A stretch of 44,404 bases of DNA, from NCBI GenBank assembly GCA_025965975.1, contig JAOPVX010000062.1, positions 1-44,404 on the forward strand. Reading direction: 5' to 3'. The position numbers and the translations under genes were made by a program. Positions 1 through 44,404 of the stretch are shown piece after piece. Position 1 is the first letter of the stretch, and each line of letters begins with the position of its first letter. The notes under the pieces were generated by a model. It did not search any database and was not told where the DNA came from. It saw only the letters and a program-made list of their open reading frames with translations. The DNA is from Mycobacterium sp. (GTDB lineage: Bacteria; Actinomycetota; Actinomycetes; Mycobacteriales; Mycobacteriaceae).

Positions 1-959
1 TGACCAATCTCGGCGGCCGTCAGCAGGAACTCGACAATGCCGTCATCGGTCGCTCCGGGGACGAACCGTGAGTAATAGTGCAGCACCGCGGGAATGACGC
101 CCGCTGCGCCGTTCGTCGGCGCCGTCACCACCCGACCGCCGCCTGCGTTCTCTTCATTGACGGCCAGCGCGTACACCGTCAGCCAGTCCATCGCGTAGAG
201 CGGGTCATCGGGGTCCAGTTTCTCGGCTAGCAAATGGGCACGGCGTCGCACATTCAACGCACCGGGCAACGTTCCGCCGGCATTCAAACCCGCCTCGACA
301 CATTCGCGCATGGCCGACCAGATGCGCAGCAGCCCTGCCCGCAGATCCGGTTCGCGGTCCAGGGCGGCTTCGTTGCGGGCCGTCAGGTCGGCGATGCTGC
401 AGCCGTTGTTGGTCGCCAGCGCGACGAGTTCGGCCGCGGAGCCGAATGGATACGGGACGGGTGTGTCCTCGCGCGGGCCCGACTTGGCTTCCTGCTCGTC
501 GACGACGAACCCGCCGCCAACCGAGTAGTACACCCGACGGCTCAGCTCCTCCCCGGCAGCATCGAAGGCCAGGAACACCATGCCGTTGCTGTGAAAGTCC
601 ATGGCTTGCAACAACAAAACGATGTCGGTGGAGTGGTCGAAATCGATGGTGCGAGTGCCGGCCAGGAGCAGCTTTCCGCCCGCGTTAATCTCCTCGACCC
701 TCGCTTTCGCGCGGACTGGATCGACTGTCTCGGGTGCACTGCCTTCCAGCCCGAGTACGACCGCGCCCGGCGTGCCGTGTCCGGCGCCGGTGGCACCCAG
801 TGAGCCGTAGAGCTCGACTCGTACCCGCGCCACGTTCGACAGCAGCCCGTCGGCGGCGAGATGATGGGCGAACCGGCCCGCGGCACGCATGGGACCGACG
901 GTGTGCGAGCTCGACGGCCCGATAACGATGGAAAACAGGTCTAAGACTGAAACGGCCAT
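1..959 (-). CDS. sdaA: L-serine ammonia-lyase (L-serine dehydratase), 3' end outside the window
   Basis: The gene deaminates L-serine to pyruvate and ammonia using an iron-sulfur cluster (family knowledge). It reads without interruption for 319 codons from the ATG at 959 and runs off the left edge, so the C-terminal part, where the cluster-binding cysteines of the family lie, is not visible. Seen directly are the N-terminal segment [14 protein letters not shown], the hallmark of the family, and further in [18 protein letters not shown], the start of the catalytic alpha domain. Both domains therefore lie on one chain, as in other single-polypeptide bacterial enzymes. It sits 19 bases downstream of cwsA on the same strand and may be co-transcribed with it. 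The identification is firm; only the C-terminus is unknown. Confidence 0.93.
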
Positions 960-978
960 GCGCTACGCCTACAGCAAA

Positions 979-1401
979 CTACGGCTTGGGAACCACGTCG
1001 ACGCTGGGCGGGAGCGGCGACGGTTCGGGCTGCATCGACCTGCGCACGATCGTGAACGCCACCGCTCCCCCGGCCAGCACCACGGCGCCCACGGCGGCCA
1101 ACACCAACGGCCGCCGCCTGCGTTTGGGCTTGCGTGCCTCGGCGATCACCTGGGGAAGGTTCGCGAGAACCTCCTGTGCCGCCATGAGCTCCTGCGCGAT
1201 GGTTTCCTGCGCTTCTCCGAACTCCTTGGCGAGCCGGCTCTTGTCAATGCGACGGCGGACACTGCTGGCAGCTGACTGCGCGCCCTGCCAGCTCAGCCCC
1301 ACCGTGCCGCGCGTGACGTCGACCGGTCCGACCGCGGAGTACTTCAGGCCGCGGCTCAACCGCTGGCTCGGCGTCAACCGGGCGTCCGTCTTGGAGCTCA
1401 T
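979..1401 (-). CDS. cwsA: Cell wall synthesis protein CwsA
   Basis: Small mycobacterial membrane protein (140 aa) that in M. tuberculosis and M. smegmatis interacts with CrgA and Wag31 and helps polar peptidoglycan synthesis (established for the family). Seen here: a basic N-terminus, the block SAVGPVDVTRG near residue 20, a charged helical middle rich in QE and A (AQETIAQELMAAQEVLANLPQ), a basic patch KPKRRRR, one membrane helix (LVLAAVGAVVLAGGAVAF) and a short proline-rich tail. The ATG at 1401 was chosen because the 38 codons upstream read as junk while the conserved sequence starts at MSSK. It is divergent from ppiA and close to sdaA. Its partner crgA lies 1.2 kb away, as in other mycobacteria. 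Confidence 0.92.
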   Translation of the reverse strand: MSSKTDARLTPSQRLSRGLKYSAVGPVDVTRGTVGLSWQGAQSAASSVRRRIDKSRLAKEFGEAQETIAQELMAAQEVLANLPQVIAEARKPKRRRRPLVLAAVGAVVLAGGAVAFTIVRRSMQPEPSPLPPSVDVVPKP

Positions 1402-1501
1402 GTCCACCTCTTTCGCGGCGTAATCTTCAATCGTCATCCAGCCTGCCATCAAGTGCGACCCCGCGTAGGCCGTTAGACGGCGGGTGGCACACTGGCATCC
1501 C

Positions 1502-2029
1502 GTGACGAGCCCCATTCAGACAGCGACCGCGACCCTGCACACCAACCGCGGCGACATCAAGATCGCACTGTTCGGAAACCACGCCCCCAAAACGGTCGCG
1601 AACTTCGTCGGATTGGCGCAGGGCAACAAGGACTACAGCACCGAGAACGCTTCGGGCGGCTCGTCCGGACCGTTCTACGACGGCGCGGTCTTCCACCGCG
1701 TGATCGACGGCTTCATGATCCAGGGCGGCGACCCGACCGGCACCGGCCGCGGCGGCCCCGGATACCAGTTCGCCGACGAGTTCCACCCCGAGCTTCAGTT
1801 CGACAAGGCCTATCTGCTCGCGATGGCCAACGCGGGGCCAGGCACCAACGGCTCACAGTTCTTCATCACCGTCGGCAAGACACCCCATCTCACCCGGAAA
1901 CACACGATCTTCGGGGAGGTTGTCGAGCCCGAGTCGCAGAAGGTCGTCGACGCCATCGCCACCACGGCCACCGACCGCAGCGACCGGCCGACCGATCCGG
2001 TGGTGATCGAGTCGATCACGGTCTCCTGA
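1502..2029 (+). CDS. ppiA: Cyclophilin-type peptidyl-prolyl cis-trans isomerase A
   Basis: Cytoplasmic cyclophilin that catalyses isomerisation of X-Pro bonds during folding. The whole 175-residue protein is one cyclophilin domain. Visible signatures are [14 protein letters not shown] (catalytic Arg and Phe region), [31 protein letters not shown] and HTIFGEV. It is nearly identical in pattern to Rv0009 of M. tuberculosis. The start is not certain: GTG at 1502 gives [16 protein letters not shown], and an in-frame GTG at 1484 would add six residues (MAHWHP). I chose 1502 because conservation begins there. The gene is divergent from cwsA, leaving about 100 bases for two promoters. Confidence 0.95.
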
Positions 2030-2042
2030 CGCTGCAGGCGAC

Positions 2043-2100
2043 TCAGCGGGAGCCGGCGTAGCCGGCGGCAGTCAGCGGGAGCCGGCGTAGCCGGCGGCAG
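2043..2100. repeat. 29-bp perfect tandem duplication over the end of the Rv0010c-like gene
   Basis: Bases 2043-2071 and 2072-2100 are identical 29-bp units, each beginning TCAGCGGGAGCC. The right-hand copy encodes the last codons and TGA stop of the minus-strand membrane protein gene; the left-hand copy repeats those codons just after the stop. Each unit contains GCCGGC-GTA-GCCGGC, which can also fold as a hairpin. Since 29 is not a multiple of three, the extra copy is out of frame and harmless to the protein. Confidence 0.9.
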
Positions 2101-2491
2101 TCAGCGCGTCGAGGACGTTCAACGGGTCGGTGCCCAGATCCCATCGGGTGAAGACGAGCAGCCGATCGTCGGTCGTGTCGATCTCGAGCAGCCGCACCTT
2201 GCGGGCCAGTCGGCGGAACTCGGTGATGCGGATGATCTTGATGTCGCTGCGGCGCAACCGGTTTGTGCGCGACCAGCCTCGGATAACTAGCCTGTCGTCA
2301 CTAATTGCCAGTTTCGGTCGGGCGCGCCACGACAGGCTTGCAAACACAAGCAGTCCCATTGCGGCAATCCCCACCAGAATGCGGCCGGGCGCATCTGTGA
2401 TGAGCGTCACAGAGCCGGTAGCCAAGATAAGGCCGAATATCCCGCACGCTGCGATTCCGGGCACCGGCGGACCCCACTTAGTTTGCTGCAT
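2072..2491 (-). CDS. Conserved mycobacterial membrane protein (Rv0010c-like, PH-like domain)
   Basis: Protein of 139 residues in the position of Rv0010c of M. tuberculosis. Two membrane helices are visible near the N-terminus (GIAACGIFGLILATGSVTLI and ILVGIAAMGLLVFASL). A soluble half follows (RPKLAISDDRLVIRGW ... RLLEIDTTDDRLLVFTRWDLGTDPLNVLDALTAAGY) that resembles the bacterial PH-like domain found behind such helices. Function is not known. I chose the ATG at 2491 (MQQTKW), where conservation starts; an ATG-type extension up to 2536 adds unconvincing sequence. The last codons are part of a tandem duplication. It is in the same direction as crgA, with 155 bases between them that hold a DnaA-box match and two palindromes. 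Confidence 0.85.
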   Translation of the reverse strand: MQQTKWGPPVPGIAACGIFGLILATGSVTLITDAPGRILVGIAAMGLLVFASLSWRARPKLAISDDRLVIRGWSRTNRLRRSDIKIIRITEFRRLARKVRLLEIDTTDDRLLVFTRWDLGTDPLNVLDALTAAGYAGSR

Positions 2492-2526
2492 GGGTTCCCA
2501 ACACCCTTTTACCGTTGCTAATGAGG

Positions 2527-2535
2527 TTATCCACA
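2527..2535 (+). promoter_or_regulatory. Perfect DnaA-box match
   Basis: TTATCCACA matches the consensus DnaA box exactly and lies 36-44 bases upstream of the start codon of the Rv0010c-like gene. The surrounding block is the origin-proximal part of mycobacterial chromosomes, so a bound DnaA is plausible. A single 9-mer can also occur by chance. Confidence 0.4.
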
Positions 2536-2541
2536 AGTGCT

Positions 2542-2574
2542 ATCCCCAATGGGGATGAATCACATCAGTGTGAT
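2542..2574. promoter_or_regulatory. Two adjacent palindromes upstream of the Rv0010c-like gene
   Basis: ATCCCC-AAT-GGGGAT at 2542-2556 is followed two bases later by ATCACA-TCAG-TGTGAT at 2559-2574. Both have six-base perfect arms and short spacers typical of dimeric regulator sites. They lie in the 155-base gap between crgA and the membrane protein gene, next to the DnaA-box match. The regulator is unknown. Confidence 0.45.
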
Positions 2575-2646
2575 CTGATGACCACAAGGTTGCTAAACGG
2601 GTAACGTGCAGAGTCCAAGATAAATTCATACCAATGGTCGGTACGA

Positions 2647-2910
2647 CTACCGCCAGCGCATCGTGAGCAACAACCCCGTGATCATGAAAGCAAAGGCGAT
2701 CGCGTAGTTCCACGGACCTAGGTCGGCGAAGAACGGAATCGCGTTGGACGCGAGCTGGAACACCAGCAGCCAGACCAAGCCGATCAGCATCAAGCCGCAG
2801 AACAAAACCACGAACCACACGCTCGACGGCCCGGCCTTGACCTTGACTGGCGTCCGGTTCACCGGGTTGATGGTGAAGTCGTTCTTCTTGCGAACTTTGG
2901 ACTTGGGCAT
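2647..2910 (-). CDS. crgA: Cell division protein CrgA
   Basis: Small septal membrane protein (87 aa) that in mycobacteria recruits or stabilises FtsZ, FtsQ, FtsI and CwsA at the division site (family knowledge). The N-terminus [12 protein letters not shown] and the sequence up to VGPSSVWF-type motif (here AGPSSVWF) are diagnostic. Two membrane helices follow ([20 protein letters not shown] and [16 protein letters not shown]), with a short periplasmic loop that is a little shorter than in M. tuberculosis. The ATG at 2910 was chosen over one four codons upstream because MPKSK is the conserved start. The gene is divergent from the DUF881 gene. Confidence 0.95.
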
Positions 2911-3009
2911 GGGTACCTTCACGGACAGTCGGGTTACACGGTGCGACGATGTAACTACGAGCCTAACGTAGCCGCCCTGCCAGCCCCGAATCCCGAAGAA
3001 GGGGAGCCG

Positions 3010-3759
3010 ATGGACCAGCCCAGACGTTCAGTGTGGCGCTTCGGCGTCCCGCTGGTGTGTCTGCTCGCTGGCCTGCTGCTGGCAGCCACCCACGGTGTTT
3101 CCGGCGGCGCCGAGATCCGGCGCAGCGACGCGCCCCGGCTGGTCGACCTGGTCCGCGAAGCCCAGCAGTCGGTGGACCGGCTCACTTCTGAGCGGGACTC
3201 GCTGGTGACCACGATCGACACCCACCACGGCGGGTCGCCGGGCGCCGACGCGGCGTTGGCGGCGATCACCAATCGCTCTGCACGGTTGGCGCTCGATGCG
3301 GGCCTGGACCCGATGGGTGGACCGGGTCTCGTCGTCACCCTCAACGATGCGCAGCGCGACGCGGAGGGCCGCTTCCCACGGGACGCCTCCCCCGACGATC
3401 TCGTGGTGCACCAGCAGGACATCGAGGCGGTGCTCAATGCGTTGTGGAGCGTCGGCGCCGAAGGCATCCAGATGCAGGATCAGCGGATCATCGGCACATC
3501 TGCGCCGCGATGTGTCGGCAACACGCTGCTGCTCAACGGCCGCACGTACAGCCCGCCATACGTCATCACCGCGATCGGCGACGCGGCCGCCATGCAGGCG
3601 GCGCTGGCGGCGTCACCATTGGTGGCTCTGTATAAGCAGTACGTCGTGCGGTTCGGGTTGGGCTACACCGAAGAACCCCGCACGGCGGTCCAATTGGTCG
3701 GGCACAACGAGCCGGTGCGGATGCGGTTCGCCAAGCCTGCTGGCCCCATCGGCTACTGA
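3010..3759 (+). CDS. DUF881 family membrane-anchored protein (Rv0012-like)
   Basis: Protein of 249 residues with one N-terminal membrane helix ([17 protein letters not shown]), then a short coiled-coil-like stretch ([26 protein letters not shown]) and an extracytoplasmic DUF881 domain. The domain is recognisable from [41 protein letters not shown] and [17 protein letters not shown]881 proteins sit beside division genes in Gram-positive bacteria; the exact role is unknown. The ATG at 3010 has a purine-rich ribosome site (GAAGAAGGGGAG) just upstream. An in-frame ATG at 2941 would add 23 residues before the conserved part. Confidence 0.88.
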
Positions 3760-3821
3760 CTCCAAGTCCATCAGGTCGACTCAGCGCAGAGCCAACATCG
3801 AGAGCCCAGTAGCCTGGGCTG

Positions 3822-4496
3822 ATGCAGGTCTTGGTCGTCGACAACTACGACAGCTTCGTGTTCAACCTGGTTCAGTACCTTGGTCAGCTCGGTGTGCACG
3901 CGCAGGTCTGGCGTAACGACGACGACCGCCTCACCACCGGCGACGACGTCGCAAAGGCCGCCGAACAGTTCGATGGCGTGCTGCTCTCCCCCGGACCGGG
4001 CACCCCCGAACGCGCCGGTGCCTCCATTCCGCTCGTCAACGCGTGTGCCGCGGCGAAGACCCCCCTGCTCGGGGTGTGCCTCGGCCACCAGGCCATCGGC
4101 GTGGCGTTCGGCGGCACCGTCGACCGCGCACCCGAGTTGCTGCACGGCAAAACCAGCACCGTCTACCACTCGAACGCCGGTGTGTTGCAAGGGCTTCCGG
4201 ACCCGTTCACCGCGACCCGCTACCACTCGCTGACGATCCTGCCGGACACCGTGCCCACCGACCTCGAGGTGATCGCGCGCACCGAGGGCGGCGTCATCAT
4301 GGGCGTGCGCCACGTCGAGCTGCCGATTCACGGTGTGCAGTTCCACCCCGAGTCGATCCTCACCGAAGGCGGCCATCGAATGCTGGCCAACTGGCTCGGC
4401 TACTGCGGCGCCGCGCCTGCGGAGTCCTTGGTGCGCCAGCTGGAGGACGAGGTGGCCAACGCCGTGCAGGCCGCTACGACGCGAAGCTCAGCGTGA
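3822..4496 (+). CDS. trpG: Glutamine amidotransferase subunit of anthranilate / aminodeoxychorismate synthase
   Basis: Class I glutamine amidotransferase that supplies ammonia from glutamine to the TrpE or PabB partner, feeding tryptophan or folate synthesis. The single domain of 224 residues carries the full catalytic triad: Cys86 in LLGVCLGHQAIG and His175/Glu177 in VQFHPESIL. The N-terminus VLVVDNYDSFVFNLVQYL is typical of TrpG/PabA. The same gene sits at this place in M. tuberculosis (Rv0013). No synthase partner is encoded nearby, so it may serve both pathways. Its last 23 bases overlap the end of pknB on the opposite strand. Confidence 0.94.
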   Translation: MQVLVVDNYDSFVFNLVQYLGQLGVHAQVWRNDDDRLTTGDDVAKAAEQFDGVLLSPGPGTPERAGASIPLVNACAAAKTPLLGVCLGHQAIGVAFGGTVDRAPELLHGKTSTVYHSNAGVLQGLPDPFTATRYHSLTILPDTVPTDLEVIARTEGGVIMGVRHVELPIHGVQFHPESILTEGGHRMLANWLGYCGAAPAESLVRQLEDEVANAVQAATTRSSA

Positions 4497-6351
4497 TGGG
4501 GTCCTCGAGCCTCACCGGCGTGCCCGCCACCGGGCTCTGAGTCACCACCGCGTTGGACCTCTGGCCGCTGTTCTGCACGTCGGGGCCTCTGATCAGCGGG
4601 CCCGTCCAGCCGTAGGCGTTGCGCAGGTTCGGCTCGACATCGGTCCAAAACCCTCCGCGCACGTCAGGCATGATGAACTGGTTGCCCTTGGACACCTGGA
4701 TCTGGATCACAGTGTCCAGCGGGACGGCGCCGCCCGCAGGCGGAACTGTGCCGACGACCTGGCCCTTCGGCGACGGACTGTCAACGTCGACCACCACGCT
4801 CTTCGTGAAGCCGGACGCGGTCAGAACCTGCTGCGCCGATTCGACGGTCTGGCTCTTCATGTCGGGGAGTGGTTTGCTCTCGGGTCCCGAGCCGACGACG
4901 ACGGTGATCTCGTTGGTGATCGCCGAGGTCTGGTTGGCCGGCGGGATCGTGGCGAGCACCTTGTCCTTCATCTCCGGCGTCGACGCTGACTGCGACTGCT
5001 TGAACTTGCCGAACCCGGCGTCGGTCAGCTTCTGGACGCAGTCGGCGTAGGTGAAGTTCTTGCAATCCAAGATCTCGCGCTGCTCGGGGCCGGTGGACAC
5101 GTTGATGGTGATCTCGTCGCCTGCGCTGACGGAGGTGTTCGCGTCCGGGTCCGTGTTGATGACGTGATCGGGCGGCACGGTGGAATCGGGCTTCTGCAAG
5201 GGGTTGACCTTGAAGCCTGCGTTCTGCAGCTTGGCGATCGCATCGGCCCTGACCATGTTGTGCACGTCAGGTACCTGCACATTGCGGGTGTTGCCGCCGA
5301 ACATGTTGATCGCGACCGTGACCACAACGGTGAGCACCGCCAGCACCGCGACCGCGATGAGCCAGCGGCCCACCGAGCCGCCGCGTTCCCTCTCCGCGTA
5401 ACCGGACTGCTGCGCCGGCAGGTGCTCGGTCGGCGGTGTCCGGTCATGCGTCGGCGTCGAAGACAGCAGCGAGGTGCGTTCGGCGTCGGTGAGAACCTTC
5501 GGTGCGTCGGGCGCCTCGCCGCTGTGCACCCGCACCAGGTCTGTGCGCATCTCGGCGGCGGTCTGGTAGCGATTCTCGGGGTTCTTGGCCAGCGCCTTGA
5601 GCACCACGGCGTCCAGTTCGGGGGCGATGTCGTTGTGGCGCTGCGACGGCGGCACCGGATCCTCGCGCACATGCTGGTAGGCCACCGCGACGGGCGAGTC
5701 ACCGGTGAAAGGTGGTTCACTCGTGAGGATTTCGTAGAGCACGCAGCCCAGCGAGTAAACGTCGGAGCGGGCGTCGACCTTTTCGCCGCGGGCTTGCTCG
5801 GGCGACAGGTACTGCGCCGTGCCGATCACCGCGGCGGTCTGGGTCACGCTGTTGGCATCGGCCAGCGCGCGAGCGATACCGAAGTCCATCACCTTCACCG
5901 CGCCGGCCTTGCTGATCATGATGTTCGCGGGTTTGACGTCACGGTGGATGATGCCGTGCTGATGGCTGAAGTTCAGCGCCTGGCAGGCGTCGGCGATCAC
6001 CTCGATCGCCCGCTTGGACGGCATCGGGCCCTCGGTCTGCACGATGTCGCGCAGCGTGACCCCGTCGACGTATTCCATCACGATGTACGGCAGCGGCCCG
6101 GTCGCGGTCTCCGCCTCCCCGGTGTCATACACCGCGACGATGGCCGGATGGTTCAGTGCCGCCGCGTTCTGCGCCTCGCGGCGGAACCGCAAATAGAAGC
6201 TGGGATCGCGGGCCAGGTCGGCGCGCAGCACCTTGACGGCGACGTCGCGGTGCAACCGCAGATCGCGCGCCAAATGGACCTCGGACATGCCGCCGAAGCC
6301 GAGGATCTCGCCGATTTCGTACCGGTCGGACAGGTGTTGCGGGGTGGTCAT
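4474..6351 (-). CDS. pknB: Serine/threonine protein kinase PknB with PASTA domains
   Basis: Essential receptor kinase that senses muropeptides or lipid II and adjusts cell-wall synthesis and division. The intracellular kinase domain (about 1-280) has the glycine loop [10 protein letters not shown], Lys40, HRD with Asp138, DFG at 156 and activation-loop Thr170 and Thr172 in [14 protein letters not shown] juxtamembrane linker leads to one membrane helix near 332-352, followed by four PASTA repeats to residue 625. The ATG at 6351 overlaps the pknA stop as ATGA; an ATG two codons earlier (6357) also exists. PASTA 2 contains a Cys-x7-Cys pair ([11 protein letters not shown]), the only cysteines in the extracellular part. 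The end overlaps trpG by 23 bases. Confidence 0.97.
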
Positions 6352-7688
6352 TGCCATGTCTGTTCTGAAGCTTGTTGTCGCCGGCTTTCCGGCTCCGGGG
6401 CCGAGGGCGTCACCTGCACCGTTGCGGGTGACGCGATCGTGTCGATTCGGGTTACCCCGATTCTTAGTCCACCATCACCTACGGTGCCCTCATCGGTCCA
6501 ACCGGGCATCGCCGTTGGCGACTGGAACGGGGTTGTCTGGGTGATCGTATTCGTCACTGTCGGCGGCGGTGTCTTCTGGGCCTTGTGGTCCTGTGCGTTG
6601 AGGACGATCAGAATGGCGATGACGATCGCGAGCGCGCCGAGCACGCCGGCCGCCCATAGCAGCGCGCGCTGACCCGACGAGAACGTGCGCCGTGGCGGGG
6701 GAGTGCGGTGGCTGCCGGTCGCGGGCCGTGCCCTGGCGGTCGTTGTCGGTGTCCGCCCGGTGAGGTCCGCCGCGGCACGGGCCTGCGCGGCCGACGGTAC
6801 GGCCGCCGGCGTCGCCCGGCCGATGGATGGGGCCTGGTTCGGACGCGGCGGCCGTCGGCCCGACCGCACCGCGGCCACCGCGTCGGCGAACGGCCCGCCG
6901 GAGCGGTACCGCATGCCGGGATTCTTCACCAGCGTGATCTCGATGAGCTCGCGAACGTTGGGGGGCAGGTCGGCGGGCAGCGGGGGCGGCGCTTCCTTGA
7001 TGTGCTTCATGGCCACCGTCAGCGCGCCGTCGCCGGTGAACGGTCGTTTGCCCGAAACCGATTCGTAGCCAACAACTCCCAGCGAGTACACATCGCTCGC
7101 CGCGGTGGCGTCGTGGCCCAGCGCCTGCTCCGGTGCGATGTACTGGGCGGTCCCCATCACCATGCCGGTCTGGGTGACCGGAGCCGAGTCGACGGCCTTG
7201 GCGATGCCGAAGTCGGTGAGTTTCACCTGACCGGTCGGCGTGATGAGGATGTTGCCCGGCTTGACGTCGCGGTGCACCAGGCCCGCGGTGTGGGCGATCT
7301 GCAGGGCTCGGCCCGTCTGCTCGAGCATGTCAAGGGCGTGCCGGAGCGAGAGCCGACCGGTGCGCTTGAGCACCGAGTTCAGCGGTTCACCGTTAACCAG
7401 TTCCATCACCAGGTACGCGGTGCGGCCCTCACCGTCCATCTCGGTCTCGCCGTAGTCGTACACGCTGGCGATGCCCGGGTGGTTGAGCATCGCGACGGTG
7501 CGGGCCTCGGCGCGGAACCGCTCGACGAACTCAGGGTCGGTGGAGTATTCGGCCTTGAGCACCTTGACGGCGACGCGGCGGCCCAACCGCGAGTCCACGC
7601 CCTCCCACACCTGGCCCATGCCGCCGGTGGCGATCAGCCGCTGCAGCCGGTAACGACCGGAGAGCGTCACTCCAACGCGCGGGCTCAT
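6348..7688 (-). CDS. pknA: Serine/threonine protein kinase PknA
   Basis: Transmembrane kinase controlling cell shape and division together with PknB. The kinase domain (about 1-280) shows TGGMGQVW, Lys42, HRDVKPGNI with Asp141, DFG at 159, and activation-loop Thr172/Thr174 ([13 protein letters not shown]). A proline- and alanine-rich linker follows, then a membrane helix ([21 protein letters not shown]) and a short extracellular tail of about 75 residues without PASTA repeats, as in the M. tuberculosis protein. The start ATG at 7688 overlaps the pbpA stop (ATGA), and the end overlaps the pknB start in the same way, so translation is probably coupled along the operon. Confidence 0.97.
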
Positions 7689-9160
7689 GATCCCTCCCGC
7701 AGGGCCGCCGCGATGGTTGCGCGCCCGATGGGTGCGGCCAGGGCACCGCCGGTGGCAGACAGCCGGTCACCGCCGTTCTCGACCAGGACGGCGACTGCAA
7801 CCTTGGGCGCCGATGCCGGCGCGAAGGCGATATACCAGGCGTGCGGCGGGGTGTTGCGCGGATCTGTACCGTGCTCCGCCGTGCCGGTCTTCGATGCAAT
7901 CTGCACGCCGGCGATGGCTCCCTTCTGCTGCGTCACCTGCTCGGCGGCGACCATCAAGTCCGTAAGTGTATTCGCGACCTGCTCGGACACCGCCCGGCGC
8001 TCTTCGCTCGGGGCCGTCGTGCTGATGTTCGCGAGGTCGGGTCCCTTCAGACTATCGATTAGATACGGTCGCATGGTCACCCCTTTATTCGCGATGGTTG
8101 CGGCGACCAGCGCGTTCTCCAGTGGTGTCAGTGCAACATCTTTCTGCCCGATGCTCGACATGCCCAGGGCGGCGGCGTCGCTGATCGGGCCAACGGTGGA
8201 TTGAGCCACCTGAAGTGGAATCGTCGGGGGAGGGCTGTCCAGCCCGAACGCCAGCGCGGTTGACCTCAACGCGTCGGCGCCCGTGTTGATGCCGAGTTGG
8301 ACGAAGGCGGTGTTGCACGACTTCGCGAACGCGTCGCGCAAGGAGGCGGTTGGGCCGGCGCCGCACGACGCGCCGCCGAAATTCGCCAGCGTTGCCGTGC
8401 TGTCCGGCAACGCGATCTGGGACGAAGCGGTCAATTGGGTGTTCTCGGTGGCGCCCGACTGCAGCGCGGCCGCAGTTGTGATGACCTTGAAGGTAGACCC
8501 AGGCGGGTAGGTCTCCGAGATGGCACGGTTCAGCAGCGGCGAATCGGGGTTGTCACGCAGATGCTGCCACTCGGTGGACTGTTCCTGAATGTCATGGGTA
8601 GCCAGCAGATTCGGGTCGTACGACGGCGCCGAGACCATCGCGAGGACCTTGCCGGTCGACGGCTCCAGCGCGACCACCGCACCCTTGCACGGACCGCTGC
8701 AACCGCGCTCCATCGCATCCCAGGCCGCCTGCTGCACCTGCGGATTGATAGTGGTCGCGACATTGCCGCCACGTGGATCGCGGCCGGTGAAGAAGTCGGC
8801 CAGCCGCCGACCGAACAGCCGCTGGTCGGAGCCGTTGAGGATGGTGTCCTCGGCGCGTTCCAGCCCTGTGCTCGAATAGCTCAGCGAATAGAACCCGGTG
8901 ACAGGGGCGTAGGTCAGCGGGTTGGGGTAAACGCGAAGGAAGCGGAACCGGCCGTTGGTCGATATGGAGTAGGCGAGCAACTGGCCACCTGCGGAAATCT
9001 GGCCGCGCTGGCGTGAGTACTCGTCGAGCAGCACCCGCTGGTTACGCGGATCCGCGCGCAGCCCGCCGGCCGTAAAGACCTGTGTCAGTGTGGCATTGGC
9101 TAACAACAGCACGATCAGCACCATGATCGTCACGGCTATGCGGCGCAGCGAGGTGTTCAT
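7685..9160 (-). CDS. pbpA: Penicillin-binding protein A (class B transpeptidase)
   Basis: Periplasmic, membrane-anchored DD-transpeptidase that cross-links peptidoglycan together with the SEDS protein encoded just upstream. The 491-residue protein has one N-terminal helix ([18 protein letters not shown]), a dimerisation domain and a transpeptidase domain with all three motifs: Ser222-T-F-Lys225, Ser281-C-Asn283 and Lys424-Thr-Gly. Cysteines at 154/158 and 266/282 lie outside the membrane and could form disulfides. I chose the ATG at 9160 because it makes the same ATGA overlap with the rodA stop that is seen at every junction of this operon and is followed directly by the signal-anchor; the longer reading frame upstream is the shadow of rodA. 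Confidence 0.96.
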
Positions 9161-10566
9161 ACCTTCTCGATCACCTCGGTGCTTGCGGCCGCGATCGGCG
9201 TGGTTTGCGGCCGGGTGACGATCGGGCGGCGTGCGGCGTGCGAGATGCGCACCAGGATGGCGAGCAGCACGTAGTTGGCCAGCAGCGAAGAACCGCCGTA
9301 CGACATCCATGGGGTGGTGAGCCCGGTCAGCGGGATCAGTTTGGTGACGCCGCCCACCACGATGAACAACTGGATCGCCAGGGTCGATGCCAGCCCGGCG
9401 GCCAGCAGCTTGCCGAAGCTGTCCCGCACCGCGATCGCGGTGCGCAGGCCGCGGATGATGACGATTGTGTAGAGCATCAGCACCGCGGCCAGTCCAACCA
9501 GCCCGAGCTCTTCACCGATCGCGGCGATGATGAAGTCAGTCGATGCGGCGGGCACCGTGCCGGGCTGACCGTTGCCAAGGCCGGTGCCGAAGATGCCGCC
9601 GGTGGCGAAGCTGAACAACGACTGCACCATCTGGTAGCCGGCGCCATCGGGATCGGCGAACGGGTCCATCCAGGTCTCGACCCGGACCCGGACGTGATCG
9701 AAAATGTAATACGCCGCAACACTTCCCGCGGCGAACAGCGCAAGCCCGATGACCACCCAGCTGAACCGGTCGGTGGCGATGTAGACCATCACGAGAAATG
9801 ATGCGTACAGCAGCAGCGAGGTACCCAGGTCTTTCTCGAAGACCATCACGCCGACCGAGGCGATCCAGGCCGCCAGCAGCGGCGCCAGATCACGGGGCCG
9901 CGGCAGGTCCATGCGGAGGAAATGTTTGCCGGCACTGGTGAACACGCTGCGTTTGGCCACCAACACTGCGGCGAAGAAGATGAGCAGCAGGATCTTGGAG
10001 AACTCGGCCGGCTGAATTGAGAAGCCAGGCAACTCGATCCAGATTTTGGCGCCATTCTGCTCCGACACGGACCGCGGCAGTACCGCGGGGATGGCCAAAA
10101 GGATCAAGCCGACCAGACCGCCGATGTAGCCGTAGCGCGCCAGCAGCCGATGATCGCGCAGGAAGATCACCACCAGCGAGAATGCCACCACACCGACCAG
10201 AGTCCACAACATCTGCTGGTTGGCGTTGCCGCCCAGGCCTTTTGACGACGTCCCACCCGCCGCTAGGTCCAGGCGGTGAATCATGACCAGTCCCATACCA
10301 TTCAACAGCGCGACCACCGGCAGCAGCAACGGGTCGGCGTAGGGCGTGAAGCGCCGAACGGCCAGGTGGGCACCGGTGAACAGGGCGAGATAGGCCACCG
10401 TGTACTGAGCCAGATCCCAATGCAGGCCCTGTTCCTGGTTGGCCTCGACAAGCAGGAGTGCCACGGTGGTGATCACCGCGGCGAAACCGAGTAGGAACAG
10501 TTCGGAGTTGCGCCGGTTCGGCAACGGCGGCATGACGGTGACTGGCGACTGCGGCTGCGTCGTCAT
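9157..10566 (-). CDS. rodA: SEDS family peptidoglycan polymerase RodA (FtsW/RodA/SpoVE)
   Basis: Polytopic membrane protein (469 aa) that polymerises glycan strands from lipid II; the class B PBP encoded next to it is the expected partner. About ten to twelve hydrophobic helices are visible across the whole length. SEDS signatures include GMGLVMIHRLD, WIELPGFSIQPAEFSKILLLIFFA, VFEKDLGTSLLLYASFLVMVYIA, FIIAAIGEELGLVG and TGLTTPWMSYGGSSLLANYVLLA. The ATG at 10566 (MTTQPQ) makes an ATGA overlap with pstP; an alternative start five codons earlier is possible. Confidence 0.96.
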   Translation of the reverse strand: MTTQPQSPVTVMPPLPNRRNSELFLLGFAAVITTVALLLVEANQEQGLHWDLAQYTVAYLALFTGAHLAVRRFTPYADPLLLPVVALLNGMGLVMIHRLDLAAGGTSSKGLGGNANQQMLWTLVGVVAFSLVVIFLRDHRLLARYGYIGGLVGLILLAIPAVLPRSVSEQNGAKIWIELPGFSIQPAEFSKILLLIFFAAVLVAKRSVFTSAGKHFLRMDLPRPRDLAPLLAAWIASVGVMVFEKDLGTSLLLYASFLVMVYIATDRFSWVVIGLALFAAGSVAAYYIFDHVRVRVETWMDPFADPDGAGYQMVQSLFSFATGGIFGTGLGNGQPGTVPAASTDFIIAAIGEELGLVGLAAVLMLYTIVIIRGLRTAIAVRDSFGKLLAAGLASTLAIQLFIVVGGVTKLIPLTGLTTPWMSYGGSSLLANYVLLAILVRISHAARRPIVTRPQTTPIAAASTEVIEKV

Positions 10567-12101
10567 GATAATTCCCGGCAATTCGTCCCCGGTTCCGGTG
10601 GCGGGGGAGGCAGCGCCGTCACGGTAGGCGACGGCGAGGGCGACGGCGAAGGTGGCGGGGCGCCCGGCGGCGGCGCGCTCGGTGGCGGCGGGGCCGGCGC
10701 GGTCACCGTGGTTGGCGTCTCCGGCGCAGGGCTGTCACCGGGCGCGCGCGGAACACCGCTTTCCCCAGGGGTCTCCGATGGAGGCGGCTCGGGGGAAGGT
10801 GACGTCGTGGTCGTGGTGGGAGTTGGAGTGCGCGTGACACACATCGGGAGCACCGAACTGCGTGCGAGTTCTCCGATCTGGGAGATGGCGTCGTCGAGCG
10901 TGCCCGAAGGCAGGCCCGCGATCACCTGTGCGCGCTCCGAGGGCCGCATGTCGTTCACACCGAGCATGCGGCAGTCAAGGTTGTTGTGTGCTTGCCCGGC
11001 GCTGATGAGCGACAATTCATTTCGCGCGTTGAGACAGCCCAACAGATAGGGCTCCTGAAGTGCGAAACCCAGAAAGGAACCCTGAACACCCTGCATGATC
11101 GATACGGTGCCGTCGTGCGCGGTGACGTAGTAATTGCTGCGCACGATCTCGCGGCCGACGGCCAGCCCAGCCAGCACGACCAGCACCAGCAAGACCGCCG
11201 CGATCAACATGCGGCGTCGCGACCGGGGTTTGCGCGGCGGCTCCTCCGGTGGCGGCGCAACGCGTTTGGCCTCGTTTCGGCGCGGGTTGAACGCCGAAGC
11301 GCGACCGGCCGCGGTGTTGGGCGGCGCGACCTGATCGTCGTCGCCGGACACCGCACCCGCCAAGATGGGCTGGGTCTGGCCGTAGTCGTAGTCGATGACG
11401 TCGGCCACCACCACGGTGACGTTGTCAGGTCCGCCGCCTCGCAGCGCCAATTCGATGAGCCTGTCGGCACTTTCGGCGACATCGGAAATCTGCAGCGCCT
11501 CGAGGATGGTTTCGTGGCTGACCGGATCCGACAAACCGTCGGAGCACAGTAGATACCGGTCACCGGCTCGCGCCTCACGCATGATCAGCGTCGGTTCCAC
11601 CTCGTGGCCGGTGAGTGCCCGCATGATCAGCGAGCGCTGCGGATGGCTGTGCGCCTCCTCGAGCGTGATACGGCCCTCGTCGACCAATGTCTGGACGAAC
11701 GTGTCGTCCTTGGTGATCTGGGCGAGCTCGCCGTCGCGTAGCAGGTAGCCACGGGAGTCGCCGATGTGCACCAGCCCAAGCCTGTTGCCCGCGAACAGGA
11801 TTGCGGTCAGCGTGGTGCCCATACCCTCGAGCTCGGGATCTGCTTCGACATGCGCGGCGATCGCGGAGTTGCCTTCGCTGACCGCGGCGTCGAGCTTGGA
11901 GAGCAGGTCGCCGCCCGGCTCGTCGTCGTCGAGATGGGCCAGCGCGGCGATCACCAGCTGGGAGGCGACCTCGCCTGCGGCGTGGCCGCCCATCCCGTCG
12001 GCCAGCGCGAGAAGTCGCGCGCCGGCGTACACCGAGTCCTCGTTGTTGGCGCGGACCAAGCCACGGTCACTGCGAGCGGCGTATCGAAGCACCAGTGTCA
12101 C
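10563..12101 (-). CDS. pstP: PP2C-type serine/threonine phosphatase PstP
   Basis: The membrane-bound phosphatase that reverses PknA/PknB phosphorylation. The N-terminal PP2C domain (about 1-235) has the metal-binding motifs SDRGLVRANNED, ALADGMGGHAAGE (Asp35), GTTLTAIL, GDSRGYLLRDG and CSDGLSD and GGPDNVTVVV. One membrane helix follows (MLIAAVLLVLVVLAGLAVG). The extracellular part of about 190 residues ends in a very proline-, serine- and threonine-rich tail (residues about 430-505). The GTG start at 12101 overlaps the fhaB stop (GTGA). The C-terminal low-complexity tail varies between species and is probably unstructured. Confidence 0.96.
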   Translation of the reverse strand: MTLVLRYAARSDRGLVRANNEDSVYAGARLLALADGMGGHAAGEVASQLVIAALAHLDDDEPGGDLLSKLDAAVSEGNSAIAAHVEADPELEGMGTTLTAILFAGNRLGLVHIGDSRGYLLRDGELAQITKDDTFVQTLVDEGRITLEEAHSHPQRSLIMRALTGHEVEPTLIMREARAGDRYLLCSDGLSDPVSHETILEALQISDVAESADRLIELALRGGGPDNVTVVVADVIDYDYGQTQPILAGAVSGDDDQVAPPNTAAGRASAFNPRRNEAKRVAPPPEEPPRKPRSRRRMLIAAVLLVLVVLAGLAVGREIVRSNYYVTAHDGTVSIMQGVQGSFLGFALQEPYLLGCLNARNELSLISAGQAHNNLDCRMLGVNDMRPSERAQVIAGLPSGTLDDAISQIGELARSSVLPMCVTRTPTPTTTTTSPSPEPPPSETPGESGVPRAPGDSPAPETPTTVTAPAPPPPSAPPPGAPPPSPSPSPSPTVTALPPPPPEPGTNCRELS

Positions 12102-12565
12102 GGGCGCAGCTCGATTACCGTCTTGCCGATTCGAACCGGCGTGCCCATCGGAACCCGTACCGCCGTCGTCACCTTCGCCCTGTCAAGGTATGTGCCGTTG
12201 GTCGATCCTAGGTCCTCGACATACCATTCCGAACCCCGTGGGGAGAGCCTCGCGTGCCGTGTCGAGGCGTAGTCGTCGGTGAGCACCAGCGTCGAGTCGT
12301 CGGCCCTGCCGATCAGCACGGGCTGCGTGCTCAACGTGATGCGAGTACCGGCCAGGGCACCTTCGGTGACAACCAGCTGGCGCACCACGTGGCGGCGGCC
12401 CCGGTTGGGCAGCAGCGAGCCCCGCAGCGCCAGCCCCCGTCGCACCATGACCGCCCCGGTCGGTGCATAGATGTCGGTCCGCAGGATCCGGAGCACCGAC
12501 CAGATGAACAACCACAGCAGCAACAGGAATCCGACGCGCGTCAGTTGCAGAACTAACCCCTGCAT
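12098..12565 (-). CDS. fhaB: FHA-domain protein FhaB (FipA)
   Basis: Membrane-anchored phosphothreonine-binding protein (155 aa) that in M. tuberculosis is a PknA/PknB substrate and links FtsZ and FtsQ under oxidative stress. The N-terminal helix VGFLLLLWLFIWSVLRIL is followed by RTDIYAPTGAV, where Thr36 occupies a phosphosite position. The C-terminal FHA domain (about 75-155) shows LIGRADDSTLVLTDDYASTRHARL and DLGSTNGTYLD, containing the conserved Gly-Arg, Ser-x-x-His and Asn-Gly. A good ribosome site (GGAGAGGA) precedes the ATG at 12565. It opens the overlapping fhaB-pstP-rodA-pbpA-pknA-pknB operon. Confidence 0.95.
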   Translation of the reverse strand: MQGLVLQLTRVGFLLLLWLFIWSVLRILRTDIYAPTGAVMVRRGLALRGSLLPNRGRRHVVRQLVVTEGALAGTRITLSTQPVLIGRADDSTLVLTDDYASTRHARLSPRGSEWYVEDLGSTNGTYLDRAKVTTAVRVPMGTPVRIGKTVIELRP

Positions 12566-12696
12566 CTGACGTCCTCTCCGTCCCCGTTCCGCTCTCGTCG
12601 CGTAGGCAACGAAATCAGCTCGCCACCTTCGGCAACGTCACGATACTTGGACGGCCAACGACATGAGGGTGAAGCACCAGCTTCCCCCGGGTCGCG

Positions 12697-12713
12697 ACCG
12701 GTCCGTGACCAGT
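12697..12713 (-). terminator. Hairpin after fhaA
   Basis: ACCGGTC-CGT-GACCAGT, arms matching at six of seven positions with a three-base loop, lies 16 bases past the fhaA stop. There is no T-run, which is usual for mycobacterial terminators. It could separate fhaA from the operon that begins at fhaB or only attenuate read-through. Confidence 0.4.
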
Positions 12714-12728
12714 CGAGGCTTCAGGGTC

Positions 12729-14213
12729 TCAATGAACGCGGACGATGATCTCGGAGTGGCCGAGCCGGATCACGTCGCCGTCGGCCAGCTGCCACTCCTG
12801 CACCGGCGCGTTGTTCACCGTGGTGCCGTTGGTGGAGTTGAGGTCCGACAGCAGCGCGACCTGGCCGTCCCAGCGGATCTCCAGATGCCTGCGGGACACA
12901 CCGGTGTCGGGCAGCCGGAACTGGGCGTCCTGACCGCGGCCGATCACGTTGGCTCCCTCACGCAACTGGTACGTGCGGCCGCTGCCGTCGTCAAGTTGCA
13001 GCGTGACGGCGGTGCCGCCGGCCGGGTAGTCGCCCTGGCCGTAGCCGCCGGCGTAACCGCCCTGACCGGCCGGTGGACCGTAGTCGTAGCCGCCGCCTGC
13101 GGGCTCGGCATAGCCGGGTTCGGCGTATCCGCCGCCGGCCGGCGGCTCGCCGTAGCGTCCGTAGTCGGGCTGTGCGTAGTCCTGGCGGCCGTACGACTGG
13201 CCTCCGTAACCGCCCTGATCGGGGTAACCGCCCTGGTCGGGGTAGCCACCCTGGTCCGGATACGGCGCCCGCGGTTCCTGGCGGCCGTAGCCAGCGTCGT
13301 CGGGACGGCCGTGCGCGGGTTGACGACCGTAGTCGTAGTCACCGGCGGGGCCGCCGTAACCGGGCTGGCCGCCCTGCGGCTGGCCATAGCCGGGGGGCGG
13401 CTGCCGGTAGCCCTGGCCCTGGTCCGGGTAGCCGGCGGGCGGCGGGCCGTAGCCGGCGGGCGGACGCTGTTCGTAGGACTGTGGCGGATAGCCCTGGTCG
13501 GGATAGCCGCCCTGATCCGGGTAGCCCTGGCGCGGCGGATAGGCAGGCTCACCCTGCGGTGGGTAGCCGCCCTGCTCCTGCGGTGGGTAGCCGCCCTGCT
13601 CCTGCGGGGCGTAGCCGCCCTGCTCTTGCGGTGGGTAGCCGCCCTGCTCCTGCGGGGGGTACTGACCGCGGGGATCCTGACCACGCGGGTCATCCGGCTG
13701 GTGGCCGTACCGCTCGTCGTAGTACTCGTCGGCGGGCCGCCCCTGTCCCTGGCCGCGGTGGCTCGGATTGTCAGTCATCGGTACTCCTGGTTCTGCGTTG
13801 GACGAGAGTTCTCGAGGTGGGGCGGGCTCGCCAGTGGTCGTGTCGGGGTTGACCGCCCCACGCGCGCGAAACTGTCCGGTGTGCAGGTTCGGCGACGCCT
13901 CGAATCTGACGACCACATCACCATACGTTTGCCATCCCTGCTCATGGATGTATCCCTCCAAGTGCTTGGCGAAAGTCGTTGATGTGAGGTCCGGGTCGTC
14001 GCTCACCTTGTGATAGTCAGGCACACTGAGGGTAATGACGTAGTCGTTTGGGGCCAAAATGCGGTCGCCCAGGACTTCGCGCGCGCCAGTGTCGGCTTCC
14101 CGGCGAAGCATCGCCTCGACTTCTTGCGGCACGATCGATCCGCCGAAAACCCGGGCAAAGGCGTCGCCGACGGTCGACTCGAGCCTGCGCTCGAAGCGGT
14201 CGACTAGACCCAT
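12729..14213 (-). CDS. fhaA: FHA-domain protein FhaA
   Basis: Scaffold protein that binds phosphorylated partners (PknB, the MviN pseudokinase domain) and regulates peptidoglycan precursor export (established in mycobacteria). Residues 1-120 form the FhaA N-terminal domain (DUF3662: MGLVDRFERRLES ... FGGSIVPQEVEAMLRREAD). Residues about 150-400 are a low-complexity linker very rich in Gly, Tyr, Pro and Gln with tandem peptide repeats. Residues 403-494 are the FHA domain (NVIGRGQDAQFRLPDTGVSRRHLEI, DLNSTNGTTVNN). The ATG at 14213 starts the conserved domain. It is separated from fhaB by 163 bases with a hairpin, so it probably has its own promoter and only partly feeds the next operon. Confidence 0.95.
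   Translation of the reverse strand: MGLVDRFERRLESTVGDAFARVFGGSIVPQEVEAMLRREADTGAREVLGDRILAPNDYVITLSVPDYHKVSDDPDLTSTTFAKHLEGYIHEQGWQTYGDVVVRFEASPNLHTGQFRARGAVNPDTTTGEPAPPRELSSNAEPGVPMTDNPSHRGQGQGRPADEYYDERYGHQPDDPRGQDPRGQYPPQEQGGYPPQEQGGYAPQEQGGYPPQEQGGYPPQGEPAYPPRQGYPDQGGYPDQGYPPQSYEQRPPAGYGPPPAGYPDQGQGYRQPPPGYGQPQGGQPGYGGPAGDYDYGRQPAHGRPDDAGYGRQEPRAPYPDQGGYPDQGGYPDQGGYGGQSYGRQDYAQPDYGRYGEPPAGGGYAEPGYAEPAGGGYDYGPPAGQGGYAGGYGQGDYPAGGTAVTLQLDDGSGRTYQLREGANVIGRGQDAQFRLPDTGVSRRHLEIRWDGQVALLSDLNSTNGTTVNNAPVQEWQLADGDVIRLGHSEIIVRVH
13554..13661 (-). repeat. 24-bp coding tandem repeats in the fhaA linker
   Basis: Four and a half copies of an eight-residue unit (PPQEQGGY, one copy APQEQGGY) follow each other at residues 185-220 of FhaA. 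A second array with an 18-bp period (YPDQGG, three copies) lies at about 13206-13262. The units are nearly identical at the DNA level, which suggests slippage and length variation between strains. Confidence 0.85.
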
Positions 14214-14428
14214 ATCACCGGCCGCCTCAACTCGTCGTTATCCGTCGGTTCTACTCGCGCGCCGACGCGCCAGCGTGTCGCCTGGCCACATGGCGTACTT
14301 GCATGGTATCGGCCCAGCGCAGCGGTGCGGGACCAACAGAATTCTGAGAATCGTATTCAAGCAGGTCAGCTGCCCGATCTCGACCGCGCGACGGGTTATT
14401 GGCAGGCCGTTGCCAGCGATCGGTACGG

Positions 14429-14459
14429 TTGGGGAGCGCGGTGCCTCGCGTGATAGGCT
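14429..14459 (+). promoter_or_regulatory. Possible promoter of tRNA-Leu
   Basis: TAGGCT at 14454-14459 resembles the -10 box of mycobacterial housekeeping promoters and is preceded by TTGGGG at 14429-14434 with a 19-base spacer. The tRNA starts 13 bases past the -10 box. The -35 match is poor, so this is tentative. Confidence 0.35.
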
Positions 14460-14472
14460 CCCCCGGTTGTTG

Positions 14473-14555
14473 GGGCGAGTGGCGGAATGGCAGACGCGCT
14501 GGCTTCAGGTGCCAGTGTCCTTCGGGACGTGGGGGTTCAAGTCCCCCTTCGCCCA
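14473..14555 (+). tRNA. tRNA-Leu (anticodon CAG)
   Basis: A complete class II cloverleaf can be drawn: acceptor GGGCGAG pairing with TTCGCCC, D arm GCGGAATGGCAGACGCGC, anticodon stem CTGGC/GCCAG around loop TTCAGGT (anticodon CAG), long variable arm with a GTCC-TTCG-GGAC hairpin, and T arm GGGGG-TTCAAGT-CCCCC. The discriminator base is A at 14555 and CCA is not encoded. It lies just upstream of fhaA in reverse orientation, as leuT does in M. tuberculosis. A decayed foreign-looking segment begins directly after its 3' end. Confidence 0.96.
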
Positions 14556-14639
14556 CAAAAGAGCGGTTCCTCAAACTGCGATGCGAAAATGTCGCGAACT
14601 CAAAAGGGGTGGTGACTGGCGCCCGTCCTTCGTTAAGCG

Positions 14640-15181
14640 GGATTTGGCCACCGTTGGTCCCAACTGGAAGGCGTTCCAGACGGACCACCGGGAGCCGGCT
14701 AGCGAGCTGCTCGGTTTCCTCACTTATTCATGGTGGTGGCCGGCCGTCCTCCGCTGAGCTCGAGGTAACAATCCGAGCCGTTTACAAGGTTGGCGAGTCC
14801 GGGGTCTCTTTCAGGCGATGGTGATGTGCTTAGGCAAAGTATTGCCAATAAAGCATGAAGACTCCTGCACATACCACTTCGACGATTCCGACGGATAAGC
14901 CAAACCGCCGGATTTGCGCGTAATAGCACCCGACGGAGAGCAACTGCTAATCGAGGTTAAAGCTGTGTCGCCGAAACACACTTACACGTACTCGTCGCGT
15001 GAAAGCAGAAGCGTCTGTGTCGGTTCGGCGATATCGACGTAGTGATGGCCCGGGCGGCCGGAGTCGCTCAATACGGTGAGATCGTGGATGATTTCAACCG
15101 TCTTGGCACGGTCGAGCCGCCACAGGACGCGCTCATCGTGCAGCTGTGGGATCCCAGTTCGACTTCAAAATCCCAATTCTG
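14640..15181 (+). pseudogene. Decayed gene with a PD-(D/E)XK nuclease signature
   Basis: No intact gene fits 14556-15322, but broken coding sequence in changing frames is visible. One frame reads VKRDLATVGPNWKAFQTDH and ELLGFLTYSWWWPAVL, then a second shows ELEVTIRAVYKVGESG. After a stop at 14896 the first frame resumes with PPDLRVIAPDGEQLLIEVKAV (codons within 14905-14964). The Pro-Asp, 13 residues, Glu-Val-Lys spacing is the classical PD-(D/E)XK nuclease core. A third frame from 15015 reads FGDIDVVMARAAG and GEIVDDFNRLGTVEPPQDALIVQLWDP to a stop at about 15181. Base composition is visibly less GC-rich than around it. I infer a nuclease-like gene (restriction or defence type possible) acquired next to the tRNA and since degraded. 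Exact ends are uncertain. Confidence 0.5.
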
Positions 15182-15246
15182 ACCGCACAGGTTCCGCAGA
15201 TTTGCAGAGTCAACTGGGACGCGCCGCACCCAGGGTGTCGTGTGGG

Positions 15247-15260
15247 TGTCATATATGACA
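15247..15260. promoter_or_regulatory. Perfect 14-bp palindrome
   Basis: TGTCATATATGACA is a perfect AT-rich palindrome in the non-coding stretch between the decayed nuclease gene and the convergent hydrolase gene. It looks like a binding site for a dimeric regulator, but no intact target gene is adjacent. Confidence 0.35.
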
Positions 15261-15322
15261 TTGCGGGGAGATTCCCAGGCGACGATGTGCGTGTTTCGTG
15301 ATAGATCCTTCCGGCAGGACGG

Positions 15323-16519
15323 TCAGAGTGCGCCGGCGTCCGATCGAGTCTTGGATCGCCACCGGGCCGCATCCGCTCGCGAATGTGTCTGATCCAACCG
15401 GCCCGGACGCCTACCGGCCCAGCGCCGATACGTCCGGCGTACCCACGGCATCGGCGGTGCGTGCAGCGGTCGCTCGGCGCGACGCACCAGCTCCATCTCC
15501 ACATGCTCGCGCTCGTCGTCGCCGAGTTCTTCGATCTGGTCACCGTTGAGCTCGCGTAGCCACGCGTCCGGTTCGATCAGCACTCGGTCCCACGCCGCGG
15601 CGTCGCGCCAGTCCTTGATTCCCAACACATCAGCGGCGTCGCGGAGCACCTCCCCCAGCTCCCGATTGAGGAGCTGACGGAGCGCGTCGGCCCCGTGCCG
15701 CGGATTGGCGATGATCCACGAGTGGTAGGCGCCGGGCACCCGGTACAGGGTGGCGTCCGCGTCCTCGGCGAGGTCACGGGCGCTGTCGAACGGCACGAGC
15801 AGGTCTTTTTCGCCATGCACCACGATGGTGGGTATCTCCTGGTCGCGCATCACGTGCAGCAGCGGTGTGTAGTCGCCGGACTGCAGGATCGCCCGGGCCG
15901 CGCCGGTGAAGCCCGTCGGCTGCCGGGCGTTTCGCATCGCCACCGAGGCCAGCATCCGCAAGTAGCGGCTGTGCTCCGCGGCACTCAACCGGGACGGATC
16001 ACGCTGGGCGTCGTAGGCCGCCAGGCCGATGGTCCGCACCGCCTTCCGCGGCGAGCGCGCCAGGGTAGGAATTGCCTCGTCGAGCGACGCCCCGGCCGCG
16101 GCGTCGAACAGCACGGCCGCAAGTACTCGGTCCGGCGCGACGGCGGCGAGCTGGATCACCATACGGCCCCCCATGGAGTGGCCGGCGAAGACCGCCTGCT
16201 GGATGCCCAGCGCATCGAGGGTGCGCAGGGTCAGGTCGACGCGGTCGGCGAGCTCCCCGGCGTTGCGGGGAAGGTTGTGGGTGTCACCGTGGCCCGCGGC
16301 GTCGATCGCGATGACGAGAAAACCCAGTCCGGCGGCCCGGCTCAGCATGCGCAGATACGCGCGGCGGTTCAGCCCAAGGCCGTGCAGGAACACCAGCGGC
16401 ACACCTTGGCCACCGACTGATACCCCAACCTCGTGTCCGTCGTCGAGCTCGAGGAGATGGTGCGTCAGCCGGATCCGCCGGTCCGTTTCTTCGGGTGCTG
16501 TCACCAATGTCTGGCCCAT
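15323..16519 (-). CDS. Alpha/beta-fold hydrolase with C-terminal extension
   Basis: Protein of 398 residues. Residues about 20-285 form an alpha/beta hydrolase domain with oxyanion segment LVFLHGLGLNRRAY, nucleophile Ser115 in AGHSMGGRM, acidic residue Asp239 in VHGEKDLLVPF and catalytic His266 in PGAYHSWII. The substrate cannot be told from sequence. The C-terminal 110 residues (KDWRDAAAWDRVLIEPDAWLRELN ... RRTYRRWAGRRP) are not part of the usual fold and are strongly charged. A clear ribosome site (GAGGAGGAG) precedes the ATG at 16519. Its neighbours on both sides are decayed sequence, so it has no operon context. Confidence 0.85.
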   Translation of the reverse strand: MGQTLVTAPEETDRRIRLTHHLLELDDGHEVGVSVGGQGVPLVFLHGLGLNRRAYLRMLSRAAGLGFLVIAIDAAGHGDTHNLPRNAGELADRVDLTLRTLDALGIQQAVFAGHSMGGRMVIQLAAVAPDRVLAAVLFDAAAGASLDEAIPTLARSPRKAVRTIGLAAYDAQRDPSRLSAAEHSRYLRMLASVAMRNARQPTGFTGAARAILQSGDYTPLLHVMRDQEIPTIVVHGEKDLLVPFDSARDLAEDADATLYRVPGAYHSWIIANPRHGADALRQLLNRELGEVLRDAADVLGIKDWRDAAAWDRVLIEPDAWLRELNGDQIEELGDDEREHVEMELVRRAERPLHAPPMPWVRRTYRRWAGRRPGRLDQTHSRADAARWRSKTRSDAGAL

Positions 16520-16709
16520 TACTCCTCCTCGCTAGCTCGTCTAAATACTCGAACATCATGAACCACACTCCGCGGCGCATGCCATCGACAACACTGTGTC
16601 GTTGACTACTCCTCGCGGCTAGTGTGATCTGCGCTGGTTTTCCCATGTCAGAGCCGGATGGCCACTGATCCCGCAAATTCGCAGGTCACTGACCCGTTCG
16701 CCGTCGGCC

Positions 16710-17063
16710 TCAAGGGTGCCTTCGGCGTGGATCGCGGACCGCGCCCGGATGTCGCACCGGAGTCAAACGCGTCCTCCGGTATCGCGTCGATCGCCGCCTG
16801 CACCCCGGTGTTTTGGTCAGTACCAGCGAGAAGTTGACCCCGGCTCGTCGGCATGTGCATACCACCGCGCGGGTGCCGTAGGGCGAATCGCCGCACACCA
16901 GGATCTGTCCGGTGACCCCCGCCGCGCGGGCAGTGGCGATGGCCTGGGCGACCATCCGCCCGGCGCCCTTGCCGGAGCCGGACTTGCCGGCGCGCGGCCG
17001 CATCCCGGCGATGACCGGGGCGGCCAGGTCGGTGCTGATGGTGGCCGCCAACGGCGAGAAGAG
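16710..17063 (-). pseudogene. Remnant of an IS1380-type DDE transposase
   Basis: On the minus strand one frame reads LAAPVIAGMRPRAGKSG, GRMVAQAIATARAAGVTGQI, LVCGDSPYGTRAVV and RRAGVNFSLVLTK, the core of IS1380-family transposases that includes one of the DDE aspartates (GDS). Near 16810 the reading shifts to another frame for VQAAIDAIPEDAF and then returns for TPVRHPGAVRDP. No start, no N-terminal third, no C-terminal end and no terminal inverted repeats are seen. The element is therefore a dead internal fragment with at least two frameshifts. It marks past transposition close to the tRNA-Leu region. Confidence 0.7.
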
Positions 17064-17339
17064 TGGCTCGGGCGGACAAAAGCTGCTCCAACTTACTGAT
17101 CGCCTCTGCGGTGCGGAAGGTCTCGCCGAGTCTCGTGCCGCACGCAAATGAAAAACCAGTAACCCGGCCGACTTCTGCCCTGCCTCGGAGCGAGTCGGGT
17201 CCCTGCCGGTACAGGATTTTCCAGCACCGCACAGCAAACGTGGCATACCCATTCTTGGGAAAGATGACCTCGGCGCCCCTTGGGAGTACGCAGAATGACG
17301 GGTCGCGTACACCTCGTCTCGAGGCAGGAATGACTCGTG
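17064..17339. other. Non-coding or decayed stretch beside the IS1380 remnant
   Basis: No convincing gene. The minus strand stays open and gives a protein-like run (TGFSFACGTRLGETFRTAEAI) but also sequence without familiar character, and no start or family could be assigned. It is best regarded as leftover sequence from the same insertion and decay events. Confidence 0.4.
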
Positions 17340-17588
17340 ATGACTTCACACGAGAGGCTTCGCACCGGGCTGCTCATCAGTGGGCTTTTCGACGAGATAC
17401 CGCTTGCCAAGGTCGAATCACTCATCACCAGGGACGAGGGTGCGAAAACCGTGGCCGCGCAACAGAACTTGGCGCTCGAAACAATTCGGTACCAGGAGCC
17501 GGGAGCATGGTCGTTCGCGGTGTGGCTGAAGCTCACGGACGTCGGCAGGCGTCTCGCGAAGCAGGTGCAGGCTCAACCAGCAGACTGA
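17340..17588 (+). CDS. Orphan small protein of unknown function
   Basis: An 82-residue frame starting at ATG 17340 (a GTG immediately before it is also possible) with AGG about ten bases upstream. The sequence is balanced in composition: MTSHERLRTGLLISGLFD, a charged middle IPLAKVESLITRDEGAKT, and a helical end WLKLTDVGRRLAKQVQAQ. I do not recognise a family. It is flanked upstream by transposase debris and downstream by a lipoprotein gene on the same strand, 159 bases away. It could be a genuine small gene or the tail of a lost longer gene; codon third positions are moderately GC-rich, which gives some support. Confidence 0.45.
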   Translation: MTSHERLRTGLLISGLFDEIPLAKVESLITRDEGAKTVAAQQNLALETIRYQEPGAWSFAVWLKLTDVGRRLAKQVQAQPAD

Positions 17589-17747
17589 ACCGTAGTGCCA
17601 CCGGCGGCTGTCGTAGCCGGGGCCCTTGGTCGCTGCCCTAGAACCCGCGACCCAACGGCGGGTCTACTCACAAAGCCTATTAATTGCCTTCGGACACCAC
17701 GCGGGCCGCGCGTTGTGTTTGGTGCCACGCACGGTAGTTTTTTGCGA

Positions 17748-18929
17748 ATGCGGCTCGCGTATATCGCGTTTGTTTCGGTGGCACTGCTCTCGGCAGCGTG
17801 TTCCACAGCGGTCGACGGTTCGGCGGTGAAACAGTCGAGTGCTCCGCCGGCCCCAACGGTCGATATCAGCAAGCTCGACGTCGGGCCCTACCCGACGCGG
17901 CCGAGCCCGCCGCTTGGGGTGACGGGCGACCCGTTGCGCGGAGTGCTGGTGGAGGCCCAGCGCATGGCCAACAACGTCGTCGGTCCGTGGGAAGTCGACT
18001 CCACCGTGACCGGCTGGTTCGGGTTCGGTGCCACGGTGTTGCTGAACGCCGACGACCTGGCGAACATCGGCCCGGAACCATTCGCGGCGGCCGCGGGCCA
18101 GCACAACTTCATCAACGGCTTCGTGTCAGCGCGCTCAGCGGAGGGCCAGAAGGTACTGCTGAATGCGGTGCTGCGCTTCGCCGATCCGGGGTCCGCCAGC
18201 GCTGCCGCCACGGACCTCGGCAACATTGCGGCCAAGACGGGGGCGGGCGCGCAGCGCGCCCCGATCCCCGGCCATCCCGACACGGTGGCGGCTAGCTACA
18301 CGCTCACTGAGGGCTCCACCGGCAAGCAGTGGAGCGCGGTGCGCGCCTTCACGGCCCACGGAACCTACGTGTTCATGCAACTCGCACAGGCCGTCGACGG
18401 GCTGGACCCGGCGGTCGGTCTGGTCGCCAAATCCATTGACAAGCAAGCCCCGACCATCGACCAGTTCCGCGCGACCGATCCCTCCGAGTTCGCCGACATC
18501 TCGCTCGACCCGACCGGCCTGCTGGCGCGGACCCTGCCGGTTCCGCAGAAAGAGGCGACGACCATCCAGAACACCACATATGAGCAACGCGGCGCGTTGC
18601 ACTTCCAAAACGATCCCGCGCGGTCAGCGACGCTGTTCTCCCAGACCGGAACGGATTTGGTGGCGATCGCGAAAGCGAACGTCTACCAGACCAAGGACTC
18701 CGAGAGCGCGGCGCGAATCGTGGACGGCTTCTTCGCCGAGTTGCAGCCGACGTCACAGCCGGCAAAGTCGGTCAACAACCTGCCGGACAGCCGTTGCCTA
18801 CAGCTGAAGGACAACAGCTTCTACTGTCTTGGCGCGGCGGACCGCTACGCGATCGAAACCACCTCGCGGAACCTGCTGGATGCCCGGCAGCAGGTTGCGG
18901 CGCAGTACGCGATGTTGCTGAGCCGCTGA
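17748..18929 (+). CDS. Mycobacterial lipoprotein (DUF7373-like)
   Basis: Secreted and probably lipid-anchored protein of 393 residues. The signal peptide MRLAYIAFVSVALLSAAC ends at a cysteine in an acceptable lipobox (LSAAC), followed by a flexible STAVDGSAVKQSSAPPAP segment. The remainder is a soluble domain (VGPWEVDSTVTGWFGFGATVLLNADDLANIGP, SAVRAFTAHGTYVFMQLAQAVDGLDP, DSRCLQLKDNSFYCLGAADRYAIE) typical of a large set of mycobacterial and related lipoproteins without known function. A cysteine pair near the C-terminus could form a disulfide. The ATG at 17748 was chosen because the signal peptide begins there; the longer frame starting at 17595 has no signal. The end lies 3 bases from the convergent TetR gene. 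Confidence 0.82.
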   Translation: MRLAYIAFVSVALLSAACSTAVDGSAVKQSSAPPAPTVDISKLDVGPYPTRPSPPLGVTGDPLRGVLVEAQRMANNVVGPWEVDSTVTGWFGFGATVLLNADDLANIGPEPFAAAAGQHNFINGFVSARSAEGQKVLLNAVLRFADPGSASAAATDLGNIAAKTGAGAQRAPIPGHPDTVAASYTLTEGSTGKQWSAVRAFTAHGTYVFMQLAQAVDGLDPAVGLVAKSIDKQAPTIDQFRATDPSEFADISLDPTGLLARTLPVPQKEATTIQNTTYEQRGALHFQNDPARSATLFSQTGTDLVAIAKANVYQTKDSESAARIVDGFFAELQPTSQPAKSVNNLPDSRCLQLKDNSFYCLGAADRYAIETTSRNLLDARQQVAAQYAMLLSR

Positions 18930-18932
18930 GCG

Positions 18933-19517
18933 TCAGGCGAGCACACCCCGCAGCACCAGCTCGCTCATCTCCTTGGCTGCGGTGTCGACGTCTTTGACAC
19001 GGCGCACGCACACCGCGTACCAGGCGCCGCCGGCGATGGCGTCCATGATGGTGTCGGCGCCGATGCCGGGTCGCCCGGTACCGTCTGCGACGGCCTCGCC
19101 CACCCGCTGGGCGAGCTGACCGCGCGCCGTGGCCTCCAGGCGGTCGCTGAGCAGCCGGCGCATCCGGCGGTCTGACCGTAAATCGTTGAGCAGACCGGGA
19201 ATTGATTCGCGCACCGCGGCGTCTCCGTACATCCGCATCGCCCCTCGGCAGAGGCGCTCGATCTCGGCGACGAAGTCGTCCTCCGGCGGCTCGGGTCCGA
19301 GGTCAGGGAACAGCGCCTCGTGCACTAGCTGTGCCTTGGAACTCCAGCGGCGGTATACGGCCGGACGGCTGACCCCTGCCGTGGTGGCGATCAGGTCAAT
19401 GGTCGTCGCCGCATAGCCACGTTCGACCAGGAGTCGCCGCGCCGCGGCCATCACCTCCGTGTCGATCGTCGGATCCCGGCGTGAGCCCTTGCGCCGATGC
19501 CGTCGCACGGCTTCCAC
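18933..19517 (-). CDS. TetR family regulator (Rv0196-like)
   Basis: DNA-binding repressor of 194 residues. The N-terminal helix-turn-helix is clear (MAAARRLLVERGYAATTIDLIATTAGVSRPAVYRRWSSKAQLV). The C-terminal ligand domain (DLGPEPPEDDFVAEIERLCRGAM ... ADTIMDAIAGGAWYAVCVRRV) resembles the TetR_C group seen in Rv0196. It is divergent from the molybdopterin oxidoreductase gene with 81 bases between starts, the same arrangement as Rv0196/Rv0197 in M. tuberculosis, so it very likely controls that gene and itself. A basic run RRHRRKGSRRD precedes the HTH. Confidence 0.88.
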   Translation of the reverse strand: MEAVRRHRRKGSRRDPTIDTEVMAAARRLLVERGYAATTIDLIATTAGVSRPAVYRRWSSKAQLVHEALFPDLGPEPPEDDFVAEIERLCRGAMRMYGDAAVRESIPGLLNDLRSDRRMRRLLSDRLEATARGQLAQRVGEAVADGTGRPGIGADTIMDAIAGGAWYAVCVRRVKDVDTAAKEMSELVLRGVLA

Positions 19518-19598
19518 GATTCGCCTCCCCGCCGCATCGATTTGTCGTTACAGTGTGTCACAACAAAGTAAAAACGCGCCGATTCCGAGGAGGCCGCT

Positions 19599-21863
19599 AT
19601 GACGACCGGGCTCACCAAAGCGTTGGCCGGCGTTGGCGAGGATGGGCGACACCTGTACACCTGTCCGCTGTGTGAGGCCATGTGCGGCTTGGAGATTCAT
19701 GTCGAGGCCGGCCGCGTCACAGGCATCCGCGGCAACCGCGACGACACGTGGAGCCGCGGCCACATCTGCCCCAAGGGCGCCACCCTCGGCGCGGTTCACG
19801 AAGACCCCGACCGCATCCGGCGCCCGATGATCAAGGTCGACGGGCAGTGGCAGGAGGCCAGCTGGGACGCGGCCTTCCGCCGCTGCACCGAACTGCTTGC
19901 CCCGGTGATCGAGAAGTTCGGCATCGGCGCCGTCACGTGCTACACCGGCAACCCGCTGGCGCACTCGTTCTCCCTTGGCCGCTACACCGGTGTGCTGCTG
20001 GGTATGTCGGGCATCCCGATCAGTTACTCCCCGGGCACTGTCGACCAGTGGCCCAAGAACCTGTCGTCACATCTGATGTACGGGGGATGGTGGAGCTTTC
20101 CGGTGCCCGACATCGAGCGCACCGATCTGCTTATCGTCATGGGCGCCAACCCCGCGGCGTCGCAGGGGTCGCTTCTGGCGGCACCCAACGTGATGGGCAT
20201 CATCGACGCAATTCGCAAGCGCGGCAAGGTCATTGTCGTCGACCCGGTGCAGACTGCCACCGCCACCCGCGCCGACGAGTGGCTGCCGATCACCCCGGGC
20301 ACCGATGCGGCGCTGCTGCTCGCCGTCGCGCACACGCTGTTCGCCGAGAATCTGGTCAAGCTCGGTGAGCTCGAACCCCACATCGACGGGGTAGACCGGA
20401 TGCGGCAAGTGGCCGCCGAATGGTCCCCGGAGCGCGTCGCCACGGTCACCGGCATCTCCGCCGACCGCATTCGCACATTGGCCCGCGAGTTGGCGGGCAC
20501 CGAGCGCGCCGTCGTGTACGGCCGAATTGGCTTGTGTAATCAGGAGTTCGGCAGTCTGGCCAGTTGGCTCGTCGACGTGGTCAACATCCTCACCGGGCAC
20601 TTCGACACCCCGGGCGGATCGATGTTCCCCCGCGCCGCGGCGTGGTCGGTCACCGTGCAGCCGATCCCCGGATTGGAGGACGGCGCGCCGGAGTTCGGTC
20701 GGTACCGCACGCGCGTACGCGGTGCGAAGGAAGTCCTCGGACAGGTGCCCGTGTCGTGCCTGGCGGAGGAGATCGCGACGCCGGGGGAGGGGCAGCTCAG
20801 GGCGCTGATCACCGTCGCAGGCAATCCTGTGCTGTCGACCCCGGCGGGCCACAAGCTCGACCAGGTGTTGCCGACGCTGGACGCGATGATCTCCGTCGAC
20901 CTGTGGCTCAACGAAACCACCCGCCATGCTGACGTGATCCTGCCCGCGCCGTCGCCGCTGGAACAGCCGCACCACGACGATCTGATCCTCAACTTCGCGA
21001 TCAACAGCATTGCGAACTACTCGCCGCCGGTGTTCTTGCCGGAGGACCCGGACCGGCCGGAGGAGTGGGAGATCTTGATCCGGCTGACCGGTCTGTGCAC
21101 CGGCACGCCCGCCGAGGACGTCGACGTCTCGGCCATCGACGACGGGTACTTCGACTACATGGCGTTCACGCAGGGGCTCGACGGCGCGGCAATCCGCCAG
21201 CACTACGACTCGGTTGGTTTGGCTGGTGGGCCCGAGCGCATCCTCGACTTCACCCTGCGCACCGGGCCGTTCGGCGACCGCTACGGCGAGAATCCCGACG
21301 GTGTCACGCTGGAGAAGCTGAAGGCAGCGCCAAATGGCATCAACTTCGGGCCGATGGTGCCGCAGGTCCCCGAGGTTCTCGGTACTGCGGACGCCAAGAT
21401 CCGGCTTGCCCCGCAGTACCTGCTCGACGACCTGCCCCGGCTCGCCGAGCGCCTCGATCGCGCACCCGACGAGCTGGTGCTGGTCAGCCGGCGACACCTG
21501 CGGTCGAACAACTCCTGGCTGCACAACGTCGGGCCGTTGATGAAGGGTAAGGACCGCTGCACCCTGCTGATGCACGGCGACGACGCGACAAAGCGGGGCG
21601 TGACGACCGGCGATCTCGTCACGGTTACCTCGCCGGGCGGGCAGATCGAGGTGCCCGTCGAGGTGACCGGCGCGATCATGCCGGGGGTGGTGTCGATGCC
21701 GCACGGCTGGGGCCACGGCAAGCCCGGTACCCGCATGGCGATCGCCAACGACTCGCCCGGCGTGAACACCAACATCCTGTCGCCGCCGACGTTCATCGAC
21801 GAACCGTCGGGCAACGGCGCACTGAACGGCATCCCGGTGACCGTCACCGCCGTGGCGACCTGA
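19599..21863 (+). CDS. Molybdopterin-dependent oxidoreductase (Rv0197-like)
   Basis: Large cytoplasmic enzyme of 754 residues in the DMSO reductase/formate dehydrogenase superfamily. An N-terminal [4Fe-4S] domain has cysteines 22, 25, 29 and 57 (CPLCEAMCG ... GHICPKG). The molybdopterin domain includes VMGANPAASQGSLLAAPNVMGIID, VDPVQTATATRADEWLPITPGTDAALLLA and LVDVVNILTGHFDTPGGSMF. The C-terminal dinucleotide-binding domain contains NNSWLHN and MPHGWGHGKPGTRMAIANDSPGVNTN. The substrate and the metal ligand residue cannot be assigned. A strong ribosome site (GAGGAGG) precedes the ATG. The small flavin/F420 protein gene follows after 13 bases, suggesting one transcript under TetR control. Confidence 0.93.
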   Translation: MTTGLTKALAGVGEDGRHLYTCPLCEAMCGLEIHVEAGRVTGIRGNRDDTWSRGHICPKGATLGAVHEDPDRIRRPMIKVDGQWQEASWDAAFRRCTELLAPVIEKFGIGAVTCYTGNPLAHSFSLGRYTGVLLGMSGIPISYSPGTVDQWPKNLSSHLMYGGWWSFPVPDIERTDLLIVMGANPAASQGSLLAAPNVMGIIDAIRKRGKVIVVDPVQTATATRADEWLPITPGTDAALLLAVAHTLFAENLVKLGELEPHIDGVDRMRQVAAEWSPERVATVTGISADRIRTLARELAGTERAVVYGRIGLCNQEFGSLASWLVDVVNILTGHFDTPGGSMFPRAAAWSVTVQPIPGLEDGAPEFGRYRTRVRGAKEVLGQVPVSCLAEEIATPGEGQLRALITVAGNPVLSTPAGHKLDQVLPTLDAMISVDLWLNETTRHADVILPAPSPLEQPHHDDLILNFAINSIANYSPPVFLPEDPDRPEEWEILIRLTGLCTGTPAEDVDVSAIDDGYFDYMAFTQGLDGAAIRQHYDSVGLAGGPERILDFTLRTGPFGDRYGENPDGVTLEKLKAAPNGINFGPMVPQVPEVLGTADAKIRLAPQYLLDDLPRLAERLDRAPDELVLVSRRHLRSNNSWLHNVGPLMKGKDRCTLLMHGDDATKRGVTTGDLVTVTSPGGQIEVPVEVTGAIMPGVVSMPHGWGHGKPGTRMAIANDSPGVNTNILSPPTFIDEPSGNGALNGIPVTVTAVAT

Positions 21864-21876
21864 AAGTATCCTCAGC

Positions 21877-22374
21877 GTGGGCACAAACGAACGCGCGAAG
21901 ATCGTCTTGACAGACGACGAGATCGCCGAATTCATCGAGCGCAGCCGCACCGCCACCATGGCCACGGTGCTTCCCGACGGCCGACCGCATCTCGTCGCGA
22001 TGTGGTACGCCGTGGTCGACGGGGAGATCTGGTTCGAGACCAAGGCCAAATCACAGAAGGCCGTCAACCTGCGCCGCGATCCGACCATCACGGTGATGAT
22101 CGAGGACGGGCAGACCTACGACACGCTGCGCGGGGTGTCGATCGACGGGCACGCCGAGATCGTCGAAGACCCGGAAACTGTTCTGCGCGTGGGGATTAGC
22201 GTCTGGGAGCGTTACACCGGCCCGTACACCGACGAGATGCGCCCGTTTATCGACCAGATGATGAACAACCGGATCTGCGTTCGGGTGGTGCAAAGCCGGA
22301 TGCGCAGCTGGGATCACCGCAAGCTGGGTATGCCCGCGATGCCGATCGGTGGCAGCACGGCGCAGTACCTCTGA
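21877..22374 (+). CDS. Split-barrel flavin/F420-dependent oxidoreductase (PPOX class)
   Basis: Protein of 165 residues in the pyridoxamine 5'-phosphate oxidase-like superfamily. Family features seen are TATMATVLPDGRPHLVAMWYAVVDGEIWFET (cofactor-binding strands), KAVNLRRDPTITVMIEDG and YDTLRGVSIDGHAEIVEDP. Mycobacterial members of this kind use F420 or FMN; which one cannot be decided here. Translation starts at a GTG at 21877, 13 bases behind the molybdopterin oxidoreductase, so the two are probably co-transcribed. Its TGA overlaps the ATG of a short truncated frame (TGATG). Confidence 0.87.
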   Translation: MGTNERAKIVLTDDEIAEFIERSRTATMATVLPDGRPHLVAMWYAVVDGEIWFETKAKSQKAVNLRRDPTITVMIEDGQTYDTLRGVSIDGHAEIVEDPETVLRVGISVWERYTGPYTDEMRPFIDQMMNNRICVRVVQSRMRSWDHRKLGMPAMPIGGSTAQYL

Positions 22375-22508
22375 TGCCCCAACAGCCGTTGCTCCATATG
22401 TTCGACGACACCTCCGTCGAGATCGGTGCCTGCCGTCGCGCGGCGCACGCCGTCGCCGCCGGACCGGACGAACGGGCGCGGCGGTTCCCGAAGCTGGTGG
22501 AGCGCTAG
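22374..22508 (+). pseudogene. 44-codon fragment, possibly the end of a nitroreductase-like gene
   Basis: ATG at 22374 overlaps the preceding stop (TGATG) and the frame runs 44 codons to a TAG at 22506. Its end, GPDERARRFPKLVER, resembles the DERARLWPKLV motif in deazaflavin-dependent nitroreductases and stops right there, where that family continues. Codon third positions are GC-rich. It is most simply a truncated remnant, but a real short gene translationally coupled to the upstream one is not excluded. It overlaps the end of the convergent thioesterase gene by four bases. Confidence 0.4.
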
Positions 22509-23353
22509 GGGTGCGGCGGGTCGAAGCCAGGGTTCGCCAACGCGGTCGCGACGGCGCTGCCGATCGGGCCGAACTGATCGACGATGGTAGCGACGCCGGT
22601 CGCGACCCCGGCGTGGCTGTAGTGCGTCAACGCGGCAAGGCCGAGGTACGGCCCCTCGGGCAGCCGGCTGAGCGTCAGTGTGTAGTCGGCGTTGATGAAA
22701 TGCAAACCGCCTGTGCCGTAATGGGTTAACGAACTCGCCATGTCACCGGCCATCGCGGCGCGGGTGAATGCAGTGAGCGGTTCGCCGGCGACAAGGGGCC
22801 GGATATCGCGCACCCAGATGTACTTCGGCCCGGCGTGCTGCCACGCACTGAGTCCGAAGCCGGGGCCCGGCGGCTGCTCATCCCTGCCGTACGTCCACAC
22901 CAGCATGGCCAGGCCATTGGGAAGGGGATCCGGCATGGGCGGGAGGGGCGGCATGTCGATCGGCGATGTCCATATCTCGTCGGACGGCTGTTCGCCGCGG
23001 CGCAGAAAGAGTCCACTTGCGCGGGCGACGACGGTGTCGGACTGCTTCACGACCGCGTCCACCAACTTCAGTCGACGCCCTTGGCGGGTGACGGTGGTAT
23101 TGACGCGCAACGGTGCCAACGCGGCGGGCCGAAACAGGTCGACTGTGAACCGGGCTGGCTGAAAGTCGGGCTCGCCCGCGTCGCGTTCGAGAACGTGGCC
23201 CAGGATGCCGCCGAGGTAGTTGCCGCTGATCGTCTGTCCCCACGGGCCGCGAGCGATGGGGAGGGGCACGAAGGTGTCACCGTCAGGCACGAAGAAGGCC
23301 GACGGCAGGCCGCGGGCTTGCGCTGCATCGGTCGCGCGATCCTGGGTGGTCAT
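22505..23353 (-). CDS. Acyl-CoA thioesterase-like protein (double hotdog)
   Basis: Protein of 282 residues with the layout of two hotdog folds as in TesB-like thioesterases. The N-terminal half contains GPWGQTISGNYLGGILGHVLER and PARFTVDLFRPAALAPLRVNTTVTRQGRRLKLVDAVV, typical of the first hotdog; the C-terminal half has SSLTHYGTGGLHFINADYTLTLSRLPEGPYLGLAA and GVATGVATIVDQFGPIGSA. It probably hydrolyses or binds acyl-CoA; chain specificity is unknown. The ATG at 23353 (MTTQDRATDAA) starts the recognisable protein. The longer open frame upstream is only the complement of the GNAT gene. It lies 28 bases after that gene on the same strand and ends against the 44-codon fragment. Confidence 0.85.
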   Translation of the reverse strand: MTTQDRATDAAQARGLPSAFFVPDGDTFVPLPIARGPWGQTISGNYLGGILGHVLERDAGEPDFQPARFTVDLFRPAALAPLRVNTTVTRQGRRLKLVDAVVKQSDTVVARASGLFLRRGEQPSDEIWTSPIDMPPLPPMPDPLPNGLAMLVWTYGRDEQPPGPGFGLSAWQHAGPKYIWVRDIRPLVAGEPLTAFTRAAMAGDMASSLTHYGTGGLHFINADYTLTLSRLPEGPYLGLAALTHYSHAGVATGVATIVDQFGPIGSAVATALANPGFDPPHP

Positions 23354-23381
23354 CGCGATCGACCATATCGGGCTAGGTCGG

Positions 23382-23714
23382 CTAAGAATTCGCCAGCCAG
23401 CGTTTGATGTCGGGCGACACAGGGTCCACGACGCCGGCGAACTCGTGATGCTTCGCCACGAACCCTTCCACCATCGGGCACACGGGGACGATCCGTAGCC
23501 CGGCGTCGCGGGTGGCCTGCAGCGCCTCGTTGACGAGAATCGTTGCCAGACCGCGCCCTCCGAATGCCCCGGCCACCTCGGTGTGGGTGAAGACGCGTTG
23601 ACCGTCGCGTTCGGTGAACTCCGCGAACCCGACCTCCTGCCCCTCGACGGAAATGCTGAAGCGATCGGATTCGGCGGTGACCGTGGCGGGTGCGCCCGTC
23701 TTGTCGGTGGACAT
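23382..23714 (-). CDS. GNAT-type N-acetyltransferase (YjdJ/NATD1-like)
   Basis: Small protein of 110 residues made almost only of the GNAT core. The acetyl-CoA-binding motif appears as HTEVAGAFGGRGLATILVNEALQATRDAGLRIVPVCPMVEGFVAKHHEF, the pattern of the minimal YjdJ class that takes acetyl-CoA but whose acceptors are unknown. The ATG at 23714 was preferred because the region upstream has no conservation. It is flanked by the pirin gene (7 bases upstream) and the thioesterase gene (28 bases downstream), all on the minus strand, together with the EVE gene: a four-gene operon. Confidence 0.88.
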   Translation of the reverse strand: MSTDKTGAPATVTAESDRFSISVEGQEVGFAEFTERDGQRVFTHTEVAGAFGGRGLATILVNEALQATRDAGLRIVPVCPMVEGFVAKHHEFAGVVDPVSPDIKRWLANS

Positions 23715-23721
23715 GAGTCCT

Positions 23722-24687
23722 CTATACCCCGGGATTGGGCCGCGGACGCAATGTCGCGTTTGGCAGCGGCGGGGCCGGTAGGCGTGAGACCGATCCCTGG
23801 TAACCCCGCACCGCACCGAATCGGGCGTCGTGGTTCTCCCACATCTGCCGGTAGGCCACGATGTCCTTGTGGCTGCGGCCGACGAAGTTCCACCACATCA
23901 CCAGCTGCTCGGGAAATGGCGGACCGCCGAGCAGCAGTACTCGTGCCGGCCTTTGCCCGCGGTTGACCACCCCCAGATGGACGGGCCCGGCCGCCTGGAA
24001 TGCCAGGTCGGCGACATCGAGCGGGGTTCCGGTGACCTCGACGCTGCCCTGGTCGAGCAACACGCCGTGTTCGAAGGCGGGATCGACCTCAAGGGTGAGG
24101 TTGGCACGAGGATCGAGGTCGATCTGCGCGCCGAGCAGTGGCGTGAAGGTATGTACGGGTGAGCGGCCGCCGGCGAGCTCGCCCAGGAAGACCCTCAGGG
24201 TGGCACCGGCAACGGAGCGCGGCTCCGGCGCGTAGTGCGCGAAGTCGCGTCCGGTGTCACGGTCCGAGCCGGGCAGCGCGACCCACAGCTGCACACCGTG
24301 CAGGACGGTGGTGGCCGCGGTGGAGACCTCGGAATGGCAGATGCCCGCGCCGGCTGTCATGAGATTCAGCTCGCCGGGCCGCACCATTGCGTGGACACCC
24401 GCGCTGTCTCGATGTTCCACCTCACCGCTGAACAGCCAACTGACAGTTTGCAGTCCGGTGTGGGGATGCGGCGGCACGTCCATCCCCGTGCGGCCGCGCA
24501 CGTCATGCGGACCGTAGTGGTCGGCGAAACACCACGCCCCGATCAGCGACCGCTCCCGCTGAGGCAGCGTGCGCCGCACCAGGATCGCCCGCGGTCCGCC
24601 AAGCGGCACCTGCCGCGGATGCAGCACACCGGCGAACGGCGAAGCCACACAGGCGACTTCGGTAGGCGCAGCGTCGGTGTTGCTCAC
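23722..24687 (-). CDS. Pirin family protein
   Basis: Cupin-fold protein of 321 residues. The N-terminal cupin has the iron-binding set of pirins: His74 and His76 in PPHPHTGLQTVSW, His118 and Glu120 in GAGICHSE. The C-terminal pirin_C domain contains LLDQGSVEV and LLLGGPPFPEQLVMWWNFVGRSHKDI. Pirins act as redox-dependent regulators or quercetinase-like dioxygenases; the role here is not known. Translation begins at a GTG at 24687 that overlaps the EVE gene's stop as GTGA, so the two proteins are made together. A second, distinct pirin gene lies at 36.2 kb. Confidence 0.92.
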   Translation of the reverse strand: MSNTDAAPTEVACVASPFAGVLHPRQVPLGGPRAILVRRTLPQRERSLIGAWCFADHYGPHDVRGRTGMDVPPHPHTGLQTVSWLFSGEVEHRDSAGVHAMVRPGELNLMTAGAGICHSEVSTAATTVLHGVQLWVALPGSDRDTGRDFAHYAPEPRSVAGATLRVFLGELAGGRSPVHTFTPLLGAQIDLDPRANLTLEVDPAFEHGVLLDQGSVEVTGTPLDVADLAFQAAGPVHLGVVNRGQRPARVLLLGGPPFPEQLVMWWNFVGRSHKDIVAYRQMWENHDARFGAVRGYQGSVSRLPAPPLPNATLRPRPNPGV

Positions 24688-25127
24688 GGGCTCACAGTAG
24701 CTCCCGGGGCGGCGGCGCTGGTCATCGCGGACCGGATCACGTCAAGGTCGTGATCGCTGATCTTGAACACGCCGAATCGGAACTTGTATCCCCACCGCGC
24801 CTTGTCCTCGATGAAATCGAGTTGGTCGATCAGCGGCCGGATCGGCGTCTCGGTGCACTCGAGGAAGTCGACGTTGCGACGCCACGGCGCCAAGTCCGGC
24901 GCCATCTCGGCCTGGTACGGCTCATCGTCGGCGACCTGTCCGATCGCGGTGAGGGCCTGCAACGGCTCGCCGTCGGGGTAGACGGTCTTCGGTGAGTAGA
25001 AGACGATCCAGTCACCCAGGGCCATCTTGCGCAACATGTTCGGCTTGCCGTGATTGGCCTGTGTAAAGCGGCCCTGAACACCACGCTCGACGTGGTCACG
25101 GCTGACGGTATTGATCCAGTTGGTCAT
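24684..25127 (-). CDS. EVE domain protein
   Basis: Protein of 147 residues consisting of a single EVE (PUA-like, YTH-related) domain: [46 protein letters not shown], then [17 protein letters not shown] and [18 protein letters not shown]. Such domains bind modified nucleic-acid bases in related proteins, and EVE genes are often associated with defence or RNA modification. A function cannot be assigned here. It is the first gene of the EVE-pirin-GNAT-thioesterase run and is divergent from the DivIVA-like gene, with 87 bases between their starts. Confidence 0.9.
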
Positions 25128-25179
25128 GACCGCACGTTAAGCGCGATCGCCGACAGAACCGGGGCGACCCAGAACCCTC

Positions 25180-25188
25180 TGTGGATAA
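25180..25188 (-). promoter_or_regulatory. Second perfect DnaA-box match, in front of the DivIVA-like gene
   Basis: TGTGGATAA is the exact complement of TTATCCACA. It lies 27-35 bases before the ATG of the DivIVA-like gene and covers the position expected for the -35 element of a promoter with TAGCAT (25201-25206) as -10. That -10 would put the transcript start at or next to the ATG. The spacing is suggestive but a chance match is possible. Confidence 0.4.
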
Positions 25189-25214
25189 CTTCGGGAGCGT
25201 TAGCATCAGACGCC

Positions 25215-25490
25215 ATGAGCGACGCTGCCTTGACCGCCGAGGACGTCTGGAGCGCGACATTCAACAAGCCGCCAGGGGGCAAGCGCGGCTACGACGAGAA
25301 ATCGGTCAACGACTTCCTGCAGCTGGCCGCCCGCCGGCTCGACGGCAGCGGTCACCTGTCGGCCGCCGACGTGCGCGGCGTGTGTTTCCCCAAGCCGGCG
25401 ATCGGCAAACGGGGCTACCACGAAGACGAGGTCGACGAGTTCCTCGACGGGGTCGCCGCGACGATCGCCAGCCTCGATGACCGAGCCTGA
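25215..25490 (+). CDS. Very short DivIVA-domain protein with two modules
   Basis: Protein of 91 residues that consists of two copies of a DivIVA-like motif and little else. Module 1 (residues 16-35) and module 2 (58-77) share F-x-K-P-x-x-G-K-R-G-Y, then E, V, and D/E-FL. This is the membrane-curvature and anchoring element found once at the N-terminus of full DivIVA/Wag31 proteins, which then have long coiled coils; here there is none. It probably localises to the membrane or binds Wag31-like proteins, but this is inference. The ATG at 25215 begins where conservation begins. Its last codons overlap the start of the carboxyltransferase pseudogene. Confidence 0.82.
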
Positions 25491-26089
25491 CGAGCCCGTC
25501 CGCGACGATCACGCCGAATTGGCGAGGCGCCGCGCGCTCACCGAGGACGCGGCCCGACGCGGTCGAGCGCCGGCATGCCGGCAGCGGCCGAACCGCACGG
25601 GAGAACATCGAAGATCTCGTCGACGAGGGCTCGTTCGTCGAGTACGGACGGTTCGCAATCGCCGCCCAGCGATTTCGCCGTGATCTGGCCGAGCTGATCG
25701 AGCGCACGCCCGCGGACGGGCTCGTCGCGGGCACGGCACGCTACGGACTCGGTGCTCAGGCAATGGTCGGTGGCAGTCTGCACGAACCGCTGCTCACCGT
25801 GGCATGGCCGGGCGCCCACCTCGGCCCGATGGGCCTCGAGGGAGCCGTCCGCCTTGGGCTACGCAAGGAGCTCGAACAGATCGCCGACGACGACGAACGT
25901 GAAGACCGCGTCCGGAAGGCAACAGCCGCCGCGCAGGAAAATGCCAAGGCGCTCAACGCGGCCGCGCTGTTCGAGATCGACGACGTCATCGATCCCGCCG
26001 ATACCCGCGGCCTCATCGCCACGACCCTCGTTGCGGCGTCTTCGCGTGAACAGTCGCCGGGCCGAGCGCGGTTCGTGGACACCTGGTAA
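25477..26089 (+). pseudogene. Acyl-CoA carboxylase carboxyltransferase remnant, frameshifted and internally deleted
   Basis: The first frame from ATG 25477 (overlapping the DivIVA-like gene) reads ELARRRALTEDAARR. Around 25560 it shifts and continues as GRTARENIEDLVDEGSFVEYG and RTPADGLVAGTARYG, which is the N-terminal part of biotin-dependent carboxyltransferases. It then jumps directly to AQAMVGGSLHEPLLTVAWP and LGPMGLEGAVRLGLRKELE, followed by ALFEIDDVIDPADTRGLI, the C-terminal part of the same family. Roughly 300 central residues are missing, so the product cannot be catalytic. The frame ends with TAA at 26087-26089. The closeness of the two halves shows a single in-frame deletion at about 25755, plus one frameshift. 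Confidence 0.82.
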
Positions 26090-26359
26090 GTGCGAAGCTG
26101 GGACGGTGCCGCCATGGCGCCTCTCGGCGAGGAGTCGCTCGAAGCGACGATTCTGGGTGGGGCCCGGGGCATGCCCGGCACCGTCGCATGATCCAACCGC
26201 CCGCCGGGACGGGATATTCCGGCCACATGACTGCGCGACCGGGTAGCCGCCGAGGCGGATCCCGCGCACAGCATGCGGCGCTACCAGATCGCCACTGAGG
26301 GGCAACACACGGCCGCTAGGCCGGCGGTTGCCCCACCGTCGTCATGTTCGACGTGTGCT
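26090..26359. other. Non-coding stretch between the carboxyltransferase remnant and the L,D-transpeptidase leader
   Basis: No gene is supported. A 25-codon frame from 26114 (MAPLGEESLEATILGG) has no recognisable relatives and no convincing ribosome site. The stretch is probably further remnant of the broken gene upstream. Confidence 0.4.
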
Positions 26360-26415
26360 GCGTCACAACGGACATGAGAACGCATCGACGTTGTGACGCC
26401 GCTGTCGAGACAGCG
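26360..26415. promoter_or_regulatory. Two adjoining strong inverted repeats in front of the L,D-transpeptidase gene
   Basis: GCGTCACAACG (26360-26370) and CGTTGTGACGC (26389-26399) form 11-bp perfect arms with an 18-base loop. They abut CGCTGTC-GA-GACAGCG (26400-26415), a second perfect stem with 7-bp arms. The pair ends 57 bases before the proposed TTG start. Possible roles are a terminator for upstream transcription, an attenuator, or operators. Their presence makes it unlikely that this stretch is translated as part of the transpeptidase. Confidence 0.55.
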
Positions 26416-26472
26416 CCGTCGGGCGAGCCCTACGATTGGGCTTCCCCGTCATCGAGTCATGAAATTTCACCA

Positions 26473-27747
26473 TTGTTAGATATCGACCGTCAGCGCAGAC
26501 GCGCGTCACTCGCGATCGTCCTGCTGCTCGCGGCCGCGTTGCTGCCGGCATCGGCAACCGCGGCGAAGGCGGGCTGCCCAGGCTGCGGTACCGCACTGGC
26601 GAGTCGACCCACCGTCGCGACCGCGGCACCCGTGCCGCCGCCGGCGCCTGCGATGATCACGCTCACCCCGGCGCCCGCGGCTCACGATGTCTCACCCACC
26701 GCGCCGGTCCTGGTGCGCGCGTCGGCAGGAACGCTCACCGATGTGCATATGGTCAACGAGAACGGGAAGCCGATTGCGGGCATCATGACGCCCGATCGCC
26801 TCGCGTGGAAACCGGCCGTGCCGCTGGGCTACGGCAGGACTTACACACTGACGGTGCGCAGTCGCGGAGCGGGTGGCATGCCCGCCGCCCAGACGTCGAC
26901 CTTCTCGACATTGACGCCAAGCGGCCAAACCTCCGTCGAGCTGACGACGACCTCAGGAGCAGCATTGGCCGACGGCGCGACGTACGGGATCGGGACCGTC
27001 ATCGTCGCCCGCTTCGACGAACCGATCAGCGACCGCGCCGCAGCCGAACGCCGACTGGTCATCACCACCAACCCGCCGGTGGCCGGTTCCTGGTACTGGG
27101 TCGACGACCAAACCGCACACTGGCGCCCGGAACGCTACTTCGCGCCGGGCACCACCGTCACCGCGGCGGCCGACATCTACGGGGCCGCACTCGGCGACGG
27201 CCTGTACGGCCAGGACGACGCTCGCGTGTCGGTGCGGATCGGCGATGCCCACGTCTCGATCGCCGACGACACCACCAAGCAGGTCAGCGTCTACGACAAC
27301 GGTGCGCTCGTGCGCACCATGCCGACGTCGATGGGCATGGGAGGCACCGAAACCATCGGCGGCACCACGCTGTCGTTCTGGACTCCGCCGGGCATCTACA
27401 CCGTAATGGACAAAGCGAACCCGGTGATCATGGACTCCTCCACCTTCGGCCTACCGATCAACTCGCGGCTTGGCTATCGCGAGACGATCCCGTATGCCAC
27501 CCGGATCAGCACAGACGGCATCTATCTTCACCAACTCAATGCGACGGTATGGGCGCAGGGCCACACCAACACCTCGCACGGCTGCCTGAACCTGAACTCC
27601 GAGAACGCCCGGTGGTTCTTCGACTTCTCGATACCCGGCGATGTCGTCGAGATCCGCAACACCGGCGGCAAGCCGTTGCAAGTGTGGCAGAACGGCGACT
27701 GGACGATCCCGTCCGACCAGTGGCGCGCAGGCAGCGCCCTGCGCTGA
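26473..27747 (+). CDS. L,D-transpeptidase (Ig-like domains plus YkuD catalytic domain)
   Basis: Exported enzyme that makes 3-3 cross-links in peptidoglycan. The N-terminus has RQRRRASLAIVLLLAAALLPASATAAKAG, a signal peptide or anchor, then a Pro/Ala-rich linker, two Ig-like segments (ITLTPAPAAHDVSPTAPVLV, TYTLTVRSRG; YGIGTVIVARFDEPI) and the YkuD domain from about residue 255. The catalytic motif is HTNTSHGCLNLN with the nucleophilic cysteine at residue 371 (27583-27585); IYLHQLN supplies the upstream His. I propose the TTG at 26473; an ATG at 26344 would translate through two strong inverted repeats and adds 43 residues without character. It could correspond to one of the five Ldt classes of mycobacteria, which I cannot fix. 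A hairpin follows the gene. Confidence 0.88.
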   Translation: MLDIDRQRRRASLAIVLLLAAALLPASATAAKAGCPGCGTALASRPTVATAAPVPPPAPAMITLTPAPAAHDVSPTAPVLVRASAGTLTDVHMVNENGKPIAGIMTPDRLAWKPAVPLGYGRTYTLTVRSRGAGGMPAAQTSTFSTLTPSGQTSVELTTTSGAALADGATYGIGTVIVARFDEPISDRAAAERRLVITTNPPVAGSWYWVDDQTAHWRPERYFAPGTTVTAAADIYGAALGDGLYGQDDARVSVRIGDAHVSIADDTTKQVSVYDNGALVRTMPTSMGMGGTETIGGTTLSFWTPPGIYTVMDKANPVIMDSSTFGLPINSRLGYRETIPYATRISTDGIYLHQLNATVWAQGHTNTSHGCLNLNSENARWFFDFSIPGDVVEIRNTGGKPLQVWQNGDWTIPSDQWRAGSALR

Positions 27748-27844
27748 AGGATAGAAAGTCCTGAAACCACCATGGAATTCACCTTTGCTGACCGCGCGGC
27801 TACAGCCCGCGCCACCACCCGACCGGCCGCGGCGCCATGGCCAG

Positions 27845-27875
27845 ACCGGATCCGCTTAGCGGTGGCTGATCCGGT
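27845..27875. terminator. Hairpin between two convergent genes
   Basis: ACCGGATC (27845-27852) pairs perfectly with GATCCGGT (27868-27875) around a 15-base loop. It sits between the end of the L,D-transpeptidase gene and the end of the convergent exported-protein gene and can work in both directions. Confidence 0.55.
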
Positions 27876-27907
27876 GTGGCCGTGCTCGAGCAGGGTTCTG
27901 CGTCAGT

Positions 27908-28213
27908 TCAGCCGATTCCAACACCGAAACCAAACCCACCGTCGTCCGGATGATTCGGGCACGAGACGTCGACGTAGGCAGTCGTGCGGCTAGCGGGGGT
28001 ATCACCGGGAATGTTGACCCCAGTCACCTGGCACACGTCCAGTGGCTCGGTGTTGTAGCCGCTGACCCAGTTGATCTGAACGTCGTAACCCTTACTCTTC
28101 AGATCGTCGATGACGGTGCTGGCCGATCCGCCTGCAGCGGCGACAGGCGCAAGTGCAACAGTTGCAGCCGCGGCGAGCACCAGCGGCACTAAATGCCTCG
28201 GCTTAAGAGTCAC
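27908..28213 (-). CDS. Small exported mycobacterial protein of unknown function
   Basis: Protein of 101 residues with a clear signal peptide (MTLKPRHLVPLVLAAAATVALAPVAAAGG) and a mature part of about 70 residues: STVIDDLKSKGYDVQINWVSGYNTEPLDVCQVTGVNIPG, DVSCPNHPDDGG and a glycine-rich tail. Two cysteines in the mature part may form a disulfide. The pattern occurs in many small mycobacterial secreted proteins, none with an assigned function. The GTG at 28213 was chosen because GGAGG lies five bases upstream of it. A TTG four codons earlier would overlap that ribosome site. It is divergent from the ECF sigma factor gene. Confidence 0.75.
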   Translation of the reverse strand: MTLKPRHLVPLVLAAAATVALAPVAAAGGSASTVIDDLKSKGYDVQINWVSGYNTEPLDVCQVTGVNIPGDTPASRTTAYVDVSCPNHPDDGGFGFGVGIG

Positions 28214-28337
28214 TGGAGCCTCCAAACAACTGGGACTTGTGGTCCATGTTACGTACGAATTCCCCTGCTTTACATGTGGAAATGCGCGCGCCCCGTACCT
28301 GGCGCGGTTACCACCATTGGCGTCGTTCGGCAGTTGG

Positions 28338-28363
28338 TGAACCGGGGGTGGTGCTACCTCGTT
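28338..28363 (+). promoter_or_regulatory. SigL-type promoter of the sigma factor gene
   Basis: TGAACC at 28338-28343, a 16-base spacer, then CGTT at 28360-28363. This agrees with the promoter described for M. tuberculosis SigL (TGAACC ... CGT). The start codon lies 61 bases downstream. It implies that the sigma factor activates its own gene. Confidence 0.7.
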
Positions 28364-28424
28364 GCAGTAGTTAGGGTCCGGGGGCGGTGCCAGCTGCGGA
28401 GGGTGTTTCCGGCGGGAGCGCGGG

Positions 28425-28940
28425 ATGGACGGTCCGGATTCCGGCGAATTGCGGTGGCTCTACGACGAGCATGCGGCCGCGTTATATCGGTATGCGCTAC
28501 TGCTCACCGGTAATCGCGCCCGCGCGGCGAACGTCGTGCAGGAAACTGTGCTGCGCGCCAGACGAGACCCTGAAGTCGCCGATTCCCCTGCGCCATCGGC
28601 GCGGGCGTGGCTTTTCACCGTCGCCCGCAACATGATCATCGACGATCAGCGCAGCGCGGGGTTCTCGAACGAAATCGGCGTTCCCGACCCGGGGTGGCCT
28701 GATCGCGCCGCGCCAGAGGAAGTCAACGCCGCCGTGGACCGGCTGCTGCTCGGCGACGCGTTGGCGCAGTTGCCCGCTGACGATCGCGCCGTGGTTCACC
28801 GCGCGTACTACCGGGGCTGCACAACAGCCCAGATCGCGGCCGACCTGCACATTGCGGAAGGGACGGTGAAGTCGAGGCTGCACGACGCCGTTCGGGCGTT
28901 ATGGTTGCAGTTGCGTGAAATGGGGGTCGCGCTGCAGTGA
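28425..28940 (+). CDS. sigL: ECF sigma factor, SigL-like
   Basis: RNA polymerase sigma factor of 171 residues with only regions 2 and 4. Region 2 (about 8-80) shows LRWLYDEHAAALYRYALLLTGNRARAANVVQETVLRAR and ARAWLFTVARNMIIDDQRS. Region 4 (about 105-160) shows DALAQLPADDRAVVHRAYYRGCTTAQIAADLHIAEGTVKSRLHDAVRAL. The match to M. tuberculosis SigL is close along its length, including the sequence ARAWLFTVARNMIID. Its own promoter has the SigL consensus. Unlike M. tuberculosis, where the anti-sigma gene follows in the same operon, the anti-sigma gene here is on the other strand and faces it, 22 bases away. SigL controls envelope and secreted-protein genes in M. tuberculosis, which fits the neighbours. 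Confidence 0.9.
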   Translation: MDGPDSGELRWLYDEHAAALYRYALLLTGNRARAANVVQETVLRARRDPEVADSPAPSARAWLFTVARNMIIDDQRSAGFSNEIGVPDPGWPDRAAPEEVNAAVDRLLLGDALAQLPADDRAVVHRAYYRGCTTAQIAADLHIAEGTVKSRLHDAVRALWLQLREMGVALQ

Positions 28941-28962
28941 CACTCCGCGTTCTGCCCGCCGG

Positions 28963-29706
28963 TCACAGGGTGCGCTGCAGGAGGACGTTTCCGCTGTCAG
29001 CGGAAACGATTTGTACTGTGGCGATCTGGTCGATCGGCATCGACGTGCTCCCGCCGGGAGTTGCGCGCGCGCCCTTGACCGCCATCCAGGTGGCCAGTCG
29101 GTCGTGATTGCCGTCGCGGCCGACCACCACCATCGCCAGCCTGCCCGGGGGTAGGTCTCCGCCGGGAACGGAGGTGCCCGCTTCCGCCGGGTAGGTGCAA
29201 TTCATGTCGATTTGGGTTCCCCAGTCCTGGCCGGTCACCGTCACCGTTGCGGTCAGCTCGGTAGCCGCCACCGACGTCATCGTCAGCGCGGACGCGTCGG
29301 CCCGCGTCGGGACCGAAGCCGGTGCACCCTGATGGAATGGCACACCGGCCAGCACACCGATCACCATCACGACGGCCGCCGCAGCGGCCACCGCCCACGT
29401 CGCCAAGCGCGAATTGCGGCGCCGCCGGCTCACGGTGGCCAACAGCGATGTCAACACGCGCGGGCTGAGCTCGTCCGATCCGCCGGCATCGATCGCAGCG
29501 ACCTCGTCGACGCTCAGTTGCCCAAGAAGCGCAGGCATGCCGCTGAGCTCGTCGACGGATTGACGGCACGACTGGCAGCCGAGCAGGTGCACCTCATACT
29601 CGCGCCGGTCGACGTCGGACAACGAGCCCAGCACGTAGGCTGCGTCCCACAGCGCGTACTCGTCGCTGTGGCCCACGAGCGACAGCGCGCGCGGTGAAAC
29701 CTCCAT
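28963..29706 (-). CDS. rslA: Zinc-type transmembrane anti-sigma factor, RslA-like
   Basis: Protein of 247 residues. The N-terminal cytosolic anti-sigma domain (about 1-85) has EYALWDAAYVLGSLSDVDRREYEVHLLGCQSCRQ with the HxxxCxxC zinc motif at His40, Cys44 and Cys47, as in RslA, where oxidation releases zinc and the sigma factor. One membrane helix follows (LATWAVAAAAAVVMVIGVLAGV) and an extracellular domain of about 115 residues (ATELTATVTVTGQDWGTQIDMNCTYPAEAG) as in other mycobacterial RslA proteins. It faces the sigma gene convergently, but its own promoter has the same SigL-type elements, so feedback inhibition is preserved. The ATG at 29706 has a GGGAGG ribosome site. Confidence 0.9.
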   Translation of the reverse strand: MEVSPRALSLVGHSDEYALWDAAYVLGSLSDVDRREYEVHLLGCQSCRQSVDELSGMPALLGQLSVDEVAAIDAGGSDELSPRVLTSLLATVSRRRRNSRLATWAVAAAAAVVMVIGVLAGVPFHQGAPASVPTRADASALTMTSVAATELTATVTVTGQDWGTQIDMNCTYPAEAGTSVPGGDLPPGRLAMVVVGRDGNHDRLATWMAVKGARATPGGSTSMPIDQIATVQIVSADSGNVLLQRTL

Positions 29707-29724
29707 TGCGACCTCCCACCCGGT

Positions 29725-29752
29725 AACACGACGTAGAACCGTCTGTAGTTCA
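29725..29752 (-). promoter_or_regulatory. SigL-type promoter of the anti-sigma factor gene
   Basis: On the minus strand TGAACT (29752-29747), a 16-base spacer, then CGTGTT (29730-29725). The -10 box matches the SigL form CGTGTT and the -35 box differs by one base from TGAACC. The start codon is 18 bases past the -10 box, leaving a short leader with the GGGAGG ribosome site. Confidence 0.65.
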
Positions 29753-30289
29753 CCGCCGCCGCTCCAAAAATACCTGGTCAGCGTTCCAGAAAGCCCATCG
29801 CCCTTGCCCTCATCAGCGCGACCGTCCTGGTGATCGCCCTACTTCGCGCTCGCCGCGGTGCGCGGATGGGCGCTCCTGAGCCGACATCGAGCATCGACGA
29901 CAGGCGGCAATCGGTTGGCACACGATCTGGCGGTAGTGTACAGCTAATGCAAAGCAGATAAATTCATTTGCTTACGGCCTGCATGCCGGCGACCGAGCAA
30001 ACTGTACTAAGTCAGTTTCCGCGGCAGGCGGCGCTGCCAGCGGACGCAAGTGGCCGGCGAGGGCGGGCGAACCGTTGGTCGTTGCGGCACATCCGGTGGC
30101 AGCAAGTCCTGTACCCACAGCTGCGAGTGCGGCTGCTAGCGGTCGCATTGTGCGACGATGAACCGCGGACCGATTTGCCGCGGTTTGCCGGTACCCTACA
30201 AAGCCGGGACAGAGCGTTCAGTGTGGGAAGCAGACAAGCTCCCGCACTCGTCCGTCTGCGGACCGAATTTTCAACGCGCAGCATTAGCG
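29753..30289. other. 537-base gap without a recognisable gene
   Basis: The gap between the anti-sigma gene and the end of ptsH holds no supported coding sequence: open frames on both strands are arginine- and serine-rich shadows. It contains a small AT-rich inverted repeat (GCAAA at 29949-29953 with TTTGC at 29967-29971) in a locally AT-rich patch (GATAAATTCATTTG), which might be a regulatory or terminator remnant. Confidence 0.5.
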
Positions 30290-30547
30290 CTAGGCGTCGA
30301 GGTCTTGCCGGACCAGCTCGGCGACGGTTTTGAGCGCGTCCTCGTCGTCGGAGGCGACGGTCACCTCTGCGCCGTTGCCAGCACCCAGCGTCATGATCAT
30401 CAGGGCCGAGCCGGCATCGACGGGCTCACCGCCGTCCATCGAGAGTGTGACGGGTACGCCGGCACTCACGACAGCTTCGGCGATGATGGCCGCCGGCCTG
30501 GCGTGTAGTCCGATGGCCGAGCCGACGATGACGGTCTTGGCGGGCAT
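30290..30547 (-). CDS. ptsH: Phosphocarrier protein HPr
   Basis: General PTS phosphocarrier (85 aa), receiving phosphate from EI and passing it to EIIA of the fructose transporter. The active-site histidine is His15 in SAIGLHARPAAII. The region around Ser47 (DAGSALMIMTLGAGNG) corresponds to the regulatory serine loop of Gram-positive HPr, although no HPr kinase gene is visible here. It is the last gene of the fru operon, 33 bases after ptsF. A ribosome site (GGAG) precedes the ATG. Confidence 0.95.
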   Translation of the reverse strand: MPAKTVIVGSAIGLHARPAAIIAEAVVSAGVPVTLSMDGGEPVDAGSALMIMTLGAGNGAEVTVASDDEDALKTVAELVRQDLDA

Positions 30548-30580
30548 GGGGTTCTCCTTCGTAGTGGTTGGTGTGCGGTC

Positions 30581-32602
30581 TTAGGCGGTGGCCAGCGCGG
30601 GCGTCTCGTCGACGTCGACGCCGGCCTTTGCGAACTGTTTGGCGGCGATGACGGCCAGCGCGCCTGCGATCGTCCCGACCGCAAGGGCGACCAGGAACCA
30701 CAGCAGGTTGCCGATCGCGAAGAACACGAAGATGCCGCCGTGAGGGGCCCTGAGGGTCACCTCGAAGGCCATGATCAACGCACCGGTGATCGCGCCGCCG
30801 AACATCATCGATGGGATGACCCGCAGCGGGTCGGCGGCCGCGAACGGAATGGCGCCCTCGGAGATGAAGCATGCGCCGAGAAGCCATGCGGCCCTGCCGT
30901 TCTCCCGCTCCGGCTCAGTGAACAGGCCGGGCCGGATGGTCGAGGCCAGCGCCATCGCCAGCGGGGGCACCATGCCCGCGGCCATCACGGCAGCCATGAT
31001 TTCGAATGACGCAAGCGTGCCCGCAACGAGTCCGGCGGTGGCAAACGCGTAGGCCGCCTTGTTGACAGGGCCGCCCAGGTCGAAGCACATCATCAGGCCG
31101 AGGATGATGCCCAGAAGGATCGCCGAGGTGCCGGACATCCCGGTGAGCCAGTTCGTCAGGCTGGTGGTGACCCAGGCGAGCGGGCGACCGAGCAGCATGA
31201 ACATCAATAGACCGACGGCCAGCGAGGCGAAGAGCGGAATGATGACCACGGGCATCAAACCCCTGAACCATTGCGGCACCCTGATACCGCTGATCCACAG
31301 GGCCGTGAACCCGGCGATCAGGCCGCCGACGATACCGCCGATGAACCCGGCGCCGACGAACACTGCAACCGCACCAGCGGTGAAACCCGGTGCGATACCG
31401 GGCCGGTCGGCGATCGCGAAGGCGATGTAGCCGGCCAGCGCCGGGACCAGGAACGAAAACGCCAGCCCGCCCAGGCTGAACAGGACCGCGCCGATATATT
31501 GCGCAAGGCCGCCGCTTGGCAGATTGGTCAGCGAGTTGGTTAGCGCGATGATGTTGCCCAGCGACTGTGACTGCCCCGCAGGCTTGTTGGCGATCTCGTA
31601 GCCGCCGAACAAGAAACCCAGCGCGATGAGCAGCCCGCCGGCCGCGACGAACGGGATCATGTAGCTCACGCCGGTCAGCAGGATCTGCCTGGTCCTGGTG
31701 CCCCAACCAACGCCGCCGGCGGTTGTCGCCGTCGACGCGGCGGCGGGCTCGCCGCCCCCTTGCACGCGAGGCGCTGCTGGATCGGCCGATGCAGCGAGCG
31801 CCTCGGCCACCATCTTGTCCGGTTCGTTGATGGCGCGTTTGACGCCGGATGCCACGACGGGCTTGCCTGCGAACCGCTGCTTGTCCTTGACCCCGACGTC
31901 GGTGGCGAAGATGACCGCGTCGGCTTCGGCGATAGTCGCCGCCGACAGCGGTGTGCTGCCCGACGAGCCCTGCGTCTCCACATGAAGCGTCGCGCCTGCC
32001 TTCTTCGCGGCGGCGACCAGCGAATCGGCGGCCATGTAGGTGTGGGCGATGCCGGTCGGGCATGCGGTGACCGCGACAAGCGTCTTGGCGGCAGCCTTTA
32101 GCGGTTCGGCTGCGGGCTTGGGTTTTTCTGGCGTCGCATTGAGGACGCCGTCGACCAGCTCGACGACTTCGCCGGGCGTCGTCGCGTTGCGGAGCGACTC
32201 GACGAAGTCCTTGCGCACAAGGGCCCTGGCGAGGCTGGACAGCAGTTTCATGTGCTCGGCTGCGCCGGCTTCTGGAGCCGCGATGAGGAACGCCAGGTCC
32301 GCTGGCCCGTCGGGCGCCCCGAAGTCGACGGCCGGGTTCAGCCGGGCGAACCCGATCGAGGCGGTGTCGACGTACGGCGATCGGCAGTGCGGGATCGCGA
32401 TGCCGCCGGGCAGCCCGGTGGCCGACTGCTCCTCGCGCGCCATCGCCGCGGCGATCAGCCCCTCGGTGTCGGTGGTGCGTCCGGCGTCGGCGAGCCGTTT
32501 GACGAGCCGGGCGATAACCGTCTGCTTGTCGCCCCCGTCGACATCGATGTCGAGCAGGACCAGATCGGTGTTGATGATCGGCTGTGCTGCGGTGCTGGTC
32601 AT
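30581..32602 (-). CDS. ptsF: PTS fructose transporter, EIIABC fusion
   Basis: Membrane permease of 673 residues that takes up fructose and delivers fructose 1-phosphate. Domain order is EIIA (about 1-155, phosphorylated His72 in IAIPHCRSPYVD), EIIB (about 172-275, Cys181 in VAVTACPTGIAHTYMAAD), then EIIC (about 310-650) with eight or more membrane helices (LLTGVSYMIPFVAAGGLLIALGFLFGGY, LIAGFTALWI, ILGLMMCFDLGGPVNKAAYAFA). The start overlaps the fruK stop as ATGA. With HPr, EI and FruK all encoded alongside, the full fructose pathway is present. Confidence 0.95.
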   Translation of the reverse strand: MTSTAAQPIINTDLVLLDIDVDGGDKQTVIARLVKRLADAGRTTDTEGLIAAAMAREEQSATGLPGGIAIPHCRSPYVDTASIGFARLNPAVDFGAPDGPADLAFLIAAPEAGAAEHMKLLSSLARALVRKDFVESLRNATTPGEVVELVDGVLNATPEKPKPAAEPLKAAAKTLVAVTACPTGIAHTYMAADSLVAAAKKAGATLHVETQGSSGSTPLSAATIAEADAVIFATDVGVKDKQRFAGKPVVASGVKRAINEPDKMVAEALAASADPAAPRVQGGGEPAAASTATTAGGVGWGTRTRQILLTGVSYMIPFVAAGGLLIALGFLFGGYEIANKPAGQSQSLGNIIALTNSLTNLPSGGLAQYIGAVLFSLGGLAFSFLVPALAGYIAFAIADRPGIAPGFTAGAVAVFVGAGFIGGIVGGLIAGFTALWISGIRVPQWFRGLMPVVIIPLFASLAVGLLMFMLLGRPLAWVTTSLTNWLTGMSGTSAILLGIILGLMMCFDLGGPVNKAAYAFATAGLVAGTLASFEIMAAVMAAGMVPPLAMALASTIRPGLFTEPERENGRAAWLLGACFISEGAIPFAAADPLRVIPSMMFGGAITGALIMAFEVTLRAPHGGIFVFFAIGNLLWFLVALAVGTIAGALAVIAAKQFAKAGVDVDETPALATA

Positions 32603-33594
32603 GGCGATACTTTCGTGTTGGTGTTGGCGAGATCAGGGGCAATCGGCGTCACTCGGACGGCATCGAGGTCGACCTGGGCCGGTGCGGGGAGGGCGGATCC
32701 GGGCAGCGCGGCCGCGGCGCTTCCGTACGCGACCGCCATCTGCAGGCGCTTGGGGGGAACCGCCCCGCCCACGTCGGCGCGGAGGTAGCCGGCCAGCGAG
32801 GCGTCGCCGGCGCCGACGGTGCTGCGCGCGACGATGGGCGCCGGCGTGGCCATCCAGCTGCCGGTCTGATCGACGAGTACCGCCCCTGCGGCGCCAAGGG
32901 TGGCGAGCACCGCGCGCACGCCGCGGTCGACCAGCTGACGGGCTGCCGAGACGACGGGCTCTGGATCGCCTTGGGCGACCGCGGCTTCCAGCGCCTGCGG
33001 CGAGTGGCCGAGCACGCCTGCGAGCTCCTCGGCATTCGGCTTGATCAAGTCGGGGGCGGCCCGGTCGAGGGATTCGACGAGGGCCGCGAGAGGACGTTCG
33101 GAGGTGTCGATAGCGACCCGGCACGGATACGGCTCGAGCAGCGCGACGACGTCGGCGTACCACTGGTCCGGCACACCCGGCGGCAGCGAACCGGACAGCA
33201 CAACCCACGCTGCGGTCTCTGCGCTCGCGACCACGGACCGGGTCAGCGCGTCGAGGGCGGCGGCATGCAGCGCGGCCCCCGGCTCGTTGAGTTTTGTTGT
33301 GGTGCCGTCGTGTTCGGTGATGGCGAGGTTGGTCCGCACCGCACCGGCGCTCGGCACACACCGAAACGGCACCGCGCTGGCTTGAAGGGCGGCCACCAGC
33401 GGATCGTTGGCGGGGGCGGGCAGCACCGCCACGGCGTCAAGCCCGGCCAGCGTCAACGCGCGTGCGACGTTGACGCCCTTACCTCCTGGTTCGGTGGTCA
33501 CCGACGAAACCCGGTGCACTGCACCGCGGGTGAGCGGCGCGCTTAGCGTGACCGTGCGGTCGATGCTCGGGTTGGGGGTGACGGTGACGATCAT
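32599..33594 (-). CDS. fruK: 1-phosphofructokinase
   Basis: PfkB-family sugar kinase (331 aa) converting fructose 1-phosphate to fructose 1,6-bisphosphate with ATP. Signatures are MIVTVTPNPSIDRTVTL at the N-terminus, EPGGKGVNVARALTLAG and the catalytic VGAGDASLAGYL near the C-terminus. Its start overlaps the fruR stop as ATGA, and its stop overlaps the ptsF start, so FruR, FruK and PtsF are probably translated in a coupled way. Confidence 0.94.
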   Translation of the reverse strand: MIVTVTPNPSIDRTVTLSAPLTRGAVHRVSSVTTEPGGKGVNVARALTLAGLDAVAVLPAPANDPLVAALQASAVPFRCVPSAGAVRTNLAITEHDGTTTKLNEPGAALHAAALDALTRSVVASAETAAWVVLSGSLPPGVPDQWYADVVALLEPYPCRVAIDTSERPLAALVESLDRAAPDLIKPNAEELAGVLGHSPQALEAAVAQGDPEPVVSAARQLVDRGVRAVLATLGAAGAVLVDQTGSWMATPAPIVARSTVGAGDASLAGYLRADVGGAVPPKRLQMAVAYGSAAAALPGSALPAPAQVDLDAVRVTPIAPDLANTNTKVSP

Positions 33595-34358
33595 GCGACT
33601 ACTACCTCGACGCCACTCTCGGTCAACTGGTCGCGATCGGCGGCGCTGATCTCCGAGTCGGTGATCAGGGTGTCGACACTGGAGATCGGGGCGAAGCTGA
33701 CGAAGTCCTCGCGGCCGATCTTCGACGAATCAGCGGCCACCACAACATAGTTAGCGGCGCGGACCATGGCCCGCTTGACCGTGGCCTCGTCGCCGTCCGG
33801 TGTGGACAGGCCGTGGCGCACGCTTATCGCGTTGGTGCCGATGAACGCGATGTCCACCCGCAGCGTGTCGAGCACGCGCAGCGTCTGCTCGCCGACCGCC
33901 GCCTGGGTCAGACCACGGACGCGGCCGCCGAGGAGTTGCAGGGAGACCGACGGCATGGCCGCCAGCCGGGCGGCGATCGGCACCGAGTTGGTCACCACAA
34001 TCAGTTCACGGTCGGCAGGCAACTGGGCCGCGATGCGCGCGGTGGTGGTTCCTGCGTCCAGCAGCACGCTGGCACCGCCGAGCGGAAAGAACTCGGTGGC
34101 GGCCGCGGCGATGGCGTCCTTGTGTTCGGAGCGGGTGGTCTCCCGCTCACCGACACCGGGCTCGACGAGGTGCAGCGCACGGACCGGCACGGCGCCGCCG
34201 TGCACCCGCCGCAGTACGCCCGCCTTGTCCAGGACGGCGAGGTCTCGCCTCACCGTCTCGGTGGTGACGTCGTAGGCCTGTGCCAGCTCGGCCACCGACG
34301 CACGGCCATGCGACATCACCAGCGACGCGATCGCTTGCTGACGCTCTTCGGCATACAT
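33591..34358 (-). CDS. fruR: DeoR family repressor of the fructose operon
   Basis: Regulator of 255 residues. The N-terminal winged helix-turn-helix is typical of the DeoR family (ERQQAIASLVMSHGRASVAELAQAYDVTTETVRRDLAVLDKAGVLRRVHGGAVPV). The C-terminal sugar-phosphate-sensing domain includes ILLDAGTTTARIAAQLP-type sequence (VLLDAGTTTARIAAQLP) and FIGTNAISVRHGLSTPDGDEATVKRAMV. Fructose 1-phosphate is the expected inducer (family knowledge). It is the first gene of the fruR-fruK-ptsF-ptsH operon and is divergent from ptsI across 102 bases with two similar direct repeats likely to be its operators. Confidence 0.92.
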   Translation of the reverse strand: MYAEERQQAIASLVMSHGRASVAELAQAYDVTTETVRRDLAVLDKAGVLRRVHGGAVPVRALHLVEPGVGERETTRSEHKDAIAAAATEFFPLGGASVLLDAGTTTARIAAQLPADRELIVVTNSVPIAARLAAMPSVSLQLLGGRVRGLTQAAVGEQTLRVLDTLRVDIAFIGTNAISVRHGLSTPDGDEATVKRAMVRAANYVVVAADSSKIGREDFVSFAPISSVDTLITDSEISAADRDQLTESGVEVVVA

Positions 34359-34366
34359 GAAGCTCC

Positions 34367-34432
34367 GTTTGTGTTGTTATCGGCCCGATTGGATGTGGAT
34401 ATGGTTGGTTTTACTACTGTTCGTGTTGACTT
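34367..34432. promoter_or_regulatory. Paired direct repeats between fruR and ptsI (candidate FruR operators)
   Basis: GTTTGTGTTGTTAT (34367-34380) and GTTCGTGTTGACTT (34419-34432) agree at about 11 of 14 bases and have the same orientation. Their starts are 52 bases apart, close to five helical turns. The second overlaps the -35 box of ptsI and the first lies just upstream of the fruR start. Confidence 0.5.
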
Positions 34433-34453
34433 GTCAAGATATTCTTGTAATCT
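34426..34453 (+). promoter_or_regulatory. Sigma-A-type promoter of ptsI, apparently leaderless
   Basis: TTGACT at 34426-34431 and TAATCT at 34448-34453 with a 16-base spacer form a good housekeeping promoter. The ATG of ptsI starts 8 bases past the -10 box, where the transcript itself should begin, and no ribosome site fits between. Confidence 0.6.
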
Positions 34454-34460
34454 GCTTCAT

Positions 34461-36188
34461 ATGACCGCTTCATCCCCGCCTACGTCACGTCCGCAGGACA
34501 GCGCCTCCGCCGGCTACCCGGCCGGCACGGTGTTGCGGGGTGTCCCGGTGGTCGCCGGTGTCCAGTACGCACCGGTGATCCGGCCTGCGCGGCTGCCCGT
34601 CGTCGACGGCGGCACGTCTGACGCCTCGATCGACGAGGCCGACCGCCCCGCCGAGGCCGCACGGTTCGGGGCCGCAGCCACCGCTGTGGCCAGCCGGTTG
34701 CGGGACCGCGCCGCGCACGCGACGGGCGCGGCGTCGGAGGTTCTTGCCGCCACCGCCACGCTGGCCCAGGACCGTGCCTGGCTGGGGGCCGCCGAGAAGC
34801 GCATCAAGGAAGGCACACCGGCGGCGCGGGCGGTGGCTGCGGCGGTCGAGCAATTCGTCGCCATGTTCACGCAACTCGGCGGCCTGATGGCCGAACGCGT
34901 CACCGATCTGCAGGACATCCGCGACCGTGTCATCGCCGAACTCAGCGGTCTGCCCGAGCCCGGCGTTCCGCTGCCCGATAGTCCGTCGATCCTGTGCGCC
35001 GAGGATCTCGCGCCCGCCGACACCGCGGGTCTGGATCCGCAACTCGTTGTCGCCCTGGCCACCACGTTGGGCGGGCCGACCAGCCACACCGCGATCATCG
35101 CCCGCCAACTCGGCATCCCATGCGTCGTCGCCGTCGCGGGGCTGGATCCCGTCGCGGCAGGAACGATGGTGCTGGTTGACGGCACCCTTGGCACCGTCAC
35201 GGTGTCGCCGGATCACGCCACCGCTGGCGAGGCCGTAGCCACAGCTCAGCGCGAGGCTGAACGGGCAGCGCACTGGTCCGGTCCCGGCGCCACCGCCGAC
35301 GGGCACGCGGTGTCGATCCTCGTCAACGTCCAAGACGGTGCCGCGGCCCGCTCCGCCCGCGAGACGCCCGCCGAGGGCGTCGGGCTGTTCCGCACCGAAC
35401 TGTGCTTTCTCAATCGCGAAACCGAGCCCAGCGTCGAGGAGCAGGCAGACATCTATGCGCAAGTGCTTGAGGCGTTTTCCGGCCGCAAGGTGGTGATCCG
35501 GACGCTGGACGCCGGGTCTGACAAGCCACTGAAATTCGTCGGCCATGCGGAGGAGGCCAACCCCGCGCTTGGTGTGCGAGGCATCCGCATCGCCGTTGGC
35601 AACCCGGCACTGCTCGACCGGCAGCTAACGGCCATCGCCGGCGCGGCGCAGCGCACGGGCACCGCGCCGTGGGTGATGGCGCCGATGATCGCCACCGCGG
35701 AGGAAGCCGAAAGCTTTGCCGCGCAGGCGCGCTCGCATGGCCTCACCGCGGGGGTGATGATCGAGGTGCCCGCGGCCGCGCTGCTGGCCGACCGGATTCT
35801 CCAACACGTCGACTTCCTGTCGATCGGCACCAACGATCTGGCTCAGTACACGATGGCCGCCGACCGCATGTCGGCCGAGCTCGCGACGCTGACCGATCCG
35901 TGGCAGCCTGCCGTGCTGGCATTGGTGGCGATGGCGGTGCGGGCGGGCGCCGCGGCGGGCAAGCCCGTAGGAGTGTGTGGCGAGGCGGCAGCCGACCCGT
36001 TGCTGGCGTGCGTGCTTACCGGTCTTGGCGTGACATCGCTGTCCGCGGCGGCCGCCGCGATCCAGGGCGTGGGTGCCAAGCTCGCCCAGGTCACGCTGCA
36101 GCAGTGCGTGCGCGCGGCCGACGCCGTGCTTGACGCGGCAACCGCGGCAGACGCCCGCGCGGTAGCGCTTTCCGCACTTGGGAATTAA
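34461..36188 (+). CDS. ptsI: PTS enzyme I (phosphoenolpyruvate-protein phosphotransferase)
   Basis: Cytoplasmic enzyme (575 aa) that transfers phosphate from phosphoenolpyruvate to HPr. The N-terminal phosphohistidine domain holds His209 in LGGPTSHTAIIARQLGIPCVV. The C-terminal PEP-binding barrel shows EGVGLFRTELCFLNRETEPS, DAGSDKPLKFV, GVRGIRIAVGNPALLDRQL, FLSIGTNDLAQYTMAADR and GVCGEAAADP. The N-terminus carries about 20 extra residues rich in Ser and Pro. The ATG at 34461 fits the promoter just upstream, which implies a leaderless mRNA; the open frame extends far upstream only as a shadow of fruR. The stop codon is inside a 24-bp palindrome. Confidence 0.94.
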   Translation: MTASSPPTSRPQDSASAGYPAGTVLRGVPVVAGVQYAPVIRPARLPVVDGGTSDASIDEADRPAEAARFGAAATAVASRLRDRAAHATGAASEVLAATATLAQDRAWLGAAEKRIKEGTPAARAVAAAVEQFVAMFTQLGGLMAERVTDLQDIRDRVIAELSGLPEPGVPLPDSPSILCAEDLAPADTAGLDPQLVVALATTLGGPTSHTAIIARQLGIPCVVAVAGLDPVAAGTMVLVDGTLGTVTVSPDHATAGEAVATAQREAERAAHWSGPGATADGHAVSILVNVQDGAAARSARETPAEGVGLFRTELCFLNRETEPSVEEQADIYAQVLEAFSGRKVVIRTLDAGSDKPLKFVGHAEEANPALGVRGIRIAVGNPALLDRQLTAIAGAAQRTGTAPWVMAPMIATAEEAESFAAQARSHGLTAGVMIEVPAAALLADRILQHVDFLSIGTNDLAQYTMAADRMSAELATLTDPWQPAVLALVAMAVRAGAAAGKPVGVCGEAAADPLLACVLTGLGVTSLSAAAAAIQGVGAKLAQVTLQQCVRAADAVLDAATAADARAVALSALGN

Positions 36189-36208
36189 CCGGACTGCAGT
36201 CCGGTTAA
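36185..36208. promoter_or_regulatory. Perfect 24-bp palindrome before the second pirin gene
   Basis: The half-site TTAACCGGACTG is followed directly by its exact complement, giving a 24-bp palindrome without spacer. It includes the ptsI stop codon and ends eight bases before the pirin ATG, with no ribosome site left between. Such perfect symmetry suggests the operator of a dimeric repressor (TetR or MarR type); it could also fold as a hairpin ending the ptsI transcript. Confidence 0.6.
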
Positions 36209-36215
36209 CTGTGGC

Positions 36216-37193
36216 ATGCCTGCTATCACCGCCGACACCCTGACGCTTCCGCGCATCACCGCACCTGCGCCGTCCGACACCGAACGCCCGCTCCGGTCCA
36301 TCACCACCGGTCCGCACGGGTACGAGGGCGAGGGCTTCCCCGTCGTGCGCGCGTTCGCCGGAGTGAATGCCGCCGACCTCGACCCGTTCGTCCACATGGA
36401 CCAGATGGGTGAGGTGGAGTACCAGCCGGGCGAACCGAGGGGCACCGACTGGCATCCGCACCGCGGCTTCGAGACCGTGACCTACATGATCGACGGCCGG
36501 TTCGCGCACCAGGACTCGCACGGGGGCGGCGGCTTGATCACCGACGGCGCCACGCAGTGGATGACGGCCGGCTCGGGCATCCTGCACATCGAGACCCCAC
36601 CCGCCGAACTGGTGGAGAGCGGTGGCGTGTTCCACGGCATCCAGCTGTGGGTGAACTTGCCGCGCAAGGACAAGTTCGCGACGCCGAAGTATCAGGCCAT
36701 CGAGGGCAATCAGGTCAAGCTACTGTCGTCGGACGACGGCGGGGCGCTGGTCCGCATCATCGCCGGTGAGGTCGACGGACACCAGGGGCCGGGAGCGACG
36801 CACACGCCGATCACCTTGGCGCATGCGACCATTGAGCCCGGCGCGCGGCTGAATCTGCCGTGGAACCGTGACTTCAACGCCTTGGTCTATGTGCTGTCCG
36901 GCCGCGGCTCGGTCGGCCCCGTCGAGCATCCGATCCACCAGGGTCAGCTGGCGGTACTCGGCCCCGGCGACCGGATCAGCGTGGCCGCCGAGCGGAGGCA
37001 GGAGGCCCGCCGGCCTGCGCTCGAGATCCTGATTCTCGGCGGCGAGCCGATCCGCGAGCCGGTCTTCTCCTACGGGCCGTTCGTGATGACCTCCAAGTCC
37101 GAGTTGATTGAGGCGGTCGAGGATTTCGAAGCGGGCAAGTTCGGCACCATCCCGCCGAACGCGCTCATGCCGCATCGGCGGCTTGGCGGCTGA
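36216..37193 (+). CDS. Pirin family protein, second copy
   Basis: Cupin-fold protein of 325 residues. The metal ligands are present: His80 and His82 in DWHPHRGFETVTYM, His124 and Glu126 in GSGILHIETPP. The C-terminal pirin_C part contains FNALVYVLSGRGSVGP and ILILGGEPIREPVFSYGPFVMTSKSELIEAVEDFEAGKFG, a long form common in actinobacterial and plant pirins. It is clearly a different subgroup from the pirin at 23.7 kb. Its start lies 27 bases after ptsI and eight bases after the perfect palindrome, so it may be separately regulated. It ends six bases from the convergent FUSC gene. Confidence 0.92.
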   Translation: MPAITADTLTLPRITAPAPSDTERPLRSITTGPHGYEGEGFPVVRAFAGVNAADLDPFVHMDQMGEVEYQPGEPRGTDWHPHRGFETVTYMIDGRFAHQDSHGGGGLITDGATQWMTAGSGILHIETPPAELVESGGVFHGIQLWVNLPRKDKFATPKYQAIEGNQVKLLSSDDGGALVRIIAGEVDGHQGPGATHTPITLAHATIEPGARLNLPWNRDFNALVYVLSGRGSVGPVEHPIHQGQLAVLGPGDRISVAAERRQEARRPALEILILGGEPIREPVFSYGPFVMTSKSELIEAVEDFEAGKFGTIPPNALMPHRRLGG

Positions 37194-37199
37194 TTCGGC

Positions 37200-39386
37200 T
37201 CACTCCTTTGCCGTCAATACCGGTGCTGCGGGATGTGGGTAGAGCAGCTCAAGCTCGCCGAGATTGGCTGCGACGGTGCTCAGCGGCAGTGCAGCCGAGA
37301 TCGCCAGTCCCCCTGCCCTTCGGGCGGGTGGCACCCGTACGTCGCCGGTGGCGTCGGCGCGCAGCGCGAGCACGAAGTCGTCACTGATCGACTGGAGTTC
37401 TCGGCCGGGATCGCCGGTCAGCCTCGTGCAGATCGCTTCGGCGTGGGCCTCAAGCACCTCGCGGGTCTGTGGGTAGACCCCCAGCGGCGGCGGCACGACG
37501 TCGGTGATCAACTCCGCGGCGGCCCGCAACCTAATCGCGCGGTTGGCGGCCCTTACTACGGGTGCCCGCAGGTCCGTGGTACCGCCGTTCTCCGAAAGAT
37601 ATTGCCGGACAGCGTCATCCACCGTCCGAGAGGCCTCCAACGCGTCGTGGCCTAGTGCGAGCACGCGGTCGGTAGCGTCCTCGGAGGCGCCGCGGGTCAC
37701 CCGCAGCACCGCCGCCTTCAAGAACGCGGCGCCGACTTCCCTGGCTTCCTCGATCGCCTGCGACACCGCTGCCGTCGCTCCTCTCGGCCAGAGCAAGACC
37801 GACACGACGATGCCCACCATCGCGCCGACCACGACGTCTTCGACGCGGATCAATCCCAACTGCCAGCCCGTCGGCACGATCAGGTTGAAGTTGATCAACA
37901 CCATCATCGTGAACGCGGCCTGGCCTGCGACGAACGACGCCACCTCGGGTACGTAGGCGGAACCGAACGCCACGATCGGCAAAAGTGTCCACAGCACAAC
38001 GGGATCCACGCCGAGCAGCTCGATGACCACCGCACCCAATACGAAACCCACCGCAGTGCCCGCCACCGCTCGAAGCACGCGCGTCCCGGTGGTCAGCGCG
38101 CTACTGCGCAAGACCGACATCGCGCCGAGCACCACCCAGAAGCCATGTTCCACCGGAAACACATGAGTGACCGCGACCGCGAGCGCCAACCCGAGCCCCG
38201 TCCGAACGCTGTTGCGCAGCACGACCGCCCTGGTGGCCAGGAATCCCTTGGTGATCGCGGCGACCGCGATGGTTTCTGGCATCACCCAATCGGCGGCCCC
38301 GGTGTCGGGCAACTGACGGCCCAGCACCCTGGCCCACACCGGCCTGGCGTCGGCCGCCGCCGCATTGCGGATGATCCGGCCGGTCACGGCGATCGTGGCC
38401 GCGATGGTGCGACGGTTCAACAGCTCGCGGCCGACCGCCACCGCCGCCTTGTCGCCGGGCTCGCCGAGCAGCTCGGTGATGTCATCGCGGTAGCGGCCCA
38501 GTGACACCGACCGCAGCTCGGTCAGGGCATCGCGGAGATCTGCGCTGCGCGCCGACCGCTCGGCGACGCTGGGCAGCCGCAACACGGCCGCTGAGTCGCG
38601 CAGCACCCGCACTGCGGGATCCTTCATCGCTCCAAGCAACCCACCGGTGTCGTCAGTGATCCGATCGGACAGCCAGCCCAGATCGTCGACCACCCTGACC
38701 AGCGCGCGGCTGCCCGCGGTCAACGCGACCGGCCGATAGTCGGCGCCAAGGAAGGTGGCATCGAGCGCGTTCATCGCCTTGGTGACCTCGCGTCCCGACG
38801 CGGTGCCCTCCAGCCGGTCGGCCAACCTGTTGCATACGCGTGCCGCGTGTGCCCGTAGCTCGTCGTGATGTCGTGGCGCGAACAGAAAGAGCGCGGCCGG
38901 CACGCATATCGCCAGTGCGATCATCCAGCCCAGCAGCCGCTCGGGCACCGGGCCGACGGGTGTGCAGGCGGGCAGCACGAACATCAGCAGCGTGGCGCGC
39001 TGGCCGGCGGCCACGATCTCGCTGAGCACGCCTGCGAAGATCACCGCAACACCCAGCACGAACATCAACGCGACGCTGAGCCACGGATGTGGGGCGACCA
39101 GCGTGCCCAGCGTGATGAGGACGGCGCCGTTGAACCCAAGGCCGCAATACGCCAGGGCGCGTGCCGGCCGGTTACCCGGGAAGTCGACCATTATCAGCAG
39201 CGCCACCGACCCGAAGATGGTGAACAGCGGTGTCTGCGACCCGCCGCCGACCGCGAAGCTGACCGCCGCCGCGATGGGCACCACGATCGCCGCGCGCAAT
39301 GCACGCCGCAGCGCGTCATATTCGGGGTCGCGGGCACGCAGCCGGTCCAACACGTGTCGCAACACCGCGGCCGTCTCAGTGGGCAA
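37200..39386 (-). CDS. FUSC family transporter (aromatic acid exporter type)
   Basis: Membrane protein of 728 residues with the two-block layout of FUSC-type efflux carriers. The first block (about 25-180) has six hydrophobic helices (IVVPIAAAVSFAVGGG, FTIFGSVALLIMVDFPG, SVALMFVLGVAVIFAGVL). A helical cytosolic part comes next and the second block (about 385-540) again has six helices (SVRTGLGLALAVAVTHVFPVEHGFWVVLGAMSVLRS, VVVGAMVGIVVSVLLWPRG). A cytosolic C-terminal part of about 170 residues follows. The substrate is not known; relatives export aromatic acids or fusaric acid. The start is a TTG at 39386 with GGAG nine bases before it. A TetR gene and a possible 30-codon gene lie upstream on the same strand. 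Confidence 0.87.
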   Translation of the reverse strand: MPTETAAVLRHVLDRLRARDPEYDALRRALRAAIVVPIAAAVSFAVGGGSQTPLFTIFGSVALLIMVDFPGNRPARALAYCGLGFNGAVLITLGTLVAPHPWLSVALMFVLGVAVIFAGVLSEIVAAGQRATLLMFVLPACTPVGPVPERLLGWMIALAICVPAALFLFAPRHHDELRAHAARVCNRLADRLEGTASGREVTKAMNALDATFLGADYRPVALTAGSRALVRVVDDLGWLSDRITDDTGGLLGAMKDPAVRVLRDSAAVLRLPSVAERSARSADLRDALTELRSVSLGRYRDDITELLGEPGDKAAVAVGRELLNRRTIAATIAVTGRIIRNAAAADARPVWARVLGRQLPDTGAADWVMPETIAVAAITKGFLATRAVVLRNSVRTGLGLALAVAVTHVFPVEHGFWVVLGAMSVLRSSALTTGTRVLRAVAGTAVGFVLGAVVIELLGVDPVVLWTLLPIVAFGSAYVPEVASFVAGQAAFTMMVLINFNLIVPTGWQLGLIRVEDVVVGAMVGIVVSVLLWPRGATAAVSQAIEEAREVGAAFLKAAVLRVTRGASEDATDRVLALGHDALEASRTVDDAVRQYLSENGGTTDLRAPVVRAANRAIRLRAAAELITDVVPPPLGVYPQTREVLEAHAEAICTRLTGDPGRELQSISDDFVLALRADATGDVRVPPARRAGGLAISAALPLSTVAANLGELELLYPHPAAPVLTAKE

Positions 39387-39468
39387 GGATCTCGACTCCG
39401 AGAATCCGGGGCAGCAGCGAGACGACGTACTCGACCGGCGCGTTGTCGTCGGCGCCCGCGCTAGTCAC
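39376..39468 (-). CDS. Possible 30-residue protein overlapping the TetR and FUSC genes
   Basis: GTG at 39468 starts inside the last codons of the TetR gene (GTGACTAG) and the frame runs to a TGA at 39376-39378, eleven bases inside the FUSC gene. It fills the whole 74-base space between the two. The product (TSAGADDNAPVEYVVSLL, then PRILGVEILAH) has a hydrophobic helix-like end and nearly all third codon positions are G or C (about 24 of 27), as in true genes of this organism. I do not recognise it. It may be a small partner or only serve to couple translation between the neighbours. Confidence 0.4.
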   Translation of the reverse strand: MTSAGADDNAPVEYVVSLLPRILGVEILAH

Positions 39469-40027
39469 CGTCTGGCACCGTGGCGAACCGGCCGGAGTCG
39501 AGCGCGTCGAGCAGCTGCCCCGCGATCCACTCCAGGGCATCGGTGTCGCGCGCCAGGGTGGCCTGCTCGTAGCCGACCAACACGTATACGCCCCACGCCG
39601 CGAACGTCTGCGCCTGCCGCTTGTTCTGCAGGATCTCGAAAGCCGACTCGTACATGATGTCGAATCGTTGTTGGTCCACTGCGGCCTGCACCTTGTAGAC
39701 CTGCGGGTCGACCGAACTCCACACCCGGATCGCGGCTTCGGCGCTGTGCGGGAGGGTCAACCCGACCTGGATGAGGGTGTCGATGCGTCGGCGCGGGTCT
39801 GGTTCGGCACGCACCGCCTGCACTATCTGCACGGTGCGGGCCTGCATCCAGTGCGCGATGAGTTCGGAGGTGTAGGCCCGCCAGCTGGTGAAGTAGTGAT
39901 AGAAGGACCCGGTTGTGACACCGAGACGGTTGCAGACCTCGGCCAGCTTCAGTCCGCCGTAGCCCAAATCGGACAACACGTCGAGCCCGGTTTCGAAGTA
40001 AACCTCCCGCGACACGACGCTCGCCAT
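39461..40027 (-). CDS. TetR family regulator
   Basis: Regulator of 188 residues with an N-terminal helix-turn-helix (VYFETGLDVLSDLGYGGLKLAEVCNRLGVTTGSFYHYFTSWRAYTSELI). The ligand-binding part is helical (RRRIDTLIQVGLTLPHSAEAAIRVWSSVDPQVYKVQAAVDQQRFDIMYESAFEIL). Its gene is followed on the same strand by the 30-codon frame and the FUSC transporter gene; a self-regulated efflux operon is the natural reading. The start ATG at 40027 is 166 bases from the divergent TetR gene, a region with no obvious strong promoter. Confidence 0.87.
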   Translation of the reverse strand: MASVVSREVYFETGLDVLSDLGYGGLKLAEVCNRLGVTTGSFYHYFTSWRAYTSELIAHWMQARTVQIVQAVRAEPDPRRRIDTLIQVGLTLPHSAEAAIRVWSSVDPQVYKVQAAVDQQRFDIMYESAFEILQNKRQAQTFAAWGVYVLVGYEQATLARDTDALEWIAGQLLDALDSGRFATVPDGD

Positions 40028-40176
40028 GGCAGCACCCTAGTTCGATAGCGCCCCGTCCTCCGAGGGCGATGGCCAAGACCGGCGATCGGCGCCCTGGGCG
40101 ACAGGGGCGTCAGAATTTGCTGATTGACCCGCCGATGTCGCCGGGTTTCGCATCCCTGCTAGACGGACAAGTGACC

Positions 40177-40201
40177 TGTGGCACAATTTGACTGTGCCGC
40201 A
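40177..40201. promoter_or_regulatory. Inverted repeat across the start codon of the second TetR gene
   Basis: TGTGGCACA at 40177-40185 and TGTGCCGCA at 40193-40201 are inverted copies with one mismatch in nine bases and a seven-base spacer. The right arm includes the proposed GTG start (40194). It is the natural candidate for an autoregulatory operator. Confidence 0.5.
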
Positions 40202-40832
40202 ACATACCGCGAGCCGAGGACCCGGCCGCCCACCCGCAGCGAAGGCGGCTGAAACGCGTGAGCGCATCGTACAAGCGGCTCGCGAAGTCTTCAGCGAACT
40301 CGGCTACGACGCCGCCACTTTTCAGGCGATCGCGATCCGCGCCGATCTGACCCGTCCCGCCATCAACCATTACTTCGCGAGCAAGCGGGTGCTGTGGCGT
40401 GAAGTCGTCGAGCAAACCAATGCGCTGGTAGTTAGCGCGGGCATGGTGCGGGCCCAGGGCGAGACCACTCTGCTGGCCCGGTTGTCGGCGTTCTTCGCGG
40501 TCGCGATGCAGTCAGACTCCGAAGACCGTTCTGCGGCAGCATTTCTCGTCACGTCGGTACTCGAGTCGCAGCGGCATCCGGATCTGAGCAACGACGACCA
40601 CGACTCGCTTAAGGCCTCAAGGGACTTCATGTCGTGGGCGGTCAACGACGCGATCAAGCGGGGTGAGCTCACCACCGACACCGACATCGACCACCTGGTC
40701 GAGATGCTGGTGGCGGTGATGTGGGGGATGGGCTTCTACGCCGGCTTCGTCGGAGACCACGAGGAGCTGACGTCGGTGGTGCACAAGTTCGAGCTGCTGA
40801 TGGCCAACAAGCTCTGGCATCTGCACGAATAA
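40194..40832 (+). CDS. TetR family regulator (Rv0144-like)
   Basis: Regulator of 212 residues. Helix-turn-helix: TRERIVQAAREVFSELGYDAATFQAIAIRADLTRPAINHYFASKRVLWREVV. The C-terminal domain (SAFFAVAMQSDSEDRSAAAFLVTSVLESQRHPDL ... LVEMLVAVMWGMGFYAGFVG) is typical of TetR regulators of lipid or methyl-transfer genes in mycobacteria. The GTG at 40194 (PQHTASRGPGRPPAAKAAE) was preferred; a TTG two codons earlier is also open. It precedes two methyltransferases, an aldehyde dehydrogenase and a short-chain dehydrogenase on the same strand, the order known from Rv0144-Rv0148, and presumably controls them. Confidence 0.88.
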   Translation: MPQHTASRGPGRPPAAKAAETRERIVQAAREVFSELGYDAATFQAIAIRADLTRPAINHYFASKRVLWREVVEQTNALVVSAGMVRAQGETTLLARLSAFFAVAMQSDSEDRSAAAFLVTSVLESQRHPDLSNDDHDSLKASRDFMSWAVNDAIKRGELTTDTDIDHLVEMLVAVMWGMGFYAGFVGDHEELTSVVHKFELLMANKLWHLHE

Positions 40833-40836
40833 CTAT

Positions 40837-40891
40837 CTACCTGCGGTGAGGTAGCACACATTTCGTATAGCTCTGCTAACTTTTTCGGTAG
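40837..40891. promoter_or_regulatory. Two related inverted repeats in front of the methyltransferase genes
   Basis: CTACC-N8-GGTAG at 40837-40854 and CTAAC-N6-GGTAG at 40876-40891 share the same half-sites (the outer bases extend the first stem to six). They lie in the 72-base leader between the TetR stop and the first methyltransferase start, either side of a possible -10 region (TATAGC). Confidence 0.45.
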
Positions 40892-40904
40892 CATTGCAAA
40901 CGAA

Positions 40905-42793
<1,889 letters not shown>

Positions 42794-42864
42794 GCTAAGC
42801 CCCTATGGGCGGGCCAACCGGTGGTTAGGATCGGGTATTCCTCGGGTCAGGAAGGACACCCACC

Positions 42865-44277
42865 ATGACCACCGAATCCGTCGCGCCTGAAGCCGTCAAG
42901 GCTGTTCCGACCACCGACATTCCCGAAATCGTTCGCCGGCTGCGCGAAACCTTCAAAACCGGCCGCACCCGCAGCATCGACTGGCGCAAGCAGCAGCTGC
43001 GTGCGCTCGAGCAGATGATGATCGAGAACGAGCCTGCGGTCGCCGCAGCGCTGGAACAGGACCTGGGCCGCAAGCCGTTCGAGGCGTGGCTGGCCGATAT
43101 CGCCAGCACCGCGGGCGAGGCCAAGGACGCGGCGAAGAACGTCGGCAAGTGGACCCGCAGGCGCTACCGGCTGCTCGAGCTGTCGCAGCTGCCCGGGCGC
43201 GGATGGGTCGAACACGAGCCCTACGGCACGGTGCTGATCATCGGCGCATGGAACTTCCCGTTCGCGTTGACGCTCGGGCCTGCGGTCGGTGCCATCGCCG
43301 CCGGCAACACCATGGTGCTGAAACCGTCCGAGGTATCGCCGGCCTCGTCGGCCCTGATGGCCGAACTCGTGCCGAAGTATCTGGATCCCGACGCGGTCGC
43401 CGTGATCGAGGGCGATGGCGCGATCAGCCAGGAGCTCATCGCCCAGGGCTTCGACCACCTGCTGTTCACCGGCGGCACCGAGATCGGGCGCAAGGTCTAC
43501 GAAGGCGCTGCCTCGCACCTGACGCCCGTCACCCTCGAGCTTGGTGGCAAGAGCCCGGTGATCGTCGCCGCCGACGCGGACATCGATGTCGCGGCGAAGC
43601 GGATCGCCTGGACCAAGCTGATCAACTCCGGCCAGATCTGCATCGCGCCGGACTACGTGCTCGCCGATGCGAAGATCCGCGACGAACTCGTCGCCAAGAT
43701 CAAGAACGCGGTGACCACCTTCGAGTCGGCCGACGCCGGCGGGAAGCGCATCGTGAACCAGCGCCACTACGATCGCCTCACCGCCTCGTTAGCGGCGACC
43801 AAGGGCACGGTGGCGGTCGGCGGCGGTTCGGACGCGTCGACACTGCGTATCCAGCCCACCGTCATCGTCGACCCCGACCCCGCCGAGCCCCTGATGACCG
43901 ACGAGATCTTCGGGCCGATCCTGCCCGTGTTGACCGTGCAATCTCTCGACGACGCAATCAATTTCGTCAACTCGCGGCCGAAGCCGTTGGCGGCCTACCT
44001 GTTCACCAAGACCAAGAGCATCCGCGAGCGGGTGGTCAAAGAGGTGCCGGCCGGCGGCATGGTGATCAACCACCTGCTGTTCCACTTCGCCACCAACAAG
44101 CTGCCGTTCGGCGGCGTCGGTCCGTCGGGCATGGGCGCCTACCACGGCAAGTTCGGGTTCGAGGAGTTCAGCCACCGCAAGACGGTGATGACCAAGCCAA
44201 CCCGACCCGACGTTTCTGCGATGATCTATCCCCCGTATACAGAGAAGGCTTGGAAGCTCGCTAGACGGCTGTTCTAG
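42865..44277 (+). CDS. Aldehyde dehydrogenase (Rv0147-like)
   Basis: NAD(P)-dependent aldehyde dehydrogenase (470 aa) of the class 3 / fatty aldehyde type. Catalytic residues are visible: Asn130 in [15 protein letters not shown], Glu225 in [13 protein letters not shown] and Cys259 in [13 protein letters not shown]; cofactor binding in [12 protein letters not shown] and [16 protein letters not shown]. The C-terminus ([17 protein letters not shown]) is amphipathic and may touch membranes, as in fatty aldehyde dehydrogenases. AGGAAGG precedes the ATG. It lies 71 bases after the second methyltransferase and 11 bases before a short-chain dehydrogenase, which could supply or use the same aldehyde. 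Confidence 0.95.
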
Positions 44278-44288
44278 AAAGGAACCTC

Positions 44289-44404
44289 ATGCCAGGAGTG
44301 CAGGATCGCGTCATCGTCGTCACCGGGGCGGGAGGCGGACTCGGACGTGAGTACGCGTTGACGCTCGCCAAGGAGGGCGCCAGCGTCGTCGTAAACGACC
44401 TCGG
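44289..44404 (+). CDS. Short-chain dehydrogenase/reductase, 5' part only (Rv0148-like)
   Basis: The window ends after 38 complete codons. The start of a Rossmann fold is seen: [21 protein letters not shown] with the Thr-Gly-x3-Gly-x-Gly motif, then [11 protein letters not shown]. The Asp after VVVN is the residue expected for NAD(H) preference. The gene begins 11 bases after the aldehyde dehydrogenase, with AAAGGAA as ribosome site. In M. tuberculosis the corresponding protein (Rv0148) combines this domain with a hydratase-type domain; whether that is so here cannot be seen. Confidence 0.88.

Follow-up and report, generated by a model that had tools for sequence, protein, structure and literature searches.

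Organization of the locus

The window, by which we mean the whole analysed stretch of 44,404 nucleotides from a Mycobacterium sp. genome, contains a sigma factor gene and an anti-sigma factor gene which face each other, each preceded by a promoter-like site of the SigL type. The features of the locus are as follows:

28336..29780, block common to the window and contig C15 of the related genome G394; BLAST homology stops near both promoters
28338..28362, plus strand, promoter-like site of the sigma gene (TGAACC-N16-CGT, then TGC)
28425-28940, plus strand, sigma gene (171 aa), SigL-family ECF sigma factor, paralogue of the map-linked sigL
28941-28962, gap of 22 bases between both stop codons
28963-29706, minus strand, anti-sigma gene (247 aa), RslA-like zinc anti-sigma factor
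28986..29008, plus strand, hairpin whose stem pairs perfectly over 10 bp, 46 bases beyond the stop codon of the sigma gene and within the 3′ end of the anti-sigma gene
29707..29724, minus strand, anti-sigma leader with the ribosome-binding site GGGAGG
29725..29752, minus strand, promoter-like site of the anti-sigma gene (TGAACT-N16-CGTGTT)

A sequence-only reading of this DNA had described a convergent pair 22 bases apart with a SigL-type site with N16 spacer upstream of each gene; both genes, their strands, the gap and the two sites (28338-28362 on the plus strand and 29752-29725 on the minus strand) were confirmed in the sequence. The families it had named, a SigL-type sigma factor and an RslA-type anti-sigma factor, are borne out by the profile and structure matches given below. 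The co-directional adjacent genes that define an operon of the sigL-rslA type are not found here, as the window genes converge.

Identity and evolution of the two proteins

The window sigma factor scores 209.3 bits against the NCBIfam model NF007227 (PRK09645), which we take to be the SigL model, and passes its cut-off of 202. The Pfam domains Sigma70_r2 and Sigma70_r4_2 are detected, so regions 2 and 4 are both there, and the match to the solved M. tuberculosis SigL (PDB 6dv9) has E=2.9e-60. In the alignment the segments LFTVARNMIID and IAEGTVKSRLH are common to both proteins.

Ten SigL-like stretches, the one of the window included, are found in the window genome at E below 1e-18. Three of them cover region 4 only (contigs C367, C6, and C49; loci L008, L009, and L010) and are possibly remnants of further paralogues. 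On contig C400, a sigL copy with a TGAACC-N16-CGTATC site of its own lies 3′ of genes recognized by eye as adk-like and map, and contig C437 starts inside a nearly identical sigma gene that is followed by rslA in the usual order. Probably, C400 and C437 hold one sigL/rslA locus split between contigs. Because the map-linked sigL and rslA exist separately, the comparison with sigL/rslA drawn in the sequence-only reading was one between paralogues; sigL/rslA itself is not convergent in this genome. That the window pair represents a rearranged sigL/rslA orthologue is ruled out by the map-linked copy elsewhere in the genome. The window pair is a fast-evolving paralogous SigL/RslA pair.

Neither context nor residues are those of a SigL orthologue. 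The window sigma gene has no linkage to map or adk and no co-directional rslA on its 3′ side and was filed as a paralogue, and its product is changed at 21 of the 89 columns that are invariant in 25 map-linked SigL proteins. At the same columns 26 and 29 changes are counted for the copies on contigs C53 and C23 of G394, and 24, 21, 6, and 2 changes for the operon paralogues on contigs C233, C47, C307, and C299 of the window genome. The C299 paralogue (L003/L052) has no SigL-type site and is followed by a 98-aa anti-sigma frame that keeps the zinc motif and stops short of where the membrane stretch would lie.

The window sigma gene is under purifying selection. Pairwise counts gave an omega of 0.235 against G394 C53 and of 0.260 against G394 C23, and for the window anti-sigma gene an omega of 0.304 against G394 C15; the map-linked pair of the same two genomes has 0.058 (sigL) and 0.127 (rslA). 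Fisher tests, which were carried out on rounded counts with the site numbers of the window genes used for both pairs, place the value of 0.235 below 1 (p=6e-8) and indicate that the window genes evolve faster than the map-linked sigL/rslA (p=0.003 for the sigma gene and p=0.001 for the anti-sigma gene). In the trees, a stem of 0.54 leads to the cluster formed by the window sigma factor with G394 C53 and C23 (100/100); the window anti-sigma factor clusters with G394 C15 (100/83). Judged by its sequence, the window sigma factor may be losing its function or changing its specificity.

The anti-sigma factor matches Pfam zf-HC2 (23.3 bits, cut-off 22.2), carries the HxxxCxxC zinc motif typical of RslA at residues 40-47 (H40, C44, C47) and has, by hydropathy, one hydrophobic stretch near residues 100-125. 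Residues 11-94 match RslA in the SigL region 4/RslA complex (PDB 3hug_B) with E=4.6e-23, and the score against the NCBIfam anti-sigma equivalog NF052375 is 49.9 bits, below the cut-off of 100. For M. tuberculosis RslA, His25 is reported as the fourth zinc ligand (PMC2877774). Its counterpart in the window protein is Asp15; an Asp at this place was also seen, by eye, in L152 and in the C437 copy of the window genome.

Copies of the block in G394 and G287

The block is common to three loci of G394, on the contigs C15, C53, and C23. Its left edge lies between 28310 and 28336 in the three copies and its right edge is visible in C15 only, where the block sits in unrelated surroundings. C15 contains the full-length anti-sigma gene with its site, the best anti-sigma match in G394 (69% identical), and a facing sigma frame of 78 codons without the stretch aligned to about residues 26-112, that is, most of region 2. 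On C53, a sigma gene 84% identical to that of the window has an intact site and is faced by the last 29 anti-sigma codons as the only match. The sigma gene of C23 (79% identical) also has its site intact, reads TTG where the other copies have the ATG start, and is accompanied by no anti-sigma match. A full-length sigma gene together with a full-length anti-sigma gene is present in none of the three copies. Thus, the block was copied or moved and the copies were broken in complementary ways.

On contig C11 of G287, the order is a leader homologous to that of the window (76%, E=0.001), a sigma remnant homologous to the sigma codons 58-77 (76%, E=2.5e-5), and the anti-sigma gene (72% over 757 bases). 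A further sigma gene on this contig faces the anti-sigma gene from 5.7 kb away, and the 861 bases preceding it contain no TGAAC-N17-CGT.

Gene order among relatives

An RslA-like match at E <= 1e-15 was obtained in 215 of 248 genomes, and the loci of the 30 best were studied. The first set comprises 32 RslA-like loci, 29 from other genomes and three from the window genome, the window locus being excluded. In 31 of these the sigma gene lies upstream on the same strand; the exception, L049, has only a partial sigma stretch, also on the same strand. A further set of 16 loci contains 14 co-directional pairs, one convergent pair (L136, G394), and one locus (L137, G287) with no sigma match within 1.5 kb. 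Overall, the genes are co-directional in 45 of 48 RslA-like loci other than that of the window. At E <= 1e-64 a match is present in 80 of 396 genomes, the window genome included. Beyond the window, the convergent block was found in G394 only among the 396 genomes searched, with the orientation read at the 30 loci retrieved for the best matches, so that a more diverged convergent pair could escape. The gene order of sigL/rslA homologues, which the sequence-only reading had taken to be altered here, is thus co-directional at nearly all loci examined, and the convergent order was found in a single relative.

With the anti-sigma protein as query, named genomes yielded two loci only, both co-directional. 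The search for an empty site, anchored on the neighbouring L,D-transpeptidase gene, returned 30 loci, and in the flanks of about 1.5 kb of the 29 loci from other genomes no sigma, anti-sigma, or PTS match was found. The titles and abstract openings consulted for convergent sigma/anti-sigma genes, for orphan or duplicated mycobacterial anti-sigma genes, and for TetR with RslA, mostly without subscription papers, do not mention the arrangement.

SigL-type promoter-like sites

Both sites were named by what we take to be the SigL-type promoter consensus; a literature search for this SigL consensus with M. tuberculosis, mostly without subscription papers, found no source. Concerning the possibility, raised in the sequence-only reading, that the motif occurs at chance frequency, the window count alone is not significant (two TGAACY-N16-CGT sites vs 0.78 expected; at least two in 20 of 100 shuffles); the whole genome has 160 sites vs 61 for the reversed control, and it is the placement of the two window sites that is unusual. 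At the genome density of about 1.1e-5 per strand base, the chance of such a placement is about 1e-3 per given 100-base upstream stretch and about 1e-6 for both genes, uncorrected for the earlier reader's choice. A chance motif is ruled out by placement and conservation, despite a window count without significance. The extended motif TGAACY-N16-CGTRTY has 12 genome sites vs three for the control; the 12 include the anti-sigma site but not the sigma site, whose −10 element CGTTGC misses CGTRTY.

The motif TGAAC-N16-CGT upstream of its own gene, by which we would group a sigma factor with SigL, is present at 28338-28362. Within 200 bases upstream of the SigL paralogues on C299, C307, C47, and C233 of the same genome there is no SigL-type site, and such a site is therefore not automatic for sigL paralogues. 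G394 C53 and C23, the two copies with a full-length sigma gene, have an intact sigma site; in C15, with its shortened sigma gene, this site has decayed to CGAACC...CGA. C15, the sole G394 copy with a full-length anti-sigma gene, has kept the anti-sigma site intact, and the TGAACT and CGT of the anti-sigma site are conserved in both G394 C15 and G287 C11. With a SigL-type site on each gene, co-induction of the window sigma and anti-sigma genes from these sites is likely.

Extended SigL-type sites also occur on the contigs C404 (L182), C436 (L183), and C321 (L179) of the window genome, where frames start 9, 10, and 34 bases past the CGT; these frames have chalcone-synthase-like, UbiA, and cupredoxin domains, respectively, and are candidate regulon members. 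In the loci examined, 24 distinct cases of a SigL-type site just 3′ of rslA were found, in relatives and on C437 (L051/L185, position 1182) of the window genome, where the site at 1182 precedes a gene for a thiamine-pyrophosphate enzyme.

The leader of the anti-sigma gene

In most sigma genes of co-directional loci, GGAGG and then the start codon come at an almost constant spacing after the SigL-type site. The start codon of the anti-sigma gene lies 46 bases from the first −35 base, near the distance found in many sigma-gene leaders. A leader rule (CGT-N7..14-GGAGG-N3..9-RTG), drawn up post hoc after the leaders had been viewed, is fitted by 43 of the 45 distinct sigma leaders that do not belong to the window clade and by all three anti-sigma leaders (window, G394 C15, and G287 C11). 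In the controls, it is fitted by none of the 24 distinct SigL-type sites downstream of rslA and by one of 29 other sites of the window genome, which were drawn from the first 30 of the 160 listed. The sigma leaders of the window clade are longer and none of the three distinct ones fits. With the promoter removed, a leader profile past the CGT, which is a short profile, gives 1.6 bits for the window anti-sigma leader, a score surpassed by about 9 of 3000 random 35-mers of the window, and so does not set this leader apart from random window DNA. The right leaders are no closer to the left leaders than to other sigL leaders, and the local score between left and right leaders was reached in 14 of 2000 shuffles; an inverted duplication of one leader is not supported by these comparisons.

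The anti-sigma promoter is probably an inherited sigma-gene promoter. Given the fit of the leader and the gene order on G287 C11, the loss of a sigma gene between the leader and the anti-sigma gene would be the simplest account. This bears on the claim of the sequence-only reading that co-regulation has been rebuilt through duplicate promoters: the SigL-type site on each gene speaks for co-regulation, and the anti-sigma leader, which resembles a sigma-gene leader left behind by the loss of the sigma gene, speaks against the rebuilding.

Anti-sigma genes without a sigma gene

At least two RslA-like matches are present in 64 other genomes among the 248 searched. From 13 of these 64 multi-copy genomes and from G345, nineteen loci were examined, comprising second copies and some of their partners. 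Five of them are co-directional with a full-length sigma gene. In eight (G043, G004, G053, G024, G093, G183, G151, and G345), the aligned start is preceded, at a distance of 765-767 bases, by a SigL-type site, and between the site and the anti-sigma gene there is an open frame and no sigma match; the frame belongs to the TetR family by Pfam in one genome (L190) and by eye in the rest. The loci with a TetR-like frame are L189, L190, L191, L194, L195, L197, L200, and L207. In three loci (G239, G080, and G200) no sigma match was found and the SigL-type site is 205-237 bases upstream, and two (G145, L201; G008, L203) have a short sigma frame with region 4 only before the anti-sigma gene and no SigL-type site within 1 kb. 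These two region-4-only frames, compared over 66 codons, have pS 0.46 and pN 0.233 (p=0.0026), with Pfam support in L203. The remaining stretch is partly N. A sigma match on the opposite strand was found in none of the 19 loci.

The order SigL-type site, decayed sigma remnant, anti-sigma gene is found in G132 and G241. Two plasmids, NZ_CP092424.2 of M. lentiflavum (L187) and NZ_CP025547.1 of M. paragordonae (L188), carry RslA-like genes with upstream SigL-type sites; their sigma sequence is diverged or fragmentary, and one has a shortened anti-sigma match. These loci speak for anti-sigma genes being retained behind SigL-type sites in the absence of their sigma gene.

The hairpin past the sigma gene

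Among 54 distinct RslA-like 3′ ends, the 10-bp stem of the window is the longest, and the next longest (8 bp) belongs to G394 C53, where a full-length sigma gene is likewise part of a convergent copy. A 10-bp stem was reached in 4 of 5000 shuffles. The T (U) tract of the hairpin is weak, and the scan gave three terminator-like sites vs a shuffle mean of 0.9 (sd 1.0), which is about two sd above. The hairpin may limit read-through from the sigma gene as a terminator, or it may be due to chance. A second perfect 10-bp stem-loop is present in the window at 36185.

Origin and possible function of the pair

In the reading that we consider most likely, and hold with moderate confidence, the two genes of the pair are halves of SigL-type operons that have each retained an autoregulatory promoter, an arrangement that would provide matched induction and negative feedback. 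Co-directional SigL-type operons would have been rearranged into convergent halves. The sigma half would have kept promoter, leader, and sigma gene, and the anti-sigma half would carry the promoter, leader, and start region of a sigma gene directly before the anti-sigma coding sequence, the intervening sigma sequence having been lost, so that both promoters would be inherited autoregulatory promoters of the SigL type. A SigL-type holoenzyme, containing either the window sigma factor or the map-linked SigL, would transcribe both genes together, and the membrane-anchored zinc anti-sigma factor would hold the window sigma factor, perhaps also SigL, until an oxidative or envelope signal is received. 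Upon induction more activator and more brake would be made at once, with their ratio set by two promoters and not by one transcript. The convergence would be a by-product of the rearrangement. Taken this way, the window pair seems to be a known switch in rearranged form and not a new one.

It is also conceivable, though in our estimation rather unlikely, that the anti-sigma factor now in effect works on its own, as a brake that is driven by SigL and acts on the map-linked SigL, with the neighbouring sigma gene as a decaying passenger. Such a brake would explain why G394 C15 keeps the anti-sigma gene and its site next to a sigma frame that lacks most of region 2, it would agree with the recurrence of sigma-less RslA paralogues with SigL-type sites (the eight genomes with TetR-like frames, G132, G241, G239, G080, and G200), and it would fit the long stem of the sigma clade (0.54) next to the shorter anti-sigma branches. 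Nevertheless, the window sigma gene is full length and under purifying selection, and G394 holds two full-length sigma copies with intact sites. The sequence-only reading had raised the possibility of a switch made sharper by transcripts that collide or by antisense control, for which convergence would be selected, and the gap of 22 bases as well as the inward direction of both promoter-like sites are compatible with this. We regard it as improbable, as the convergent block was found in one relative only, at the 30 loci whose orientation was read, and none of the three G394 copies keeps both genes full length; rather, the full-length genes of G394 lie at three separate loci with their promoters kept, and the hairpin just past the sigma stop codon could end the sigma transcript early. 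An assembly error could produce a convergent order in a fragmented genome of 449 contigs with several SigL paralogues, but it is very improbable here, since the pair is enclosed in a contig of 44 kb and the same inverted order is found on G394 C15 and C53.

Returning to the two operon halves, at the window and at several related loci the tie between sigma and anti-sigma gene has been cut and the promoter type has been kept. These loci are natural material on how far the balance of sigma and anti-sigma factor depends on operon structure and on whether a spare anti-sigma factor can also target sigma paralogues. As a tentative extension, which we consider possible at best, the repeated uncoupling of RslA in mycobacteria might have given rise to a trans-acting layer, in which SigL-induced shared brakes and region-4 decoys act across the SigL paralogues of one cell. 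This idea derives from the leader fusion, from the TetR-like, decayed-sigma, and plasmid copies, and from the region-4-only sigma frames coupled to anti-sigma genes in G145 and G008.

Comparison with known systems

In a published account, sigL and rslA of M. tuberculosis are described as an operon (PMC13002591). The window pair is like this operon and its map-linked orthologues in the protein families, the HxxxCxxC motif, and the SigL-type promoter. It differs from them in that its genes converge, lie off map, have one SigL-type site each, and evolve faster; in addition, the window genome keeps the map-linked copy as well. Paralogy of sigL is already known, as the annotation of M. mucogenicum contains a pair of sigL copies, one of them linked to an anti-sigma gene (PMC6917791). 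The second sigL of M. mucogenicum resembles the window gene in its paralogy, whereas a convergent order and a promoter analysis do not appear in the accessible portion of that account. According to the same portion, rscA, the putative anti-SigC gene, lies apart from sigC in M. tuberculosis (PMC6917791); like the window anti-sigma gene it is outside the transcript of the sigma gene, but it belongs to a different family and convergence is not part of the description given there. The sigma-less RslA paralogues of G132, G241, and the eight genomes with TetR-like frames likewise follow a SigL-type site and lack a full-length sigma gene in the same direction; they differ in having a TetR-like frame or a decayed sigma gene between the site and the anti-sigma gene and, in the stretches examined, no convergent sigma gene.
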